NCBI GenBank assembly: GCA_017484135.1 | Contig: JAFUTQ010000016.1 | Coordinates: 1-50,696, forward strand | Origin: Lachnospiraceae bacterium | GTDB taxonomy: Bacteria > Bacillota > Clostridia > Lachnospirales > Lachnospiraceae | Length of the DNA stretch: 50,696 nucleotides | Direction of reading: 5' to 3' | Shown here: positions 1 to 50,696 of the stretch, in pieces | Numbering within the stretch: position 1 is the first letter of the stretch | Layout of the letters: every line of letters begins with the position of its first letter | Program-made: the position numbers and the translations under genes | Notes under the pieces: generated by a model | Seen by the model: the letters and a program-made list of their open reading frames with translations, nothing else | Told to the model about the DNA's origin: nothing | Databases searched by the model: none

Positions 1-72
1 GGCTTTACTACGGACGCCAATGGGTCCAAGGAGAACACCGTCACACCAATGCCCACTCATTATACAGCTTAA
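1..72 (+). CDS. C-terminal end of an unidentified protein (partial)
   Basis: Frame 1 is open from the window edge to TAA at 70-72 and ends in the residues TPMPTHYTA. The body of the gene lies outside the window. Its position just ahead of a van-cluster remnant suggests it belongs to an integrated or conjugative element, but I do not recognise the tail as any specific family. The coding call rests only on the open frame and the plausible composition. Confidence 0.35.
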   Translation, partial: GFTTDANGSKENTVTPMPTHYTA

Positions 73-144
73 GCAACGGAATGGTTAGTCCTTTCTGGCT
101 GAAAGGTATCTAACCACCACAAATACATTATAGGAGGAGAACAC

Positions 145-585
145 ATGAAAAAGTTAAAATTAGTTGGAATATTGGCAGCAGTTGTATTGATAGGTGGAAG
201 TTTGTTAATCCCACTTATAAATAACTACACAGCCTATAAGTTGGAAAAGGCATTATGTGAAATCCCTCTGCCAAAGGAAACGGAATTGATAGAGTCGTTG
301 TCACAGACAGGCAAGCTGACGGGTAATGGAAATGGGATGCAATATTTCGGAGCAATCCTAATCAGGAGTGAATTGTCTTTGGAGGAACTGAATACATATT
401 ATTCAGATTATAGGAGTAGTGAATGGGATTACCTTGTGGAAGTTCAGGAAGGACAGTCTGTTGAGGTGATTGAACACGGAACGCTGAAATTCTCGGAAGG
501 AATAAATGACAGCGGATATTACATTGTATATTCATGGGGAAGCAGTAATTCTCTATTGAAAGAACTGGATATTCGTGGACACTAA
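145..585 (+). CDS. small membrane-anchored hypothetical protein, possibly prematurely stopped
   Basis: 146 residues from ATG 145, with a good ribosome binding site (AGGAGGAG) just upstream. Residues 7-27 form a hydrophobic membrane anchor or uncleaved signal; the rest is an acidic extracytoplasmic domain. No family was recognised. Odd point: the same reading frame continues after the TAA at 583-585 for about 41 more sensible codons and stops at TAA 709-711, so the original protein may have been about 188 residues and this copy may carry a nonsense change. It stands directly ahead of the vanT remnant, so it is probably cargo of the same integrated element. Confidence 0.6.
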   Translation: MKKLKLVGILAAVVLIGGSLLIPLINNYTAYKLEKALCEIPLPKETELIESLSQTGKLTGNGNGMQYFGAILIRSELSLEELNTYYSDYRSSEWDYLVEVQEGQSVEVIEHGTLKFSEGINDSGYYIVYSWGSSNSLLKELDIRGH

Positions 586-711
586 AAAGATTGGAAGGAA
601 GAAAATACCGATTATTCTTATATTACAAATTATAAGAAGGCAACTGTTGATACCTCCAATTCACTGGACGGAAAATACGAATTGACACTTCAAGCAGTAG
701 AAGAACCCTAA

Positions 712-2136
712 TCGGTTTGTTTGGAGATAGCTACTATGGAATTACTGAAAAGATTTCATGTTTGAATAGCTTATATAGCTATATTTTCCAAGTGACCGAT
801 TATACAAGAAACGGTATTTTCTTTGCCCCTGTATTTTTTATAATTGGCGGGTTTATAGCTGATAATCGCCCACAAATTACATTTGGAAAAAGTATCTTGG
901 GATTTGCTGTTGCTTCGTTCTGATGTTTGGAGAAGCTATTGCCTTGCATCATTTTGATTGGCAACGACACGACAGTATGTATGTGTTTTTGTTGCCGTGT
1001 ATGTATTTCTTATTCAATGTCATTCTGCATTTCAAAGGGAAACGCTTTGTAACTCTACGAACAACATCGCTGATTATCTACATCATTCATCCAATGATGA
1101 TTGTAGTTATACGGTTGTTTTCCAGATTGTTTCATCTACAAAGTTTGCTTGTGGAAAACAGTATCGTACATTATTTTATGGTCTGCTTGACTTCAGTAGT
1201 GTTCGGTGTGGTCTTAACGGCAATGTGGAATAAATACAAGCCGAAAAAAGCAAAACATACTACAGATACTGACAGAGCTTATTTAGAAATTGATTTGAAC
1301 AATCTGGAGCATAATGTAAAAGTCTTAAAAGGGGCAATGCCACAAAAATGCAAATTAATGGCTGTTGTAAAAGCTGAAGCGTATGGTCACGGCATATATG
1401 AAATTGTTACGCACTTAGGCAAAATAGGTGTCAAAGTTTTTGCGGTAGCAACTATTGATGAAGGTATCAAGTTACGCCAATATGGTGTTTCGGGCGAAAT
1501 ACTGATTTTAGGATATACCGCACCTGCAAGGGCAAAAGAACTTCGTAAATATGACTTTACACAAACGCTGATAGATTATGAGTATTCTTTACTTTTGAAT
1601 AAGCAGGGATATGATGTTATGACACACATTAAAGTTGATACGGGTATGCACAGACTTGGCTTTGATGCAAAAGATATAGAAAATATATTTGCTGTTTTTT
1701 CAATGAAGCATATCAAGGTGTCTGGGATATATACCCATTTGTGTGCAGCTGATAGCGTTGATGAAAAAGACATCTTCTTTACAAATGTGCAGATTGAGAG
1801 CTTCTATAACTTGTTAAATCAACTAAAGGAAAAAGGTATAACTATTCCTAAAATACACATTCAGAGCAGCTATGGATTGTTGAATTATCCAGAACTTAAA
1901 TGTGATTATGTGAGAGCAGGCGTTTCGTTATACGGTGTTTTAAGCTCTCCTAATGACAGGACAAAGTTGCAGCTTGATTTAAGACCCGTACTTTCATTGA
2001 AATCAAGAGTTATTTTGCTTAGAGAAATCAAGAAAGGCGATAGTGTTGGTTATAGTCGGTCATTTGTTGCCAATAGAGATAGTTTAATTGCTGTATTACC
2101 TGTCGGTTATGCAGATGGCTATCCGAGATGGCCTAG
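712..2136 (+). pseudogene. vanT: vanT-type membrane serine/alanine racemase remnant
   Basis: VanT enzymes of VanG/VanC-type glycopeptide-resistance clusters join an acyltransferase-3-like membrane domain to a PLP-dependent alanine-racemase domain and make D-serine or D-alanine for altered peptidoglycan. Here only the last membrane helices remain (712 to about 1250), followed by the racemase domain with its PLP lysine motif AVVKAEAYGHG and the GDSVGYSRSF tyrosine region. Three lesions are visible. The 5' part of the membrane domain is missing. The frame changes near 900-922 (one base lost or two gained), where AVASF runs into a stop while VLMFGEA continues in another frame. The protein leaves the racemase consensus right after VGYADGYPR near 2136, losing roughly the last 90 residues. 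No vanG, vanXY, vanR or vanS gene is in the window. A functional product is very unlikely. Confidence 0.85.
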
Positions 2137-2237
2137 CCAAAGGGCTGAACGTGGAAAAGGATTTCAAGAGACTCGCCTTACATCATCCCATGAATTTACC
2201 TCTGAATAGATCTGCTTTTTTTTCACATACTGAATAT

Positions 2238-3290
2238 ATGACAGATAAGGTAAGTAAACGAATCAAAAATTTGATATATCTTGCGGGAATCGCTATAGCG
2301 GTATATTTAGGAATACGTTTTATATTGCCGTTGGTGGTTCCTTTTCTGTTTGCGGGAATCCTGGCTGTTTTTTTGCACAAGCCGGTGGACTGGCTTCAAC
2401 GGCGTCTGCATCTGCCGCGTCCCATGGCAAGCATCCTCAGTCTGGTACTCGCGGTGGCGATCATCCTGCTGCCGGTCGTGTTTTTGCTTTATAAGGGAAT
2501 CTGTGAACTGGGGATTTTTGTATCGAATTATAAGCTTTGGATAGAAAAGCTGGAAATTTTCTGGAACCGGTTTTGTATGCGGGTGGAGGAGTGGGGATTC
2601 TGCCGGGCCTGTGATCTGGAAGAATGGGGAAGAAGCTATGTGATTGAAATGCTGGAAACGATCAAGCAAAAAGCCATGCCGTCTCTTATGAACTATTCCT
2701 ATCTGTCCTTCTGTCAGGTGGCTTTATTTCTGGGAAAAGCAGTTGTGACCTTCGTGGCGGCTATTTTGATGCTGAATGACTACGGTCATCTTCGGAAAAA
2801 AATAAAAAACAGCTTTCTCGGGCATCGGGTGATGCGCACCTGGAAAAACATGCGCCGTGCCGGAGGCGCATACCTCAAGGCGCAGCTGATTATATGGAGC
2901 ATGATTAGCGTGGTATGCGTGCTGGGGCTGTTTCTTTCGGGAAACCGCTATGCACTGATCGTGGGGATTTTGATCGGGTTTTGTGATGCACTTCCCTTTG
3001 TCGGGACAGGCATTATCTTTCTTCCATGGCTGATGATCAAGGTGTTTCAGGGAAAGTATGGAATGGCGGTTCTCTATGGCGCGATCTATCTGATCTGCAC
3101 CTTTATCCGGGAATTTTCCGAGCCGAAACTGGTGGGAAGGGGATTGGGCGTACATCCATTGGCGGTAATTGTCAGTATTTATGTGGGAATCCGTCTGTTT
3201 GGGGGCACAGGGGTTCTGCTGGGCCCCATCGGAGCATTTCTGGTCTGGGAGGAGTATAAGATCATAAAAGAAAACAGGCAGCCGAAGTGA
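2238..3290 (+). CDS. ytvI: AI-2E/YtvI family integral membrane protein
   Basis: 350 residues from ATG 2238. The reading frame is open further upstream, but that part overlaps the vanT junction and has no family resemblance. The protein has the AI-2E/PerM-YtvI layout: paired N-terminal helices (about residues 10-50), a further helix at 60-85, a soluble middle segment, then several C-terminal helices with the typical LIGFCDALPFVGTG and GVLLGPIGAFLVWEEYK motifs. YtvI-type proteins are linked to sporulation and multispanning export in Firmicutes; the substrate is unknown. The gene sits immediately after the truncated element, so its native promoter and 5' neighbour may have been lost. It converges on the CoA-transferase gene. 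Confidence 0.85.
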   Translation: MTDKVSKRIKNLIYLAGIAIAVYLGIRFILPLVVPFLFAGILAVFLHKPVDWLQRRLHLPRPMASILSLVLAVAIILLPVVFLLYKGICELGIFVSNYKLWIEKLEIFWNRFCMRVEEWGFCRACDLEEWGRSYVIEMLETIKQKAMPSLMNYSYLSFCQVALFLGKAVVTFVAAILMLNDYGHLRKKIKNSFLGHRVMRTWKNMRRAGGAYLKAQLIIWSMISVVCVLGLFLSGNRYALIVGILIGFCDALPFVGTGIIFLPWLMIKVFQGKYGMAVLYGAIYLICTFIREFSEPKLVGRGLGVHPLAVIVSIYVGIRLFGGTGVLLGPIGAFLVWEEYKIIKENRQPK

Positions 3291-3300
3291 CTGCCTGTAA
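3266..3300. terminator. bidirectional terminator between ytvI and the CoA-transferase gene
   Basis: A 7-bp inverted repeat (CAGGCAG at 3275-3281, CTGCCTG at 3291-3297) overlaps the ytvI stop. The A-rich tract at 3266-3274 becomes a U-tract for minus-strand transcripts, so it suits the CoA-transferase gene best. Confidence 0.6.
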
Positions 3301-3302
3301 GT

Positions 3303-4643
3303 TTATTTGTTGCTGCGTCTCCAGATTTTCATCTTTTCTGCCTCTGCAATCAGTTCATCGCGGAAATCCGGATGAGCAATGGAAATGATTGCTTCCGCCC
3401 TCTGCCATGCAGACAGACCCTTCAGATTTACCTTGCCGTACTCGGTAACCAGATAGTGTGTGGTGGAACGGGTATCGGTCACGATAGAGCCCGGATTTAA
3501 GGTGGGGAGGATTCTGGATTTTACCTGTCCGTCCTTTGTCTGAAAGGTGGAGGAGCAGCAGATAAAGCTCTTTCCGCCGTTTGACAGATAGGCACCCAGC
3601 ACAAAATCCAGCTGTCCGCCTGCACCGCTGATATGCTTGATACCGGCAGATTCCGCATTGACCTGACCAAAGAGATCGATATCCACCGCGTTGTTGATGG
3701 ACATAAAATTGTCCAGCGCGGAGATGGAGCGGATATCATTGGTGTAGCTTACCGGTGCGCTCATGACCTCGGGATTGTCATCCAGATAATCGTACATTTT
3801 TTTCGTTCCTGCGCCGAATCCGAAGGTCTGGCGGAAGCGGTCGATATTTTTCTTAGAGCCGTTGATCTTTCCGGCGCGGGCAATGTCCACAAAGGCATCT
3901 ACATACATCTCGGTATGAACACCGAGATCCTTCAGGTCAGACTCGGCGATGAGAGAACCTACCGCGTTGGGCATACCGCCGATTCCCAATTGCAGACAGG
4001 CGCCGTTTGGAATCTCGTCTACGATCAGCTTTGCAACGGTCTTGTCGATCTCGGTAGCGGGACCTCCGGCACCTAATTCCCCGATTGGCGGATTATTTCC
4101 TTCTACGATATATTCCACCTCTGAGATATGTATGCTGTTTTCAAAACCGCCGAGACAGCGGGGCATATTTTCATTGACCTCCACGATAATGTGTTTGGAG
4201 GTTTCGCAGACTGCGATCTGGTGGGATGCGTTGGGACCGAAATTGAAGTAGCCGTGCTTGTCCATAGGTGCCACCTGAAACATTGCCACATCTACCTTTG
4301 TCTCAGAATCCCGGTAATATCTGGGCACCTCGGAATAACGGATCGGTGCGTAGTATGCGCAGCCTTTGGCAATATATTTGCGCTCAATTCCGCTCATATG
4401 CCATGAGTTCCACGTGAAATGCTCTCCGGCATCTTCCCGTTCAAAGATGGCCAATGGCTTTAATAAGATACCGCCGCGCACATTGACATCCTTTAACTCA
4501 TCGGTGCGCTTTGCCAATGCCTGATCCAGTGCATCCGGTGTTCCGGTACACCAGCCGTAATCTACCCAGTCCCCTGAGTTGATCAATTTGACTGCCTCAT
4601 CCGGTGAGGTAAGCTTTTGCTGATATTCCTGTGTATAATCCAT
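3303..4643 (-). CDS. but: butyryl-CoA:acetate CoA-transferase
   Basis: 446 residues from ATG 4643, preceded by AGGAGG. The enzyme moves CoA from butyryl-CoA to acetate, the last step of butyrate formation in Roseburia-like gut bacteria, giving butyrate and acetyl-CoA. The sequence matches the family over its length, including DWVDYGWCT near the N terminus, [39 protein letters not shown] (Glu245 is the likely CoA-bound glutamate) and [19 protein letters not shown]. Length and end (IWRRSNK) agree with the Roseburia/Agathobacter proteins. The frame extends 25 codons further upstream, but that part lacks a ribosome binding site. It is monocistronic with its own strong promoter. A 4-hydroxybutyrate CoA-transferase is the nearest alternative; the motifs favour butyryl-CoA. 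Confidence 0.93.
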
Positions 4644-4708
4644 GTTTGTCCTCCTGATGATAAATTTAATTCGTGTGATGTCGGAGAGATGCTCCGAATC
4701 ACAACAGT

Positions 4709-4737
4709 ATAGTATCACGCAGGAAAAAAATAATCAA
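4709..4737 (-). promoter_or_regulatory. sigma-A promoter of the CoA-transferase gene
   Basis: On the minus strand, TTGATT (4737-4732), a 17-bp spacer and TACTAT (4714-4709). The transcript leader then holds a short hairpin, TCGGAG/CTCCGA at 4681-4697, ahead of the ribosome binding site. Confidence 0.7.
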
Positions 4738-4829
4738 GTTGTTGCGGCGCATTGGCTGACGAGGGGGAGCGTCAATACAGGTGGACATGGATTTATCATA
4801 AATTTACATTATTCATTATAGAAAATGCG

Positions 4830-4879
4830 ATATTATGTCGGATTATGGCTGTTATAATAAGCATAATCCGACATAATAT
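4830..4879 (+). promoter_or_regulatory. perfect 18-bp palindrome enclosing an extended -10 promoter
   Basis: Arms 4830-4847 and 4862-4879 are exact inverted repeats of 18 bp with a 14-nt spacer. The spacer contains an extended -10 element, TGTTATAAT (4850-4858), reading toward the DUF234 remnant. Two identical half-sites flanking a -10 element look like an operator at which a bound dimer would cover the promoter. The regulator is not identifiable in the window. Confidence 0.6.
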
Positions 4880-4890
4880 GAAGACAATAC

Positions 4891-5166
4891 ATGAATTTGG
4901 CGGGCTATCATTCATGGCATGGTTTGGCATTTGAGATAGTGTGTATCAATCATATAAAACAGATGAAAAGCACTCTCGGCATATCAAGTGTGGAGACATC
5001 TGGATATTCATGGAGAAGTTACGGATCATCTCCGGGCGCACAGATAGATTTGATAATTGACAGAAGTGATGACGTAATAGATATATGTGAAATGAAGTAT
5101 TCTTCTGATGAGTTTGAAATTGATGCTTCATATGAGAAAAATCTCATTCATAGCTACCAGCGGTAA
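4891..5166 (+). pseudogene. remnant of an ATPase with C-terminal DUF234 domain
   Basis: The ORF reads like only the C-terminal part of archaeal-type AAA ATPases carrying a DUF234 domain: WHGLAFEIVCINHI, then LGISSVETSGYSW, then the nuclease-like core GAQIDLIIDR...ICEMKYS. Full proteins are about 450-480 residues with an N-terminal Walker A ATPase, which is absent here. The sequence also stops before the usual C-terminal strand. ATG 4891 is only the first in-frame start and has no good ribosome binding site. Probably the product of an internal deletion that fused the original promoter region to the gene's tail. Confidence 0.7.
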
Positions 5167-5188
5167 GCAAACCATAATTTAATAAGGC

Positions 5189-5217
5189 TTTACACCGATT
5201 ATCCGGTTTGATATAAT
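5189..5217 (+). promoter_or_regulatory. sigma-A promoter of the 60-residue ORF
   Basis: TTTACA (5189-5194), a 17-bp spacer and a consensus TATAAT (5212-5217), about 30 bp ahead of the start codon at 5249. Confidence 0.75.
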
Positions 5218-5248
5218 ACGCATATCAGATACCAAAGGGGGTGTGCTT

Positions 5249-5431
5249 ATGCCAACAAACGAAAAAGAGTATAACGGCAATCTGCTTGATCAAAAACATA
5301 TCTTAAAAAGGATAAAGAAAACGGCACTTGAAACAAATGATGTCGAAAAGATTATAGCGGCTATTGATTATGAATTGGCAGATATTGATGAAAAACTTTA
5401 TCAACAACCACCTATGACATATAACAATTAA
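5249..5431 (+). CDS. 60-residue hypothetical protein
   Basis: A small acidic, charged, probably helical protein of 60 residues with no signal or membrane segment. It has a dedicated consensus promoter, a good AGGGGG ribosome binding site seven bases before ATG 5249, and its own terminator, so it is very likely expressed. GTG 5243 is in frame but overlaps the ribosome binding site. No family was recognised. It lies between a decayed ATPase gene and fruK, a stretch that looks like accessory DNA. Confidence 0.65.
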   Translation: MPTNEKEYNGNLLDQKHILKRIKKTALETNDVEKIIAAIDYELADIDEKLYQQPPMTYNN

Positions 5432-5447
5432 AAAATCAAACAAAAAA

Positions 5448-5497
5448 TAAAAGGTGTAAGGTCTTATTAAATTATTAAGGTCTTATACCTTTTTTAT
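5448..5497 (+). terminator. intrinsic terminator after the 60-residue ORF
   Basis: Arms AAAAGGTGTAAG (5449-5460) and CTTATACCTTTTTT (about 5482-5495) form an 11-12-bp stem with one G-T pair, ending in a run of T. Confidence 0.75.
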
Positions 5498-5532
5498 TTA
5501 CCAAAATCCGAATCTTACACCATGAGCCCCGC

Positions 5533-5561
5533 TTGTCAGAAACGTATGTTTGTGCTAGAAT
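5533..5561 (+). promoter_or_regulatory. sigma-A promoter of fruK-ptsI
   Basis: TTGTCA (5533-5538), a 17-bp spacer and TAGAAT (5556-5561), 40 bp ahead of the fruK start. Confidence 0.7.
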
Positions 5562-5601
5562 AATGCGTAAAATGTACGATGAAAAAAGGCAGGCAATCAA
5601 T

Positions 5602-6528
5602 ATGATCTATACGGTAACATGCAACCCCTCGCTGGATTACGTAATGCTCGTAAAGGATTTTACCGAGGGGACAGTAAACCGCACCGTGGGAGAGCGAATC
5701 CTTCCCGGGGGAAAGGGCATCAATGTATCCATGGTGCTGAACAACCTGGGCGTTAAAAATAAGGCACTCGGATTTGCCGCGGGCTTTACGGGAAACGAGA
5801 TCGAGCGGCTGCTTAGCGCGAAAGGAATCCGGACAGAGTTTCTTTGGTTGCCGCAGGGAAACAGCCGCATCAATGTCAAGCTTTGCTCCGGGGAGGAGAC
5901 GGAAATTAACGGAAGAGGACCGCTCGTTGGCAGAGAGGATGTGGACAAGCTCTGTCGAAGGCTGGATGAACTGACAGACGGGGATGGTCTGGTTCTGGCG
6001 GGAAGCATTCCCGAGGGATTGCCCGACTCGCTGTACGGAGAGATTCTGCACCGACTGCGCGAGAAACGGCTTCGCGTGGTAGTGGACGCAACCAAAAAGC
6101 TTTTGGAGCATACGCTGGAGTATCATCCGTTTCTGATCAAACCGAATCTTGCTGAGCTGGAGGAATTTTTTGATGTCCGATGTAAAAACAGACAGGAAAT
6201 CATCCGCTACGCCAAAAAGCTTCAGGACAAGGGTGCCGCAAATGTACTGGTATCCATGGCGGGAGACGGGGCCTTGCTTCTCACGGAGGAAGGCAGGGCG
6301 TATGCGATGGCAGCGCCGGAGGGAAAAGCGGTAAATGCCGTGGGAGCAGGGGATTCCATGGTGGCAGGCTTTCTGGCGGGCTATTATGCCACGGAGGATT
6401 ACAAAAAGGCTCTGGCGTATGGAGTCTGTGCAGGCAGCGCCAGCGCTTTTTCCGAGCATCTTGCGGATCGGGAGGCGGTAGAAAAGCTGCTGTCGCAGGC
6501 ACCGGAAATTTTGGAACAGGATATGTGA
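5602..6528 (+). CDS. fruK: 1-phosphofructokinase (PfkB family)
   Basis: 308 residues from ATG 5602. It phosphorylates fructose-1-phosphate to fructose-1,6-bisphosphate after PTS uptake. Family marks: the N-terminal TVTCNPSLDYVM, the sugar-binding GGKGINVSMVLNNLG, and the C-terminal ATP/anion-hole motif VNAVGAGDSMVAGF with its catalytic aspartate. Codons upstream of 5602 in the same frame overlap the promoter, so the later start was chosen; the ribosome binding site is weak. The gene is followed after 29 bp by ptsI and probably forms an operon with it. No fructose EII (fruA) or DeoR-type fruR is adjacent, unlike the common fruR-fruK-fruA order. Tagatose-6-phosphate kinase is the main alternative within the family. 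Confidence 0.88.
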   Translation: MIYTVTCNPSLDYVMLVKDFTEGTVNRTVGERILPGGKGINVSMVLNNLGVKNKALGFAAGFTGNEIERLLSAKGIRTEFLWLPQGNSRINVKLCSGEETEINGRGPLVGREDVDKLCRRLDELTDGDGLVLAGSIPEGLPDSLYGEILHRLREKRLRVVVDATKKLLEHTLEYHPFLIKPNLAELEEFFDVRCKNRQEIIRYAKKLQDKGAANVLVSMAGDGALLLTEEGRAYAMAAPEGKAVNAVGAGDSMVAGFLAGYYATEDYKKALAYGVCAGSASAFSEHLADREAVEKLLSQAPEILEQDM

Positions 6529-6557
6529 AACGAAGATAGAGGGAGATACGTGAAATC

Positions 6558-8183
6558 ATGGAAAAACAGAATCAGGTTTTTCAGGGAAAAAATGTATACG
6601 GGGGGATCGCAATCGGCTCCATTCGGCTTCTTTCCCAGTCTGAGGGAGGAATCAGACGGATACAGGCGAGGGATGTTGAGGCGGAGGTGGTTCGCTTTAC
6701 AGAGGCAAGGGAGCAGGCAAAGGAACAGCTTTCCCGGCTTTATGAAAAGGCAAAACAGGAGGTCGGGGAGCACGAGGCAGCTGTCTTTGAAGTACACCGG
6801 ATGATGCTGGATGGCGTGGACTTCGCGGACTCCATTACCAAAATGATCCGGGCACAGGAAGTCAATGCAGAATATGCAGTGGCGCATACCGGAGAAGAGT
6901 TTGCCGCAGTATTTGAATCCATGGAGGATGATTATATGAAGGCGCGCTCCGAAGATATGAGGGATATTGCAAGCCGGGTGATCGCAATTCTGCAGGGCAG
7001 AAAAACGGAGGAACTCCGTCTGGATGAGCCCGTCATTTTATTGGCAGACCGACTGACTCCCGGTGAGACGGTACAGCTGGACAAAACCAAGATACTGGCC
7101 GTGGTCACCAGGCACGGCTCTGTGTATTCCCATGCGGCGATTCTGGCGAGAGCCATGAACATCCCTGCGGTGATGGGAGTAGATTTTCCGGAGGATGTGG
7201 ATGGGAAATCCGCAATTGTAGACGGATACGAAGGGGTTCTCTATGTAGAGCCGGATGATGCATTGAGAACCAAATATCGGAACAGAAAAAACGAAGATGA
7301 AAAACAGAAGCACCTCCTGATGGAATTGAAGGGAAAGGATAATGTCACCCCGGACGGAAAAAGGATTGATCTTTTTGCGAACATCGGCTCTGTCAGTGAT
7401 GTGGCGGATGCGGTGACGAATGACGCGGGAGGTATCGGCTTGTTTCGAAGTGAGTTTTTGTATCTGGAGGCGGAGGATTATCCGGATGAGGAAAAACAGC
7501 TTCAGGCCTATCGCGCGGTAGCGGAAGGCATGGAGGGAAAGCCGGTGGTGATTCGCACCATGGATATCGGGGCAGACAAGCAGGCGAATTATTTCAAGCT
7601 GGACAAGGAGGAAAATCCGGCAATGGGATATCGCGGGATTCGCATCTGTCTGGAACGAAAAGATATTTTTCAGACACAGCTTCGCGCACTTTATCGCGCG
7701 GCCCGATACGGCAGGATTTCGATTTTGTTTCCCATGATCACCTCGGTGGAGGAGGTGCGGGAAATTAAGAAAATTACCGGGGAGGTCAAGGCAGAGCTGG
7801 AGCGGGAAGGTATTCCCTACAAGGATGCTCCGCTTGGCATTATGATTGAAACGCCGGCTGCAGCGCTGATGAGTGAGGAACTCGCACAGGAAGTAGATTT
7901 CTTTTCCATCGGAACCAATGATCTGACACAGTATACACTGGCGGCGGATCGCCAAAACGCAAAACTGGAGCGTTTGTATGACCCGCATCATCCGGCAATC
8001 CTCAAAATGATTCAGATGGTTGTGGAAAACGGACACAAGCATCATTGCCGGGTGGGAATCTGCGGAGAGCTGGGGGCGGATCTTACCATGACGAAAATCT
8101 TTCTCGAGCTCGGGGTGGACGAGCTGTCGGTCAATCCGCCGATGATTTTAAAAATCAGAGAAAAGATTTTGTCCATGGATTGA
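6558..8183 (+). CDS. ptsI: phosphoenolpyruvate-protein phosphotransferase (PTS enzyme I)
   Basis: 541 residues. Enzyme I takes phosphate from PEP onto a histidine and passes it to HPr, driving all PTS sugar uptake in the cytoplasm. The swivelling phosphohistidine domain contains HGSVYSHAAILARAM with active His192. The C-terminal PEP-binding barrel shows TMDIGADKQ, the signature IMIETPAAALM followed by DFFSIGTNDLTQY, and the active cysteine in VGICGELGAD. It starts at ATG 6558 with AGAGGGAGA upstream. Placement right behind fruK links general PTS phosphotransfer to fructose use. HPr is not in the window. Confidence 0.95.
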   Translation: MEKQNQVFQGKNVYGGIAIGSIRLLSQSEGGIRRIQARDVEAEVVRFTEAREQAKEQLSRLYEKAKQEVGEHEAAVFEVHRMMLDGVDFADSITKMIRAQEVNAEYAVAHTGEEFAAVFESMEDDYMKARSEDMRDIASRVIAILQGRKTEELRLDEPVILLADRLTPGETVQLDKTKILAVVTRHGSVYSHAAILARAMNIPAVMGVDFPEDVDGKSAIVDGYEGVLYVEPDDALRTKYRNRKNEDEKQKHLLMELKGKDNVTPDGKRIDLFANIGSVSDVADAVTNDAGGIGLFRSEFLYLEAEDYPDEEKQLQAYRAVAEGMEGKPVVIRTMDIGADKQANYFKLDKEENPAMGYRGIRICLERKDIFQTQLRALYRAARYGRISILFPMITSVEEVREIKKITGEVKAELEREGIPYKDAPLGIMIETPAAALMSEELAQEVDFFSIGTNDLTQYTLAADRQNAKLERLYDPHHPAILKMIQMVVENGHKHHCRVGICGELGADLTMTKIFLELGVDELSVNPPMILKIREKILSMD

Positions 8184-8217
8184 GGAAAGAATACGCAAAA
8201 GAAAGGAGCGCCACTAT

Positions 8218-9330
8218 ATGAAAATCATTCACTGTGCCGATGTGCATCTTGATTCCAGAATGACGGCAAATTTAAGTAAGGAAAAAGCAAGAGAGCGCAG
8301 AAATGAACTGCTGGTTACCTTTACCCGTATGATTGAATACGCAGCAGAACACGGCGTGGATGCAGTGATTCTGGCAGGCGATCTGTTTGATACCGGGCAC
8401 ATCTCGGCAGCTGCTGCAAAATGTGTGCAGCAGGCGATTGAGCATCATCCGGAGATCGATTTCTATTATCTGAGGGGAAACCATGACGAGGATGGCTTTA
8501 CAGACCGATGGGGAATTTTGCCGCCAAACCTCAAACTATTCTCCGAGCAATGGACAAGCTATCCGGCAGACGACAAGGATCAGATCCGGATCAGCGGGAT
8601 TGAACTGGATGAGAAAAACTGCAGTACCTTTTGTCATTCGCTGACGTTGGATGCGGACAAAATGAATCTTGTGGTACTGCATGGTCAGGAGACGGATACT
8701 CCGTCAAAGGGCAATAAAGAGACGATCAGTCTCCGGGAGCTGAGAAACAAAAATATTGATTATCTCGCACTGGGGCATGTGCATGCTTACAAAATGGAAC
8801 CCTTAGACAGCCGGGGCATTTATTGCTATCCGGGCTGTCTGGAGGGACGTGGCTTTGATGAATGCGGAGAACACGGTTTTGTGCTGCTGGAGATTGATGA
8901 GACGAAAAAAAAGCTTTCCGCAGAATTTGTTCCCTTTGCGGGGCGAAGATTGTACACCATCTATGTGGATATCACCGGCTGCCGGAGTACGGCGGATATC
9001 CTATCGCAGATCCGTACAGTATGCGCAGGGGAATCGTGCGATGAGAGCAGTCTGATAAAAGTCGTATTAGAGGGACAGGTGGATGTAGATTGCGAAAAGA
9101 ATCTTTCGTATCTGGAGCAGAGTTTGCAGGATGAATTTTATTATCTGAAAATACAGGACAAATCAGAATTAAAGGTGGATTATGAGGCATTTCGTCTGGA
9201 TCAGTCCTTAAAGGGTGAGTTTGTGCGTCTGGTGCAGGGAGACGATACTCTGGAGGAACAGGAAAAATCTGTCATTATCCGCTATGGAATACAGGCGTTG
9301 GCCGGAGAGGAGCTGGAGGCATGCAATTGA
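8218..9330 (+). CDS. yhaO: SbcD/YhaO-type metallophosphoesterase (DNA repair exonuclease)
   Basis: 370 residues. A calcineurin-like metallophosphoesterase domain (about 1-230) carries all metal-binding motifs: HCADVHLDS, AGDLFDTG, RGNHDE, VVLHGQ and LGHVHAYK. A smaller C-terminal domain follows. Such proteins are Mre11/SbcD-like nucleases acting on DNA ends with an SMC-like partner. The last 10 bp overlap the start of the coiled-coil ATPase gene, so the two are translationally coupled and probably form one complex, as in YhaO-YhaN pairs of Firmicutes. Confidence 0.88.
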   Translation: MKIIHCADVHLDSRMTANLSKEKARERRNELLVTFTRMIEYAAEHGVDAVILAGDLFDTGHISAAAAKCVQQAIEHHPEIDFYYLRGNHDEDGFTDRWGILPPNLKLFSEQWTSYPADDKDQIRISGIELDEKNCSTFCHSLTLDADKMNLVVLHGQETDTPSKGNKETISLRELRNKNIDYLALGHVHAYKMEPLDSRGIYCYPGCLEGRGFDECGEHGFVLLEIDETKKKLSAEFVPFAGRRLYTIYVDITGCRSTADILSQIRTVCAGESCDESSLIKVVLEGQVDVDCEKNLSYLEQSLQDEFYYLKIQDKSELKVDYEAFRLDQSLKGEFVRLVQGDDTLEEQEKSVIIRYGIQALAGEELEACN

Positions 9331-11954
9331 TCCGGTGCCATATAGAGAACTTTGGGAAGCTGTCGGATTTTTCCGTGGAACTGACACCCGGGATAAATTT
9401 TATTTGCAAGGAGAACGGATGGGGAAAAACCACGCTGACAGATTTTATCAAGGTTATGTTTTATGGATTTGACAATGAGCGTGGACGCAAAAGTGAGTAT
9501 GAGAATGAGCGGAAGCGATATCGCCCGTGGCAGGGAGGCGTGTACGGAGGACAGCTTACGTTTGAACATGGCGGCAAATGCTATGTGGTAAGCAGAACCT
9601 TTGGCACGAAGGATAAAGACGACACCTTTGAATTGAGAGATGCAGATACCAATGTGATCAGTGAAGATTTTTCTGCCAATATCGGCATAGAGCTGTTTCA
9701 GATCAATAAGGAATCCTTTCGCAAAACCGTATTGGTTTCACACAATGACTGCGAGACGAAAAGTACGGATGATATTCATGCAAAGATCGGAAACCTTGCG
9801 GAATACACCGATGATATGAAAAACTATGAGCTGGTGGAGCGAAGACTCTCGGACGCGCTGAATGCCATGTCCGCCCGTCGGAAGACGGGAACGCTGTACA
9901 AATTAAACGAACGAATTCAGTCCCTGAAGGAAGAGGTAAAAGCGGGAGCGGCACTGGATGAGACCATCGCGCAGCAGAGGATCTACCTGCAGGAAACGAA
10001 AAAAGAGCAGCAGGAGCTGGAGGAAAAACAAAGCGTATTGCAGCAGAGGCAGCTGCAGCTTGCCCGCAGCAAGGATGCGGCGGCGACACGGGAACAGTAT
10101 CACACCTTAAAAACGGAGTATGAACAGCGGAAACGACAGCTGGAAGAGGCCGCAGCGGAATTTCCGGAAATGATTCCGGAGTTGTCGGAGCTTGAAAAGG
10201 GAATCGGGGAATGCCAGCGTCTTGCAGAGTTGAAAAAAGCGTGCGATATCTATCGGTTTTCTGAGGAAAAGGCAAGAAACTGGCAAATCCTGAGCCATAA
10301 ATTTTCGGAACAGGTTCCGGGCAGGGAGGAATTGGAAGAAATCAGTGAAAAAATAAAAATCCGGGAGCAGCAGGAAAGGGAGTTCGAGAAACGAAGGCTG
10401 ACGAAGGAAGAGGAGGACAGAAAGAAAGCGTTGGAACAGAAGTTTGCGTACGGCATACCGGAGCGGCAGGAGCTTCAGAGACTCACAGAAACCTGGAACA
10501 TCTGTGCGGAGAAAAAGAATGGTCTGCCTGCAAGGCGGAGGAGTCTTTCCGCCATGCAGGATATGTGGCGGGAGCGGGAGCGGCAGAGAGGAACCCGAAA
10601 AATGCTTTTTCTGCTTTTGGGGCTGGTTCTTCTGGCGACCGGTATTGCAATGCTGTTTTTGCTCGGCTGGCTTGGACTGATCCCTGCGTTCGCCGGATTG
10701 GGCTGTCTTTTGTTTTCACTTATCGCAGGCAGGCAAAAAAAACAGATACAGGAAGAGGCGCGCGAGAAGGAACTGCAGCGCCTTCAGCAGGAGCTGGAAG
10801 AGGATGAAGCGTTTGTCCGTGCTGCCGTGAAGGAAGCAGAAGCCTTTTGTGCGCACTATCGGATTCCATACCGGGAGTCTGATTTTTTGAGAACTTTGAT
10901 TCTGCTTGAGCAGGAGAGCTCTGAGTATCTGGAGTTACAGAAACGTCAGCAGCTTGCGGAGGATTTTTCTGAAAGCGATCGGAAAAAGACAAAAGAGGAG
11001 CTGGAGGATTTTTTCGGAGACTTTGGAATTTCCGGGATTTCCAATGCAGACGGCTTTCGGGAAAAACTGCATGAGCTGCAGCGTGACGCAGAGCAATATG
11101 AGCTTTATAAAAAAGAAATGGAAAACTACCATCAGAATGAGTCGGAATATAAGCAGCTGTTGGAATGTCTGCGGGACCGGATTGCAGAAATCGGTTTTGC
11201 GCCGGAGGATGATCTTTCCCGGCAGTATCTTGGAATCCGTCAGCTTCTGAACCGCTATCAGATCTGCAGCAGGGAGTATGAGACGGCGGCGGAGCGGCTG
11301 GACGACTTTTGCAGGGCGCATGATGTGGATGCGCTGTTTCGGGATGGCGCAGAGTCTGAGGATGCATCCATGGAAGCGCTTGCAGAAGAATTAAAGGCGC
11401 TGGCGGATCGCATGGATGAATTGAAACGCCATGGCACCGACTATGACCGGCAAATTGACATCAGTATGGAGAAACACGAAGCCATTGCCGCACAGGAGGA
11501 GCAGCTGCTGCGTCTGCAGGGAGAATACGAGGAAGGAAAAATCAGATATCGCTATCTGGAAAAGACAAAGGAATATCTCGAAAAAGCAAAGGAAGCCTTT
11601 ACCTCCCGGTATATGGAGCCGGTTATGGGTGCGTTCCGCAGATATTATCGTATGCTGACCGGACAGACGGGAGATCGGTTTCATATAGATGCCAATATGA
11701 ACATCACGGTCGATGAGCTGGGGAGACAGCGGGAGGTGGAATTTTTCAGCACCGGATATCGGGATCTGATCGGCTTATGTCTGCGGATGGCATTTACCGA
11801 TGCAATGTACGGGGAGGAAAAGCCCTTTCTTATTTTGGATGATCCGTTTGTGAATCTGGATGAAGAGAAGTGCAAAGCAGGACTCAGATTTATCCGTGAG
11901 CTATCCAAAGAATATCAGGTAATTTATTTTGCCAGCAGGGATTACGAAGTGTAA
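9321..11954 (+). CDS. yhaN: SbcC/YhaN-type AAA ATPase with coiled coils and a central membrane hairpin
   Basis: 877 residues. An N-terminal ABC/SMC-like half with a Walker A variant (ENGWGKTT, about 33-40) is followed by long Glu/Gln/Arg-rich coiled coils. Two adjacent hydrophobic helices lie near residues 427-470 (LFLLLGLVLLATGIAMLF and following), then a second coiled coil, and a C-terminal half with Walker B LILDDPFVNLDEEK. The central membrane hairpin distinguishes YhaN-type proteins from ordinary SbcC/Rad50 and suggests the arms are tethered to the membrane. Partner is the overlapping yhaO product. DNA-end processing is an inference from that pairing. Confidence 0.87.
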   Translation: MQLIRCHIENFGKLSDFSVELTPGINFICKENGWGKTTLTDFIKVMFYGFDNERGRKSEYENERKRYRPWQGGVYGGQLTFEHGGKCYVVSRTFGTKDKDDTFELRDADTNVISEDFSANIGIELFQINKESFRKTVLVSHNDCETKSTDDIHAKIGNLAEYTDDMKNYELVERRLSDALNAMSARRKTGTLYKLNERIQSLKEEVKAGAALDETIAQQRIYLQETKKEQQELEEKQSVLQQRQLQLARSKDAAATREQYHTLKTEYEQRKRQLEEAAAEFPEMIPELSELEKGIGECQRLAELKKACDIYRFSEEKARNWQILSHKFSEQVPGREELEEISEKIKIREQQEREFEKRRLTKEEEDRKKALEQKFAYGIPERQELQRLTETWNICAEKKNGLPARRRSLSAMQDMWRERERQRGTRKMLFLLLGLVLLATGIAMLFLLGWLGLIPAFAGLGCLLFSLIAGRQKKQIQEEAREKELQRLQQELEEDEAFVRAAVKEAEAFCAHYRIPYRESDFLRTLILLEQESSEYLELQKRQQLAEDFSESDRKKTKEELEDFFGDFGISGISNADGFREKLHELQRDAEQYELYKKEMENYHQNESEYKQLLECLRDRIAEIGFAPEDDLSRQYLGIRQLLNRYQICSREYETAAERLDDFCRAHDVDALFRDGAESEDASMEALAEELKALADRMDELKRHGTDYDRQIDISMEKHEAIAAQEEQLLRLQGEYEEGKIRYRYLEKTKEYLEKAKEAFTSRYMEPVMGAFRRYYRMLTGQTGDRFHIDANMNITVDELGRQREVEFFSTGYRDLIGLCLRMAFTDAMYGEEKPFLILDDPFVNLDEEKCKAGLRFIRELSKEYQVIYFASRDYEV

Positions 11955-11967
11955 CAGGGGCTTGTTC

Positions 11968-11996
11968 TTTTCATTTGTTTTTATATATGCTATACT
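11968..11996 (+). promoter_or_regulatory. putative promoter of the SMR pair and glf
   Basis: TTTTCA (11968-11973), a 17-bp spacer and TATACT (11991-11996) with an upstream TG (extended -10). The -35 is weak. Confidence 0.5.
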
Positions 11997-12027
11997 GAGT
12001 GCAAAGTGAAACATGAGGAAAACAAAT

Positions 12028-12369
12028 ATGCTGGAATCTATCAAAAAGAATAAAAAAGGAATTATACTGATGCTGTTTGCGGCGATTCTTGCCTGTGTGG
12101 GACAGCTGTTCTGGAAGCTGTCCGCCACAAACGGCATATTGTTTATGCTGATCGGATTTGCCTTTTATGGTATGGGAGCGCTGTTGATGCTGACAGCTTA
12201 CAAATATGGCAGTGTATCGGTGCTGCAGCCTATGCTGAGCCTGAATTATGCATTGAGCGTGATATTGGGAATTCTGGTATTGAATGAAAAGGTATCTTTT
12301 TTGAAGGTAACGGGGATTCTGGTAATTACAACCGGTGTAATCCTGATTGCGGGAGGAGATACAGAATGA
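12028..12369 (+). CDS. small EamA/SMR-type membrane protein, subunit 1
   Basis: 113 residues with four predicted helices in the drug/metabolite-transporter fold; the last ones read VLQPMLSLNYALSVILGILVLNEKVSFLKVTGILVITTGV. ATG 12028 was chosen because GAGGAAAA precedes it; ATG 12013 lacks a ribosome binding site. It overlaps the next gene by the sequence ATGA, so the two are translationally coupled and likely form a heterodimer, as in ArnE/ArnF-type or paired SMR transporters. The neighbouring UDP-galactopyranose mutase gene suggests a lipid-linked sugar as substrate, which is inference only. Confidence 0.75.
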   Translation: MLESIKKNKKGIILMLFAAILACVGQLFWKLSATNGILFMLIGFAFYGMGALLMLTAYKYGSVSVLQPMLSLNYALSVILGILVLNEKVSFLKVTGILVITTGVILIAGGDTE

Positions 12370-12689
12370 TCTATTTGTGTATCGCGGGTATGACCTTGAT
12401 GGGAGCTGTTGCCTCTGTTTTTTTGAAAAAGGCATCCGGAAGCTCGAGTCTGATCAAGCTGCTTTGCAATTATAATCTTTATATCGGTGGGTTTTTATAT
12501 GTAGCGTCTGCAGCGATCAATATCATCGTGCTGAGGTATCTGGATTACTCGGTTGTGCTGCCTTTGACATCCTTTACCTACATATGGACAATGGTTCTGG
12601 CGAACATTATGCTGAAGGAAAAAATCTCTGCAAAAAAAATTGTGGGTGTGATGTTTATCATTGCGGGTGCCGTATGTGTGGCAGTATAA
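12366..12689 (+). CDS. small EamA/SMR-type membrane protein, subunit 2
   Basis: 107 residues, four helices, with the conserved end VVLPLTSFTYIWTMVLANIMLKEKISAKKIVGVMFIIAGA. It starts inside the stop of the previous gene. A paired-subunit arrangement is typical of asymmetric SMR heterodimers. The gap to glf is 34 bp with no terminator, so it is probably co-transcribed with glf. Confidence 0.77.
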   Translation: MIYLCIAGMTLMGAVASVFLKKASGSSSLIKLLCNYNLYIGGFLYVASAAINIIVLRYLDYSVVLPLTSFTYIWTMVLANIMLKEKISAKKIVGVMFIIAGAVCVAV

Positions 12690-12723
12690 AAACAGTTTCG
12701 TAAAGAGGACGAAAGGAGAGAAC

Positions 12724-13842
12724 ATGTACGATTATCTGGTGGTAGGGGCCGGCTTATACGGAGCCGTGTTTGCGCATGAAGCCCGAAAAAAAGGAAAAAA
12801 GGTTCTGGTAGTGGACAAACGCCCGCATATTGCAGGAAACGTGTATACGGAGAAGCTGGAGGGAATCCATGTGCACAAATACGGAGCACATATTTTTCAT
12901 ACGAACAATGAACAGGTATGGAACTATGTGACACAGTTTGCCAAATTTAACCGTTTTACCAATTCGCCGGTAGCAAATTATAAGGGCGAACTGTATTCGC
13001 TGCCGTTTAATATGTACACCTTTCATAAAATGTGGGGCGTGATCACACCGGAAGAGGCACAGAAAAAGATTGAGGAACAGAAGAAGCAGGCGGGAATCAC
13101 GAATCCTGGAAATCTGGAGGAGCAGGCCATCAGTCTGGTGGGTACGGATATTTACGAAAAGCTGATCAAGGGATACACAGAAAAGCAATGGGGACGCGCA
13201 TGTAAGGATCTGCCCAGCTTTATTATCAAACGTCTGCCCGTAAGATTTACCTTTGACAATAATTATTTTAATGCACTGTATCAGGGAATCCCTGTGGGCG
13301 GTTATACAAGACTGGTTGAGAATCTGCTGGACGGGATAGAGGTGCGGCTGAATACGGATTATCTGGAGGATAAAGCTGCATTGGATGCAATGGCAGACCG
13401 GGTGATCTATACAGGACCGATTGATGCATATTTTGATTACAGACTGGGCTATCTGGAATATCGCTCGGTACGATTTGAGAATGAAGTGCTGGATCAGGAA
13501 AATTTTCAGGGAAATGCTGCGGTAAATTATACGGATCGGGAAACCCCATGGACCCGGATCATTGAGCATAAATGGTTTGAATTTGGCAGGGATGAAGAAG
13601 GAAACACTTTGCCGAAAACTGTCATTTCCAGAGAATACTCTGCGGAGTGGAAACCCGGAGACGAGCCCTATTATCCGGTAAATGACGAAAAAAACGAAAG
13701 TCTGTATCAGGCATATAAGGCGCTGGCAGAGAAGGAAAGCCGGGTGATTTTCGGAGGCAGATTGGGAGAGTACAGGTACTATGATATGGATGCGGTCATT
13801 GCATCTGCGCTCAGTATGTGCAAGCAAGAATTGACATCATGA
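12724..13842 (+). CDS. glf: UDP-galactopyranose mutase
   Basis: 372 residues from ATG 12724 behind AAAGGAGAG; upstream in-frame codons overlap the preceding gene's 3' end and were not used. A flavoenzyme that interconverts UDP-galactopyranose and UDP-galactofuranose for surface polysaccharides. It shows an N-terminal FAD-binding GAGLYGAVFA, then KRPHIAGNVYTE, the GAHIFHTNNEQVWNYV segment, EKQWGR, and a C-terminal GRLGEYRYYDMD typical of Glf. The paired small transporters upstream may serve export of a Galf-containing lipid-linked unit; no glycosyltransferase lies alongside. Confidence 0.95.
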   Translation: MYDYLVVGAGLYGAVFAHEARKKGKKVLVVDKRPHIAGNVYTEKLEGIHVHKYGAHIFHTNNEQVWNYVTQFAKFNRFTNSPVANYKGELYSLPFNMYTFHKMWGVITPEEAQKKIEEQKKQAGITNPGNLEEQAISLVGTDIYEKLIKGYTEKQWGRACKDLPSFIIKRLPVRFTFDNNYFNALYQGIPVGGYTRLVENLLDGIEVRLNTDYLEDKAALDAMADRVIYTGPIDAYFDYRLGYLEYRSVRFENEVLDQENFQGNAAVNYTDRETPWTRIIEHKWFEFGRDEEGNTLPKTVISREYSAEWKPGDEPYYPVNDEKNESLYQAYKALAEKESRVIFGGRLGEYRYYDMDAVIASALSMCKQELTS

Positions 13843-13911
13843 TTTGAGGGGCAAAGGCTTCACATTGTGAAACGATGTGAAATCATAACGAATAAGAAAG
13901 GAAGCAATAAT

Positions 13912-14787
13912 ATGTACATAACAATTACAGGAGAGCTCGGAAGCGGAAAGAGTACGGTTGCAAAGCTGATCAGTCAGAAATACGACTTTATGATGTATTC
14001 GACCGGCGTGATCCAAAGAGAGATCGCAAAGGAAAAGGGCATGACGACACTGGAGCTGAATCAACAGATGACGAATGACATCCACAATGCGTATGACAAA
14101 ATGATTGATGACAAAACGGTCGAACTGGCGCAAAAGAACATGGGAAAGAATATTGTATTTGATTCGCGGATGGCATGGCATTTTGTGGAGCAGTCCTTTA
14201 AGGTTTATGTTACCGTGGACAGCTATGTTGCGGCAGAGCGTGTGATTCTGGCGGACCGGGGAAAAGAGGAGCATTATGAATCAATCGAAGAAGCTGCGAA
14301 AAGCCTGAGAAAGCGGAAACAGCTGGAGGATGCCAGATTTGCGGAAATGTATTCGGCAAAAACAACTGATTTTCATAATTATGATCTGGTCGTTGATTCC
14401 ACCGCATTGACACCGGAGGAACTGGCTGAATTTATCATGGAAAATGCAAAAAAGGAGGAGAAAGAGCGTCAGATTTTTTTGTCTCCACTGAGATTATACC
14501 CTTCGCAGTCCGTTACGGTGACAGAAGAGGAACAGGAAAAAGCAGATGGTAGGATTGCGGTCGTTGAACAGAAGGGCTTTTATTATATTGTGAACGGACA
14601 TCGTCAGGTTTGCGATGCACTTCAGAAAAAGAAGAAGCTGGCAGCCGTTTCCGTTCTTTCCGTGGACACCGCAGGGCATGTGGAAATGTCTGACAGAACC
14701 ATAGACGAGATTGTAAATCTGTCGAAGCAGTATTACAATGAATGGGAAGCGTATCATGGAATGAAATTTTTGACATACCCGGACTGA
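13912..14787 (+). CDS. cytidylate-kinase-like P-loop kinase fused to a ParB/sulfiredoxin-like domain
   Basis: 291 residues from ATG 13912 (AAAGGAAG upstream; GTG 13867 is in frame but lies in a hairpin and lacks a ribosome binding site). Residues 1-185 resemble nucleoside-monophosphate kinases of the cytidylate-kinase-like group: Walker A GELGSGKST, a substrate segment near YSTGVIQREIA, FDSRMAWHFV and a lid rich in Arg/Lys. Residues 200-260 read like a ParB/Srx fold: PLRLYPSQ, then YYIVNGHRQVCDALQKKKKLAAVSV, where GHR is the usual nucleotide-handling motif. ParB-fold domains are known as CTPases and, in SerK, as an ADP-dependent serine kinase. The true substrate cannot be told from sequence. 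Confidence 0.7.
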   Translation: MYITITGELGSGKSTVAKLISQKYDFMMYSTGVIQREIAKEKGMTTLELNQQMTNDIHNAYDKMIDDKTVELAQKNMGKNIVFDSRMAWHFVEQSFKVYVTVDSYVAAERVILADRGKEEHYESIEEAAKSLRKRKQLEDARFAEMYSAKTTDFHNYDLVVDSTALTPEELAEFIMENAKKEEKERQIFLSPLRLYPSQSVTVTEEEQEKADGRIAVVEQKGFYYIVNGHRQVCDALQKKKKLAAVSVLSVDTAGHVEMSDRTIDEIVNLSKQYYNEWEAYHGMKFLTYPD

Positions 14788-14840
14788 TCAGGGAGATGTA
14801 CCGTGAAGTGGATGAATGAAAGGACTAAGGGGGAATTGTT

Positions 14841-15554
14841 ATGGACGAAAAACTGATGGAGCAGCTAGTGACAAGAGCCTGTATTCAGGATGAGGACTAC
14901 TGGAAAAAGAAAAAGAGACATCGTTTTTCAATTGCTTACCGTAGAAAAAAAAGAAAAGCACTGCGGGAATTTCGCAGAACTATGCGAGGTGAAACGCATG
15001 AAATAAGGACGTTGCGATATAAGAAGTTTGCAGGGAAGCTTGTTGCGGCAGTGGGATGTATTGCGGTTGCGCTGGTGATGATTGTAAATGTTACGGCACG
15101 GGATTCAAAACAGCAGAGACTGGGAGATTTTGTGTTATATGAATTTGGAGATCACATTCAATTTGCAGAGGAGGAGTGTAGGTCCAAGCTGTGGAAATGG
15201 TCAGATGATGAGCCGGAGACAACCGAATTCAGAAAAAAGGAGTTGCAGTATGTGCCCGAAGGGTACGAAAGGGTTGAGGAAAAGGATTCCGAAAATTGGT
15301 CGTTTTATACCACAACCTATGTGGATGCGGATGAAAATTATCTGAATTACTGTCAATATAAAAGTCTGCTTGGTTTAGGAGTGTCTACCGACGGAGGAGA
15401 ATTGAAAAAGGTACGGGTCGATGGAAAGGAAGGTTTTTTTATCCCGGATGGGGATTATGAACGTATTATTTGGACCGATGGGACGTATTATTATACGATT
15501 AGCGGGAAATTTACAGAGGAACTGCTGCTGAAAATGGCCGTGAATGTAAATTAA
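14841..15554 (+). CDS. DUF4367-type membrane protein, possible anti-sigma factor
   Basis: 237 residues. A very basic cytoplasmic N-terminal part (1-62, rich in Lys/Arg) precedes one membrane helix (about 65-85) and an extracellular domain with features of DUF4367 (LQYVPEGYERVEE..., VDGKEGFFIPDGD, IIWTDGTYYYTISG). Proteins of this build usually act as anti-sigma factors or sensors. It lies 108 bp ahead of an ECF-like sigma factor gene on the same strand, supporting a pair. No classical zinc anti-sigma HxxxCxxC motif is visible in the cytoplasmic part. Confidence 0.65.
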   Translation: MDEKLMEQLVTRACIQDEDYWKKKKRHRFSIAYRRKKRKALREFRRTMRGETHEIRTLRYKKFAGKLVAAVGCIAVALVMIVNVTARDSKQQRLGDFVLYEFGDHIQFAEEECRSKLWKWSDDEPETTEFRKKELQYVPEGYERVEEKDSENWSFYTTTYVDADENYLNYCQYKSLLGLGVSTDGGELKKVRVDGKEGFFIPDGDYERIIWTDGTYYYTISGKFTEELLLKMAVNVN

Positions 15555-15662
15555 AGGTTTTGTGAAAAAGAACAGTCTTTGTGTTGTCCTATCAGGAAGG
15601 GACATTGTAAGAGGATAAACAGAAAGGCATCTGTGTGGACACAGGAAGAGGAGAAGAATGGG

Positions 15663-16172
15663 ATGCGGCAGCAGGTTTCGACCAGAGAAGATAAAATCAG
15701 AATGATTGAGGGGCTGTATAAGCGTAAAGAGGATATGATGTATCATATCGCACTGGGAGTTGTGAAGAGGAGAGAGGATGCAGAAGATGCGGTACATGAG
15801 GCATTTACCTCTTTGATGCGCAGTATCGAAAAAATTCCATGTGACGAAAAGGAGCTGGATGCATATCTGACTACTGCTGTGAAGAATGAGGCATTCCGGG
15901 TTTTGAACCATCGGGCGAAGAGAGAGCGATTTGAGATACGCGATTATGAAGCGATAACTCAGGAAAATACACTGAATCGTCTCCTTTTTGAGGAAATCCA
16001 ACAGTATATCATGCAACTGGACGAACGTTCCAAGGAGATTATATATCGGAAATATGTTTACGGCAGAAGCTATGAGGAAATTGCGCGGGAGATGAATCTG
16101 ACGCAGGATAACGCAAGAAAGATTCTTTCCAGAGCGGTAAAGAAGCTGAATAAGTTATATAACAAAAAGTGA
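15663..16172 (+). CDS. RNA polymerase sigma-70 family (ECF-like) factor
   Basis: 169 residues from ATG 15663 with GAGGAGAAG upstream. Region 2 appears as KEDMMYHIALGVVKRREDAEDAVHEAF; region 4 is a helix-turn-helix, DERSKEIIYRKYVYGRSYEEIAREMN followed by QDNARKILSRAVKKL. It would direct RNA polymerase to a small regulon. The DUF4367 membrane protein just upstream is the likely regulator. The gene order, sigma gene second, is less common than sigma first. Followed at once by a strong terminator. Confidence 0.88.
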   Translation: MRQQVSTREDKIRMIEGLYKRKEDMMYHIALGVVKRREDAEDAVHEAFTSLMRSIEKIPCDEKELDAYLTTAVKNEAFRVLNHRAKRERFEIRDYEAITQENTLNRLLFEEIQQYIMQLDERSKEIIYRKYVYGRSYEEIAREMNLTQDNARKILSRAVKKLNKLYNKK

Positions 16173-16221
16173 AAGCCTTCAAACGCAGGTGAGAAACACT
16201 CACATCGTTTGGAGGCTTTTT
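16172..16221. terminator. intrinsic terminator between the sigma gene and PBP1A
   Basis: AAAGCCTTCAAACG (16172-16185) pairs with CGTTTGGAGGCTTT (16206-16219), followed by T-rich sequence. A-rich sequence on the other side lets it serve the converging pbp gene as well. Confidence 0.9.
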
Positions 16222-16237
16222 CATTTCGTGACAGCGC

Positions 16238-18949
16238 CTAACCTTCGGGCGTCGACGTGGTCGGGCTTGCATCGCTGTCCGGATCAGTTACATTCGGATT
16301 GGATATGCTGCCGTTCGGTGCGGTGCTTCCGTTGTCAAGAGAGCCGTTGGGCTGTGCGTCAGTTCCCGGGGAGGTACCGGGAGGACTCGGGGTATCATCG
16401 GTGGGATCGGTGATCTGCGTATAATCAGAACCGGCAGGCGTGTGGATATTGCAGGTGCTGTTTGCCATTTCATCCGTCAGGAGATAGGGACCGTCACCGC
16501 CGCTGGGTGAGCCGCCGATAATAAATACCTGTGTTACCCGGGAGGATTCCGGACAAAACGGACCGGCGGGCAATCCGGAGTCGGCACATATAGTAACGCT
16601 TACATGATGGTCGCATACATCCTTGGGAGCTGTGCCGGTTGCAAAATATTCTGTGATTGCCATGCTGCCCCGGGGATCTGCATCACATAACCCATTCACG
16701 GAAAGCTTTCCCGATTTCCGGCAGACGGATGCGGAGGTAATGCCGCTTGGCATGGGGAAGTTCCGGTATTCCAGACCTTCGTGAATCCGTTCCATGGCTT
16801 TTTTCCACAATACATTTCGCACAGAGGTGGAGCTTAATTTGGAATTGTCGTCATACCCGAGCCATACGGCGCAGGTGTAATATGGCGTGTACCCTGCAAA
16901 CAGCGCATCGCGGTTGGAGGTAGTAGTACCGGATTTCCCGGCAATCGCCATGTTTCCAAAGTTGACGCTGGATCCGGTTCCTTTTGTCACTACGTCCTCC
17001 ATGGCATTGGTCAGCAGCCATGCGGTGGTTTCCTTTAACACAGTATGAGTCTGCGGGGTGTTGTCAATCAGCACATTGCCGTTGTAGTCCAGAATCTTTG
17101 TATACATCCTTGGCTTGGTGTAGGTTCCGCTGTTGGCGATGGCCGCATAGGCCGCAGTCAGCTCCAGGTTCGTCACACCATTATACATACCGCCCAGACA
17201 CAGAGAGGGATTCGCATCGTTTTCATAATCTAAGGTAGTAAAGCCAAAGTTTTCCACATAGCTGTAGCACAAATCAACGCCAACGTCCGTCATGGTCTTT
17301 ACGGTTACGATGTTGATCGAGTTTGTAATTGCCTGACGAATCGTGGTAAACCCGGTATAGGTGTTGTCATAGTTGTGAACGACTGTTCCGTCCGGATAGC
17401 TCAAAGGCGCGTTGTCCTGTACCGAGGCGAGCGTCATCCCGCCGCTGTCAAGCGCCGGCGCAAAGGCAGCCAGAATCTTAAAGGTGGAACCGGGCTGACG
17501 GGGCGTGTCAGTCGCGCGGTTTAAGGTCTTGTTTGCGGTTTTTTCTCCGCGGCCGCCCACCAGTGCTTTTACCTCACCGGTATACTGATCGATTACCGTC
17601 ATGGAGGCCTGCGGCTGCAGAGTAAAGGTTACGCTTTCGCCTGTGTCGGGCACGGTATCGCCTTCCTCCATGATATCCTCTTTATACTGATCAATTGCAG
17701 CCTGTGCATCTTCTATGGATTTAAAGTTGATGTTGTAGTTTGCACCAGACCGACTGTTGTCCCGATAGTAGTTTAACATAGTCTGCTCGCTGTAGTTTTC
17801 TCGGGAGCCGTCTGCTTTGTCAATCGTCAGACGATAGGAGAAGGAGTATTGGGTCTGTCCGCTGTAATTGTCCGGATCGTTGATGACCTCATCGCAGATC
17901 TGCTGGATGGAGGGACTTTGTGTGGAGTAAATGGTCAGACCGCCGCTGTATACCGCACGATACGCCTGGGTTTCCGTGTAGCCCAGCTGCGTCATGAGGT
18001 CGTCCATTACCTGATCCGTCATGGCATCCACAAAATAGGAATTGATGGCGGAAGCATTTTCGGTAGAAGCATCTACCAGCTGAATGCGGGCATATACATC
18101 GTCCTCCAGTGCTTCTTCATATTCGGCAGCAGAAATATAGCCCTGATCCTTCATGGCATCCAGCACATCCTTGCGCCGGGCAGCATTCTTGTCCGGGTGA
18201 CTGATGGGGTTGTATGCAGTTGGACTTTTGGTAATGGCTGCGATTACGGCACATTCGGAAAGTGTCAGTTCAGAGACATCCTTGTTGAAATAGCGTTTGG
18301 ATGCAGCTTGTACACCCAAGGTATTTTGTCCAAGGTTGATGGTGTTCAGATAATTCTCCAGAATCCAGTCCTTTGACTGAACTTTTTCCAGCTGGATTGC
18401 CAGATACTGCTCCTGAATCTTGCGTTCCAGAGAATCAGAAAGTCCCTGCTCATTCATCCAGTCTGTAAAAACATTATTCTTCAGCAGCTGCTGGGTAATG
18501 GTGCTGGCTCCCTGATTAAAGTCAAAGCCGTTAGAAATACCGGAATAAGCCGCCCGGATGATTCCCTTGATGTCGATTCCGTTGTGGTCATAGAAACGGG
18601 CATCTTCAATGGCGACAAAGGCGCGCTGAAGGTCGATAGGGATCTGATCCAGGGTAACCGGCTCACGGTTGGAACCGGAAGCAACCAGGGTGGCAATTTC
18701 ATTGCCTTCATCATCCAGAACCACCGAGAGCTGTCCGCTGGGGCTGGCATCTATTTCATCGATGTCAGGTGCGGCATCAATGATTCCACGGATCACGCCG
18801 ACACCTGCACATATGCCTACTACTGCAATCAGGAAAAAGCAGACAAGCAGTGTCTTAAAAAATACGACGGTAAATTTCTTTCGTATCATGGTACCTTTGG
18901 AGGTGAGCTGCTGCTCCTTCCCGGAAGTACTCTTTTTCCCGTAATTCAT
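16238..18949 (-). CDS. ponA: class A penicillin-binding protein (PBP1A family)
   Basis: 903 residues, a bifunctional peptidoglycan glycosyltransferase/transpeptidase. A cytoplasmic basic tail and membrane helix (about 25-55) precede the GT51 domain with AIEDARFYDHNGID (catalytic Glu115), ASTITQQLLKNN and ITKSPTAYNP. The transpeptidase domain has the serine in RQPGSTFK (Ser488), the SIN motif and KSGTT. C-terminal to it is a cysteine-containing extension and a low-complexity Pro/Ser/Thr/Gly/Asn/Asp tail of about 60 residues, which is probably extracellular. ATG 18949 follows AAAGGAGA. Divergently transcribed from yigZ. Confidence 0.95.
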   Translation of the reverse strand: MNYGKKSTSGKEQQLTSKGTMIRKKFTVVFFKTLLVCFFLIAVVGICAGVGVIRGIIDAAPDIDEIDASPSGQLSVVLDDEGNEIATLVASGSNREPVTLDQIPIDLQRAFVAIEDARFYDHNGIDIKGIIRAAYSGISNGFDFNQGASTITQQLLKNNVFTDWMNEQGLSDSLERKIQEQYLAIQLEKVQSKDWILENYLNTINLGQNTLGVQAASKRYFNKDVSELTLSECAVIAAITKSPTAYNPISHPDKNAARRKDVLDAMKDQGYISAAEYEEALEDDVYARIQLVDASTENASAINSYFVDAMTDQVMDDLMTQLGYTETQAYRAVYSGGLTIYSTQSPSIQQICDEVINDPDNYSGQTQYSFSYRLTIDKADGSRENYSEQTMLNYYRDNSRSGANYNINFKSIEDAQAAIDQYKEDIMEEGDTVPDTGESVTFTLQPQASMTVIDQYTGEVKALVGGRGEKTANKTLNRATDTPRQPGSTFKILAAFAPALDSGGMTLASVQDNAPLSYPDGTVVHNYDNTYTGFTTIRQAITNSINIVTVKTMTDVGVDLCYSYVENFGFTTLDYENDANPSLCLGGMYNGVTNLELTAAYAAIANSGTYTKPRMYTKILDYNGNVLIDNTPQTHTVLKETTAWLLTNAMEDVVTKGTGSSVNFGNMAIAGKSGTTTSNRDALFAGYTPYYTCAVWLGYDDNSKLSSTSVRNVLWKKAMERIHEGLEYRNFPMPSGITSASVCRKSGKLSVNGLCDADPRGSMAITEYFATGTAPKDVCDHHVSVTICADSGLPAGPFCPESSRVTQVFIIGGSPSGGDGPYLLTDEMANSTCNIHTPAGSDYTQITDPTDDTPSPPGTSPGTDAQPNGSLDNGSTAPNGSISNPNVTDPDSDASPTTSTPEG

Positions 18950-18984
18950 AATCTGTCTCCTTTCAATATGGCTGCATTATTTTC

Positions 18985-18990
18985 ATTATA
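18985..18990 (-). promoter_or_regulatory. -10 element of the PBP1A promoter
   Basis: TATAAT on the minus strand with TG one base upstream (extended -10, TGTTATAAT); no good -35 at the standard distance. It drives the pbp gene, whose start is 36 bp downstream. Confidence 0.55.
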
Positions 18991-19026
18991 ACAAAAAGAT
19001 ACAAGGGAATAAAGAAAAAAGTGAAA

Positions 19027-19056
19027 TTGACCCCGGAATCAGGAATGTGCTATACT
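19027..19056 (+). promoter_or_regulatory. promoter of yigZ
   Basis: TTGACC (19027-19032), an 18-bp spacer and TATACT (19051-19056). Confidence 0.6.
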
Positions 19057-19083
19057 GAAGCAGCAGAGAAAAGGGGAGATGGC

Positions 19084-19749
19084 ATGCAGTCTCAAAAGAT
19101 TATTTATCGTGGTGGACAGGGAGAAATCGAGGAGAAAAAATCACGTTTTATCGCACATATTCAGCCTGCGGAAACGGAAGAGGAGGCGGCTGCCTATATC
19201 AGCCGGATCAAGAAGGAGTTCTGGGATGCGAGGCACAACTGTTCTGCTTTTGTGTTAGGAGAAAATCAGGAACTGACGCGCTGCTCGGATGATGGAGAGC
19301 CCTCGGGAACAGCCGGACGCCCGATGTTAGAGGTGCTTCTGCAGGAGGAGCTGCACAATGTGGTGGCGGTTGTGACAAGATATTTTGGCGGCACACTGCT
19401 GGGAACAGGCGGCTTGGTGCGGGCCTATCGGAAAGCAGTTTGTGAAGGGCTGGCCCATTGTACGCTTGCCGAAAAAAGGCAGGGGGTTATTTTAGAGCTC
19501 ATGCTTGGCTATCCTGAGATGGGAAAAATCCAATCTATGCTGGCCGGCGAGCGAATCCCACTGTTGGAGAGCGAATACGGGCAGCTGGTTCGGCTGAGAC
19601 TGGCGGTGGAACAGAGCAGAACGCAGTGGATTGAGGAGAAAATTACGGATCTTACCAGCGGACAGGCGCATCTGCATTGGGAGCAGCCGATGGCTTATGC
19701 AGTCATAGACGGAGAATTGGTATTGTTTGATGCGAAAAAAAATACTTGA
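19084..19749 (+). CDS. yigZ: YigZ/IMPACT (UPF0029) family protein
   Basis: 221 residues from ATG 19084, which has GGGGAGA upstream; the frame is open to 19021 but those codons overlap the promoter. The N-terminal Impact domain shows KKSRFIAHIQPAETEEEA, the ARHNCSAFV segment, DDGEPSGTAGRPML and VVTRYFGGTLLGTGGLVRAY. A C-terminal DUF1949-like domain follows. The family is broadly conserved; its role is not settled (eukaryotic IMPACT binds GCN1). The stop precedes tRNA-Gln by 44 bp and the tRNA promoter overlaps the end of the gene. Confidence 0.93.
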   Translation: MQSQKIIYRGGQGEIEEKKSRFIAHIQPAETEEEAAAYISRIKKEFWDARHNCSAFVLGENQELTRCSDDGEPSGTAGRPMLEVLLQEELHNVVAVVTRYFGGTLLGTGGLVRAYRKAVCEGLAHCTLAEKRQGVILELMLGYPEMGKIQSMLAGERIPLLESEYGQLVRLRLAVEQSRTQWIEEKITDLTSGQAHLHWEQPMAYAVIDGELVLFDAKKNT

Positions 19750-19774
19750 CTTATGCTGTAAAATCATGTATGAT
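19746..19774 (+). promoter_or_regulatory. promoter of tRNA-Gln
   Basis: TTGACT (19746-19751), a 17-bp spacer and TATGAT (19769-19774), 20 bp ahead of the tRNA; it overlaps the yigZ stop codon. Confidence 0.75.
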
Positions 19775-19793
19775 ATCAGATGTTGACACACAA

Positions 19794-19865
19794 AGGGCTA
19801 TCGCCAAACGGTAAGGCAACGGACTCTGACTCCGTCATTTCAAGGTTCGAATCCTTGTAGCCCTG
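19794..19865 (+). tRNA. tRNA-Gln (anticodon CTG)
   Basis: 72 nt cloverleaf: acceptor AGGGCTA with TAGCCCT, D arm GCC...GGC, anticodon arm with loop CTCTGAC (CTG at 19826-19828), T arm with GGTTCGAATCC, discriminator G. CCA is not encoded. The CTG isoacceptor reads CAG; a TTG isoacceptor must exist elsewhere to read CAA. Confidence 0.95.
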
Positions 19866-19870
19866 TTGAT

Positions 19871-19909
19871 TACACCACTTGTATTGTTGTATATGAGTGG
19901 TGTATTTTT
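19871..19909 (+). terminator. terminator of tRNA-Gln
   Basis: TACACCACT (19871-19879) and AGTGGTGTA (19896-19904) form a perfect 9-bp stem followed by TTTTT. Confidence 0.9.
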
Positions 19910-19965
19910 CTTACCTTTATTTGGCTTAGGCTGTATGGCGCATTTTTGAGAACAGGAGAAGAAAA

Positions 19966-20679
19966 ATGTATGTAATGGAAGGACGTGTAAGGTACAGCGA
20001 GGTAAACAGCGAACAGACAATGACACTTTCGTCGTTCCTGAAATATTTTCAGGATTGCTGTACTTTTGAGACGGAGGATCTTGGGATCGGCATCGACTTT
20101 ATGAATGAAAGACTGGTTACATGGATGCTTTCTTCCTGGCAGGTAGAGGTAAACCGGAATCCGAAATTCGGAGAAATGATACGTGTGAAAACCTGGCCAT
20201 ATGATTTCGGGGGATTTTACGGCTATCGCAATTTTGTGCTGGAGGATGAGTCGGGAGAAGTATGTGTGTACGCCAATTCGATCTGGGTTTTTATTGATAT
20301 CGGAATTGGAAAACCGACACGGATCCTGCCGGAGATACTGGACAAACATGTGATGGAAGAAAAATATGACATGATCTATGCACAGCGAAAAGTGAAAATG
20401 CCGGATGTGATGGAGGCGCTGCCGCGTGTCCCGATCATGAAATCTCAGATTGATACGAACCATCATGTGAACAATGAGCAGTATATTGCGATCGCGGAGC
20501 AATATCTGTCTGATAAGGAAAAAATTATTCAGATGCGGGCGGAGTACAAAAAGGCGGCGATCTTAGATTCTGTCATTTATCCGTTTGTAAAAAGGAAAGA
20601 CGATACCGTGTATGTATCCCTGAAGGATGAAATCGGAAAGTCTTATGTTGATATTCAGTTTGATGTAGAACAGGAGTAG
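19966..20679 (+). CDS. acyl-ACP thioesterase (FatA/FatB-like)
   Basis: 237 residues, a double hot-dog fold thioesterase that releases fatty acids from acyl carrier protein. Family features: MEGRVRYSEVNSEQTMTLSSFLKYFQDC at the N terminus, VEVNRNPKFGEMIRVKTWPYDF, and in the second repeat MKSQIDTNHHVNNEQYI, where the Asn/His in DTNHHVNN match the active-site region of the plant enzymes. Bacterial homologues are frequent in Clostridia. An AGGAGAAG ribosome binding site precedes the start. The next gene begins five bases after the stop, so the two form an operon. Confidence 0.9.
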   Translation: MYVMEGRVRYSEVNSEQTMTLSSFLKYFQDCCTFETEDLGIGIDFMNERLVTWMLSSWQVEVNRNPKFGEMIRVKTWPYDFGGFYGYRNFVLEDESGEVCVYANSIWVFIDIGIGKPTRILPEILDKHVMEEKYDMIYAQRKVKMPDVMEALPRVPIMKSQIDTNHHVNNEQYIAIAEQYLSDKEKIIQMRAEYKKAAILDSVIYPFVKRKDDTVYVSLKDEIGKSYVDIQFDVEQE

Positions 20680-20684
20680 TTTTC

Positions 20685-21524
20685 ATGCAGATTGGGGAAT
20701 ACCAGACGCTTGAAATTGTGAAGCGTGTGGAATTTGGTGTATATCTGGCGGAGCATCCCTCGGATGAAACACGGGTTTTGCTGCCGAAAAAACAGATTCC
20801 GGAGCATGCGGCAGTGGGAGATTCGGTGGAGGTATTTATCTACAGGGATTCCAAGGATCGTCTCATCGCTACAACCAACAGACCGAAACTGAAACTGGGT
20901 GGAGTGGCAGTTCTTCGGGTGGTGGAGTTGAACCGGATCGGAGCTTTTTTGGACTGGGGACTGGAGAAGGATTTGTTTCTTCCTTATAAGCAGATGACGC
21001 AGAAGGTTGCGGTGGGGGATGAGGTGCTGGTCACAATGTATCTTGACCGCAGCCGCAGACTCTGTGCCAGTATGGAGGGGATCTATGAACTGTTGTCCAC
21101 CGATTCACCCTATCAGGAAGGGGATACGGTGGAGGGAAGGGTGTATGAGTTTGGACATGATTTTGGCACCTTTGTGGCTGTGGACGATCAATATTCGGCG
21201 ATGATTCCAAGACATGAGGATTGTTCGCATCTGCGTATCGGCGATGTAATTCAGGCAGAGGTAACAAAGGTCAAGCCGGATGGAAAGCTGGATTTGACGA
21301 TTCGCAAGAGGGCATATATGCAGTTGGATGAGGATGCCGAAAAGATCATGGAGCTTCTTGAGGAATATGCGGGAGTTCTGCCCTTTTCCGAAAAAGCGTC
21401 CCCGGAGGTGATCCGGCGGGAAACAGGACTGAGCAAGGCGGCATTCAAACGTGCCGTTGGCAGCCTGTATCGTCAGAGGCGGATTGAACTTACGGATCAT
21501 AAAATCCGAAAGATAGAAGCATGA
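20685..21524 (+). CDS. cvfB: CvfB-type S1 RNA-binding protein
   Basis: 279 residues with three S1-like beta-barrel segments (about 1-60, 70-135, 145-210) and a C-terminal winged-helix (DUF-like end FSEKASPEVIRRETGLSKAAFKRAVGSLYRQRRIEL). This is the layout of CvfB/YitL, an RNA-binding regulator of virulence or metabolic genes in Firmicutes. Motifs such as GGVAVLRVVELNRIGAFLDWGLEKDLFLPY are typical. It is co-transcribed with the thioesterase upstream. Confidence 0.9.
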   Translation: MQIGEYQTLEIVKRVEFGVYLAEHPSDETRVLLPKKQIPEHAAVGDSVEVFIYRDSKDRLIATTNRPKLKLGGVAVLRVVELNRIGAFLDWGLEKDLFLPYKQMTQKVAVGDEVLVTMYLDRSRRLCASMEGIYELLSTDSPYQEGDTVEGRVYEFGHDFGTFVAVDDQYSAMIPRHEDCSHLRIGDVIQAEVTKVKPDGKLDLTIRKRAYMQLDEDAEKIMELLEEYAGVLPFSEKASPEVIRRETGLSKAAFKRAVGSLYRQRRIELTDHKIRKIEA

Positions 21525-21563
21525 TGGTTCAATAGCAGGATATAGCAAGAAAGGATGATAGTT

Positions 21564-21944
21564 ATGAAGCGTGTAATCGCAACAGACAAGGCACCGGCAG
21601 CGATCGGACCGTATTCTCAGGCAATTGAAGTAAACGGAATGGTTTATACATCCGGTGTGATTCCGGTAATCCCGGAGACGGGAATCATTCCCGAGGGCTC
21701 CGCGGAGCAGGCAAAGCAGGCATTGACCAATTTGTCCGCGCTGCTGGAGGCGGCCGGCTCGGGAATGGATCAGGTGGTAAAGACTACGGTGTTTATCAAA
21801 GAAATGAATGATTTTTCGGACATCAACGAGGTGTATCGCACGTTTTTTACGGAGCCTTTTCCGGCCAGAAGCTGCGTGGAGGTTGCCCGTTTGCCGAAGG
21901 ATGTGCTGTTGGAAATTGAAGCGGTTGCGGTTATAAACGGATAG
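21564..21944 (+). CDS. ridA: RidA family reactive-intermediate deaminase
   Basis: 126 residues from ATG 21564 (AAAGGATG upstream; ATG 21555 would be too close). RidA hydrolyses 2-aminoacrylate-type enamines/imines from PLP enzymes. The sequence has the full family pattern: APAAIGPYSQAIEVNGMVYTSG, the catalytic-site arginine in PARSCVEVARLPKDVLLEIEAVAV. Its stop codon is directly followed by repeat R1 copy A. Confidence 0.95.
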   Translation: MKRVIATDKAPAAIGPYSQAIEVNGMVYTSGVIPVIPETGIIPEGSAEQAKQALTNLSALLEAAGSGMDQVVKTTVFIKEMNDFSDINEVYRTFFTEPFPARSCVEVARLPKDVLLEIEAVAVING

Positions 21945-22050
21945 CACCCCTGCGCGGGTAAAATCGAACAGGGAAGACGATCTTCCCTGCTCGTTGCGCG
22001 GGGTGCGTCCGACGCAAGTCGGAATATTTCCTTACGCACCCCTGCGCATA
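21944..22050 (-). repeat. dispersed structured repeat R1, copy A
   Basis: Read on the minus strand it starts with TTATGCGCAGGGGTGCG at the T-tract of a terminator and folds into two hairpins: GGGGTGCGT...ACGCACCCC enclosing TCCGAC/GTCGGA, then CGAGCAGGGAAG/CTTCCCTGTTCG. The end repeats CGCGCAGGGGTGC. Three further copies are at 25041, 39181 and 50556. Confidence 0.85.
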
Positions 22051-22082
22051 AAAAATGCCGCACCATCTGTGCGGCATTTTGC
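22050..22082. terminator. bidirectional terminator between ridA and yjfB
   Basis: AAAATGCCGCAC (22052-22063) and GTGCGGCATTTT (22069-22080) form a perfect 12-bp stem with a 5-nt loop. T-tracts exist on both strands; the minus-strand tract runs into repeat R1 copy A. Confidence 0.9.
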
Positions 22083-22116
22083 AATGAAACAAATCACTGT
22101 TAAGGTATCATTCAGC

Positions 22117-22311
22117 TTATACGGATACATCGAAATTGGAACCGACTGCAGGATTGACAGAATTTTCCAGTGCCCTTATCATACCGTTAGAAAGCAAATC
22201 TGTCATATCCAGCTGGTTGCTCAACATTGCCAGACCAATGGTTTCGCCTGTTTTGGTAGTGGCAGTATTCAATGCATACAAAGCTGTGTTGTTTAATGCG
22301 GTGATGTCCAT
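22117..22311 (-). CDS. YjfB-type putative motility protein
   Basis: 64 residues from the ATG at 22311, preceded by AAAGGAGG at ideal distance; the upstream GTG overlaps the ribosome binding site. It has the small YjfB-motility pattern: MDITAL at the start, a helical middle with LAMLSNQLDMTD, and the end VNPAVGSNFDVSV. These short proteins accompany flagellar regulons in Clostridia and Bacilli, with unknown mechanism, and their presence suggests a flagellated host. Divergent from trxB. Confidence 0.75.
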   Translation of the reverse strand: MDITALNNTALYALNTATTKTGETIGLAMLSNQLDMTDLLSNGMIRALENSVNPAVGSNFDVSV

Positions 22312-22399
22312 ACGAGGCACCTCCTTTCCACTTTAGTATATTATGACATGAGAGGAAGAAAAAAGCAAGGAAAAAGATAGAAAAGAATAGGAGAAAATT

Positions 22400-23329
22400 A
22401 TGTATGATGTAGTGATTATCGGGAGCGGTTCGGCCGGATTATCCGCAGCGATCTATGCGGCAAGAGCCAGACTGGATACGCTGGTTTTGGAAGCGGCACC
22501 CATGAGCGGCGGACAAATTCTGAACACCTATGAGGTGGACAACTATCCGGGCATTCCGGGAGTGAGCGGATTTGAACTGGGACAGAAGCTGCGCGAGCAT
22601 GCGGACAAACTGGGAATCAAATTCCAAACCTCCGGGGTGCTCGCTGTTGAGGATTGCGGGAATTACAAGCTTGTAAAAACCAAAAAGGAGGAAATCGAGA
22701 CAAGGACAGTGATTCTTGCTACCGGAGCGAAGCATCGTAAGCTGGAGGTTCCGGGAGAGGATCAGTTTACCGGAGCGGGGGTTTCCTATTGTGCGACCTG
22801 CGACGGGGCATTTTTCCGTGACAAGACGGTGGCGGTCGTCGGCGGCGGGGATGTGGCGCTGGAGGATGCCATTTTTCTTGCCCGTGGATGTGCAAGGGTT
22901 TATCTGATTCATAGAAGGGATTCCTTTCGCGGAGCAAAAGTTTTGCAGGAACAGGCATTGTCCAGTGAGAAGATTGTACCGCTTTATGACAGCGAGGTAA
23001 AAGAGATTACGGGAAACGATACAGTAGAGAAAATTCTCGTATATAACAATAAGAAGAAGATCGAAGAGGAGCTGGAGGTAAACGGAGTATTTATTGCAGT
23101 GGGCATACAGCCGGAAAATCAACTGGCAGCATCGCTGACGGCATTGGATGAGCAGGGCTATATTGTAGCGGGAGAGGACTGCGTGACCTCGGTGCCGGGG
23201 ATCTTTGCCGCGGGCGATATACGCACAAAAAAATTGAGGCAGGTAATCACTGCTGCTGCAGACGGAGCCAATGCAATTACCTCGGTAGAGGATTATTTGT
23301 TATTCTCCAGCGCCGAGCTACGCACTTGA
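22400..23329 (+). CDS. trxB: thioredoxin reductase
   Basis: 309 residues, an FAD/NADPH flavoenzyme reducing thioredoxin. FAD-binding IIGSGSAGLSAAIYAAR, the redox-active CATC (Cys131/Cys134) in GVSYCATCDGAFF, NADPH-binding VVGGGDVALEDA with HRRDSFR, and the C-terminal FAD motif GIFAAGDIRTKKLRQVITAAADGA are all present. The last residues (about SSAELRT) are encoded by the start of repeat family R3, so the C terminus may have been altered by the repeat. Confidence 0.95.
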   Translation: MYDVVIIGSGSAGLSAAIYAARARLDTLVLEAAPMSGGQILNTYEVDNYPGIPGVSGFELGQKLREHADKLGIKFQTSGVLAVEDCGNYKLVKTKKEEIETRTVILATGAKHRKLEVPGEDQFTGAGVSYCATCDGAFFRDKTVAVVGGGDVALEDAIFLARGCARVYLIHRRDSFRGAKVLQEQALSSEKIVPLYDSEVKEITGNDTVEKILVYNNKKKIEEELEVNGVFIAVGIQPENQLAASLTALDEQGYIVAGEDCVTSVPGIFAAGDIRTKKLRQVITAAADGANAITSVEDYLLFSSAELRT

Positions 23330-23594
23330 TGTGGGGCTGCGGCGAGAATGTGATTCATGTGTGAGGGGCGGCTTTTGCGTCAGCAAAACTATAAATGCCG
23401 CCCCGAATGTTACAATTCAGCGGCCAACTGGCTGGACGCTGAATGATAACGATTATGAACATGATGTGGGGCTGCGGCGAGAACGTGATTGATGTGTGAG
23501 GGGCGGCTTTTGCGTCAGCAAAACTATAAATGCCGCCCCGAATGTTACAATTCAGCGGCCACTGGCTGGACGCTGAATTGTAACGATTATTTGA
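23315..23594 (+). repeat. tandem duplication of repeat R3 after trxB
   Basis: A unit of 135 nt (23328-23462) is repeated nearly identically at 23463-23594. Each unit contains a GGGGCGGC/GCCGCCCC hairpin and an AATTCAGCG/CGCTGAATT hairpin. In the second unit the latter extends to a 14-bp perfect stem, GTTACAATTCAGCG with CGCTGAATTGTAAC. The hairpins may act as trxB terminators. A partial third copy is at 41752. Confidence 0.85.
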
Positions 23595-23601
23595 TTAAGG
23601 G

Positions 23602-23630
23602 TTGACATGGAAATAATCCCCTGCTATAAT
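23602..23630 (+). promoter_or_regulatory. consensus sigma-A promoter of the NlpC/P60 hydrolase gene
   Basis: TTGACA (23602-23607), exactly 17 bp, TATAAT (23625-23630): a perfect consensus promoter 110 bp ahead of the start codon. Confidence 0.9.
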
Positions 23631-23644
23631 GTTTCTGTAATAAT

Positions 23645-23661
23645 TGTAACAAAATCGTAAC
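23645..23661 (+). promoter_or_regulatory. possible WalR-type operator
   Basis: TGTAAC-N5-CGTAAC lies just after the transcription start. The WalR consensus is TGTWAH-N5-TGTWAH, so one base differs. WalRK controls wall hydrolases of the downstream kind; a site after the promoter would suggest repression. This is weak evidence from a short motif. Confidence 0.3.
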
Positions 23662-23740
23662 AAATAGGAAAAACAAAACTCCATGTGCCTATGGGTGCAG
23701 AGTGCGAACACACAGAAACGGATAAGATTTGGAGGAAAAC

Positions 23741-25000
23741 ATGAGAAAGAATGCCTTGAAGATGTCTGTTTACAGCGTTTTGAGTGCAGCGTTGGTAACG
23801 AGTACAGTGATTCCGGTTTCGGCAGCATTGACCGCCGGTGTTACGGGTGTACTGGAGGAGACGAACCATGTCGGGCCTGTGGCCGGTGTGACGTTGACAT
23901 TTTCGAATTACATGGTAGAGAACGAATTGTCCATCCGGAAAAATACGGCGCCTACAGTTACAGAATCTACGGAAATTACGGAAACTGCGGAAACTACGGA
24001 AGCTCCTGAGATTACGGAGGCATTAGCAGCGGAAGAGGCAGCAGAAAATCCTTATGCAGACATTGCGATTGCTCAGGTAAATAATTATGTGAATATCCGA
24101 AGTGAAGCATCAGAAGAGGGAGAAGTGCTCGGAAAGCTTTATAACAATTCGGCAGCGACTGTTGAGGGAGAAGAAAACGGTTGGTATAAAATAACATCCG
24201 GCACGGTGAACGGATATGTGAAATCCGAGTATGTGGTGGTTGGAAATGAGGAGCTGGCAAGAGAAGTCAGCCGCCGCGTGGCAACCGTCAATACAGAGAC
24301 CTTGTTTGTAAGGGAGGAGCCCACAACAGAGTCAGTAAAGCTCGGAATGGTAGCACAGCAGGATGACTTGACGGTTTTGGATGAGTCGACCGAGGGCTGG
24401 ATCAAGGTTACCATCGAAGAGGGAGAGGGTTATGTAGCCAGTGAATATGTGACGCTGTCTACAGAATTTGTACAGGCAGAATCCAAGGCAGAGGAAGAAG
24501 CAAGACTGGCAAAAGAAGAAGAAGAACGGAAAGCTGCCGCTGCTGCGGCTGCAGCAGCGCTTGCAGAAAAGAATAAAAGCACACAGTCTGACAGCTCGTC
24601 AAGTCAGGGAGCTTCGGAGAATGCGCCCGTCCAGACCTATAATCCGCCGACCGGAGGTTCGGGACAGGATGTTGCAAATTTTGCATGTCAGTTTGTCGGC
24701 AATCCGTATGTCCGCGGTGGGTCAAGCCTTACCAATGGTGCGGACTGTTCCGGATTTGTCATGGCGGTATATGCACAATTTGGCGTGAGTCTGCCGCATT
24801 CTTCCGGCGCAATGCGGAGCTGCGGATACGGGGTAAGTCTTGATGAGATTCAGCCCGGAGACATCGTATGCTATAGCGGTCATGTGGGAATTTACGTTGG
24901 AAACAACACCATTGTACATGCGAGTACACCGTCAACCGGAATCAAGTATACGTCCCCGGTTAATTACCATACGATCTTGGCAATTCGAAGAATATTCTAG
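23741..25000 (+). CDS. secreted NlpC/P60 cell-wall endopeptidase with two SH3 domains
   Basis: 419 residues from ATG 23741 (GGAGG five bases upstream). A signal peptide (about 1-30, ending near VSAA) is followed by a Thr/Glu-rich linker, two bacterial SH3 domains (about 105-165 and 180-240), an Ala/Glu/Lys helix and a Ser-rich linker, and a C-terminal NlpC/P60 domain. The catalytic Cys is in GADCSGF, the histidines in GHVGIYVG and IVHAS. It likely cleaves D-Glu-mesoDAP type stem-peptide bonds in peptidoglycan. Strong dedicated promoter. Confidence 0.92.
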   Translation: MRKNALKMSVYSVLSAALVTSTVIPVSAALTAGVTGVLEETNHVGPVAGVTLTFSNYMVENELSIRKNTAPTVTESTEITETAETTEAPEITEALAAEEAAENPYADIAIAQVNNYVNIRSEASEEGEVLGKLYNNSAATVEGEENGWYKITSGTVNGYVKSEYVVVGNEELAREVSRRVATVNTETLFVREEPTTESVKLGMVAQQDDLTVLDESTEGWIKVTIEEGEGYVASEYVTLSTEFVQAESKAEEEARLAKEEEERKAAAAAAAAALAEKNKSTQSDSSSSQGASENAPVQTYNPPTGGSGQDVANFACQFVGNPYVRGGSSLTNGADCSGFVMAVYAQFGVSLPHSSGAMRSCGYGVSLDEIQPGDIVCYSGHVGIYVGNNTIVHASTPSTGIKYTSPVNYHTILAIRRIF

Positions 25001-25007
25001 GACAAGC

Positions 25008-25042
25008 ACGACAGAGCCGCCGATGGGAAGGCGGCTCTTTTT
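25008..25042 (+). terminator. terminator of the NlpC/P60 gene
   Basis: AGAGCCGCC (25013-25021) and GGCGGCTCT (25030-25038) form a 9-bp stem followed by TTTTT, whose end is the start of repeat R1 copy B. Confidence 0.92.
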
Positions 25043-25144
25043 ATGCGCAGGGGCGCGTAAGGATGCATTCCGGCTTGTGCCGGACGCGTCCCGCGCGACG
25101 AGTAGAGGGAGAAAATCTCCCCCTGCTCGATGAGACAGGGGCGC
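25041..25144 (+). repeat. dispersed structured repeat R1, copy B
   Basis: Begins at the T-tract with TTATGCGCAGGGGCGCG. Outer stem GGGGCGCGT/ACGCGTCCC encloses TCCGGC/GCCGGA; second hairpin CGAGTAGAGGGAGA with TCTCCCCCTGCTCG. It ends with an imperfect copy of the leading motif (ACAGGGGCGCC). Compensatory changes relative to the other copies support the fold. Confidence 0.85.
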
Positions 25145-25217
25145 CCAATGTGCAAAGTGCACAAAAGAAAGAAAAATATCGAAAAAAGTATTCAAAAAAT
25201 AAAAATGTCAAAAAAGG

Positions 25218-25287
25218 TTATCCACAAGAAAAAAAAGAAGAACCGCGAAAAAATGAGTTATGCACCGAGTTATTCACATTATCCACA
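25218..25287 (+). other. cluster of DnaA-box-like 9-mers
   Basis: TTATCCACA at 25218-25226 and 25279-25287, TTATTCACA at 25270-25278 and TTATGCACC at 25258-25266, all on the same strand in A-rich DNA. The first three fit TTATNCACA. The surrounding 25145-25391 stretch has no gene. No dnaA or dnaN lies nearby, so this is more likely a DnaA-binding or titration cluster than the chromosomal origin. Confidence 0.55.
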
Positions 25288-25391
25288 AAAGAAAGGATAA
25301 AAAAAGACAGATTTTTACGCGAAAAGCAAACAAACGTTTTGTGAAACAATAATAAAGATGCGCGGATGATAAGAAAATGTGTCGAAAGCAC

Positions 25392-25422
25392 TTGACATGG
25401 CAGAAAACCGTTTTGTTATACT
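25392..25422 (+). promoter_or_regulatory. putative promoter of the TagA/WecG-like gene
   Basis: TTGACA (25392-25397) and TATACT (25417-25422), or TTATAC one base earlier; the spacing of 18-19 bp is slightly long. Confidence 0.5.
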
Positions 25423-25469
25423 GAACGCATAAAAAATGCAAATATATGCAAAATAATCATAGGTGTAAG

Positions 25470-26141
25470 ATGCAGAATAAAATTGATATATTGGGAATTG
25501 AAATTGATAATTTCACTGTGCGGGAATCTATGCTCAGGGTAGAAGAGTTTTTGAATGGAACCGGTGTAAAGACGATCGGTACGGTTACAATGGGACAGCT
25601 GGAGCTGGCCGGAAATGACGAGGAAGTCAAGGCGTGCATCCGGCAATTTGATCTGGCAGTAATAGGAGAAAAGGAAATTCTTGTCGCAGCGGGAATCCGT
25701 TCCGGTCAGCGCATCAGTGAAATTGTGGATCATGCGTTCTTCCGGGAATTTGCAAAGCGGATCCTGCGAAACAAAAAGACGGTGTTTTTGCTGACGGAGA
25801 CGCAGGAGGAGCTGCAGCGCGTGCATGATAAGCTGAAACAGTATTATGAGAGAATGCAGATTTCCGGCGGTTGTTCCCTGGAAAGCATGGGAAAGGATGC
25901 CGAAGGAATCGTCAATGAAATTAACAGCGCATCGGCAGATATTGTATTTTCTTTTTTGACCACTCCGCAGCAGGAATATTTTCTGAACGAGAACCGGAAC
26001 AAATTAGACATTCGAATCTGGTATGGGATGGAGCAGGATTTTATGCCAAAATCGAAATTTCTGACATGGAAGGAAGCGGCGGGCAGGCTGATTCACAAGA
26101 AAAAATTAAAAAGCAGATTACACGAATATAATAAATCATAG
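25470..26141 (+). CDS. WecG/TagA/CpsF-like glycosyltransferase-fold protein, divergent
   Basis: 223 residues from ATG 25470. The opening (DILGIEIDNFTVRESMLRVEEFL) and the overall order resemble the WecG/TagA/CpsF glycosyltransferase family, which transfers amino sugars in teichoic-acid or capsule synthesis. However, typical active-site stretches are poorly kept: the usual TPN/T-N and GxPxQE segments appear only as TTPQQEYF, and the acceptor-side Asp is unclear. It may be a divergent or non-catalytic member. The following yitT starts 12 bp on, suggesting an operon. Confidence 0.6.
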   Translation: MQNKIDILGIEIDNFTVRESMLRVEEFLNGTGVKTIGTVTMGQLELAGNDEEVKACIRQFDLAVIGEKEILVAAGIRSGQRISEIVDHAFFREFAKRILRNKKTVFLLTETQEELQRVHDKLKQYYERMQISGGCSLESMGKDAEGIVNEINSASADIVFSFLTTPQQEYFLNENRNKLDIRIWYGMEQDFMPKSKFLTWKEAAGRLIHKKKLKSRLHEYNKS

Positions 26142-26152
26142 AGGAAAACGGA

Positions 26153-27019
26153 ATGTTTTTTGGTTTACGCAAATCGTGTATCAAGGATTATCTTGAAATA
26201 ACAGCCGGAACATGTCTGATGGGAATTGCGGTGGCTTCCATCTATGATCCGCTGGGGATGGTGGTGGGAGGCTTCAGTGGCATTGCAATCCTGGTAAAGC
26301 ATATTGCCGAACAGAATTTTTATTGGAATGTTCCGCTTTGGCTTACCAACCTGCTTTTGAATATCCCGGTTTTTGGGGCGGGATGGCATATCAAGGGATT
26401 CCGGTATATTAAAAAGACAGCATTCGCGACAGGTATGCTGTCCTTTTGGTTGTGGATTCTGCCACATTGGAATCTGGCACAGGGAGATTATATGCTCGCA
26501 GCCATCTATGGCGGAGTGTTCAGCGGTGTCGGATTGGCAATGGTATTTCTGGCTCATGCTTCCACCGGTGGGACAGATATGGTGGCGACCCTGCTGCAAA
26601 CCCGTTTTCGCCGGTATTCGATCTCTCAGATTCTGCAGGTGCTGGATGGTGCGGTTGTGATCGGGGGGATCTTTCTGTTTGGCTGGAGGGCGGGACTTTA
26701 TGCCGTGATCGCGGTTTTTGCTGCGGCGGGTCTGACGGATATGATTCTGGAGGGAAATAAATATGCGAAGGCAGTCTTTATCATCACAGAGCATGCCGAT
26801 GAAGTGTCACAGGCGGTCATGCAGAAGCTGCATCGCGGGGTGACGGAGATTGAGGCAAAGGGAATGTATTCGAACCGGATGCACCCGATGCTGTATTGCG
26901 TGGTTGCCAAAAAACAGATTGTGGACCTAAAACAGGTAATTCTGGAAACGGATCGGGAAGCCTTTGTCATTGTGACGGATGCCAGGGAAGTGTTGGGAGA
27001 GGGTTTTTTGGAATTTTAG
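26153..27019 (+). CDS. YitT family membrane protein (DUF161 with DUF2179)
   Basis: 288 residues. Five or six membrane helices with the family signature GMVVGGFSGIAILVKH in the N-terminal part and STGGTDMVATLLQ, then a C-terminal cytoplasmic DUF2179 domain (about 215-288: AVFIITEHADEVSQAVMQKLHRGVTEIEAKGMYS). The function of YitT proteins is not established; the C-terminal domain resembles small ligand-binding regulatory domains. A second member of the family lies at 36949. Confidence 0.88.
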   Translation: MFFGLRKSCIKDYLEITAGTCLMGIAVASIYDPLGMVVGGFSGIAILVKHIAEQNFYWNVPLWLTNLLLNIPVFGAGWHIKGFRYIKKTAFATGMLSFWLWILPHWNLAQGDYMLAAIYGGVFSGVGLAMVFLAHASTGGTDMVATLLQTRFRRYSISQILQVLDGAVVIGGIFLFGWRAGLYAVIAVFAAAGLTDMILEGNKYAKAVFIITEHADEVSQAVMQKLHRGVTEIEAKGMYSNRMHPMLYCVVAKKQIVDLKQVILETDREAFVIVTDAREVLGEGFLEF

Positions 27020-27088
27020 CATAAAAATATTCATATTTAGTCTTTCTTTTTTTACTGTTTTGCATTAAAATAAAACAGATAGAGTTTT

Positions 27089-27125
27089 AAGTTTCACAAA
27101 AACGGCAATTTTTTTTGTGAAACTT
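27089..27125. promoter_or_regulatory. 14-bp inverted repeat ahead of the PucR-type gene
   Basis: AAGTTTCACAAAAA (27089-27102) and its inverse TTTTTGTGAAACTT (27112-27125) with a 9-nt spacer. It is either an operator for the regulator encoded 40 bp downstream or a terminator-like hairpin for yitT; the GC content of the stem is low for a terminator. Confidence 0.5.
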
Positions 27126-27166
27126 GCCTACATTGTGGGCATTTGAACAGAGAAGGAGACAACGGG

Positions 27167-28246
27167 ATGATTTCGAATCAGATACTTCAGAATACAATTG
27201 ATGGATTGAAGGGGATTACGAGGGCTGATTTTTGTGTGATTGATACGGAGGGAAAGGTTCTGGCAACCACATTTTCCGATGCGGACAGCTATGTGAATCC
27301 GGCATTGGCGTTTGCCGCTTCTCCTGCGGACAGTCAGGTCGTGCAGGGCTGTCAGTTTTTCAAGGTGTTTGACGATCATCAGCTGGAATATGTGCTTTTG
27401 GTATACGGCGACAGCGATGATGTTTATTTGTTGGGGAAAATGGCCGGATTTCAGCTGCAGAGCCTTTTGGTTGCTTATAAGGAACGATTTGACAAGGACA
27501 ATTTTATCAAAAATCTGTTGCTTGACAATCTTCTTTTGGTAGATATCTATAACAGAGCAAAAAAACTACATATTGAGACGGAAGTGCGCAGGGTGGTTTA
27601 TATCATTGAAACCGGACGAGGCAAGGATGGAAATGAGCTGGAGAAGGTGCGAAGCCTTTTTGGCACGAAAACCCATGATTTTGTCACGGCGGTAGATGAG
27701 AAAAATATCATCGTGGTAAAGGAACTGACGGGAAATGAGATTGCATCAGACGTGCAAAAGACCGCGGATGTTATACAGAATCTTTTCAAATCCTGTGACG
27801 CCTATATTGCATACGGGACAGTGGTGCGGGAGATAAAAGATGTTTCCCGTTCTTACAAGGAAGCCCGTATGGCATTGGATGTGGGAAAAATCTTTTTTGA
27901 GGAAAAGCATGTGATTGCCTATTCTGCACTGGGGATCGGGCGTTTGATCTATCAGCTGCCGATTCCGCTGTGCAAGATGTTTATCCGCGAGATTTTTGAC
28001 GGGAAGTCGCCGGATGAATTTGATGAGGAGACACTGACGACCATCAATAAATTCTTTGAAAACAATCTGAACGTATCAGAGACCTCTAGGCAGTTGTATA
28101 TTCACCGGAATACACTGGTATATCGGCTGGATAAATTGCAAAAAAGCACCGGACTCGATCTGCGGGTTTTTGAGGATGCCATCACGTTTAAGATCGCATT
28201 GATGGTTGTAAAATACATGAAGTACATGGAAACACTGGACTATTAA
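27167..28246 (+). CDS. PucR/CdaR family transcriptional regulator
   Basis: 359 residues from ATG 27167 (AAGGAGA upstream; ATG 27143 is in frame without one). An N-terminal sensory half is followed by a GGDEF-like middle region (FVTAVDEKNIIVVKELTGNE, KDVSRSYKEARMALDVGKIFF) and the family's C-terminal helix-turn-helix: FFENNLNVSETSRQLYIHRNTLVYRLDKL. Members respond to purine catabolites, sugar diacids or similar metabolites; the effector here is unknown. The 12-bp gap to ftsE suggests co-transcription with the division genes, which is an unusual partner. Confidence 0.88.
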   Translation: MISNQILQNTIDGLKGITRADFCVIDTEGKVLATTFSDADSYVNPALAFAASPADSQVVQGCQFFKVFDDHQLEYVLLVYGDSDDVYLLGKMAGFQLQSLLVAYKERFDKDNFIKNLLLDNLLLVDIYNRAKKLHIETEVRRVVYIIETGRGKDGNELEKVRSLFGTKTHDFVTAVDEKNIIVVKELTGNEIASDVQKTADVIQNLFKSCDAYIAYGTVVREIKDVSRSYKEARMALDVGKIFFEEKHVIAYSALGIGRLIYQLPIPLCKMFIREIFDGKSPDEFDEETLTTINKFFENNLNVSETSRQLYIHRNTLVYRLDKLQKSTGLDLRVFEDAITFKIALMVVKYMKYMETLDY

Positions 28247-28258
28247 GCAGGAGGAATC

Positions 28259-28942
28259 ATGATCAAGCTTGAGCATGTAAGCAAGTCATACACAAAGGGT
28301 GTGCCGGCGATTGACGATATCAGTCTGCATATTCAGGAGGGAGAATTTGTTTTTGTGGTAGGAGACAGTGGATCCGGGAAATCCACCCTGATCAAGCTGC
28401 TTTTGAAGGAGCTGGAGCCTACTTCCGGAACCATCACGATCAACAAGAGAAATCTGAGTGCCATTCACAAGAAGCAGATTCCCAAATACCGGAGAAACGT
28501 GGGTGTTGTGTTTCAGGATTTTCGTCTGTTGAAGGATCGTAATGTTTATGAAAACGTCGCATTTGCGCAAAAGGTGATCGGGATGCCGAATCGGAGAATC
28601 AAAAGCAATGTGCCGAGGGTTCTGTCGATGGTGGGATTGGCGGCAAAGTATAAATCCGTGCCTTCCCAGTTGTCCGGAGGAGAACAGCAGAGGGTGGCAA
28701 TTGCGCGGGCTCTGGTCAATGAGCCGAAGATTCTTCTGGCGGATGAGCTTACGGGAAATCTGGATCCGAATAATTCATGGGAAATTATGAAGCTGCTGGA
28801 GGAAATTAACAAGCGGGGAACCACCGTCGTGGTCGTGACCCATAATATGGAGATCGTCAGAGCCATGAAAAAGCGTGTGATTCGAATGAAGAAGGGTGTC
28901 ATCGTCAGTGATGATACGGGAGGTCTTGGCGATGAGAATTAA
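28259..28942 (+). CDS. ftsE: cell-division ATP-binding protein FtsE
   Basis: 227 residues, the ABC ATPase of the FtsEX complex that controls septal peptidoglycan hydrolases. Walker A GDSGSGKST, Q-loop VFQDFRLL, signature LSGGEQQRVAIARAL, Walker B ILLADELTGNLDP and the switch histidine in VVVTHNMEI are intact. An AGGAGG ribosome binding site precedes it. The end overlaps ftsX by 11 bp. Confidence 0.96.
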   Translation: MIKLEHVSKSYTKGVPAIDDISLHIQEGEFVFVVGDSGSGKSTLIKLLLKELEPTSGTITINKRNLSAIHKKQIPKYRRNVGVVFQDFRLLKDRNVYENVAFAQKVIGMPNRRIKSNVPRVLSMVGLAAKYKSVPSQLSGGEQQRVAIARALVNEPKILLADELTGNLDPNNSWEIMKLLEEINKRGTTVVVVTHNMEIVRAMKKRVIRMKKGVIVSDDTGGLGDEN

Positions 28943-29837
28943 TTCATTTTTTTATTCTGTCAGACAGGGAATTAAAAATATCTGGCGCAACAAAATGTTT
29001 TCTGTTGCATCCATCGCAACTATGTGTGCGTGCATTTTTTTGTTTGGTTTGTTCTATATTATTGTCAATAATTTTCAGGCGATGGTACGGGAGTCCGAAG
29101 AAGGGGTAGCTGTTTCTGTTTTTTTTGAACCGGGAATCTCGCAGGAGCAGATTGACGAGATTGGTGTGCTGATCGGAAAACGGGCGGAGGTAGCCAGATG
29201 CGAGTTCATATCTGCGGATGAAGCCTGGGAAAAATACAAAGAGGATTATTTTGAAGGCTCTGAGGAGGCGGCGGCCGGGTTCGCGGAGAATCCGCTTGCA
29301 AACTCGGCAAGCTATCAGATTTATCTGAATGATGTGTCCATGCAGGATGCGCTGGTTACATATCTGGAGTCTGTGGACGGCATTCGGGATGTCCACCATT
29401 CGGAGGTGGCAGCCAACACACTGTCGGATTTCAACAGTCTGATCGGGTATATTTCTGTAGGGATTATTCTGATTCTGCTGGTTGTGGCGGTTTTCTTAAT
29501 CAGCAATACCGTAACCGTGGGGATATCTGTGAGGCGTGAGGAGATCGCAATCATGAAGCTGATCGGTGCAACGGATTCCTTTGTGCGGGCGCCCTTTGTG
29601 GTGGAGGGGATTTTGATCGGATTGATTGGCTCCGGTCTGCCGCTGATCCTGTTGTATTTTCTCTATAACAGGGTTGTGGTCTATATCAGCGATAAATTTA
29701 ATTTTTTCAGCAATATAATGAGCTTTATTCCGGCAGGCACGTTATTTGCGCGCCTTGTCCCCATTGCACTGGCACTTGGAATCGGAATCGGTTTTTTGGG
29801 AAGCAGACTGACCGTGCGAAGACATCTGAATGTGTAG
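28932..29837 (+). CDS. ftsX: cell-division membrane protein FtsX
   Basis: 301 residues from ATG 28932 inside the ftsE end; start chosen for the family-typical MRINSFFYSVRQGIKNIWRNKMFSVAS opening split over the first two motifs. Four membrane helices: about 25-45, then an extracellular loop domain of roughly 120 residues (contacts the hydrolase), and three more near 175-300. The cytoplasmic VTVGISVRREEIAIMKLIGAT segment is the FtsX hallmark. The secreted NlpC/P60 protein at 23741 is a possible partner by function, not shown by sequence. Confidence 0.95.
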   Translation: MRINSFFYSVRQGIKNIWRNKMFSVASIATMCACIFLFGLFYIIVNNFQAMVRESEEGVAVSVFFEPGISQEQIDEIGVLIGKRAEVARCEFISADEAWEKYKEDYFEGSEEAAAGFAENPLANSASYQIYLNDVSMQDALVTYLESVDGIRDVHHSEVAANTLSDFNSLIGYISVGIILILLVVAVFLISNTVTVGISVRREEIAIMKLIGATDSFVRAPFVVEGILIGLIGSGLPLILLYFLYNRVVVYISDKFNFFSNIMSFIPAGTLFARLVPIALALGIGIGFLGSRLTVRRHLNV

Positions 29838-29843
29838 TGTGTG

Positions 29844-30044
29844 GTGCAAAGTGTTCACATCGCCTAAGGTAGCGGCACGCGCCGCTTCGCGTCACCTGCC
29901 AAATCGTCGGAAGCCATTCGAAAAATGAGTTTCACTCATTGGGCTTCCTCCTACGATGTGAACTCTTTGCACAAGAATCGTTTTGGAAAGCTTGCTTTCC
30001 AAAACGATTCCTGTGCAAAGAGTCTATGTCGGCTACGCCGACAT
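29844..30044. repeat. composite hairpin region after ftsX containing repeat R2
   Basis: This 284-bp gap holds nested palindromes and no gene. GTGCAAAGTGTTCACATCG (29844-29862) pairs with CGATGTGAACTCTTTGCAC (29954-29972), 18 of 19 bases. Its loop is one copy of repeat R2 (about 29861-29953, minus orientation relative to the copy at 47928). Then a perfect 16-bp stem (29975-29990 with 29995-30010), a third GTGCAAAGAG (30013-30022) and an 8-bp stem ATGTCGGC/GCCGACAT (30026-30044). Some stem probably ends ftsEX transcription. Confidence 0.8.
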
Positions 30045-30121
30045 GACCTTTTGACCCTCAAATCATAGTGCGAGTTCTGAATTTTTTGACATTTTCATAG
30101 GTATGATAGCAGGAGGAAAAA

Positions 30122-31399
30122 ATGGAACCAATTGAACAGCAGCAGTTATATATAAACAATGATCAGAAAAATGATCAGAAAAAGAACGGAAGTTCCCGTT
30201 ATGTGCAGGGATTTTTTACAGGAATTGCAGCGATGTTTCTGGTTTCTCTGCTCGTTGTTCTGATCGGCTCGAAGGCGGGATTCATACAGCTGGGCCATAG
30301 CCGCTCATCTGCGGAAAGTGTTCTTTTAAGTGATGAGACGATCAATAAGATCGACTGGCTGTATGCAAAGATACAGGCGCAGTATTATGAGGATATTGAC
30401 GAAAACGCTTTAGTGGATGGAATCTATCACGGACTATTGGATGGACTGGGAGATCCGTACAGTGTTTACTATACGCAGGAGGAATATGAGAACATGATGA
30501 TTTCCACCACCGGAAATTATTATGGAATCGGTGCCGTTCTGTCACAGGATCCGGACACCATGAATGTGACCATCAGCCATATTTACGACAACACACCGGC
30601 GAAGAAGGCCGGACTGAAATCCGGAGATACGCTGGTAAAGGTGGATGAAATTGAAGCTTCCTCCATGGAGCTGACCCAGCTTGTGACGCACATCAGAGGT
30701 GAGGAAGGAACAACGGTGCACCTGGTCGTTTACCGAAAGGGAGATAAGGATTATCTGGAATTTGATGTGGAACGTGCACAGGTAGATATCCCTACAGTAT
30801 CGTCAAAGATGCTTACGGAGGATGTGGGCTATATTGAGGTGGCAGAATTTTCGGAAAAAACGCCGGAACAATTTGAACAGGCGATTGCCGAGCTGCAGTC
30901 TGCTGGAATGAAAAAAATGATCATTGATCTGCGGGACAACGGGGGAGGATTGCTGGAGTCCTGCCGTCAGATGCTGGATGATATTTTGCCGGAGGGCGTT
31001 GTTGTATACACGGAGGATAAATACGGCGAACGGAATGATTACTACTCGGACGGAAGCAGTCATTTGGAGATCCCCCTTGTGGTTTTGATTAACGGAAACT
31101 CTGCCAGCGCGTCGGAGATTTTTGCGGGAGCGATCCGGGATTATGACTATGGCACGCTGATCGGAACCACCACGTTTGGAAAAGGCATTGTGCAGAATGT
31201 AGAACAGTTAAGGGACGGAAGTGCCATAAAATTAACCATTGCAAAGTATTTTACGCCAAACGGGGATTATATCCACGGAGTGGGAATTGACCCGCATCTG
31301 GAGGTGGAATACGAGTATACCGGTGAGGATGATGAGCCTTACGATGAGATGAAGGACAGTCAGGTGTTGAAAGCCATTGAGGTGTTAAGTGGTAATTGA
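30122..31399 (+). CDS. ctpA: C-terminal processing peptidase (S41 family, CtpA/CtpB type)
   Basis: 425 residues. A cytoplasmic tail and membrane anchor (about 28-50), an extracellular linker, a PDZ domain (about 135-210, GIGAVLSQDPDTMNVTISHIYDNTPAKKAGLKSGD) and the S41 serine protease domain with RDNGGGLLESC and the catalytic Ser in NGNSASASEIFAGA, Lys in FGKGIVQ. CtpA-type proteases trim wall-associated or sporulation signalling proteins. The order ftsE-ftsX-ctpA is common in Firmicutes. The preceding gap of hairpins likely separates transcription. Confidence 0.94.
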   Translation: MEPIEQQQLYINNDQKNDQKKNGSSRYVQGFFTGIAAMFLVSLLVVLIGSKAGFIQLGHSRSSAESVLLSDETINKIDWLYAKIQAQYYEDIDENALVDGIYHGLLDGLGDPYSVYYTQEEYENMMISTTGNYYGIGAVLSQDPDTMNVTISHIYDNTPAKKAGLKSGDTLVKVDEIEASSMELTQLVTHIRGEEGTTVHLVVYRKGDKDYLEFDVERAQVDIPTVSSKMLTEDVGYIEVAEFSEKTPEQFEQAIAELQSAGMKKMIIDLRDNGGGLLESCRQMLDDILPEGVVVYTEDKYGERNDYYSDGSSHLEIPLVVLINGNSASASEIFAGAIRDYDYGTLIGTTTFGKGIVQNVEQLRDGSAIKLTIAKYFTPNGDYIHGVGIDPHLEVEYEYTGEDDEPYDEMKDSQVLKAIEVLSGN

Positions 31400-31458
31400 C
31401 GCTAACGTGGATAACCTGTATAATGAAACAAGATTATGAAAGAAAGTTGGTGATAACT

Positions 31459-32587
31459 GTGGTTGAATTGGATCCATACCGATACAAACTGGGAACCTAC
31501 AAGGCTCCCCTGCAGGAAGTGAGGGATTCACTTTGACTTGGCAAATAAGTCAAAGAAGATCGAAGAACTAGAGCGTGAGATGGAGGCTCCGGATTTCTGG
31601 AATGACGCGGAGCTTTCCCAACAGAAGATGAAGGAACTGAAAAGCTATAAGGATGATGTGGAAATCTATCACAGCCTGGAGCAGAAATTAGAGGATATCG
31701 CCACCCTGAGTGAGATGGGGGATGAGGAAAATGATCCCGAAATGGTGACGGAAGTGGCAGAGGAGCTGCAGGAGTTTGAGGATGCTTTTGAGAAGATCCG
31801 CATCAAAACCCTGCTGTCGGGTGAGTACGACAGAGATTCTGCAATCGTCTCGCTCCATGCGGGGGCAGGAGGTACGGAATCCTGTGACTGGGCGGCTATG
31901 CTGTATCGCATGTACAGCCGCTGGGCCTTGGACAAGGGCTTTGCCATTGAGGTGCTGGATTCCTTAGACGGGGATGAGGCAGGCATTAAGTCTATTACCT
32001 TTCAGGTAAATGGGGAAAATGCTTACGGGTATCTGAAATCCGAGCGGGGCGTGCACCGTCTGGTACGGATTTCCCCCTTTAACGCTGCAGGAAAACGACA
32101 GACCTCCTTTGTATCCTGCGATGTGATGCCGGACATTGAAGAGGACATTGATATTGAGGTAAAGGACGAGGATATCCGCATTGACACCTATCGCTCCAGC
32201 GGTGCGGGAGGACAGCATATCAACAAAACCTCATCGGCAATCCGCATTACCCATTTCCCTACCGGAATCGTGGTGACCTGTCAGAACGAGCGGTCGCAGC
32301 ATATGAACAAGGACAAGGCCATGCAGATGTTAAAGGCAAAGCTGTATCTGCTGAAGCAGGAGGAGAATGCGCAGAAGGCGGCAGATATCCGCGGCGATGT
32401 TACCGAGATTGGCTGGGGCAATCAGATTCGGTCCTATGTATTGCAGCCATATACGATGGTAAAGGATACCCGCACCGGGGTGGAGACCGGAAATACAGAC
32501 AGTGTGCTGGATGGCGGGATTGATTTGTTTATCAATGGATACTTAAAATGGATGTCGCTGGGATGTCCCGATAAGATGGGAGAATAA
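31459..32587 (+). CDS. prfB: peptide chain release factor 2 with programmed +1 frameshift
   Basis: 375 residues made from two frames: GTG 31459 to 31533, then 31535-32587. RF2 ends translation at UGA and UAA. The zero frame reads VVELDPYRYKLGTYKAP...EVRDSL and meets TGA at 31534-31536 in CTTTGAC, the classic slip site; after a one-base shift the protein goes on with DLANKSKKIEELE. GAGGG about six bases upstream acts as the Shine-Dalgarno-like stimulator. Downstream are the stop-recognition SPF (RISPFNAAGKRQTSF) and the catalytic GGQ (SSGAGGQHINKT). The slip makes RF2 control its own level. Confidence 0.96.
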
Positions 32588-32589
32588 AA

Positions 32590-33354
32590 ATGACTGGATG
32601 GATCATAGCAGGTACCTTGGCAGTATGCGGCGTCGGCGGAGCGTGGGGGCTTGTCATGTATCTGCGGGGAAAAATAAGAAGGGCATCAAGGGATCTGTTT
32701 GGAACAGATTCTTTCGTCGAAGGCTACAAACAGCAGTCCATGGAGTTATCCACCACGCCGAAATCCGTATCCGGTATGACGCGACTGCTCGAACCACAGA
32801 TACAGCGTGACTTTCCGGAGTTTAACTGGATGCAGTTCCGCGATATGGCAGAGGAAAAACTCAGGCAGGCATTCATGGCCATTACAGCCGAAAATCTGGA
32901 TTTGCTGAAGGATACCTCTCAGAATATGAGAGAGGAAGTGGCAAACATCATTCAGGCGAATCGGAATGAGGATGTGAAGGAAGTCTATGAGGATGTGGAC
33001 ATTCATCAGACGGAAATCGCAAATTATGAGAAAAAAGCGGGCAGATGCCTGATTATCCTGCAGAGTGCGGTAGGTTATCTGCATTATAAGGAAAAGGACG
33101 GCAGGCTGATTGCGGGAAAGAAGGATATGAAGACACAGACCAAGTACAATGTGGAGCTGTTGTACATACAGGATCCCTCCAAGGTAAACGCAAACGCGGG
33201 AGGGGCAGTGGGACTGACCTGTCCCCATTGCGGCGCGCCGGTTACGAATCTGGGCGCAAAATTCTGTGAATATTGTGGCAGTGCCGTGAAGGAGATCAAT
33301 CTTCAGGTATGGTGTCTGCACCGTTTTTATGAGGTTACCTATCAAAAGGTGTAA
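32590..33354 (+). CDS. membrane-anchored zinc-ribbon protein, Tim44-like middle domain
   Basis: 254 residues. A single N-terminal helix (about 4-25) anchors it. The middle domain (about 60-205) with PQIQRDFPEFNWMQFRDMAEEKLRQAF and YNVELLYIQDPS looks like the Tim44/MRP-L45 fold. The zinc ribbon CPHCGAPVTNLGAKFCEYCG follows near residues 211-230, then a short C-terminal strand. It starts two bases after prfB and is followed by the SPFH protein, so the two zinc-ribbon proteins likely act together. The function is unknown. Confidence 0.65.
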   Translation: MTGWIIAGTLAVCGVGGAWGLVMYLRGKIRRASRDLFGTDSFVEGYKQQSMELSTTPKSVSGMTRLLEPQIQRDFPEFNWMQFRDMAEEKLRQAFMAITAENLDLLKDTSQNMREEVANIIQANRNEDVKEVYEDVDIHQTEIANYEKKAGRCLIILQSAVGYLHYKEKDGRLIAGKKDMKTQTKYNVELLYIQDPSKVNANAGGAVGLTCPHCGAPVTNLGAKFCEYCGSAVKEINLQVWCLHRFYEVTYQKV

Positions 33355-33399
33355 ATCAAAAAATAATATAAACAATACAAAGCGAAGAGGAGGAAAAAA

Positions 33400-34707
33400 A
33401 TGGGAATTATCAAAGCAGCAGGGCAGGCAATAGGTGGAGCGTTGTCCGATCAGTATCTGGAGGTAATTCAGGCACATGACATGGGCGATCAGACCGTATT
33501 TACCACCGGGGAGCTCATTCGCCGGGGACAAAATGTCAAGGGTACAGTCGATACGGTAAGCAACGGCTCCTACATATACGTCAATCACAATCAGTTCATG
33601 ATGCTGGTGGATGGCGGAAAGGTGGTGGATTACACCTCCGAGCCGGGCTATTACAAGGTGGATAACTCCTCACTTCCGTCGTTGTTTAACGGACAGTTTG
33701 GCGATACCTTAAAGGAGACCTTTGACCGTATACGGTTCGGCGGCGAGACACCGAGGATGCAGAAGGTTTATTTTATCAATTTACAGGAAATCAAGGGACT
33801 GAAATTCGGTACGCACAATCCCATCAATTATTTCGACAACTTTTATAATGCGGAGCTGTCGTTGCGCGCACATGGAGCCTATTCCATCAAGATTGTAAAT
33901 CCGCTTCAGTTCTATGAGGAAGTCATTCCGAAGAACAAGGATAAGGTGGAGTTTCCGTCCATTGCGGAGCAGTACATGGAGGAATTTCTGCAGGCGCTGG
34001 AGTCTGCGATCAATCAGATGTCCCAGGAGGGAGAGCGAATCTCCTATATCCGGGGAAAAGAGCGCGAGATCGCAAAGTTCATGTCGGAGACGCTGGACGA
34101 AGAGTGGAATCAGATGCGCGGAATGGAGATTCAGGCGGTAGGCTTCACAACGTCCTACGATCCGGAATCCCAGAAGATCATCAATATGAGAAACCAGGCA
34201 GCCATGATGGGTTCCGATCCGAATGTGCTGCGGGGGATGGCGGTGCAGAATATCACAGAGGGTATCAAAAATGCAGGCTCCAACTCAGCAGGCGCGATGA
34301 CCGGATTTATGGGTGTTGGCATGGGGATGAATGCCTTCAACAGCTCCATGGACAGTCTAAACCAGATGACCGGAGGCATGATGTCGCCAAACGGGACGAA
34401 TCCCGGGGGAGGCGGACCCGCAGGAGGAGCAACGCCCCAGGGAGCGGCACCTCAGCAGGCCGGAGGCTGGACCTGCGAGTGCGGAACCGTAAATCAGGGC
34501 AAGTTCTGTATCAACTGTGGCAAGTCACAGCCGGCACCGGCACCTGCAGCAGGCGGCTGGACGTGTGCGTGCGGAGCGGTCAATACCGGCAAGTTCTGCA
34601 GCGAGTGCGGGAAGCCCATGCCGACGGGTTCTCAGGAATGGACTTGTGAATGCGGTACTGTGAATAAAGGAAAATTCTGCAGCAATTGCGGAAAGCCGCA
34701 GGCATAA
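33400..34707 (+). CDS. SPFH-domain protein with three C-terminal zinc ribbons (YdjI-like)
   Basis: 435 residues. Residues 1-290 form an SPFH/band-7-like domain of the virion-core/YdjI type (MGIIKAAGQAIGGALSDQYLE..., FTTGELIRRGQNVKG, HGAYSIKIVNPLQF). A Gly/Met/Asn-rich linker (about 290-360) leads to three tandem zinc ribbons of near-identical design, each WTCxCGxVNxGKFCxxCGK. Bacillus YdjI helps recruit envelope-stress (phage-shock-like) proteins to the membrane. Here no PspA gene is near; the partner is more likely the upstream anchored zinc-ribbon protein. Confidence 0.82.
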   Translation: MGIIKAAGQAIGGALSDQYLEVIQAHDMGDQTVFTTGELIRRGQNVKGTVDTVSNGSYIYVNHNQFMMLVDGGKVVDYTSEPGYYKVDNSSLPSLFNGQFGDTLKETFDRIRFGGETPRMQKVYFINLQEIKGLKFGTHNPINYFDNFYNAELSLRAHGAYSIKIVNPLQFYEEVIPKNKDKVEFPSIAEQYMEEFLQALESAINQMSQEGERISYIRGKEREIAKFMSETLDEEWNQMRGMEIQAVGFTTSYDPESQKIINMRNQAAMMGSDPNVLRGMAVQNITEGIKNAGSNSAGAMTGFMGVGMGMNAFNSSMDSLNQMTGGMMSPNGTNPGGGGPAGGATPQGAAPQQAGGWTCECGTVNQGKFCINCGKSQPAPAPAAGGWTCACGAVNTGKFCSECGKPMPTGSQEWTCECGTVNKGKFCSNCGKPQA

Positions 34708-34740
34708 GAGATAAAGGAATGATATAGGAGTGACAAAGTG

Positions 34741-35940
34741 ATGAAAGCAGCCATCATGGGATACGGAACCATCGGTTCCGGCGTGGTAGAGGTATTAGAG
34801 ACAAATCGGGACATGATTGCAAAACGTGCGGGCGAGGCCATTGAGGTGAAATCGGTATTAGATCTGCGCGAATTTGAGGGAGACCCCATTCATGACAAAA
34901 TTGTGCATGATTATCAGGTGATCGCAGAGGACAAAGAGATTCAGATTGTGGTGGAGACCATGGGCGGCGTAGAGCCGGCATTTACCTTTGTAAAGGCAAT
35001 GCTGGAGGCCGGAAAGCATGTTGTCACTTCCAATAAGGCATTGGTGGCAGACAAGGGCGCAGAGCTGATTGCCCTTGCAAAACAGCACAATGTAAATTTT
35101 CTGTTTGAGGCCAGCGTCGGCGGCGGAATTCCGATTATCCGCAATCTGAGTCACTGTCTGACCGCAGATGTGGTGGAGGAGATCACGGGGATTCTGAACG
35201 GAACCACCAACTACATGATGACAAAGATGACGCTGGAGGGCTCAGAATTCGATGATGTGTTAAAGGATGCGCAGGAGAAGGGCTATGCGGAGAAGGATCC
35301 TACCGCAGATGTGGAGGGACATGATGCATGCCGGAAAATTGCGATCCTCACATCGTTAGTATGCGGACAGCAGGTGGATTTTGAGGATATTCATACAGAG
35401 GGAATCACAAAGATTTCTGCGACGGATATCAAATATGCCGGAGCGATGGGACGAGCAATCAAGCTGCTTGCCACCAGCCGCAAATCGGGTGACACCTACA
35501 GCGCGATGGTTGCGCCCTGCCTTTTAGCACCGGAGCATCCGCTGTATTCCGTAAACGATGTATTCAATGCGGTATTTGTGCATGGAAATGTGCTGGGCGA
35601 TGCCATGTTTTACGGAAGCGGAGCCGGCAAGCTGCCTACCGCCAGTGCGGTGGTAGCGGATATGGTGGAGTGTGCACAGCATAGCAGTGAGCATATTCCG
35701 CTGGAGTGGAAGGCAAATAAGCTTACATTGGCGGACTATCGGGAGACGGACAACCGTTTCTTTGTGAGAACCACCGCAGAGGAAACGGCAATCAAAGAGA
35801 TATTCGGAGAGGTGACCTTTGTCCGGGCGGAGGGCGTGACCGGAGAGATGGGATTCCTCACCGAAGCCATGACAGAGGGGGCATACGAAGAAAAGGTCGC
35901 CCGTCTGGGAGCTGTGATTCAAATGATTCGCGTAAAATAA
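34741..35940 (+). CDS. hom: homoserine dehydrogenase
   Basis: 399 residues from ATG 34741 (GTG 34738 is adjacent in frame). It reduces aspartate semialdehyde to homoserine on the way to threonine and methionine. The NAD(P)-binding MGYGTIGSGVVEVL, then TSNKALVADKGAEL, the catalytic-domain GGGIPIIRNLSHCL, ILNGTTNYMMTKM and the signature EKDPTADVEGHDACRKIAILTS split over several stretches, and a C-terminal ACT domain (about 325-399) for feedback inhibition by threonine are visible. Confidence 0.95.
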   Translation: MKAAIMGYGTIGSGVVEVLETNRDMIAKRAGEAIEVKSVLDLREFEGDPIHDKIVHDYQVIAEDKEIQIVVETMGGVEPAFTFVKAMLEAGKHVVTSNKALVADKGAELIALAKQHNVNFLFEASVGGGIPIIRNLSHCLTADVVEEITGILNGTTNYMMTKMTLEGSEFDDVLKDAQEKGYAEKDPTADVEGHDACRKIAILTSLVCGQQVDFEDIHTEGITKISATDIKYAGAMGRAIKLLATSRKSGDTYSAMVAPCLLAPEHPLYSVNDVFNAVFVHGNVLGDAMFYGSGAGKLPTASAVVADMVECAQHSSEHIPLEWKANKLTLADYRETDNRFFVRTTAEETAIKEIFGEVTFVRAEGVTGEMGFLTEAMTEGAYEEKVARLGAVIQMIRVK

Positions 35941-35965
35941 AATGGAAACCTAATAAGAAAATACA

Positions 35966-36004
35966 AAAGGCGCTTCCCACTTCAGAGGTGGGAAGCGCTT
36001 AAGC
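35966..36004. terminator. bidirectional terminator between hom and the lipoprotein gene
   Basis: GCGCTTCCCAC (35970-35980) and GTGGGAAGCGC (35988-35998) form a perfect 11-bp stem with 7-nt loop. The A-tract on the left gives a good U-tract for the minus-strand gene. Confidence 0.85.
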
Positions 36005-36026
36005 TTTGTCCGGAATGTCTGGATTA

Positions 36027-36647
36027 TCAATAAAATTTAATATGTGACAGCTTCCTTGTTTCAAGATCAAAGGTCATCTGCATATGTGTATTGTTATCCA
36101 GATTGGAAATGATGATTTCCAGATAATTGTCCAGATCGGTGTAATGATCCTCTGCGGGCTGATAGGCATCCAGTACATCCTCGAAGGTGCTGTCCCATGT
36201 GATCCCTTGCGGCAGAATCAGCGTGATATGATTGGATTCGTCAAATTCCAGTGTGTCTGTGGCGAGATGACCGATTTCCACATCCATATCAATATTGTTC
36301 GTAACAGTAAAATAGCATTCACCGGCAGCATACTCGCTGTCTTTTTTCTTTTTCAAAGGAATTTTGGTGGTTGTCGTGTGACCGGGAATGACCTTGATCT
36401 GAGACAGTATGGATTTATCTATGGTCCATCCGGCGTCCAGCAGGGTATCAATGTCTATGGGATATTGAAAGATCTCTCCGTTTAAGGAAAATTCCATATC
36501 CTCCGGTTCGGTACTCAGCTGGCTCGTTGCGCTTTGCAGCTGCTCCTGGGTGGGAATCCCTCCCGAGTCGGCTGAACTTTCGGCAGCACATCCGGCTGTG
36601 AAAGCAGTCAATAGCAGAATCAGTGTAAACAGTTTTACTTTTTTCAT
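36027..36647 (-). CDS. putative lipoprotein of unknown function
   Basis: 206 residues. The N terminus MKKVKLFTLILLLTAFTAGCAAES is a lipoprotein signal with the acceptor cysteine at residue 20 (TAGC). The mature part is acidic, with a beta-rich domain (IDTLLDAGWTIDK, GECYFTVTNNID, LPQGITWDSTFEDVLDAY) of a type common among Lachnospiraceae lipoproteins but with no assigned role. AAGGAGT precedes the start. It is transcribed alone toward the hom terminator. Confidence 0.75.
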   Translation of the reverse strand: MKKVKLFTLILLLTAFTAGCAAESSADSGGIPTQEQLQSATSQLSTEPEDMEFSLNGEIFQYPIDIDTLLDAGWTIDKSILSQIKVIPGHTTTTKIPLKKKKDSEYAAGECYFTVTNNIDMDVEIGHLATDTLEFDESNHITLILPQGITWDSTFEDVLDAYQPAEDHYTDLDNYLEIIISNLDNNTHMQMTFDLETRKLSHIKFY

Positions 36648-36675
36648 TGCTTAACAACTCCTTTTTGGCTGGCTT

Positions 36676-36734
36676 ATCATGAATCTTCGATTCATGATCG
36701 ACATTCGCTGTTCGCCGAACATGCAAGCATGTTC
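36676..36734. repeat. two perfect hairpins upstream of the lipoprotein gene
   Basis: ATCATGAATC/GATTCATGAT (36676-36685 with 36689-36698) and GAACATGC/GCATGTTC (36717-36724 with 36727-36734). No obvious T-tract follows. The rest of 36735-36948 shows no gene and no clear promoter that I can support. Confidence 0.55.
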
Positions 36735-36948
36735 TTCTCACTTGCGCTCATTATATCATACGATAAGTGCTCGGAATTTTCAATCATAATATTGTGGTCT
36801 ATGTGGATGAACAGTAGGCAGACTATGCTTATACAGAGCTTGCGCATTCGATAGAATATGACAGGAAGATAGAATAGGTCATTCCGGGGGTTTTATTCAT
36901 TCTGTTTTTGTGTTATTGTATGGTCAGAGATTGCGAAGGGATGATCTT

Positions 36949-37899
36949 ATGAGTGATGATACATCAATCGAGGAACTGGTCATAAAAGAAGAAGAAAAAA
37001 TAGCCGAGAGTGATCAGGGACTGAAGGCGGCCAAAAAGGAAAGCTTAAAGCTCCCGGTTATTTTGCTTGGCGCGGTGATTTATTCGGTGGGTATGAACTG
37101 TTTTCTCAGACCCATGAATCTTTATTCCGGCGGAATGATGGGATTTGCGCAGCTGTTTGAGGATCTTTTGCTGAAAGCAGGCTTGTCGTTCGGAGGAGTT
37201 CATTTGTCCGGTATTTTATATTACCTGATGAATATCCCGGCGATCATTATCGCGTTAAAGAAAATGCGGCGAAGGTTTATTATCAAGACGGTCTTTGCGG
37301 TGACGGCGATCACGGTTCTGCTCACCATGATTCCGATTCCGACTGCGCCGATTCTTGAGGACACATTGGCCAATGTGATGATCGCAGGGCTGATCTGCGG
37401 CGCCGGCATAGGGATTATCCTGTGGGTGGGCGCGTGCGATGGCGGAATGAATATCATCGGAATGCTGATCGTTTCACTCAAGGGAAAGGGGAGCGTAGGA
37501 CTGACCAGTCTGGCAGTGAATATCGTGCTGTATACGATCATGCTGTTCCTTTTTGATATTCCAACCGTGATCTATTCGCTGATTTACTCGGTCTTTAATT
37601 CGATTGCGGCTGACCGGATTCACACACAGAATATCAACAGTCAGTTCATGATCATCACAAAGCTTTCGGATACCAAAGAGATGGAAGTGGAAGTGATGGG
37701 GCGGTTGAACCGCGGAATGACCGAGGTGGATGCCAGCGGAAACTTTTCCGGGGATGCGGTTAAAATCTTTTTGGTATTTATCAGCAAATATGAAGCCAAC
37801 CGACTGCGCGCGATTATACGCAGCTATGACCCGAATGCGTTTATCGTTGAGACAGAGGGCGTGCGCATTGACGGAAACTTTTTGAAGAAGCTGACGTAA
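36949..37899 (+). CDS. YitT family membrane protein, second copy
   Basis: 316 residues from ATG 36949 (GAAGGG eight bases upstream; earlier in-frame codons have no ribosome binding site). A charged acidic N-terminal tail of about 35 residues, six membrane helices with MNLYSGGMMGFAQLFEDLL and VGACDGGMNIIGMLIVS, and the DUF2179 domain (about 235-316: NSQFMIITKLSDTKEMEVEVMGRLNRGMTEVDASGNFSG). It differs from the 26153 protein in the N-terminal tail and is not a recent duplicate. Confidence 0.88.
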   Translation: MSDDTSIEELVIKEEEKIAESDQGLKAAKKESLKLPVILLGAVIYSVGMNCFLRPMNLYSGGMMGFAQLFEDLLLKAGLSFGGVHLSGILYYLMNIPAIIIALKKMRRRFIIKTVFAVTAITVLLTMIPIPTAPILEDTLANVMIAGLICGAGIGIILWVGACDGGMNIIGMLIVSLKGKGSVGLTSLAVNIVLYTIMLFLFDIPTVIYSLIYSVFNSIAADRIHTQNINSQFMIITKLSDTKEMEVEVMGRLNRGMTEVDASGNFSGDAVKIFLVFISKYEANRLRAIIRSYDPNAFIVETEGVRIDGNFLKKLT

Positions 37900-37935
37900 A
37901 AAAGACAATATTATAAGGAGTAGGAGGAATTATAT

Positions 37936-38565
37936 ATGGACAAACAGGCAATTTACAATCTGACGTACGGAGTATTCATGCTTTCCACAAAAGCAGGAGA
38001 GAAAACCAACGGCTGTATCACAAACACCTGTATTCAGGTGGCAAACAATCCGATGCGGATTGCGATTTCGGTGCTGAACACAAACTACACCTGTGATCTG
38101 ATCAAGGAGAGCGGTGTGTTTGCCATCAGTCTTTTGGATGATCAATGCACGTTTGAGACGATCAGGCATTTCGGCTTTCAGTCCGGCAGAGAGGTAGACA
38201 AGATGAGCGGATTATCCCTGCCGTTGGATAGTCAGGGCATTCCCTATATGGGATGGCATGCGTGCGCGGTGATCAGCGGAAAAGTAGTGGAGCAGCAGGA
38301 TTTGGGAAGTCATACGCTGTTTATAGCAGAGGTGGTGGATGCGAAGCTCTTAAATGATCACGCGCCCTTGGCCTATGCGGATTATCAGGCGCGGGTAAAG
38401 CCAAAGCCGCAGGAAAAGAAAACGGATAAAAAAATTGTCGGCTGGCGCTGCAAGATCTGCAACTATGTATATGAAGGCAGCGAGCTCCCGGAAGATTTTT
38501 CGTGCCCGCTCTGCGGACACGGACCGGATGATTTTGAGCCGATTTATGCGGAGGAAAAATCATAA
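37936..38565 (+). CDS. flavin reductase domain fused to rubredoxin (high-molecular-weight rubredoxin type)
   Basis: 209 residues. Residues 1-155 form an FMN-binding flavin reductase-like domain (YNLTYGVFMLSTKAGEKTNGCITNT, then GVFAISLLDDQ). Residues 168-205 form a rubredoxin with its two Cys pairs, WRCKICNYVYEG and FSCPLCGHGPDDFEP, that bind one iron. The architecture matches Hrb of Moorella, which acts in oxidative-stress defence by passing electrons to flavodiiron proteins. An AGGAGGAA ribosome binding site precedes it. Its end overlaps the converging mntP stop by 6 bp. Confidence 0.9.
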   Translation: MDKQAIYNLTYGVFMLSTKAGEKTNGCITNTCIQVANNPMRIAISVLNTNYTCDLIKESGVFAISLLDDQCTFETIRHFGFQSGREVDKMSGLSLPLDSQGIPYMGWHACAVISGKVVEQQDLGSHTLFIAEVVDAKLLNDHAPLAYADYQARVKPKPQEKKTDKKIVGWRCKICNYVYEGSELPEDFSCPLCGHGPDDFEPIYAEEKS

Positions 38566-39144
38566 CAGCGACGTAAAAAAGATCTCAAACCCGATCGCAA
38601 TCAAGATCACACCCCCAAGGATCGCAGCCTTACCGGAAAATCTGGTTCCGAACCTTTTTCCGATCTCCAGACCGGACATGCAGATGACAAAGGTTACCAA
38701 TGCAATGATCAATGCACACACCAGAGCCATCGGAAAATCATATTCTGCGATCGTAAAGCCGACAGATAAGGCGTCGATGGAGGTTGCCACACCCTGTACC
38801 AAAAGCGCGGCGATTCCGATTTTCGGCTTTTCGATCTCCGCATGCTTGCTTTTGATTCCCTCGATCAGCATTTTGCCTCCGATAAAAAGGAGCAGCAATA
38901 ATGCGATCCAGGGAATAAATTTCTGAAATGCGCTGAAATACTGAATGACCGTATGCACACAGATCCATCCGGTCATCGGCATGATTGCCTGAAACAGCGC
39001 AAACACTCCCGCGATTTCGCACATCTTTTTCTTTCTCATGGCGGGCTCATTTAATCCATTGGCGAGGGATACGGAAAAAGCATCCATCGCCAGTCCCACA
39101 CCGAGCAATACAGAGTTAAAGAAAAATAATAAGTTCCATTCCAT
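38560..39144 (-). CDS. mntP: manganese efflux pump MntP
   Basis: 194 residues, six membrane helices in two inverted halves. Both conserved aspartate motifs are there: GLAMDAFSVSLANGL in helix 1 and GVATSIDALSVGFT in the second half; also GGKMLIEGIK. MntP exports excess Mn(II). GGAGG sits nine bases before the ATG at 39144. The long leader (39145 to about 39545) contains a yybP-ykoY riboswitch, a terminator hairpin and a copy of repeat R1, consistent with Mn-induced expression. Confidence 0.95.
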   Translation of the reverse strand: MEWNLLFFFNSVLLGVGLAMDAFSVSLANGLNEPAMRKKKMCEIAGVFALFQAIMPMTGWICVHTVIQYFSAFQKFIPWIALLLLLFIGGKMLIEGIKSKHAEIEKPKIGIAALLVQGVATSIDALSVGFTIAEYDFPMALVCALIIALVTFVICMSGLEIGKRFGTRFSGKAAILGGVILIAIGFEIFFTSLL

Positions 39145-39180
39145 CTTTTGTTTCCTCCCGAATTACGTTTGATGATTTCT

Positions 39181-39278
39181 CGCGCACCCCTGCGCAATCG
39201 AGTGGGGGTGCCCCTACTCGCCGCGCGGGGTGCGTCCGGCGCGAGCCGGAAAATTTCTTTACGCACCCCTGCGCATAA
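39181..39278 (-). repeat. dispersed structured repeat R1, copy C
   Basis: On the minus strand it starts in the T-tract of the mntP leader terminator. Outer stem GGGGTGCGT/ACGCACCCC encloses CCGGC/GCCGG; second hairpin CGAGTAGGGG/CCCCCACTCG; final direct repeat GCGCAGGGGTGCG. It lies between the riboswitch expression platform and the mntP ribosome binding site, so it is part of the mntP messenger. Confidence 0.85.
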
Positions 39279-39317
39279 AAAAACCAAGTACAGTCCGAAA
39301 CTATACTTGGTTTTTCA
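39279..39317 (-). terminator. riboswitch-controlled terminator in the mntP leader
   Basis: AAACCAAGTATA with TGTACTTGGTTT on the minus strand (39313-39302 with 39292-39281) followed by a run of T. The segment AACTATACGTGG at the 3' side of the preceding hairpin can pair with CCAAGTATAGTT of the terminator (11 of 12), giving an antiterminator option. Confidence 0.7.
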
Positions 39318-39337
39318 TCAAAAGAATAAAAAAATAC

Positions 39338-39372
39338 AGACTCCACGTATAGTTTCTGCTATACATGAGTCT
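39338..39372 (-). promoter_or_regulatory. hairpin linking aptamer and terminator in the mntP leader
   Basis: AGACTC (39338-39343 on the plus strand) pairs with GAGTCT (39367-39372) and GTATAG (39347-39352) with CTATAC (39359-39364), forming a 6+6-bp stem with a small internal loop. It overlaps the 3' end of the Mn aptamer, so its formation should compete with the closed aptamer. Confidence 0.6.
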
Positions 39373-39532
39373 CGCAATTTAAAACAAGCCAGATCATAAG
39401 GAGGAAGTACAATGAGCGAAGCTCATTTTATAATGGCTTCCGACGACTTGGCAGGTGACGCGAAGCGGCGCGTGCCGATTCCTAAGATCAGTATGTTGAC
39501 TTGCTACGATATACGCTTGCTACTCCCCCATG
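39364..39532 (-). promoter_or_regulatory. yybP-ykoY manganese riboswitch aptamer with inserted repeat
   Basis: On the minus strand: closing CATG (39532-39529), the family hallmark GGGGAGTAGC (39528-39519), GTCAACA (39500-39494) and GAGACT (39373-39368), then the pairing CATG (39367-39364). These are the conserved elements of Mn(II)-sensing yybP-ykoY RNAs, and mntP is a standard target. Between GTCAACA and GAGACT about 95 nt belong to repeat R2, occupying the variable arm. Mn binding should favour transcription past the terminator. Confidence 0.8.
39397..39490 (+). repeat. repeat R2, copy 2, inside the riboswitch
   Basis: Plus-strand reading: AAGGAGGAAG, the hairpin AATGAGCGAAGCTCATT, then GGCTTCCGACGACTTGGCAG and GTGACGCGAAGCGGCGCGTG, ending near CCTAAGATC. 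The same succession is in the loop of the palindrome at 29844 and, shortened, at 47928. GATC on both edges of the insertion can pair, so the repeat forms the end of the arm. Confidence 0.8.
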
Positions 39533-39550
39533 GGATTTCTTATTGATAAA

Positions 39551-39579
39551 ATCTTATCATTATACGGGTTGGTTGTCAA
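39551..39579 (-). promoter_or_regulatory. promoter of the mntP leader
   Basis: Minus strand TTGACA (39579-39574), 17 bp, TAAGAT (39556-39551). Transcription would begin about 10 bases before the riboswitch aptamer, which fits. Confidence 0.65.
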
Positions 39580-39633
39580 ATATTTTTATTATTGTGCTGG
39601 CAGCGTCCGGTAGTCAATCACTTCAAAGTAACT

Positions 39634-39662
39634 TTTGCTGGAAAAAGATGACCTGATATGCT
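39634..39662 (+). promoter_or_regulatory. possible promoter of glpK
   Basis: TTTGCT (39634-39639), 17 bp, TATGCT (39657-39662). Only a moderate match; no catabolite-response element is evident. Confidence 0.35.
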
Positions 39663-39714
39663 AGGATTTTGACTAAGACAGGTAAGAGACAGGCGATAGA
39701 CAGGAGGTATTTTT

Positions 39715-41226
39715 ATGGCAAAATATATCATGGCACTGGATGCCGGAACCACCAGCAACCGCTGCATTCTGTTCGACCATTCCGGGAAGATTCAGAGCAT
39801 GGCGCAGAAGGAATTTCGCCAGATTTTCCCGAATCCGGGCTGGGTGGAGCACGACGCAAATGAAATCTGGTCGACACAGTTAGGGGTGGCTGTGGAGGCC
39901 ATGTCAAAGATCGGAGCCACAGCAGAGGATATCGCCGCCATTGGGATTACCAATCAGCGGGAGACGACCATCGTGTGGAACAAAGAGACGGGGGAGCCGA
40001 TTTGCCACGCAATCGTCTGGCAGTGCAGAAGAACCTCGGATATCGCGGATGCGTTGAAGAAAAAAGGGCTCGAAGAGTCTTACCGCAGAAAGACCGGACT
40101 GATCATCGATGCCTATTTTTCCGCGACCAAGCTCAAGTGGATTCTCGATCATGTAGAGGGGGCAAGAGCACTTGCGGCAGAAGGAAAGCTGCTGTTCGGA
40201 ACCGTGGAGACATGGCTGATCTGGAAGCTGACAAAGGGGCAGGTGCATGTGACGGATTACTCCAATGCATCCCGCACCATGCTGTTTAACATCAATACCC
40301 TGGATTGGGATGATGAAATCCTGCAGGAGCTGGATATCCCACGGAGTATGCTGCCGCAGGCAGTGCTCTCCAGTCAGGTCTACGGTTACACGGATGCATC
40401 CTTTTTCGGTGCGCCGATTCCCATTGCAGGTGCAGCCGGAGATCAGCAGGCGGCGCTTTTCGGGCAAACCTGTTTTTCGGCAGGAGAAGCAAAGAATACC
40501 TACGGTACAGGCTGTTTTCTTTTGATGAATACGGGAGAAACGCCAGTATTTTCAAAGAATGGACTGGTGACCACGATCGCGTGGGGATTGGATGGGACGA
40601 TCAATTATGCACTGGAAGGTTCGATTTTTGTGGCGGGCGCGGCAATCCAGTGGCTTCGCGACGGAATGAAGCTGATTGACTCTGCCGCCGATTCCGAATA
40701 TATGGCCACAAAGGTAAAGGGCACCCACGGCTGCTATGTCGTGCCGGCCTTTACGGGACTTGGTGCGCCGCACTGGGATCAGTATGCAAGGGGAACCATT
40801 GTGGGAATTACCAGAGGAACCAATAAGAATCACATCATCCGTGCCACGCTGGAGTCGATCGCCTATCAGGTCAGGGAGGTGATCTCGGCAATGGAGACGG
40901 ATGCGGACTGCGAGATCCTTTCTCTGAATGTAGACGGAGGCGCGTGCGCCAACAATTTTCTGATGCAGTTTCAGGCTGATATGATCAATGCCCCGGTAAA
41001 CCGTCCGGCCTGTGTGGAAACAACGGCGATGGGTGCGGGTTATCTGGCAGGACTGGCGGTGGGCTACTGGGATGGCAAGGGAGAGCTTCGCAGAAATCAG
41101 ATGATTGAGCGGGTATTTCACCCGGAGATTTCTGAGGAAGAGCGGCAGAAAAAGATGAAGGGCTGGCTCAAGGCCGTAAAGTATGCGTACGGCTGGGCAA
41201 AAGACACAGAGGATGAGACGTGTTAA
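39715..41226 (+). CDS. glpK: glycerol kinase
   Basis: 503 residues, the FGGY-family kinase making glycerol-3-phosphate. Phosphate loop [24 protein letters not shown], the substrate region [26 protein letters not shown], and the FGGY second signature region [27 protein letters not shown] are present. An AGGAGG ribosome binding site precedes it. No glpF or glpD is adjacent. The stop overlaps the converging DUF2752 gene by 4 bp, with no visible terminator between. Confidence 0.96.
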
Positions 41227-41675
41227 GGAACCAGCGGCAGCAGATCCGTATGCCACACGATGAGAGCCAGATTTTTTATAATAAAATTTAGAATGACAAC
41301 GACCAGAGAAAGCCAGAGCATCCAGTCGTGATAGTGCAGGACAAAGGGCAGATCCTTCCGGCAGATGCGCATAATTGTCTGAGACAGCATGAAGTAACCG
41401 CCCAGCAGTGTGCAGTACATCACAAAGGGGTGATAGAGCAAAGACTGCAGGGGATGTCCATGCATCAGGAAAATCGTTGCCCGGGTGCCGCCGCATCCCG
41501 GACAGTACAATCCGGTGACCAGATGAAAAGCGCAGGGAGCCATATGCCGGGAAATCTGAAATCCGGTAATATGGCTGAATAGAAAATAAATGCCTGTGAC
41601 GGCGATCAGAGCCCATCCTGCAATATAAAAACCGCGATCGATGGCAGCGCTGACCGGGTGTTGATTTTTTTTCAT
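41223..41675 (-). CDS. DUF2752 membrane protein
   Basis: 150 residues with three or four helices. The family hallmark is the cysteine motif [19 protein letters not shown] near residues 48-66 before a helix. The function of DUF2752 proteins is unknown; the CPGCGGTR motif suggests metal binding or redox. AGGAGA precedes the ATG at 41675. Confidence 0.85.
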
Positions 41676-41695
41676 CGGTATTCTCCTGCATCTGA

Positions 41696-41724
41696 CATAT
41701 AATATAGTAAGTATATACTGTTAA
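41696..41724 (-). promoter_or_regulatory. promoter of the DUF2752 gene
   Basis: Minus strand TTAACA (41724-41719), 17 bp, TATATG (41701-41696). Confidence 0.5.
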
Positions 41725-41751
41725 GATCCGAAAGTCAAAACGATACTCTTG

Positions 41752-41796
41752 GGCACCGAGCCATGCACTTGCGGCGGCGAGAACGTGATTCATGTG
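41752..41796 (+). repeat. partial copy of repeat R3
   Basis: GCACCGAGCCATGCACTTG followed by GCGGCGAGAACGTGATTCAT and GTGT. It matches the beginning of the R3 unit at the trxB end (GAGCTACGCACTTG, then GCGGCGAGAATGTGATTCAT), with ten bases missing between the two blocks and none of the later hairpins. Confidence 0.7.
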
Positions 41797-41805
41797 TCAA
41801 AACTA

Positions 41806-41834
41806 TTGTGTTTGGGAAAATATCCGTGTATAAT
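41806..41834 (+). promoter_or_regulatory. promoter of the SprA-like gene
   Basis: TTGTGT (41806-41811), 17 bp, TATAAT (41829-41834), 51 bp before the start. Confidence 0.75.
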
Positions 41835-41884
41835 ATAGATATATATGACCAATGACTCGAAAGGGATATGTTAGGAGGTGTAGT

Positions 41885-42385
41885 ATGCAGACGGGTATGA
41901 TATCAGGGTATTATGATGCGAATTATGCGAGAGGAGTCCAAAACACACCTTATCCGGAAACACAGGGAATTGGGCATGGGATTCCGATCGATGAGGATGA
42001 ACAGGTAAAAGCGGGATATGTATCTTCGCCGGAGGAGTGCCAGACCTGTAAGGAGCGCAAATATCAGGATGGCTCGGATGAAAATGTTTCGTTCAAGTCG
42101 GCGCAGCATATTTCGCCGGAGGCGGCAGGAGCGAGAGTCAAGGCACATGAGGCCGAACATGTTTCCAATGCGTACGTCAAGGCGGCACAGGGTGGCGGAC
42201 AGGTGGTATCTGCCAGTGTCAGCATTCATACGGATATCTGTCCGGAGTGCGGACGTGTGTATGTATCCGGCGGTGTGACACAGACCGCGATCAAGTATCC
42301 GAACGAGGAAAATCCGTATCAGCAGGCGAAGAAGATTTCGGATGCAGAGGATCTTAAGGGATCCAAAATTAATTACATAGGATAA
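41885..42385 (+). CDS. SprA-related putative zinc metallopeptidase
   Basis: 166 residues from ATG 41885, with TAGGAGGTG upstream. It has a zinc-protease-like HEAEH in ARVKAHEAEHVSNAYVKA and the following SVSIHTDICPECGRVYVSGG with a CxxC pair; a second pair (CQTCKERK) lies near residue 55. These features match SprA-family (catalytic metalloprotease-like) proteins of unknown target. No signal peptide. The gene precedes tex by 21 bp and likely shares its transcript. Confidence 0.8.
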   Translation: MQTGMISGYYDANYARGVQNTPYPETQGIGHGIPIDEDEQVKAGYVSSPEECQTCKERKYQDGSDENVSFKSAQHISPEAAGARVKAHEAEHVSNAYVKAAQGGGQVVSASVSIHTDICPECGRVYVSGGVTQTAIKYPNEENPYQQAKKISDAEDLKGSKINYIG

Positions 42386-42406
42386 AAAGGGAAAGGAAAG
42401 GCAGCA

Positions 42407-44551
42407 ATGGATATTACAGGAAAATTGGCGGAGGAACTTGGAATCCGGAAGGCACAGGCGGAGGCAGCGGTAAAGCTGATCGATGAAGGGAATACGATTC
42501 CGTTTATCGCCCGCTACCGAAAGGAGGTAACGGGCTCGCTGGATGATGAGGTGCTGCGAAATCTTTTTGACAGACTGAATTATCTGCGGAACCTTCAGGA
42601 GAAAAAGGAGCAGGCGCTGGCTGCCATTGAAGAGCAGGGAAAGCTGACCGAAGAGCTGCGGGCTGCGATTGAAGCGGCGGAGACACTGGTAGTAGTGGAG
42701 GATCTGTACCGCCCGTATCGTCCGAAGCGGCGCACAAGAGCAACCATCGCAAAGGAGAAGGGGCTGGAGCCGCTGGCAAATGTAATTACGCTGCAGATGA
42801 TAAAGGAACCCTTGGAAAAAGAGGCAGAGAAATACATTGACGCGGAAAAAGAGGTACACACGGCGGAGGAGGCCATTGCGGGAGCAAAGGATATCCTTGC
42901 AGAGTATATTTCAGATGAGGCAGATTACCGCATTCACATTCGCGATCTGACCATGAAGCAGGGACACATTACATCCACGGCGAAGGATCCGGAGAAGGAA
43001 TCTGTATACGAGATGTATTACGATTTTGATGAGCCGCTTGCAAAGATGGCGGGGCATCGCACCCTCGCATTAAACCGCGGAGAGGCGGAGAAAATTCTTA
43101 CGGTGAAAATAGAAGCGCCGGAGGAGCAGATTCTCCGCTACATGGAAAAGCAGGTCATCACCAGAGAAAATCCGTATACAACTCCCGTTCTGAAAGAGGT
43201 GGTGGAGGACAGCTATCATCGTCTGGTAGCACCCGCCATTGAACGTGAGATCAGAAACAGTCTCACAGAAACGGCGGAGGACGGCGCGATCCGGGTGTTC
43301 GGGAAAAACTTAGAGCAGCTTCTGATGCAGCCGCCCATTGCGGGACAGGTGGTGCTCGGCTGGGATCCGGCGTTCCGTACCGGATGTAAGCTCGCTGTGG
43401 TGGACGCTACCGGAAAGGTGCTGGACACAGAGGTGATCTATCCGACTGCGCCCCAGAATAAGGTAGAGCAGGCCAAGGCAGTGCTGAAAAAACTGATCTC
43501 AAAATATCAGGTCACCCTGATTTCTCTGGGCAACGGAACAGCCTCCAGGGAATCCGAGCAGATTATTGTAGAGCTCTTAAAAGAGATTCCGGTAAAGGTG
43601 CAATATATTATCGTAAATGAAGCAGGTGCCTCTGTTTATTCGGCCAGCAAGCTGGCAACAGAAGAGTTTCCCAATTTTGACGTGGGACAGCGCAGCGCAG
43701 CTTCCATGGCGCGGCGCCTGCAGGATCCGTTAGCGGAACTGGTAAAGATCGATCCGAAGTCCATCGGAGTGGGACAGTACCAGCATGATATGAATCAGAA
43801 AAAGCTCAGTGAGGCACTGGGCGGCGTGGTAGAGGATTGCGTGAATAAGGTAGGGGTAGATTTGAATACTGCCTCCGCATCCCTGCTGGAATATATTTCG
43901 GGAATCAGTAAAACGATTGCAAAAAATATTGTAGCCTACCGGGAGGAAAACGGTCGTTTTTCTTCCCGCAGCCAGCTGCTGAAGGTGGCAAAGCTGGGAC
44001 CTAAGGCATACGAACAATGCGCAGGTTTCATGCGCATCAACGGCGGGAAAAATCCGCTGGACTCTACTGGCGTGCATCCCGAAAGCTACGAGGCGACTAG
44101 GCTGGTTTTGGAAAAGCTTGGCTACACCATGGAGGATGTGGAAAGCCGCAATGTGGAAGGAATTTCCAAAAAGATTAAGGATTATAAAAAGCTTGCGGCA
44201 GAGGTGGAAATCGGTGAGATTACTCTGCGGGATATTGTAAAGGAACTGGAAAAACCGGCCAGAGATCCCAGAGATGATATGCCAAAGCCGATCTTGAGAA
44301 GCGACGTGCTTGCGATGGAGGATTTGACAGAGGGTATGGTTTTGAAGGGAACGGTGCGAAATGTCATTGATTTCGGAGCGTTTGTGGATATTGGGGTTCA
44401 TCAGGACGGACTGGTGCATATTTCCCAGATGAGCGAGAAATACATTAAACATCCGCTGGAGGTTGTCAGTGTGGGAGATGTTGTGGATGTGAAAATCATG
44501 AGCGTGGATCTGAAGAAACAGAGAATTCAGTTGACCATGAAAGGATTATAA
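42407..44551 (+). CDS. tex: Tex-type RNA-binding transcription accessory protein
   Basis: 714 residues. The order follows Tex: N-terminal helical region (IPFIARYRKEVTGSLDDEVLRNL), YqgF/RNase H-like domain (VVLGWDPAFRTGCKLAVVD), two helix-hairpin-helix units (about 490-560, DLNTASASLLEYISGISKTIAKNIVAYR), and a C-terminal S1 domain (about 640-712, GMVLKGTVRNVIDFGAFVDIG). Tex binds nucleic acid and modulates transcription and translation; it is near universal in bacteria. AAAGGAAAGG precedes the start. Confidence 0.96.
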   Translation: MDITGKLAEELGIRKAQAEAAVKLIDEGNTIPFIARYRKEVTGSLDDEVLRNLFDRLNYLRNLQEKKEQALAAIEEQGKLTEELRAAIEAAETLVVVEDLYRPYRPKRRTRATIAKEKGLEPLANVITLQMIKEPLEKEAEKYIDAEKEVHTAEEAIAGAKDILAEYISDEADYRIHIRDLTMKQGHITSTAKDPEKESVYEMYYDFDEPLAKMAGHRTLALNRGEAEKILTVKIEAPEEQILRYMEKQVITRENPYTTPVLKEVVEDSYHRLVAPAIEREIRNSLTETAEDGAIRVFGKNLEQLLMQPPIAGQVVLGWDPAFRTGCKLAVVDATGKVLDTEVIYPTAPQNKVEQAKAVLKKLISKYQVTLISLGNGTASRESEQIIVELLKEIPVKVQYIIVNEAGASVYSASKLATEEFPNFDVGQRSAASMARRLQDPLAELVKIDPKSIGVGQYQHDMNQKKLSEALGGVVEDCVNKVGVDLNTASASLLEYISGISKTIAKNIVAYREENGRFSSRSQLLKVAKLGPKAYEQCAGFMRINGGKNPLDSTGVHPESYEATRLVLEKLGYTMEDVESRNVEGISKKIKDYKKLAAEVEIGEITLRDIVKELEKPARDPRDDMPKPILRSDVLAMEDLTEGMVLKGTVRNVIDFGAFVDIGVHQDGLVHISQMSEKYIKHPLEVVSVGDVVDVKIMSVDLKKQRIQLTMKGL

Positions 44552-44589
44552 AAAGACAGGCGGATGACGGACGAGAAGGAGGAAAAAAC

Positions 44590-45090
44590 GTGCCGGTCGA
44601 ATTTGAAGTAAAGCTGAACCAAAAGGACATGTATCGGTTTCATATGTATCATATCTATACAGGCATTCATGGGCTTACCTCGATACTTGTGGCGATTTTT
44701 GCATTTGTGTACACGGTCTACAGCTATGGAAGAGTCGGAACCGGCTATACGGTTTTGTACATACTGTTCGGAGTGGCATTTCTGATTTACTATCCGGTTA
44801 CGATGATATGGAAATCAGCGGCTCAGATCAAGGCACCAAACGGGCTCAGGGACGGAATCCGTTATCATGTGGACGCGGAGGGCATCCGGGTGTCGGTGGG
44901 AGAGGAGAGTTCACTTCTTCCGTGGAAACAGATTTATAAAATGGTATCAAACAGGCATCAGATTTTGATTTACAGCAGCAGAATTCATGCGTATATCATT
45001 ACCAGAGAAGCGGTGGGTGAACAATACGAAGCGCTCCGGCAGCTCGCAGAGCAGAATATAGAGAAACATCGTTTTAGAATGAAAAAATAG
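44590..45090 (+). CDS. YcxB-like membrane protein
   Basis: 166 residues from GTG 44590, with AGAAGGAGG upstream. Two membrane helices (about 25-45 and 55-75) and a C-terminal cytoplasmic segment, ISVGEESSLLPWKQIYKM-like (here VSVGEESSLLPWKQIYKMV), with HAYIITREAVGEQY. This is the YcxB-like C-terminal pattern of Firmicutes proteins of unknown role. It lies between tex and tsaE in the same direction. Confidence 0.65.
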   Translation: MPVEFEVKLNQKDMYRFHMYHIYTGIHGLTSILVAIFAFVYTVYSYGRVGTGYTVLYILFGVAFLIYYPVTMIWKSAAQIKAPNGLRDGIRYHVDAEGIRVSVGEESSLLPWKQIYKMVSNRHQILIYSSRIHAYIITREAVGEQYEALRQLAEQNIEKHRFRMKK

Positions 45091-45116
45091 ATTTGTAAGA
45101 TTTGGAAAAATAAAGT

Positions 45117-45548
45117 ATGATTTATGAGACATGGAATGCAGAACAGACCGAAAAGCTTGGAGAGCGTCTCGGGCAGACTGCGGCAGCGGGAGAGCTGTAC
45201 ACGCTCATTGGAGAGCTTGGTGTGGGAAAAACGGTTTTTACACAGGGCTTTGCAAAGGGCTTAGGCATACAGGAACCGATTTGCAGTCCGACCTTTACGA
45301 TCGTACAAGTGTATGAGGAGGGGCGCGTGCCGTTTTACCATTTCGATGTGTATCGGATCGGTCATATAGAGGAAATGGAGGAGATCGGTTATGAGGACTA
45401 CTTTTACGGAGAGGGTGTTGCCATGATTGAGTGGGCAAATCTGATCGAAGACATTCTCCCGCAGCGCTTTCGGCAGATCACAATTGAGAAGGATCCTGAG
45501 CAGGGATTTGATTTCCGCCGGATTACGGTGGAAGAGGTGGAAAGATGA
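45117..45548 (+). CDS. tsaE: tRNA threonylcarbamoyladenosine biosynthesis ATPase TsaE
   Basis: 143 residues. TsaE is the small ATPase required with TsaB and TsaD to put the threonylcarbamoyl group on A37 of ANN-reading tRNAs. Walker A GELGVGKTVFTQGFAKGLG, CSPTFTIV, and YHFDVYRI...IEWANLIEDILP are all family motifs. It overlaps tsaB by 4 bp; tsaD lies 3 kb downstream on the same strand. Confidence 0.96.
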   Translation: MIYETWNAEQTEKLGERLGQTAAAGELYTLIGELGVGKTVFTQGFAKGLGIQEPICSPTFTIVQVYEEGRVPFYHFDVYRIGHIEEMEEIGYEDYFYGEGVAMIEWANLIEDILPQRFRQITIEKDPEQGFDFRRITVEEVER

Positions 45549-46258
45549 AGCTTTTAGGGCTGGACAGCTCCGGGCAGGTGGCCAGCGTGGCGGTTGTGGA
45601 GGATGAGGAGCTTCGCGGAGAATATACCATAAATTATAAAAAAACGCATTCCCAGACATTACTGCCGATGCTGGATGCATTGGCACGGATGCTGGAGCTA
45701 GATCTGGACACACTGGATGCAATTGCGGTGTCAGGCGGACCCGGTTCCTTTACCGGGCTGCGCATTGGTTCGGCAACGGCTAAGGGATTAGGTCTGGCAC
45801 TGGACAAACCGCTGATCCATATTCCTACGGTAGATGCACTGGCTTACAATCTTTATGGACACCGGGATATCATTTGTCCGTTGATGGATGCCAGACGGAA
45901 TCAGACCTATACCGGGCTGTACCGTTTTGACGGGGAAGGGAAGATGCATATACTCAGAAAGCAGTGCGCAGTGTCCATTGATGATATTGTAAGTGCGATC
46001 AATGAAAAAAAAGAGCCGGTGGTCTTTTTGGGAGACGGGGTAGCGGTTTTTCGCTCCTATATCGAAGCGAATTGTAAGGTATCGCATCAGTTCGCTCCGC
46101 CTCATGCCAACAGGCAGCGCGCAGCGGCTGTTGCCGCGCTGGGAGAACAGTATTTTGTCCAAGGGCTGACGGAATCGGCGGCAGATCACAGGCCGGATTA
46201 TCTGAGGCTTTCGCAGGCGGAGCGGGAACGAATGGAGCGGCTGAAAGATGGTAATTGA
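45545..46258 (+). CDS. tsaB: tRNA threonylcarbamoyladenosine biosynthesis protein TsaB
   Basis: 237 residues with the ASKHA fold: LGLDSSGQVASVAVVED, the region AIAVSGGPGSFTGLRIGSATAKGLGLAL and LMDARRNQTYTGLYRF. TsaB is the non-catalytic partner that stabilises TsaD. It starts inside the tsaE stop and overlaps rimI by 11 bp, so the three are translationally coupled. Confidence 0.96.
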   Translation: MKLLGLDSSGQVASVAVVEDEELRGEYTINYKKTHSQTLLPMLDALARMLELDLDTLDAIAVSGGPGSFTGLRIGSATAKGLGLALDKPLIHIPTVDALAYNLYGHRDIICPLMDARRNQTYTGLYRFDGEGKMHILRKQCAVSIDDIVSAINEKKEPVVFLGDGVAVFRSYIEANCKVSHQFAPPHANRQRAAAVAALGEQYFVQGLTESAADHRPDYLRLSQAERERMERLKDGN

Positions 46259-46694
46259 TACTATGACGCTGCAGGATGTGGAGCAGGTGGCGGAAATAGA
46301 GAAAAGCGTGTTTTCCACACCATGGAGTGCTCAGGCATTTGCAGACACCCTGACAATGGAAGGCGTGATTTTTCTGGTAGCCAGAGAGGGAAAAAAGGTT
46401 CTTGGATACTGTGGAATCTATCTGGCTGCGGATGAGGGAGAGGTTACCAATGTGGCGGTACATCCGGAACACCGCCGGAAGGGAATTGCAAGGACGTTGC
46501 TTGAAAAGCTTCTGACAAGCGCCGGAGACCGGGGTGCAGCGCATATGATACTGGAAGTCCGGCAATCCAACCAAGCGGCAATCCGTTTGTATGAATCCAT
46601 GGGATTTGAACCGTGCGGAGTCCGGAAGCGGTTTTACAGACAGCCGGTGGAGGATGCCCTGCTGATGCGTGGGCGCACCAGCAATTTCCACTAG
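46248..46694 (+). CDS. rimI: ribosomal-protein-alanine N-acetyltransferase RimI
   Basis: 148 residues, GNAT fold. The acetyl-CoA loop VAVHPEHRRKGIARTLLEKLL, the catalytic-strand EVRQSNQAAIRLYESMGFEPCGVRKRFY with the C-terminal tyrosine typical of RimI. It acetylates ribosomal protein S18 and sometimes other proteins. The tsaB-rimI neighbourhood is standard in Firmicutes. Confidence 0.94.
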   Translation: MVIDTMTLQDVEQVAEIEKSVFSTPWSAQAFADTLTMEGVIFLVAREGKKVLGYCGIYLAADEGEVTNVAVHPEHRRKGIARTLLEKLLTSAGDRGAAHMILEVRQSNQAAIRLYESMGFEPCGVRKRFYRQPVEDALLMRGRTSNFH

Positions 46695-46779
46695 GCAGGC
46701 AGATTTCGGATATCCTATAATGAGAATGAATGCGAGCGGAAAAACACGCAGATGAAAAAGAAAAGGACAGGTGCGCAGG

Positions 46780-46986
46780 ATGAAGAACGGGAAGGTATGC
46801 AATGTGTGCGGGAAAGTGTTGGACGAAACACAGGAGGATTATCTGGTGATCGAAAAGGAATGGGGATATTTCTCTAATAAGGATGGATCACATGACAGGA
46901 TTCGTGTCTGTGAAACTTGCTATGACCAATGGCTGGAACAGTTTACACAGCCGGTGGACAGACAGCAGGTCACGGAGCTGGTTTGA
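46780..46986 (+). CDS. small zinc-finger-like hypothetical protein
   Basis: 68 residues from ATG 46780 (ATG 46771 is in frame but overlaps the ribosome binding region). Two cysteine pairs, CNVCGKVL near the start and CETCYDQWL near residue 46, would make one zinc site around an acidic middle segment. No family was recognised. It sits between rimI and rnz and may share their transcript. Confidence 0.6.
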   Translation: MKNGKVCNVCGKVLDETQEDYLVIEKEWGYFSNKDGSHDRIRVCETCYDQWLEQFTQPVDRQQVTELV

Positions 46987-47026
46987 TGGAAATGTAGAAG
47001 AAAGAAACTGAGGACAGAGGGAAACA

Positions 47027-47947
47027 ATGTTAGATGTCTGTTTGTTAGGCACCGGGGGAATGATGCCACTGCCCAGCCGATGGCTGACCTCCCTGATGAC
47101 AAGGTACAACGGTAGTAATCTGCTGATCGATTGCGGGGAGGGAACGCAGATTGCGATTAAGGAAAAAGGCTGGAATTACAAACCGATTGACGTGATTTGC
47201 TTTACGCATTTTCATGCGGATCATATCAGCGGGCTGCCGGGCATTCTGCTTGCAATGGGGAATGCGGAGCGCACAGAGCCGCTGACGCTGGTGGGGCCGA
47301 AGGGCTTGGAACGGGTAGTTACTTCACTGCGTGTCATTGCACCGGAGCTTCCGTTTCCGTTGAAATTTATCGAGCTGTACGATGCAGAGGAACAGATAGA
47401 GCTTTGCGGCTATCATATCAAAGCGTTTCGGGTCAATCATAACATCGTCTGCTATGGATATACCATAGAGATCCCCAGAGCCGGGAGATTTCAATTGGAA
47501 CGGGCAAAGGAACACGGGATTCCGCAAAGGTATTGGAGTCTTTTACAGAAGGGACAGACGGTGGACTGCGAGGAGGGGCATTTTACTCCGGATCTGGTTA
47601 TGGGGCCGCCCCGAAAGGGAATTAAGCTGACGTACACAACGGACACCAGACCGACCGAAAGTATTCGGAGAAATGCTGAAAATTCGGACTTATTTATCTG
47701 CGAGGGAATGTATGCCGAGAAGGATAAGCTCAAAAAAGCAAAGCAATATAAGCATATGACCTTCTATGAGGCGGCACAGCTTGCAAGAGAAGCGGATGTC
47801 AGGGAATTGTGGCTGACACATTTCAGCCCGTCTCTGATTCATGGAGAAAACTATATGGACGAAGTCCGCAAAATTTTTTCGCAGGCACATCTTGGGAAAG
47901 ACGGAAAAACTGTCGAATTAGATTTTGAGGAGGAAGCTCATTTTTGA
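47027..47947 (+). CDS. rnz: ribonuclease Z (metallo-beta-lactamase fold)
   Basis: 306 residues. RNase Z cuts precursor tRNA at the 3' end of genes lacking encoded CCA, which fits both tRNA genes in this window. Motifs: LGTGGMMPLPSRW, the zinc-binding THFHADHISGLPG, VNHNIVCYGY, TTDTRPTES and LTHFSP. Compared with family members, the last residues EEEAHF come from repeat R2, whose start forms the stop codon. The upstream AGAGGGAAAC is the likely ribosome binding site. Confidence 0.93.
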   Translation: MLDVCLLGTGGMMPLPSRWLTSLMTRYNGSNLLIDCGEGTQIAIKEKGWNYKPIDVICFTHFHADHISGLPGILLAMGNAERTEPLTLVGPKGLERVVTSLRVIAPELPFPLKFIELYDAEEQIELCGYHIKAFRVNHNIVCYGYTIEIPRAGRFQLERAKEHGIPQRYWSLLQKGQTVDCEEGHFTPDLVMGPPRKGIKLTYTTDTRPTESIRRNAENSDLFICEGMYAEKDKLKKAKQYKHMTFYEAAQLAREADVRELWLTHFSPSLIHGENYMDEVRKIFSQAHLGKDGKTVELDFEEEAHF

Positions 47948-48000
47948 ATGGCTTCCGACGACATGGCAGGTGACGCGGAGCGGCGCGTGCCGGTACATTA
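47928..48000 (+). repeat. repeat R2, copy 3, over the rnz stop
   Basis: GAGGAGGAAGCTCATTTTTG followed by AATGGCTTCCGACGACATGG, CAGGTGACGCGGAGCGGCGC and GTGCCG. Compared with the two other copies it lacks about 11 nt (one arm of the small hairpin). It encodes the last residues and stop of rnz. Confidence 0.75.
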
Positions 48001-48071
48001 GAGGATGAAAAAATGAATTCAAATCACGCAAAGTAGCGCGTTCTGAAATATATTAAAAAGGAGGAATGCTT

Positions 48072-48656
48072 ATGAAACAGGTAAGAGTTGCAATTGCAGG
48101 AGTTGCCTGTGTGGCTCTCTTGGTTGGTTTTTATTATTTTCTCTCACATCGGACACAGCCGGGTGCAGAGGAAAAAGTAGAGATTACAGAAATTACAAAG
48201 GTTACCACGAAAAATCTGGATACTTCCTATCCGGCGACTCCCCGGGAGGTCATCAAGTTTTATAATCGGGTTCTTGGCTGCGTATATAATGATGAATACA
48301 CCGAAGAGGAATTTGACAAGCTGGCAGAGCAGATATGGACAGTCATGGATACGGATCTGCAGGAGGCAAACCCGCTGGATCAGTATCGGGAAACGCTGTG
48401 GGCGGATGCGGAAGCTTATCACGCGCAGAAACGGGTAATTGCCACGATGTCTGTGTGCGACAGCAGTGACGTGGAACTCAAAAAGGTGGGGGGGCGTGAG
48501 TGCGCCTATGTGACTGCGTCTTATTTCCTGCAGTCCGACAAGTCATTTTACCGCACGAATCAGCAGTATGTTTTGCGGAAGGACTCGGACGGGAAATGGA
48601 AAATCTACGGTTTTGCGTTGATGGGAGGAAACAATTCGTATGCTCAGGAGGAATGA
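48072..48656 (+). CDS. membrane-anchored hypothetical protein ahead of tsaD
   Basis: 194 residues from ATG 48072 (GGAGG seven bases upstream; ATG 48066 is too close to it). One N-terminal helix (about 7-25) and an extracytoplasmic domain with [27 protein letters not shown], where Tyr-Asn-Arg in the [14 protein letters not shown] segment is typical of a small uncharacterised Lachnospiraceae family. The function is unknown. The end overlaps tsaD by 17 bp. Confidence 0.72.
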
Positions 48657-49671
48657 GGATATTGTGATTCTGGCAATAGAAACCTCCTGTGATGAGACGG
48701 CAGCTGCGGTGGTGGTAAACGGCAGAGATGTGCGTTCGAATGTTATTTCCTCACAGATCGATCTGCATACGCTGTATGGCGGTGTGGTTCCGGAAATTGC
48801 TTCCAGAAAGCATATTGAACGGATCAATCAGGTGATTCTGGAGGCCATGCAGCAGGCAGAGGCGGATTGGGACGAGCTGGACGCAATTGCGGTTACATAT
48901 GGACCGGGACTGGTGGGTGCGCTGCTTGTGGGAGTGGCAGAGGCAAAGGCGATCAGTTATGCCAGAAAGCTGCCGCTGATTGGGGTGCATCATATTGAAG
49001 GGCACATCAGCGCAAATTACATCGAAAATAAGGAGCTGGAGCCTCCGTTTCTCTGTCTGGTTGTATCCGGTGGACATACCCATCTGGTAAATGTGGCAGA
49101 TTACGGAGTCTATGAGGTTTTGGGAAGAACCAGAGATGATGCGGCGGGAGAGGCTTTTGACAAGGTGGCGCGTGCGATTGGTCTGGGCTATCCGGGAGGA
49201 CCCAAAATCGAAAAGGTGTCCGCGAAGGGAAATCCGCATGCGGTGGAATTTCCGCGGCCGAGGGTGACAGAGGATGCCTATGATTTCAGCTTCAGCGGTT
49301 TGAAGTCCGCGGTTTTGAATTATCTCAATGCATGTAAGATGAAGCATGTAGAGGTGGTGCAGGAGGATGTGGCTGCGTCTTTTCAGAGGGCAGTGATTGA
49401 TGTGCTGGTAGGGAATGCGATGCTGGCTGCAGAACAGTATCAGGTGAAAAAATTTGCCATTGCCGGAGGCGTGGCATCGAATGGTGCGCTGCGGGAGGCC
49501 ATGGCGGATGCGTGCAGGGAACGGGGGATTTCGTTCTATCACCCTTCTCCGGTGCTGTGCACGGACAATGCTGCGATGATTGGAGCGGCGGCATATTATG
49601 AGTACCGGGCAGGTGCGAGAAGCGGCTGGGATCTGAATGCCGTTCCGAATCTGAAGCTGGGGGAAAGATAA
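48640..49671 (+). CDS. tsaD: tRNA N6-adenosine threonylcarbamoyltransferase TsaD
   Basis: 343 residues. The catalytic member of the t6A system: [31 protein letters not shown], the iron/zinc-binding [20 protein letters not shown] and the C-terminal [13 protein letters not shown] with [14 protein letters not shown] 48640 overlaps the upstream gene; GTG 48664 with GAGG before it is an alternative that would remove eight residues. It is followed by ispD after one base. Confidence 0.96.
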
Positions 49672-49672
49672 G

Positions 49673-50368
49673 ATGAGCAGTTTTGCGGCAATTGTGCTTG
49701 CGGCCGGAAAGGGAAGCCGCATGAACAGTGATGTCCATAAGCAATATATGAATCTGGCAGGGAAACCGGTCATTTACTATTCTCTGAAGGCGTTTTCCGA
49801 CAGTCCGGTTGACGAAATTGTGCTGGTAACGGGGGTAGGAGAACAGGAGTATTGCCGGAGGGAACTGATTGAGAAATACCAGTTCACAAAGGTCACGCAT
49901 ATCGTCGAGGGTGGCGCGGAACGGTATCATTCGGTATATCAAGGGTTAATGGCGTGTGCGAATGCAGAGTATGTCATGATTCATGACGGTGCCCGTCCGT
50001 TCGTGACGCAGGACATCATTTGCAGGGCGATGGAGGATGTCCCGCGCAGCAGGGCGAATATTGCAGCCGTACCGGTCAAGGATACTATAAAAATGACAGA
50101 CGAAACAAATTGTGTGACGGATACGCCGCGGCGCGATCGGCTTTGGTCGGTGCAGACTCCGCAAACCTTTGAGACAACGCTTCTGAAGAATGCCTATGAA
50201 GTGATGATGAAACAGGAGGATGCAGATATTACGGATGATGCCATGGTGGTCGAGCGGTATGGCGGATACAAGGTGCATGTAATTATGGGAGATTACCGGA
50301 ATATCAAACTTACAACGCCGGAGGATCTGCTGATCGGGGAAATCTTTGCAACAGAAAAAAATGGTTGA
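49673..50368 (+). CDS. ispD: 2-C-methyl-D-erythritol 4-phosphate cytidylyltransferase
   Basis: 231 residues. It makes CDP-methylerythritol in the non-mevalonate isoprenoid pathway. The N-terminal CTP-binding AAIVLAAGKGSRMNSDVHKQYM, VEGGAERYHSVYQGL, HDGARPFVT, AVPVKDTIK and WSVQTPQTFETTLL are all conserved. Its stop overlaps the -35 of the following tRNA promoter. Confidence 0.96.
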   Translation: MSSFAAIVLAAGKGSRMNSDVHKQYMNLAGKPVIYYSLKAFSDSPVDEIVLVTGVGEQEYCRRELIEKYQFTKVTHIVEGGAERYHSVYQGLMACANAEYVMIHDGARPFVTQDIICRAMEDVPRSRANIAAVPVKDTIKMTDETNCVTDTPRRDRLWSVQTPQTFETTLLKNAYEVMMKQEDADITDDAMVVERYGGYKVHVIMGDYRNIKLTTPEDLLIGEIFATEKNG

Positions 50369-50393
50369 CAGGCATTGGTATTGATGATATAAT
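50365..50393 (+). promoter_or_regulatory. promoter of tRNA-Ser
   Basis: TTGACA (50365-50370), 17 bp, TATAAT (50388-50393): perfect consensus. Confidence 0.9.
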
Positions 50394-50429
50394 TTTCGAG
50401 TGCGTTGATTCAAACGCGAAATTTCATAT

Positions 50430-50515
50430 GGAGAGGTATCGAAGTGGTCATAACGAGGCGGTCTTGAAAACCGTTTGTCCGCAAGGGCACGTGGGTTCGA
50501 ATCCCACCCTCTCCG
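50430..50515 (+). tRNA. tRNA-Ser (anticodon TGA)
   Basis: 86 nt, with the long variable arm of serine tRNAs (TTGTCCGCAAGGGCAC region). Acceptor GGAGAGG/CCTCTCC, anticodon loop CTTGAAA with TGA, T arm GGTTCGAATCC, discriminator G. CCA is not encoded, so RNase Z processing is expected. Confidence 0.96.
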
Positions 50516-50524
50516 TTCCATAAG

Positions 50525-50557
50525 ATCATCATCTGTTAGGTTGAGATGATGATTTTT
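50525..50557 (+). terminator. terminator of tRNA-Ser
   Basis: ATCATCATC (50525-50533) and GATGATGAT (50544-50552) form a 9-bp stem followed by TTTTT, where repeat R1 copy D begins. Confidence 0.85.
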
Positions 50558-50659
50558 ATGCGCAGGGCTGCACAAGGAAGATATTCGGCTGATGCCGAAT
50601 GCAGCCCGCGCGGCGAGTAGGGGAGCAATTCTCCCCTACTCGATTGCGCAGGGACGCAC
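50556..50659 (+). repeat. dispersed structured repeat R1, copy D
   Basis: Starts TTATGCGCAGGGCTGCA in the T-tract. Outer stem GGGCTGCA/TGCAGCCC encloses ATTCGGC/GCCGAAT; second hairpin CGAGTAGGGGAG/CTCCCCTACTCG; final repeat TTGCGCAGGGACGCAC. The outer stem differs from copies A and C at matched positions on both sides, which is the best covariation in the set. Nothing is recognisable in the last 37 bases of the window. Confidence 0.85.
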
Positions 50660-50696
50660 AAATATGGAAATCATAAGTAATTCGGAGAAGTACCCA

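Follow-up and report, generated by a model that had tools for sequence, protein, structure and literature searches.

We identified a family of short repeats of 2 hairpins in a 50,696-nt stretch of a Lachnospiraceae bacterium genome (contig JAFUTQ010000016.1; hereafter the window), which is probably a non-autonomous mobile DNA element, recognized by its structure and integrated in one orientation 3' of a hairpin with a T-rich tail. Its units share a covarying structure, mostly stand behind terminators in a nearly constant orientation, and are spread in a lineage-specific manner; truncated copies lie on the right side of arrays. An earlier note had reported 4 copies in the window; all 4 were found at the positions it gave, the outer and inner stem sequences were as it had written them, and the shared fold of 2 hairpins was reproduced by single-strand DNA folding of the 4 units (z-scores -5.3 to -9.6). 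Its intervals were located correctly but were too long, each running on into a partial second copy on the 3' side, and its description of the repeat missed the terminator hairpin and T-run directly before every copy. The features of the window, with the full units corrected, are as follows.

22050..22076 (-): terminator-like hairpin TGCCGCAC/GTGCGGCA with T-run, abutted by copy A (sequence; class-wide placement statistic)
21963..22049 (-): copy A, full unit of both hairpins, P1 and P2 (covariance model 92.3 bits; fold z -9.6)
21944..21962 (-): incomplete second copy (GCGCAGGGGTGC, 21944-21955) plus short spacer, 3' of copy A (from the sequence alone)
25014..25042 (+): terminator GAGCCGCC/GGCGGCTC with TTTTT behind an NlpC/P60 gene, abutted by copy B (sequence; gene call)
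25043..25131 (+): copy B, full unit, P1 at 25045-25096 and P2 at 25099-25129 (model 86.1 bits; fold z -6.0)
25132..25146 (+): partial second copy ACAGGGGCGCCC behind copy B (sequence; right-flank score 30)
39277..39310 (-): terminator-like hairpin with T-run, abutted by copy C (sequence)
39197..39276 (-): copy C, full unit, between the terminator-like hairpin and the start of an MntP-like gene (model 84.3 bits; gene call)
39182..39196 (-): partial second copy TGCGCAGGGGTGCGC behind copy C (sequence; right-flank score 35)
50526..50557 (+): terminator TCATCATCT/AGATGATGA with TTTTT behind a tRNA-Ser gene, abutted by copy D
50558..50644 (+): copy D, full unit (model 92.9 bits; fold z -8.6)
50645..50660 (+): partial second copy TGCGCAGGGACGCACA behind copy D (read in the sequence only)

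The motif TTTTTATGCGCAGGG had 4 exact matches in the window; with up to 3 mismatches, 4 were found against 1.96 expected, and this count is not outstanding by itself because 17 of 100 shuffles reached 4. The partial copy behind copy A overlaps the final stop-codon base of an L-PSP gene. The right-flank score of copy B lies between the 95th and 99th percentiles of shuffles and is weak alone, and that of copy C exceeds the 99th percentile but not the shuffle maximum of 36. Given the position of copy C between a terminator-like hairpin and a gene start (39141-39310, minus strand), this hairpin may be a leader attenuator; Rfam yielded no known riboswitch in that interval. Three GA-cis RNAs (RF02987) were also identified in the window, at 39396-39486(+), 29864-29955(-), and 47925-48001(+), and most of the first aligns at 83% to one place in the congener G006.

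Units of the family are mostly 80-91 bp long and read (A)TGCRCA, P1, GCGCGGCGA, P2, and CTCGAT, with the left end TGCRCA usually preceded by an A. P1 comprises an unpaired A, an outer stem, an asymmetric loop rich in purines (by eye, near RGGAAAT), and an inner hairpin, and is variable in sequence; P2 is much more constant, with the common form CGAGTAGGG...CCCTACTCG. Neighboring units adjoin without a gap at 16 of 21 tandem junctions. In an alignment of 60 units from this genome and 21 others (alignment A4, which excludes the pattern-scan set with fixed P2), 94.5% of cells were paired, and the covariation score was 0.486 compared with 0.05-0.12 for slid partners. The compensatory changes claimed from the 4 window copies held in this wider set, with all 25 pairs changing on both sides. 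On a tree of A4, 75 branches had a double change that preserved the pair, whereas slid partners gave 0-7 and 200 random re-pairings averaged 2.2, never exceeding 8; the covariation is thus overwhelming. P1 is the extreme case: in a set of 116 units, which includes pattern-scan units with fixed P2 and is biased for P2, one of its pairs was C-G in 60 and G-C in 44. Templated correction of quasi-palindromes can also yield compensatory changes in DNA palindromes.

The repeat is real and larger than the earlier note claimed. Its dispersal was confirmed by at least 44 units in this genome (covariance model, E<=0.01), a lower bound from 150 of 724 candidates scored with a model whose 17 training units came from this genome, and covariance-model searches of this genome and other Lachnospiraceae put the copies of rich genomes in the tens. 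Across the whole genome, a 14-base pattern of the left end, allowing 1 mismatch, matched 55 times, compared with 3 times for the reversed control; at least 2 of the 55 matches (L016, L025) read as coding sequence and are probably chance. Within the genus, 4 of 8 genomes matched (own included), with 0-2 units in the 7 others. Across the family, 20 of 299 genomes matched at E<=1e-5 (own included, scattered), and 2 of 391 did in a sample of the whole class, both belonging to this family, with 14 and 11 candidates scored per genome in the 2 screens so that these counts are lower bounds. A broader model applied to 40 chosen genomes (22 carriers and 18 others) found 37 units each in G000 and G179, 17 each in G136 and G304, 14 in G270, 13 in G278, and 10 each in G011 and G023, and none in 17 of the 18 others, the remaining one (G010) having a marginal match (E 9.9e-6). 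Further, a contig scan with a pattern that fixes P2, and hence with a bias for P2, returned at least 118 stretches, mostly assigned by record title to Lachnospiraceae or to genera usually placed there; some other titles read "uncultured bacterium" only, and one names a "Bacillus sp." bin.

Median identity between units was 0.95 within G304, 0.92 within G011, 0.83 within G179, and 0.70 within G000, compared with 0.59 between genomes, and the nearest relative of a unit lay in the same genome for 78 of 87. At the sites of copies A and B, the element was absent from all 7 congeners, with a terminator-like hairpin and T-run present (by eye), in a comparison too diverged to show target-site duplication. 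For copy C, a relative of the sugar-kinase gene was found in G003, G004, G006, and G007, the other flank not being syntenic, and the model matches of those genomes lay on other contigs. The congener copies L061-L064 had no flank match to the own-genome loci compared, which cover part of the own copies. At the compared sites, the copies are lineage-specific insertions. A copy was also present on a viral contig (L210, 8080-8166), approximately 550 bp before a terminase gene; this phage-plasmid-like contig encodes a rolling-circle Rep, ParA/ParB, terminase, and portal genes and is a possible vehicle between species.

To analyze the placement of the units, we scored a terminator where 5 or more of the 9 bases before the unit were T and the hairpin reached -8 kcal/mol or lower (RNA parameters). 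A strong hairpin and T-run stood immediately upstream of 135 of 157 array-first units, compared with 1 of 112 control points 300 nt away and 4 of 156 right flanks; the set derives from 181 distinct units, 160 of them array-first, with 3 dropped for short flanks, and includes P2-biased scan units. The other 22 fell short of these thresholds. A T-run alone is insufficient: at the loci of this genome, 14 of 77 intergenic T-runs without the element had a hairpin of this kind, compared with 12 of 13 with it. The stems of the terminators vary in sequence from copy to copy, and the orientation is nearly always the same, with the left end towards the terminator. Newer units also lie directly behind the P2 hairpin of an older unit. 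In G304, a hairpin with a T-rich tail preceded an intact left end, by eye, in 15 of 16 copies, the hairpin at 1 of these (L253) being that of a GGGGACG-type repeat; the exception, L257, has lost its left end. An Rfam scan of 39 own-genome loci placed the element after a lysine riboswitch (L012), a cobalamin riboswitch (L056), and tRNA genes at L009 (a partial copy), L020, and L057. At L012 (1424-1748, minus strand) and L056 (1156-1584, plus strand), the element lies between the riboswitch and the following gene and lengthens the leader.

The reading of the repeat as an RNA, which the earlier note had advanced, was not supported. An RNA helix is expected to tolerate G.U and avoid A.C, and across the 60 units of A4, outer P1 and basal P2 together held 27 mispairs of each kind. 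Over all 25 pairs in the register of the covariance model, there were 81 G.U and 37 A.C (inner stem alone, 45 and 4). Once the inner P1 was placed in each unit's own register, 3 and 2 remained (59 of 60 units), in a post hoc re-registration that located the stem by Watson-Crick pairs alone and penalized G.U and A.C alike; the G.U excess of the inner stem is therefore a register fault. In our reading, the copies are DNA hairpins that decay once inserted, without visible RNA-level selection. We rejected a conserved RNA gene or cis-regulator because of the mispair counts, the lineage-specific sites, and the partial copies, and the placement points to an integration rule. Retention of the units behind terminators as a functional RNA or regulatory element (in 3' processing, control of read-through, or insulation) would account for the strong structure and for the copies between a riboswitch and its gene at L012 and L056. 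It is nonetheless very unlikely, given that G.U is not favored over A.C in either stem set, that the compared loci hold no copies common to congeners, that partial copies are common, and that terminators of tRNA genes, protein genes, and riboswitches are used alike. The earlier note's remark that the repeat resembles no known RNA family agrees with the lack of Rfam matches at the 4 window copies; Rfam at the gathering threshold also gave none on the element at 40 loci, and in a permissive search of L012, L027, L022, and L007 all matches overlapping a unit were below gathering scores.

If the repeat is a mobile DNA element, its partial copies bear on how it is joined. Right flanks resembled the left half of a unit above the 99th percentile of shuffles in 35 of 158 cases, 25 of which exceeded the highest shuffle by more than 2, whereas left flanks resembled the right half at the 99th percentile in 7 of 157, 2 of them beyond the highest shuffle (both counts include P2-fixed contig-scan units). 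The 2 strongest left-flank matches (L272, L104) adjoin another unit, and the other 5 are near the cut-off. A half-copy search of 450,696 bases of this genome, window included, found 7 copies with both halves, 3 with the left half only, and none with the right half only, and its reversed control gave none at E<=0.01. At L270, L275, L277, and L153, the partial copy is of another P1 type than the preceding unit, and we read these as later truncated insertions behind P2. That such later copies behind full units often lack their right part suggests a joining or copying step anchored at the left end. This bias does not hold everywhere: in G304, the single partial copies were balanced, with right parts missing in 3 (C10, C74, and C62) and left parts in 3 (C1, C133, and C90, the last with a short diverged P1). 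Joining is therefore no more than likely to be fixed at the left end, and the preference for left ends could also reflect selection to keep terminators. At L055 (1371-3035, plus strand), a long open reading frame begins inside tandem units and encodes peptides such as RGAYGIFPAYAGRTPRGG before the real protein; false extensions of this kind may be present in annotations.

Passive copying, with no enzyme and with replication switching templates between T-runs behind hairpins, could explain both the left-end microhomology from shared T-runs and the variable right ends, and hairpins stall polymerases. It fits poorly with the 144 of 160 array-first units that end at CTCGAT followed by T (an end that the model favors), and with G304, where 14 of the 19 full or near-full units share 93-100% identity with one copy although they lie in different surroundings. 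These shared ends and near-identical units suggest a dedicated process, and we regard template switching as rather improbable.

We searched for a mobilizing enzyme by comparing the 22 carriers with the 18 other genomes, in both comparisons counting G010, with its marginal element match, among the others. RVT_1 (E<=1e-8) was present in 14 carriers and 13 others and absent from G179 (37 copies, 96% complete), G060, G148, and 5 low-copy carriers; as a mover, reverse transcriptase was rejected for this lack of correlation. A retroelement-like unit would use such an enzyme in trans, with the T-run end priming synthesis on antisense RNA, and would be fixed at the left and truncated at the right as a bacterial counterpart of SINEs with the target of group IIC introns. 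The partial copies on the right at array ends, together with those in the sample of this genome, speak for it, and group IIC introns are known to insert at intrinsic-terminator stem-loops (PMC4424553), the setting in which the element lands. Carriers without RVT_1, the lack of a wobble bias, the balanced truncation in G304, and the lack of a group II intron match at the element make it unlikely.

A second possibility is a derivative of Y1/HUH elements (IS200/IS605 or RAYT), moved in trans as single-stranded DNA, with ends in subterminal hairpins, insertion 3' of a short T-rich target, and no inverted ends. The anatomy of the unit (target, hairpin, hairpin, end) and its fixed orientation match this model, and Y1_Tnp (E<=1e-6) was present in 9 of 22 carriers. 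Against it, 11 of 18 others also had Y1_Tnp, and 13 carriers lacked it, among them G136 (17 copies, 99% complete) and G000 (83% complete). Of 46 Y1 loci, 18 were searched with the covariance model, and none gave a match at E<=1; a loose text match in L283 was without T-run or hairpin. The element was not seen near the 4 longer Y1 genes read (G304, G011), 3 of which adjoin a different repeat, of GGGGACG type. We consider this derivation doubtful. A Y1/RAYT transposase as the mover was rejected for its lack of correlation with carriers and the lack of the element in the 18 Y1 loci. The longer Y1/RAYT-like genes at L283, L285, and L286 (G011, G304) lie beside another palindromic repeat, rich in GGGGACGG/CCGTCCCC, which resembles CGTC-tagged REPs. 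Further, no transposase-like protein was seen by eye in the 25 largest clusters of open reading frames around copies, and no gene-bearing version of the element was found among 25 matches of a 97-base search in G304 (19 full or near-full, 6 short). Copies of the element may outlive their enzyme.

Among known systems, the element resembles REP, BIME, and REPIN sequences (whose RAYT is TnpA_REP) in being short, palindromic, intergenic, of high copy number, arranged in mosaic arrays, and non-autonomous. It differs from them in its two-hairpin unit with variable P1 and its precise landing at terminators; in addition, several rich genomes lack a Y1 protein, and the repeats do not flank the RAYT genes examined. 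PATEs are non-autonomous derivatives of IS200/IS605. Like such derivatives, the element has subterminal hairpins, a T-rich 5' target, a fixed orientation, and no inverted ends, but 13 of 22 carriers have no Y1 protein, and a hairpin is part of the target. Group IIC introns are far longer than the element. The target, a terminator stem-loop, is shared with them, whereas the element is approximately 80-91 nt, has no ribozyme, open reading frame, or Rfam match, and does not correlate with reverse transcriptase. Integron attC sites conserve structure over sequence and have an unpaired base in the stem; both traits occur in the element, but attC boxes were not seen by eye. IS1272 belongs to the IS1182 family. 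It recognizes a stem-loop as its target and replaces it (PMC5678879), whereas at the element the terminator hairpin stays in place. Unlike MITEs of DDE transposons, the element has no terminal inverted repeats, TGCRCA... and ...CTCGAT, compared by eye, not being inverted copies. It behaves like a repeat of the REP/MITE class with a group-IIC-like address, and lacks at least 1 tested defining feature of each compared family (REP/RAYT, MITE, and group IIC). We found no published description of such an element in titles or abstracts, and a term search of PMC3733652, on REP/RAYT, gave no match.

As a mobile DNA element, of the kind of small structured repeats, the repeat would be moved by an enzyme that recognizes its own 2 hairpins, probably as single-stranded DNA, and inserts it in a fixed orientation just 3' of a DNA hairpin that carries a T-rich tail. 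The landing sites would in effect be intrinsic terminators and the P2 hairpin of an earlier copy, and insertion behind P2 would build head-to-tail and mixed arrays. Joining would be precise at the left end (TGCRCA, usually with an A before it), and the copies would then decay after insertion without visible RNA-level selection. The single-stranded recognition, the copying direction, and the action in trans are inferred. A wider and more speculative version, which we hold possible but put forward tentatively, is a new class of elements addressed by shape, in which the enzyme would read any DNA hairpin with a T-rich 3' tail, join the left end, copy from left to right, and colonize gene ends and riboswitch terminators, with its own P2 serving as the next landing site.

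Strong covariation and many copies do not by themselves indicate an RNA; here they seem to mark a hairpin at the DNA level. Terminators are a harmless harbor for insertions, one that group IIC introns already exploit. An element of less than 100 bp with a IIC-like landing rule across a dominant gut family implies an undescribed hairpin-recognizing enzyme, which might serve to direct DNA to gene ends. In the genomes that carry the element, copies between a riboswitch and its gene lengthen the leader and may alter expression.
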